Shown here: positions 1 through 7,181 of the stretch, piece after piece
Layout of the letters: each line of letters begins with the position of its first letter
Numbering within the stretch: position 1 is the stretch's first letter
Origin: Nitrososphaerota archaeon
Lineage (GTDB): Archaea > Thermoproteota > Nitrososphaeria > Nitrososphaerales > JACPRH01
NCBI GenBank assembly: GCA_029460375.1
Contig: JARPAQ010000134.1
Location: forward strand, 1 to 7,181
Length of the DNA stretch: 7,181 nt
Reading direction: 5' to 3'
Translations under genes and position numbers: made by a program
The notes under the pieces: generated by a model
The model's input: only the letters and a program-made list of their open reading frames with translations
What the model was told of the DNA's origin: nothing
Databases searched by the model: none

Positions 1-2
1 GT

Positions 3-275
3 GCAAAACTTACGCCTACAGTTATACCTCTATGCCACCCCATACCTATAGAAAGCACAAACATAAAGTTCGAATTCATAGATTCCGGCTTGAAGGCTAC
101 GGCGACAGTGATCGCCACAGGCAAGACTGGAGTCGAGATGGAGGCCCTCTCAGCGGTTACAATCGCCCTCCTTAACATCTGGGATGTCGTGAAGATGTAC
201 GAAAAGGATGCGGACGGACAGTACCCTGATACACAGATATCGAATATACGGGTCGTCAAGAAGGTGAAGCGATGA
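3..275 (+). CDS. moaC: Cyclic pyranopterin monophosphate synthase MoaC, C-terminal part
   Basis: This is the 3' end of moaC; the frame is open from base 3 and the start lies before the window. MoaC acts with MoaA in the first stage of molybdenum (or tungsten) cofactor synthesis, turning the cyclised GTP intermediate into cyclic pyranopterin monophosphate. Family hallmarks are visible in order: the LCHPIPI block near the left edge, then ATGKTGVEMEALSAV with the conserved Lys and Glu residues, and a helix of the type ALLNIWDVVKMYEKD. The tail QYPDTQISNIRVVKKVK is the archaeal form, without the bacterial GGKSG ending. About 90 of roughly 150 residues are present. The stop overlaps the moaB start by four bases (ATGA), so the two are probably translated together from one message. 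The family assignment is clear. Confidence 0.95.
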   Translation, partial: AKLTPTVIPLCHPIPIESTNIKFEFIDSGLKATATVIATGKTGVEMEALSAVTIALLNIWDVVKMYEKDADGQYPDTQISNIRVVKKVKR

Positions 276-796
276 AACCTCACGAGGAGCACAGGCAAGC
301 AGCCCCTCACGAGGTGAAGATAAGCATCATAACGGTAAGCACCTCAAAGTATCAGGACGCTCAGAGCGGCAAAGATGTGGATGATGTCTCGGGAGAGACG
401 GCGAGAAATATGGTTGAGAAAGCAGGATACAGACTCGTCTCTAAAAAACTCATAGACGACAACATAGATATGATACGGCTCACAGTGTTCAAGAGTATAT
501 ACGAAGAGGGTGCAGACGCCGTCATTCTGACAGGAGGGACAGGCATATCCAGTAGAGACGTAACCATAGAGTCTCTAAGACCACTCTTTGAAAAGGAGCT
601 GGACGGCTTCGGAGATATCTTTCGAGGTGTGAGTTACCGTCAGATAGGTTCACCCGCCCACCTTTCAAGAGCAGCGGCAGGAGTAATCGATAGACGAATC
701 GTATACTGCCTACCTGGATCACCCAACGCGGTGGAAACGGCGTTAGATCTGATTCTACCCGAGCTTCCTCACGCCATCTATATGGCTCAAGGATGA
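272..796 (+). CDS. moaB: MoaB/Mog-family molybdopterin adenylyltransferase-like protein
   Basis: This complete 174-residue protein belongs to the MoaB/MogA family, which in archaea is thought to adenylylate molybdopterin before metal insertion. The ATG sits in an ATGA overlap with the moaC stop, and AGGTG lies five bases upstream, so the start is well supported. Visible motifs are ISIITVSTSKYQD at the first beta strand, DDVSGETARNMVEKAGY, the signature VILTGGTGISSRDVTIE near residues 84-100, the GFGDIFRGVSYRQIGSPAHLSRA block around residues 112-134, and LPGSPNAVETALDLILPELPH near the C terminus. These are the family's substrate-binding loops and all appear intact. The N-terminal extension of about 15 residues before the core is common in archaea. 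It forms an operon with moaC. The neighbouring gene converges, with only 12 bases between the two stop codons. Confidence 0.95.
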   Translation: MKPHEEHRQAAPHEVKISIITVSTSKYQDAQSGKDVDDVSGETARNMVEKAGYRLVSKKLIDDNIDMIRLTVFKSIYEEGADAVILTGGTGISSRDVTIESLRPLFEKELDGFGDIFRGVSYRQIGSPAHLSRAAAGVIDRRIVYCLPGSPNAVETALDLILPELPHAIYMAQG

Positions 797-811
797 AAAG
801 TGGTCTTTTCA
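794..811. terminator. Perfect hairpin at the convergent gene ends, possible two-way terminator
   Basis: TGAAAAG and CTTTTCA form a perfect 7-bp stem around the loop TGGT. The left arm starts with the moaB stop codon and the right arm holds the stop codon of the minus-strand cysteine-rich gene. Each strand presents CTTTT leaving its gene. Archaeal termination relies mainly on short T runs, so this could end transcription from both sides, but a four-T run is weak and the role is inferred. Confidence 0.45.
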
Positions 812-1156
812 GCCGACGAGTTCTGTGAAACGCATGGAGTATATTGCTGATACTTCTTTAGTTTCGCAGTCTTTGCATATGCAGGACTGGAATGTCTTGG
901 TTGAACCGCATGCATCATTGTATCTACATTCTTCGCATTCAACAGGTGCTCCGCATATGAAGCATTTCAACATAACCTCTACATCCTCTTTCAACGCGCT
1001 CTGCAGCAGAGCCGCCACAAGACGCATATCAGTTTCAGGTGTGGCTTGAAAGCCATTGGATTTATCGTACTTTAACCCCGCATCTTTAACCAGCTTTTTG
1101 AAGACATCTCCACCCACTTGGGGCATCCAGAACCATTCTCCGACAACTATCTTCAA
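809..1156 (-). CDS. Conserved-looking 8-cysteine small protein, function unknown
   Basis: This 115-residue protein is not one I can name. Residues 1-62 look like a small helical domain (MKIVVGEWFWMPQVGGD, then FKKLVKDAGLKYD and a helix ending ALLQSALKEDVEVML). Residues 65-97 carry eight cysteines: C65xxC68, C74xxC77, C83, C92xC94xxC97. That spacing could build two zinc sites or an iron-sulfur cluster; I cannot tell which. The start is TTG, overlapping the rfcL stop as TTGA. GGAGGT lies nine bases upstream of the TTG (minus strand 1171-1166), which favours it over the in-frame ATG at residue 11. Translation is therefore probably coupled to rfcL, and a role linked to DNA replication or clamp loading is a fair guess but only that. 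It is the last gene of the minus-strand operon. Confidence 0.8.
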   Translation of the reverse strand: MKIVVGEWFWMPQVGGDVFKKLVKDAGLKYDKSNGFQATPETDMRLVAALLQSALKEDVEVMLKCFICGAPVECEECRYNDACGSTKTFQSCICKDCETKEVSAIYSMRFTELVG

Positions 1157-2361
1157 CCCTTAGCGACCTCCCGTGAAATCCTCTGAACCTCTTTTCTAAG
1201 AACCTTTACCGTAGACTCGTCCAGACGCAGCTTATTCCTAACTTTAACCTCATAGTTCTTCGAGCGGCTGAGAAGCGCGATGTAAGGAAGATAGATGAGC
1301 GCAGCGTCCCTACTTGATACATGATGCGGCTTCGCGAGGCTCGAAGATATGTATCCTAGTTGTCTCCTTTCATTCCAGATTCTTAACTGAAGGTTCCAAG
1401 GCAGAGACTCTTCACCATACCGCACATCAGCCCCCTGCAAAGCGTTGAAAACAGAGTTTGCAAGGATCTGGTCAAAGTATCTCAGCAGCCTATAATTCTG
1501 GGTTCTACCTATCTCTGCTACGAGTTCATCTGCCTTCGAAAGCTCCCCAAGAACTTTAACCAGCTTTTCACCTTCTACACCGCTGCTCATTATACTTTGA
1601 AATATGGCTCGTATCTTATCTCTAGGCTGCGCTTTGCAGCTGCTTAAAGCTAGATACGCTTCTCTACTCGATGACGAGTCGAAGAATATCTTTAAAGCTT
1701 CAACCAAAGTTATCTGAGTATCCCTAATTTCTGAAACAATTTCACCAGTTCCAGACGCAGCAACCTGAGCGCTGTTCACAGCGGCCCTGACATCACCATT
1801 AGCATCTCTCACAATCATCTCCAAAGTACCCTGATCTAGAGTCAACCCCTCTCTTCCAAGAATACTCTTGATAACCATCTCCAGAAGCTTCGGAGGAACC
1901 CTCTGGAACCTGAAGACCTGAGAACTCTTAGCCAGCTTCACTATCTTCTTGTCATCCTCAACATTAGCAACCATAACAACAGGGATTCTGCTACTCTTTA
2001 TCAGATCCTGAAGAAACTCAATGCCTCCCCTATCTTGGCGGCCGTATATACCGTCCACTTCATCCAGAAATATCAGAAGCTTCTCCTCGAACAAAGTTGT
2101 ATGCAGCCTCAAGGGGCCCAACCGCTCTTCAAGCTTACTCTTCGTCCTTACATCGCTAGCATTTAACTCCAGAACTTCGAAGCCTAGATTCTTAGCCGTG
2201 GCGTGCACGAGAGTTGTTTTACCTACGCCTGGGGGTCCTAGGAGAAGGGCGGGTCGGCTCTTTCTGCTCCAATTCTTGAGCCACTTGATGAAGTTGAGCC
2301 GGGTCTCTTCGTTTCCTATCATCGTGTTCGGATTTGCAGGACGATATTTTTCAACCCACAT
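1153..2361 (-). CDS. rfcL: Replication factor C large subunit (clamp loader ATPase)
   Basis: RfcL is the large subunit of the archaeal clamp loader, which with RfcS opens and loads the PCNA ring in DNA replication. Numbering from the chosen start, the family opening MWVEKYRP is followed by Walker A GPPGVGKTT (residues 42-50), Walker B LLIFLDEVDG (95-104), sensor 1 VVMVAN (128-133) and the sensor 2 motif GDVRAAVNS (189-197). A helical C-terminal region follows. I chose ATG at 2361 (402 residues) because AGGTG lies six bases upstream and the protein then begins like other RfcL sequences. A GTG at 2370 would add three residues but overlaps that ribosome site. The C terminus ends in a basic helix (KVLRKEVQRISREVAKG) with no visible QxxLxxFF PCNA-binding box, which many archaeal RfcL proteins carry. 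It starts 15 bases after the prenyltransferase stop and overlaps the next gene by four bases. Confidence 0.96.
   Translation of the reverse strand: MWVEKYRPANPNTMIGNEETRLNFIKWLKNWSRKSRPALLLGPPGVGKTTLVHATAKNLGFEVLELNASDVRTKSKLEERLGPLRLHTTLFEEKLLIFLDEVDGIYGRQDRGGIEFLQDLIKSSRIPVVMVANVEDDKKIVKLAKSSQVFRFQRVPPKLLEMVIKSILGREGLTLDQGTLEMIVRDANGDVRAAVNSAQVAASGTGEIVSEIRDTQITLVEALKIFFDSSSSREAYLALSSCKAQPRDKIRAIFQSIMSSGVEGEKLVKVLGELSKADELVAEIGRTQNYRLLRYFDQILANSVFNALQGADVRYGEESLPWNLQLRIWNERRQLGYISSSLAKPHHVSSRDAALIYLPYIALLSRSKNYEVKVRNKLRLDESTVKVLRKEVQRISREVAKG
1166..1171 (-). promoter_or_regulatory. Ribosome binding site deciding the TTG start of the 8-cysteine protein
   Basis: GGAGGT on the minus strand is followed after nine bases by TTG at 1156. 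It lies inside the last codons of rfcL and supports the TTG start over the ATG ten codons later. Confidence 0.65.
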
Positions 2362-2367
2362 AGCGCA

Positions 2368-2372
2368 CACCT
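2368..2372 (-). promoter_or_regulatory. Ribosome binding site deciding the rfcL start
   Basis: AGGTG on the minus strand stands six bases before ATG at 2361. The alternative upstream GTG (2370-2368) lies within this site and has no purine-rich sequence of its own at the right distance. Confidence 0.55.
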
Positions 2373-2376
2373 ACAG

Positions 2377-3222
2377 CTAGTATATTCCTCCTATTATGAA
2401 GACGAGCATACCGATTATCATACCTATCAGCGTCAGATTCTTTATCTTCAATGCATTGGTTTTTGTAGAGTCCCTAATTATCTTTACAGCAGCATATATG
2501 AAGAGTACGTCGGGTAGAAGGATGAGGGTTGAAAAGACGACTCCTACCTCACCTGTAACTATAGGGATGACAGTGGAGGACGCAGCTCCTAGAAAGAGCA
2601 CCCCACCGACGATTGCTGCAGCGTGAGATCCATATACTCTGGCTACCGAGTTGACACGCCTAGCTTCATCACCTTCCACATCGCTTATTGTCTTCACAAC
2701 CTCTCTACCTGTAGCTGCAAGAAAAGAGGTGAGTGCCAGAAACCAGAGGAGAAGGCTCTCAATCCTTCCCACAGCCGCTCCACCATATATGTAAGGTATC
2801 GCTACAGATGCGGCCACCATCATATTACCTAGGAGTATCTGCTTCTTTCCCCAGTAGTTGTATACCCACGCTATAGCTGCGAAGACCGTGGCGATGATGA
2901 AGTTTTCAAGACCGGTGAAGAGGGATGTTGCTATTCCGAGGATGAGGAGGATGGCAGCGTATACGGCTGCGGTTCTGAGAGATATTCTGCCGCTTGCTAG
3001 AGGTCTGTTGGGGTTGTTTATTCTATCTACGTCTAGGTCGTACCAATCGTTCACCACCATAGAGTAGCTCGAGATGAGGAAGCCGGTTAGAAAGCCGAGT
3101 ATGGTGGGTGTGGAGAGGAGTTCTAGGGGGGCTGATACTGCTACTCCTACGACTACTGCGAATCCCACCATGATGGAGTTTACGGGTCGGGTGAGCATTA
3201 TGAGGTCTATCGGTCTGCTCAT
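2377..3222 (-). CDS. UbiA-family prenyltransferase, probable geranylgeranylglycerol-phosphate geranylgeranyltransferase
   Basis: This 281-residue integral membrane protein belongs to the UbiA superfamily. The likely reaction is addition of a second geranylgeranyl chain to geranylgeranylglyceryl phosphate, giving the digeranylgeranyl ether core of archaeal membrane lipids. The first aspartate-rich motif is NDWYDLDVDRINNPNRPLAS (residues 58-77, with D59, D62 and D66), and the second is REVVKTISDVEGD (173-185, with D181 and D185). Both bind magnesium and the prenyl diphosphate in this family. Between and around them are about eight or nine hydrophobic membrane segments. The short RPVNSIMVGFAV opening and NPNRPLASGRIS block match the archaeal lipid branch rather than menaquinone enzymes. 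The ATG has a purine-rich but weak leader. It follows the endonuclease gene by 49 bases and precedes rfcL by 15. A different prenyl acceptor cannot be excluded. Confidence 0.9.
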   Translation of the reverse strand: MSRPIDLIMLTRPVNSIMVGFAVVVGVAVSAPLELLSTPTILGFLTGFLISSYSMVVNDWYDLDVDRINNPNRPLASGRISLRTAAVYAAILLILGIATSLFTGLENFIIATVFAAIAWVYNYWGKKQILLGNMMVAASVAIPYIYGGAAVGRIESLLLWFLALTSFLAATGREVVKTISDVEGDEARRVNSVARVYGSHAAAIVGGVLFLGAASSTVIPIVTGEVGVVFSTLILLPDVLFIYAAVKIIRDSTKTNALKIKNLTLIGMIIGMLVFIIGGIY

Positions 3223-3271
3223 CTTCTTCTCTTCTCGGTATCGGACTTAGATTAGGGTGTTACTGAACGGA

Positions 3272-3808
3272 TTAAAGGTTTTCAAGTCTTGCCCTAGACA
3301 CCTTGTAGTATATCACTTCGCCTCTGCTCTCTATGACCGCAACTATGGGGTCTTTCCCCATCCTCGCTATCTGATCTACAGATACGCTCATATCCTTGAC
3401 AGGAATCTCCCTACCTTGATCCAGCCCGAATACAACAGACTTGGCTGGCTTTACTCCGAACTCTCCTCTGCTGTAGACTCTGAAGTCTACGCCGAATCCG
3501 AAACCCTCCTTCGCGACATATCCCCTGCTCCTCAAATCACGGTATATCAGAAACTTTGTCCAAGCATCACGGTCCCTCTTAAGGGCAAACTCAACCATGT
3601 TATTTAGCTGTATCCGAGATTTGCCTCTTTTGACCTTCAGTTTATCTGCATAGATGAGGAACAGAGCCTCGTAATCCTTCAGGTACAGCCTCTTCCCCTT
3701 CATATCCCCGTATCCTCTCTCCTCAAGCTGCCCCTTGGCTTCGGGGCCGATTACATAGACACCGTCATCGGAAAGCCGCCCAGATACTATTGATATCTCT
3801 TCAGACAA
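3272..3808 (-). CDS. tRNA-intron endonuclease subunit, histidine-less (probable structural subunit)
   Basis: This 178-residue protein has the fold signature of archaeal EndA, the enzyme that cuts bulge-helix-bulge introns. The N-terminal domain covers roughly residues 15-75, with LYLKDYEALFLIYADKLKV. The C-terminal nuclease-type domain contains FLIYRDLRSRGYVAKEGF (86-103) and FGVDFRVYSRG (105-115). The catalytic triad in active EndA subunits is Tyr-His-Lys. Tyr112 and possibly Lys152 remain, but the usual histidine position (HAxYLV in active enzymes) reads PAKSVV at 121-126, and the protein has no histidine anywhere. It therefore most likely serves as the structural half of a heterotetramer with a catalytic partner encoded elsewhere, as known in Crenarchaeota. 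The TTG start is supported by GGAGGGG seven bases upstream. It leads the operon with the prenyltransferase and rfcL. Confidence 0.88.
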   Translation of the reverse strand: MSEEISIVSGRLSDDGVYVIGPEAKGQLEERGYGDMKGKRLYLKDYEALFLIYADKLKVKRGKSRIQLNNMVEFALKRDRDAWTKFLIYRDLRSRGYVAKEGFGFGVDFRVYSRGEFGVKPAKSVVFGLDQGREIPVKDMSVSVDQIARMGKDPIVAVIESRGEVIYYKVSRARLENL

Positions 3809-3815
3809 ACCGTTA

Positions 3816-3822
3816 CCCCTCC
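3816..3822 (-). promoter_or_regulatory. Ribosome binding site deciding the TTG start of the endonuclease subunit
   Basis: GGAGGGG on the minus strand is followed after seven bases by TTG at 3808. No ATG or GTG in the same frame has a comparable site. Confidence 0.6.
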
Positions 3823-3887
3823 AATACGGTTCTCATTTAACCATTCCTAAGTGACTGTGAATAGTGGCAAGGATTACTAAACCGAAA

Positions 3888-3947
3888 AGGATGATATCCT
3901 GATAATTGAAGTTTGTTCAATTAAGGGTAGTCTATCTTACTAGTAAG
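3888..3947. repeat. Cluster of three palindromes in the gap upstream of the endonuclease operon
   Basis: The gap of about 420 bases (3809-4230) between divergent genes has no convincing gene. It holds three palindromic elements in a row: AGGAT-GAT-ATCCT (3888-3900), a perfect 8-bp hairpin TAATTGAA-GTTTG-TTCAATTA (3903-3923), and the 12-bp palindrome CTTACTAGTAAG (3936-3947). They could be regulator binding sites or part of a structured RNA. No function can be assigned. Downstream the gap becomes C-rich and poor in G on the plus strand. Confidence 0.45.
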
Positions 3948-4053
3948 CCCAAACCCAAAAATCCATAAGATCGATAAGCAAATTCTGATCTTCCACAGGA
4001 GCGTAATATAGATGCCAACGGCACTTAACCTCACGCCCCCCGCGCCCCTAGCC

Positions 4054-4135
4054 CTCAACCGCTCACCTAACACCAACCAACCCAAAAACAAACTGCAAAA
4101 AATCTAAACGAACACGTCAATCTAGCCCAGAGCAC
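4054..4135 (+). repeat. Diverged direct repeat, copy 1
   Basis: This stretch of about 82 bases resembles 4608-4689. The shared core is AATCTAAACG, six unlike bases, then TCAATCTA and a CCC run (4101-4128 here). A weaker match precedes it, including CACCAACC and CCCAAA. Both copies are C- and A-rich and stand upstream of a small gene with its own TATA box. Diverged repeats, a conserved untranslated element or a small RNA are all possible. Confidence 0.45.
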
Positions 4136-4186
4136 CTTACATAAGGGTTAAAATCCTTTGTCGAGTAAGAAGCCTTGATGAACAAG

Positions 4187-4197
4187 CATATATATGT
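4187..4197 (+). promoter_or_regulatory. TATA-box promoter of the DUF1059-like gene
   Basis: CATATATATG forms a strong archaeal TATA box about 40 bases before ATG at 4231. Transcription would start near 4215-4220, leaving a leader of only 10-15 bases with no clear ribosome site. Confidence 0.6.
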
Positions 4198-4230
4198 ATC
4201 ACATCTCATTTACATAGAGCTGACCTGATT

Positions 4231-4416
4231 ATGGGATTGAAATTAGCTTGTCGAGATATGGGACTTGATTGTTCCTATGTCTCTCGTGGCGAAACTATGG
4301 AAGAACTAATGGCAGATGCTGGACCGCACGGCAAAAAGATCCACGGCTATACAGACGAACAACTAAACAGTCCAGAAATGATGGAAAAAGTCAAAGCAGC
4401 AGTCAAGCAAGAGTAA
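4231..4416 (+). CDS. DUF1059-type small protein
   Basis: This 61-residue protein matches my memory of the DUF1059 family: LACRDMGLDCSYVSRGET near the N terminus, a helix EELMADAGPHGKKIHGY, then a short C-terminal helix (MMEKVKAAVKQE). Two cysteines (C7, C14) and two histidines (H33, H38) are placed so that they could bind one metal ion, but no function is established for the family that I know of. The length is normal for it. The start is the only good ATG, behind a TATA box, with a short leader lacking a clear Shine-Dalgarno sequence. It stands alone, with gaps of about 400 bases on both sides, and ends before a hairpin and T8 run, so it is probably a single-gene transcript. Both its arginines use CGN codons, whereas neighbours mix in AGA/AGG; this is weak evidence for transfer. 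Confidence 0.85.
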   Translation: MGLKLACRDMGLDCSYVSRGETMEELMADAGPHGKKIHGYTDEQLNSPEMMEKVKAAVKQE

Positions 4417-4491
4417 CCTAGTGAACAGACACAAACACCGAAGCCTTCCACAAATCCACATTCGACATAGGGACACGGATATCCTAGAAAA

Positions 4492-4520
4492 GGGGTAACT
4501 TCCCCATCCTCCTTTTTTTT
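4492..4520 (+). terminator. Terminator after the DUF1059-like gene
   Basis: GGGG-TAACTT-CCCC can form a short 4-bp stem and is followed within seven bases by CC and eight T residues (4513-4520). The T run is the longest in the window and suits archaeal termination. It lies about 75 bases after the stop codon at 4416. The rest of the gap 4417-4823 holds only the second repeat copy and the next promoter. Confidence 0.65.
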
Positions 4521-4607
4521 CTCATTACAAACTTACCTGAAAGCCAACGGTACGAGTACATAGAAGTCATCAGAAAAGTGTCCACACCTTTCCCCCACAC
4601 CGCAGAT

Positions 4608-4689
4608 CTCTAACCACACATCAATCACCAACCTGCCCAAACCAAAGCGCGCTAAATCTAAACGTTATGATCAATCTAACCCTCCGCAC
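4608..4689 (+). repeat. Diverged direct repeat, copy 2
   Basis: This is the partner of 4054-4135. The core AATCTAAACG, six unlike bases, TCAATCTA and CCC recurs at 4655-4682 in the same orientation and at nearly the same spacing. The DUF1059-like gene lies between the two copies. Outside the core the match is only partial. Confidence 0.45.
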
Positions 4690-4774
4690 ATAAATCAAAC
4701 GATAGTCGGTAACCACCATATCTCCGATCGTTGAATCGCTCTTTTTCCGCTGGCACTCAGCATGACTTTGGTTA

Positions 4775-4790
4775 GCAAAATCTATTTATA
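4775..4790 (+). promoter_or_regulatory. BRE/TATA promoter of the HxHxxxxCP gene
   Basis: GCAAAATCTATTTATA has a purine-rich BRE-like part followed by a TATTTATA box. It is placed 34-41 bases before the TTG at 4824, so the leader would be only about ten bases and would begin near the ribosome site. Confidence 0.6.
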
Positions 4791-4823
4791 GGTTTGGTCG
4801 CATAAATAGGAAGGTGGTTTGAT

Positions 4824-5123
4824 TTGTTGTTCGTTGTAAGGCATACTCACACGGCTGAAATGTGTCCGGGAGGATCAGTAAGACCTGATAGGGAGTTCCT
4901 TACCAAGCTGGAGGAGCAGATCAGCAAGGGTGGGGTGAAGCTTATCGAAGGTTACGTTGACGGACCGGGTCACGAATTCTACTTTGTTGTTGAGGCAGAC
5001 GATAGCGTAGTACTCAATACAGCTCTGGAGCAACTGAGGTTGGTAGGGGATAACAGAATAGTTCCAGTGATGAAGTTCTCGGACGCAGTAGCTTGGGCTA
5101 GAAAGATAGGGATCCAGAAGTAG
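4824..5123 (+). CDS. Small HxHxxxxCP protein, probable ferredoxin-like alpha/beta fold, function unknown
   Basis: This 99-residue protein is of unknown function. It opens with a beta strand, MLFVVRHTHTAEMCPGG, in which H7, H9 and C14 form an HxHxxxxCP motif that looks metal- or substrate-binding. A helix (REFLTKLEEQISKG), strands with KLIEGYVDGPGHEFYFVVEAD, a helix (VVLNTALEQLRLVG) and a last strand RIVPVMKFSDAV follow. The beta-alpha-beta-beta-alpha-beta order suggests the dimeric ferredoxin-like fold seen in DUF3303-like and muconolactone-isomerase-like proteins, and I have a vague memory of similar short proteins in bacteria. The start is TTG: GGAAGGTGG (4809-4817) ends six bases before it. 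A second TTG follows directly, so the protein may begin one residue later. A TATA box and its isolated position suggest a single-gene transcript. Confidence 0.8.
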   Translation: MLFVVRHTHTAEMCPGGSVRPDREFLTKLEEQISKGGVKLIEGYVDGPGHEFYFVVEADDSVVLNTALEQLRLVGDNRIVPVMKFSDAVAWARKIGIQK

Positions 5124-5172
5124 CTCCAAGAAATGCTAAAGCTTACACTCTTAATACTATAACCGAAGAAAA

Positions 5173-5181
5173 AATACTATA
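5173..5181 (+). promoter_or_regulatory. Possible TATA box, second of two AATACTATA copies
   Basis: AATACTATA occurs at 5153-5161 and again at 5173-5181, exactly 20 bases apart. Either could act as a TATA element for the small ORF starting at 5230. This is position-based inference only. Confidence 0.3.
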
Positions 5182-5373
5182 CAAGCTGTCCAGACTGCAA
5201 AACCTCAGTCAAGATAAGGTCAGAGAAAAATGCTTGAGCAGGTTCCCTTCACACAGTTGAAGTATCACGCCGACTACTGTGCCTTAACTAAGCGGATGGG
5301 TTTTCCAGTAAGACATTATGCGATGTATTCGAATAATTCTCCAAAAAGAAAGCATAGAAACCTTCTTCAATAA
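5175..5373 (+). pseudogene. Possible frameshifted zinc-knuckle gene, or 47-residue small ORF (5230-5373)
   Basis: Most of the 340-base gap after the previous gene is coding-like. An ATG at 5230, with AGGT nine bases upstream, opens a 47-codon ORF: MLEQVPFTQLKYHADYCA, then LTKRMGFPVRHYAMYS and a basic end SPKRKHRNLLQ. In the frame just before it, 5175-5234 encodes YYTSCPDCKTSVKIRSEKN, which contains a CPDC zinc knuckle, and then hits TGA at 5235. Losing one A from the A5 run at 5226-5230 would join the two into one protein of about 67 residues or more. No start codon precedes the zinc-knuckle part, however, so it may be a decayed gene, a sequence error, or a chance open stretch before a real 47-residue gene. 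I do not recognise the family. Confidence 0.4.
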
Positions 5374-5436
5374 ATAATATTCATCAATTCCTAACCTACT
5401 GTTCAGCATTTGAATAAAGTGCTGGTCTGCCACTAC

Positions 5437-5449
5437 TTTTAATTATATA
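5437..5449 (+). promoter_or_regulatory. TATA-box promoter of mtnA
   Basis: TTTTAATTATATA lies 17-29 bases before the TTG at 5466. At the usual archaeal spacing transcription would begin at or very near the start codon, so the message is probably leaderless; no Shine-Dalgarno sequence is present. Confidence 0.6.
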
Positions 5450-5465
5450 GCGTTTATGACTCGGT

Positions 5466-6543
5466 TTGAAAGGTATCGTGGATTTCTTTACTGAAAGGAC
5501 TGTAAGATGGGATGACGGAACAGTCGTTCTGATAGATCAGCGTAGACTCCCTAATAGATTCACCTACATCAGATGCACCGACCACACACAGATAGCCAAG
5601 ACGATAAGAGACATGAATGTAAGAGGAGCCCCCGCCATAGGAGTAGCTGCCGCTATGGGTCTAGCCCTCACCGCGCACAACAGCAAGGCTGAAACGAAGC
5701 GGGAACTGCTCGTCGAACTTGAAGAGGCCAGCAGAGAACTTGTGGAAACTAGACCGACGGCAGCCAACTTAGCTTGGGCAATAAAGAGAATCTTCCGTAA
5801 GGCCTCTGAAGCTGAAGGAGACATAGGCCACCTGAAGCAAACTATAATCGAAGAAGCCGAGCGAATGGCCGATGAAGACGTAGAGATTAACAGAGAAATC
5901 GGGAGGAACGGATCACCCTTACTTAAAGACGGGGACACAGTGCTCACCCACTGTAAATGGCTTTAAAGGCCAGCAGAATGCGGGTGCACTTGCGACTGTC
6001 GGGTACGGAACGGCGCTGGGTGTGGTTAGGACCGCCTCTGAAGAAGGTAAGTGTATACAGGTATTTGCCACTGAGACTCGTCCAGCCCTTCAAGGCGCTA
6101 GGTTGACGACCTACGAGTTGAGCCATGATGGTTTCTACGTCACCTTGATAGCTGACAGCATGGTGGGGTACGTTATGAACCGAGGGATGATTGACACGGT
6201 TCTAGTCGGAGCCGATAGGATAACTCGAACCGGCCATATATTCAACAAGATAGGAACATACCAAATAGCTATTCTAGCTAAGAAGCACGGTGTCCCGTTC
6301 TACTGTGCTGCTCCAGCGTCGACTTTCGACTTGGAGAATGATTGGCGTGACGTTGTGATAGAGGAGCGGAGCATAGATGAGATGATCAAGATCGGCGGTA
6401 AACGGATGGCTGCCAAGAAGGTCAAGATATTTAACCCAGTCTTCGACATAACACCTCCAGAGCTGGTGACCGGCATAATAACTGAGAGAGGTCTTCTAAA
6501 GCCAGACTACGGGAAGACTATACCTAAACTGATGAAGCCTTAA
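5466..6543 (+). CDS. mtnA: S-methyl-5-thioribose-1-phosphate isomerase-type protein (aIF2B-like family), interrupted by a 22-base BHB intron
   Basis: MtnA converts methylthioribose-1-phosphate to methylthioribulose-1-phosphate in methionine salvage. The coding sequence is joined from 5466-5956 and 5979-6543, giving 351 residues, the usual family length. Motifs of the spliced product are VRGAPAIGVAAAMGLAL (52-68), ETRPTAANLAWAI (94-106), VLTHCNAGALATVGYGTALG (159-178) with the catalytic cysteine C163, ETRPALQGARLTTYEL (196-211), and VGADRITRTG (240-249) with the catalytic aspartate D243. Without removal of the 22 bases, translation stops three codons after C163 and yields an inactive 166-residue fragment. 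Both halves are well conserved with no other damage, which argues against a dead gene. The TTG start fits a leaderless message; GTG at 5478 is an alternative. The RGAPAIG motif favours MtnA over ribose-1,5-bisphosphate isomerase, but the family is broad. It is a single gene followed by tRNA-Arg 37 bases later. Confidence 0.9.
5957..5978 (+). other. Probable 22-base bulge-helix-bulge (BHB) pre-mRNA intron in mtnA
   Basis: Exactly 22 bases interrupt the codons for Cys163-Asn164. Their removal restores TGT-AAT-GCG and the frame. The sequence alone allows the intron to start at 5955, 5956 or 5957, but only 5957-5978 fits the cleavage rule of the tRNA splicing endonuclease. The fold is: 5' bulge AA|A (5955-5957), central helix CTGT (5951-5954) with GCAG (5973-5976), 3' bulge AA|T (5977-5979). 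Inside is a 6-bp stem TGGCTT/AGGCCA (5958-5963 with 5967-5972, one G-U pair) closed by the triloop TAA. Outside, CACCC (5945-5949) pairs with GGGTG (5982-5986) after a small internal loop. The triloop is also the in-frame stop codon. Splicing has not been shown here; it is inferred from frame, family motif and fold together. Confidence 0.88.
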
Positions 6544-6550
6544 CAACACA

Positions 6551-6557
6551 TTTTAGA
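6551..6557 (+). promoter_or_regulatory. Possible TATA element of tRNA-Arg
   Basis: TTTTAGA lies 24-30 bases before the first base of the tRNA, just after the mtnA stop, which is the right place for a TATA element. The match is weak, and the tRNA may also be read from the mtnA promoter. Confidence 0.3.
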
Positions 6558-6580
6558 ACAGACCCACCATCACCAAAGAC

Positions 6581-6676
6581 GGGCCCGTAGCCCAGTCAGG
6601 ATAAGGCGTTGAGTCAAAGATACGCGCAAGCCTTCGGAGCCAAAGATCCGGGGTTCGAATCCCTGCGGGCCCGCCA
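6581..6676 (+). tRNA. tRNA-Arg(TCG) with an 18-base intron and encoded CCA
   Basis: The cloverleaf is clear. The acceptor is GGGCCCG (6581-6587) with CGGGCCC (6666-6672), then discriminator G and genomic CCA (6674-6676). T8-A9 and the D arm GCCC...AGGC follow, with one C-A mismatch. The T arm is CGGGG-TTCGAAT-CCCTG (6649-6665). The anticodon arm is complete only after 6612-6629 is removed: stem TTG+GC with GCCAA and loop CTTCGGA, anticodon TCG at 6634-6636, which reads CGA arginine codons. The mature tRNA has 78 bases including CCA. Unspliced, the anticodon stem has only three pairs, so an intron rather than a defective tRNA is the natural reading. It lies 37 bases after mtnA on the same strand. 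Confidence 0.95.
6612..6629 (+). other. tRNA-Arg intron between positions 29 and 30, BHB type
   Basis: The intron sits in the anticodon stem, not at the common 37/38 site. The boundaries are unique because only TTG|...|GC rebuilds the stem. The BHB is: 5' bulge TG|A (6610-6612), central helix GCGT (6606-6609) with GCGC (6624-6627, one U-G pair), 3' bulge AA|G (6628-6630). The inner helix is short (GT/AC, 6613-6614 with 6622-6623) and the outer one poor, so this is a relaxed BHB. Introns at 29/30 are known from Crenarchaeota with heteromeric endonucleases. Confidence 0.88.
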
Positions 6677-6826
6677 AGAATATATTGAGAAACTAGTGGA
6701 GATATAGCTGAAGATATCTTAAGCTAGAATGCTATTAGGTGAAAAGAAGCCTAAATGAATGATTTAGAAAACTAATTATTCCCTGTGCAACAACGGTATT
6801 GAAAAGTCAATTTCGATACACGCTAT

Positions 6827-7181
6827 TCATTCCTTTTTGTGCTCTTGAATTCGTTTTCTAACCTTCTTTAACTGTTTTTTATACTTCAATTGTAATTTTA
6901 GATATTCAATCTCTGTTATTTTTTTATCAGCAAAATCTTTGTCTAGTTGCTTTGACACCGAAGTCAACGCATCCTCTTCGGACTTCAATCGCTCCTTTGA
7001 TACACGAGAACCTCTAAAACCATAAACAACTCCCCCTACAATAAGAACTGCTAAGACACCTGTACCCACCCAAATCAGATTTAGAGCACTACTTCTGTAG
7101 CCTGTAATGATGATGGAGACACCCTCACCTTCGAAAAAACTTGCCGCGCCGTACGCTTCAATAATCTGTCCATTGCTCTGA
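6827..7181 (-). CDS. Membrane-anchored protein with C-terminal cytoplasmic coiled coil, N-terminal part outside the window
   Basis: The frame is open from the right edge (first full codon ends at 7180) to TGA at 6829-6827, giving the last 117 residues of a longer protein. A GTG at 7069 would give an 80-residue form, but the open frame upstream encodes a plausible extracytoplasmic segment (EAYGAASFFEGEGVSIIITG), so I take the longer, cut-off gene. A single membrane helix follows (IWVGTGVLAVLIVGGVVYGF), then an abrupt charged region with a coiled coil from SKERLKSEEDAL to the lysine-rich end. The positive residues after the helix put the C terminus in the cytoplasm. The motif LDKDFADKKITEIEYLKLQL resembles short SHOCT-like helical hairpins seen at the ends of many prokaryotic proteins. 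No function can be named. The gene is more AT-rich than its neighbours. The gap 6677-6826 before its end holds nothing I recognise. Confidence 0.75.
   Translation of the reverse strand, partial: QSNGQIIEAYGAASFFEGEGVSIIITGYRSSALNLIWVGTGVLAVLIVGGVVYGFRGSRVSKERLKSEEDALTSVSKQLDKDFADKKITEIEYLKLQLKYKKQLKKVRKRIQEHKKE

Follow-up and report, generated by a model that had tools for sequence, protein, structure and literature searches.

How does an archaeon obtain a methionine-recycling enzyme from a gene whose reading frame stops inside the active-site motif? This question is raised by mtnA, the gene for methylthioribose-1-phosphate isomerase, in a 7,181-nt stretch of DNA (hereafter the window) from a Nitrososphaerales-like archaeal MAG. 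The MAG amounts to 1.05 Mb in 192 contigs, of which the window is contig 98, and is 88.3% complete; a protein search of its contigs found a single mtnA locus. Besides mtnA, the window carries moaB, a tRNA and genes for the replication factor C large subunit, a prenyltransferase, an EndA subunit and DUF1059 and DUF3303 proteins. The tRNA lies directly behind mtnA (6581-6676, plus strand) and was called tRNA-Leu by ARAGORN. It reads as tRNA-Arg(tcg), however, after any of several deletions of ∼13-24 nt upstream of its anticodon loop; a tRNA-Arg gene carrying a short non-canonical intron is the likely identity. At another locus, L006, mtnA is likewise followed by a tRNA-like sequence.

Read without splicing, exon 1 of mtnA (5466-5956, plus strand; TTG 5466 is the first start of the ORF and the true start may differ) ends in LTHCKWL followed by an in-frame TAA at 5964-5966. 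Excision of 22 bases (5957-5978) joins this exon to exon 2 (5979-6543, plus strand). The joined frame gives LTHCNAGALATVGYG, in which the LTHCNAGALAT motif is back and no internal stop occurs, in agreement with a previous reading of this DNA made from its sequence only. That sequence-only reading had the frame break directly after the catalytic Cys codon; the break is indeed at the motif, but the insert splits the following Asn codon (AA|T) instead of lying between two codons. The Cys is presumably catalytic, an assignment that we take from work on bacterial MtnA. The exon-joined product aligned over almost its whole length with MtnA proteins of known structure (1t9k, 1t5o and 2yrf among 42 sequences), and the residues of 1t9k at the insert site are lthcnagalatv. 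Named Bathyarchaeota hits had at first pointed to Bathyarchaeia, an assignment that was dropped because the best named matches of exon 2, at 86% and 81%, belong to Nitrososphaerales archaeon MAGs, and because of the protein tree described below.

Inserts at the same site in relatives

We searched 60 relatives with the exon-joined protein, collecting full-length, split and stop-containing matches, and read the loci with a purpose-written spliced aligner. Together with the genome searches described below, this placed inserts of 19-43 nt at the identical mtnA residue in 40 genomes of the phylum, the window's included, of which 23 belong to the window's order and 17 lie outside its class; other relatives showed mtnA without interruption. 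The aligner found inserts at the site in 16/51, 6/21, 17/20 and 0/33 loci, plus the window; the NAG letters were not displayed for 4 loci of the 0/33 set, and some loci, such as L067, begin at a contig edge beyond the insert site. Within the order, the insert was present in 7/7 genomes of family f13, in all five matching genomes of f14 (10 genomes) and in six of the seven matching genomes of f8 (9 genomes), where G403 was uninterrupted. In the window's own family, f1, it occurred in G000 (the window's genome), G001 and G003, while G002 and G004 gave only weak matches, and further insert genomes were G007 (f4) and G020 (f17). Every one of the 40 inserts contains an in-frame stop or has a length not divisible by 3, and an in-frame stop falls inside the insert or in the next 28 nt in 37 of them.

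Of 400 genomes of the order screened with an RNA model, exactly those 23 reached 57.2-76.9 bits, and no match elsewhere exceeded 26.7 bits. Among the weaker matches listed, 33 of 37 were 34 nt long, the size of both flanks without an insert, and the 15 that we compared with mtnA coordinates all lay within mtnA. Over 398 genomes of the phylum, the model retrieved the window and 17 genomes outside its class (44.5-63.4 bits), and in all 17 the spliced alignment confirmed the insert at the site. Since mtnA-like matches, possibly including paralogues, were present in 377 of the 398 genomes (E ≤ 1e-50), the intron is a minority state in the phylum. A second search of 21 genomes, mostly those with a partial or no mtnA match (intronless G403 included), allowed six loci to be read and revealed no BHB insert at the site in them, G695, G642 and G509 being only partly covered.

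Other interruptions reported by the aligner were left uncounted: inserts near the C-terminal end were taken as forced end matches, and those of 12, 15 or 27 nt in exon 1 as in-frame insertions. At locus L093 (G356), the insert reported around query residue 133 of exon 1 is an ordinary tandem duplication, a 27-nt in-frame near-copy of the adjoining sequence. Small breaks away from the motif occur in mtnA of G527 and G752. Among public proteins, the 133-aa fragment P0263, named Candidatus Jordarchaeales, is identical to MtnA of G545, possibly owing to a binning or naming error.

The relatives also settled the junction. The window alone allows three equivalent ones, with the last exon-1 and first exon-2 bases at 5954/5977, 5955/5978 or 5956/5979. 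The last of these, which was also the one proposed earlier, corresponds to the canonical BHB cut after the second bulge nucleotide, and it was the sole junction tried that worked in all insert-bearing genomes, giving a mature CNAG in 40/40 sequences; cuts shifted by -2, -1 and +1 restored CNAG in 17, 17 and 6 of 40, respectively.

A predicted relaxed bulge-helix-bulge

Folding and covariation predict a 4-bp central helix in the window, formed by the exon strand CUGU (5951-5954), which covers most of the Cys codon, and the intron strand GCAG (5973-5976), with one U-G pair. On either side of it lie the 5′ bulge AAA (5955-5957), with a predicted cut at 5956/5957, and the 3′ bulge AAU (5977-5979), with a predicted cut at 5978/5979, both cuts being placed by comparison over the relatives. 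The intron would be closed by an inner hairpin (5958-5972; all elements on the plus strand) of 6 bp, in which 5958-5963 pair with 5967-5972, one pair being U-G, around a 3-nt loop. The shape first described for this DNA, two 3-nt bulges, a 4-bp helix and a 6-bp inner stem, was thus recovered, but it comes without an outer helix adjoining the bulges, the only outer pairing possible being an offset CACCC/GGGTG. A core of 4+4 bp with 3-nt bulges at the junction arose in 186 of 200,000 dinucleotide shuffles, and in 114 of 200,000 trials with random 22-mers at the window junction. The folding energy of the window insert was not significant (z = -1.36; 20 of 200 shuffles folded equally well). Rfam gave no match in the window at gathering thresholds, and 22 nt offer no room for the catalytic core of a group I or group II intron.

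Structural conservation was assessed on the 38 distinct sequences among the 40 inserts. The 4-bp central helix is paired in 38/38, with the two 3-nt bulges on opposite strands, as in a BHB. The inner helix, 3-10 bp long, is paired in 96.3% of cells, and all five inner-stem pairs show two-sided changes, as illustrated by the arms TGACC/GGTCA, TAGCC/GGCTA, CAGCT/AGCTG and TGAGT/GCTCA. The covariation score was 0.346 versus 0.196 in shuffled alignments, none of 500 reaching the observed value, and fell to 0.024-0.121 when the structure was slid; the two-sided pair count and the pair-type count did not rise above shuffles (224/500 and 88/500). The loop varies freely in sequence and length. On its exon side the bulge reads AA in 40/40, and the intron side is variable. 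An outer helix contiguous with the bulges has no pairs in 37 of the 40 inserts and a single pair in the remaining 3; the strict hBHBh′ form is therefore absent and the motif is a relaxed BHB. In this respect the mtnA inserts resemble cbf5 introns; passages of PMC2738675 class most of those as unconventional BHBs, for which cleavage by a hetero-oligomeric EndA is expected.

Splicing enzymes and alternative explanations

The window itself encodes an EndA subunit of the beta, or structural, type (3272-3808, minus strand), which lacks the catalytic His and is a divergent neighbour of mtnA. An EndA domain was found in 20/20 genomes tried, with two matches in 18 of them, and an alpha subunit with catalytic residues in 19. 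In an alignment of 30 EndA sequences, the catalytic His was present in 19 and missing in 11, the window's gene included; the alpha/beta call uses catalytic triad positions that we take to be those of the family. Given these two types, with and without the His, the relatives probably have an alpha-beta EndA. The MAG that contains the window yielded beta but no catalytic alpha, and G020 yielded alpha but no beta; both absences were taken for assembly gaps. The ligase RtcB was detected in 59 of 61 genomes, including the window's own (G000:C62); the two without a match were G031 and G030, the latter an intron-bearing genome that is 91% complete.

We consider it very probable that 5957-5978 is an mRNA intron, with a predicted relaxed BHB fold; EndA would cleave it at both bulges and RtcB would likely seal the ends. 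The comparative evidence is decisive here, namely the shared site in 40 genomes, the recovery of CNAG in all of them and the two-sided stem changes, and, together with the presence of the machinery genes in relatives, it favours the earlier proposal that mtnA is a spliced protein-coding message. According to sequence and covariation, exon CUGU and intron GCAG would form the central helix while the short inner hairpin closes the intron. By the precedent of cbf5, a two-subunit EndA, with a catalytic alpha and a structural beta subunit, would cut after base 2 of each 3-base bulge. In the joined sequence AA meets U to form the Asn codon and LTHCNAGALAT is rebuilt. The unspliced message is predicted to yield half an enzyme, and the joined one should make active MtnA.

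A refinement of this splicing reading is that the EndA intron is retained as a switch, so that the level of splicing sets MtnA output and senses EndA/RtcB capacity. The gene neighbourhood is compatible with such a role. EndA beta lies divergently by mtnA, within 1.7 kb, in 12/12 intron genomes with a beta match (the window, with two small genes in between, and G001, G003, G007, G016, G017, G029, G030, G034, G056, G059 and G337) versus 3/7 intronless ones (Fisher P = 0.009, uncorrected for kinship, which confounds the count), and the distance from rtcB to mtnA is at most 5 kb in G007, G016, G029, G038 and G045. However, the same neighbourhood exists without the intron in G403, G018 and G013, and the loop varies freely in inserts of 19-43 nt. 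We regard a switch, which would add to the splicing reading, as improbable.

Alternatively, the message might stay unspliced, with two half-proteins made separately and then assembling. Exon-2-sized proteins (∼173 aa) are indeed frequent in public sets (∼159-206 aa in P0001-P0034, some of them labelled as the complete enzyme), and GTG start codons occur inside exon 2. Yet translation from its first in-frame start, GTG 6022, would lose NAGALATVGYGTALG. Nor would separate halves account for the covarying stems, or for the split Asn codon, whose halves (AA and T/C) are retained in 40/40 while the adjoining insert bases vary. We judge this explanation very unlikely; the exon-2-sized proteins look like exon-2 gene calls, which suggests that many more genomes bear the insert.

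In a fragmented MAG one may suspect that the break is a mistake of sequencing or assembly, or that this copy is a pseudogene in decay while an intact mtnA sits elsewhere, and the relative G604 has an apparent one-base frameshift near the same motif. Both possibilities, which the sequence-only reading had named as potential refutations, conflict with the data: inserts with covarying stems occupy the site in 40 genomes, no second mtnA locus is present in the window's genome, and both exons are under purifying selection. Over 12 intron-bearing pairs, synonymous codon differences outnumbered nonsynonymous ones by 412 to 290 in exon 1 and by 559 to 155 in exon 2, from which we conclude that both exons are kept as protein; in two of the 12 pairs the exon 1 trend was reversed, nonsynonymous changes outnumbering synonymous ones (G034/G049, 68 vs 48; G059/G052, 17 vs 15). 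Error or decay is thus hardly credible. Finally, ribosome hopping over the insert, a translational bypass as in T4 gene 60, could be imagined from the hairpin and the stop codon within the gap, but bypass requires matching take-off and landing codons and here the landing-side triplet is CAG or CGG against a take-off TGY in 40/40 (0/40 match), and the conservation of the EndA cut position would go unexplained, which leaves it a negligible chance.

Origin of the inserts and known archaeal introns

On a tree of 106 MtnA proteins, 40 with and 66 without the insert, the insert state changes at least 11 times, six of these changes being forced by well-supported branches. Insert-bearing proteins of genomes outside the class do not cluster with those of the order, families f8 and f37 contain both states, and 19 losses would be needed if the insert had arisen once, at the midpoint root. 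Two named Bathyarchaeota MtnA rows fall outside the clade of the window's order. The pattern could reflect an old intron that was then lost in places, transfer, or repeated insertions at the same position. The window insert shares 21 of 22 bases with that of G471 (L181), from outside the class, and differs more from the inserts of its own family. As half of the insert bases are constrained, this likeness may be due to chance.

The mtnA insert has the predicted central helix, bulges and cut positions of archaeal tRNA and rRNA BHB introns and would use the same enzymes. It differs from them in that its host is a message and no outer helix adjoins the bulges. The view that protein-coding cases are rare, with cbf5 the best known, agrees with the passages that we found. 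Those in PMC7714728 (2020) name only one further archaeal BHB intron, in cbf5 mRNA, plus an EndA site in a 5′ UTR; those in PMC4810243 (2016) confine archaeal pre-mRNA introns to cbf5; and passages of PMC12397907 (2025), PMC13149111 (2026) and PMC3655853 (2013) name no other gene. The EndA site concerns the Haloferax HVO_1309 mRNA, which according to the passage in PMC7714728 is an EndA substrate, as proposed here for mtnA, but with the site in the 5′ UTR and not in the coding frame. In the open-licence literature, a body that leaves outside most subscription papers and all preprints, ‘thioribose-1-phosphate isomerase’ and ‘intron’ were not found together. The cbf5 pre-mRNA intron of Crenarchaeota (Sulfolobales, Desulfurococcales) has another host gene, so that the mtnA inserts are not members of its family; they lie at the active-site Cys-Asn codons, in other lineages, measure 19-43 nt and, as introns, are predictions from sequence. 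Thus, the kind of intron is known, while the host gene, the breadth and the position in an active-site motif appear to be new.

A loose scan for other spliced genes over 400 kb of one G017 contig returned 25 candidate rows, including the mtnA intron. Pfam comparison of eight other candidate sites (11 rows) showed that seven of them join halves of different families, such as Nop and fibrillarin, and are therefore ordinary neighbouring genes; at the eighth, the second half matched no Pfam family.

The mtnA inserts probably form a second pre-mRNA intron family in archaea, with a broad and patchy distribution. If true, mRNA splicing in archaea would not be a peculiarity of one gene, and genes of this type would be seen to be broken by gene callers, leaving half-length proteins named as the whole enzyme. 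The 40 natural variants, down to 19 nt, would help to learn which substrates EndA tolerates and by what routes such introns come and go. It is conceivable, if rather unlikely, that the mtnA intron is ancient or repeatedly homing across the phylum, so that one active-site codon would have been spliced since before the classes split and the intron lost many times, and that, with EndA beta encoded divergently beside it, methionine salvage would depend on splicing capacity.
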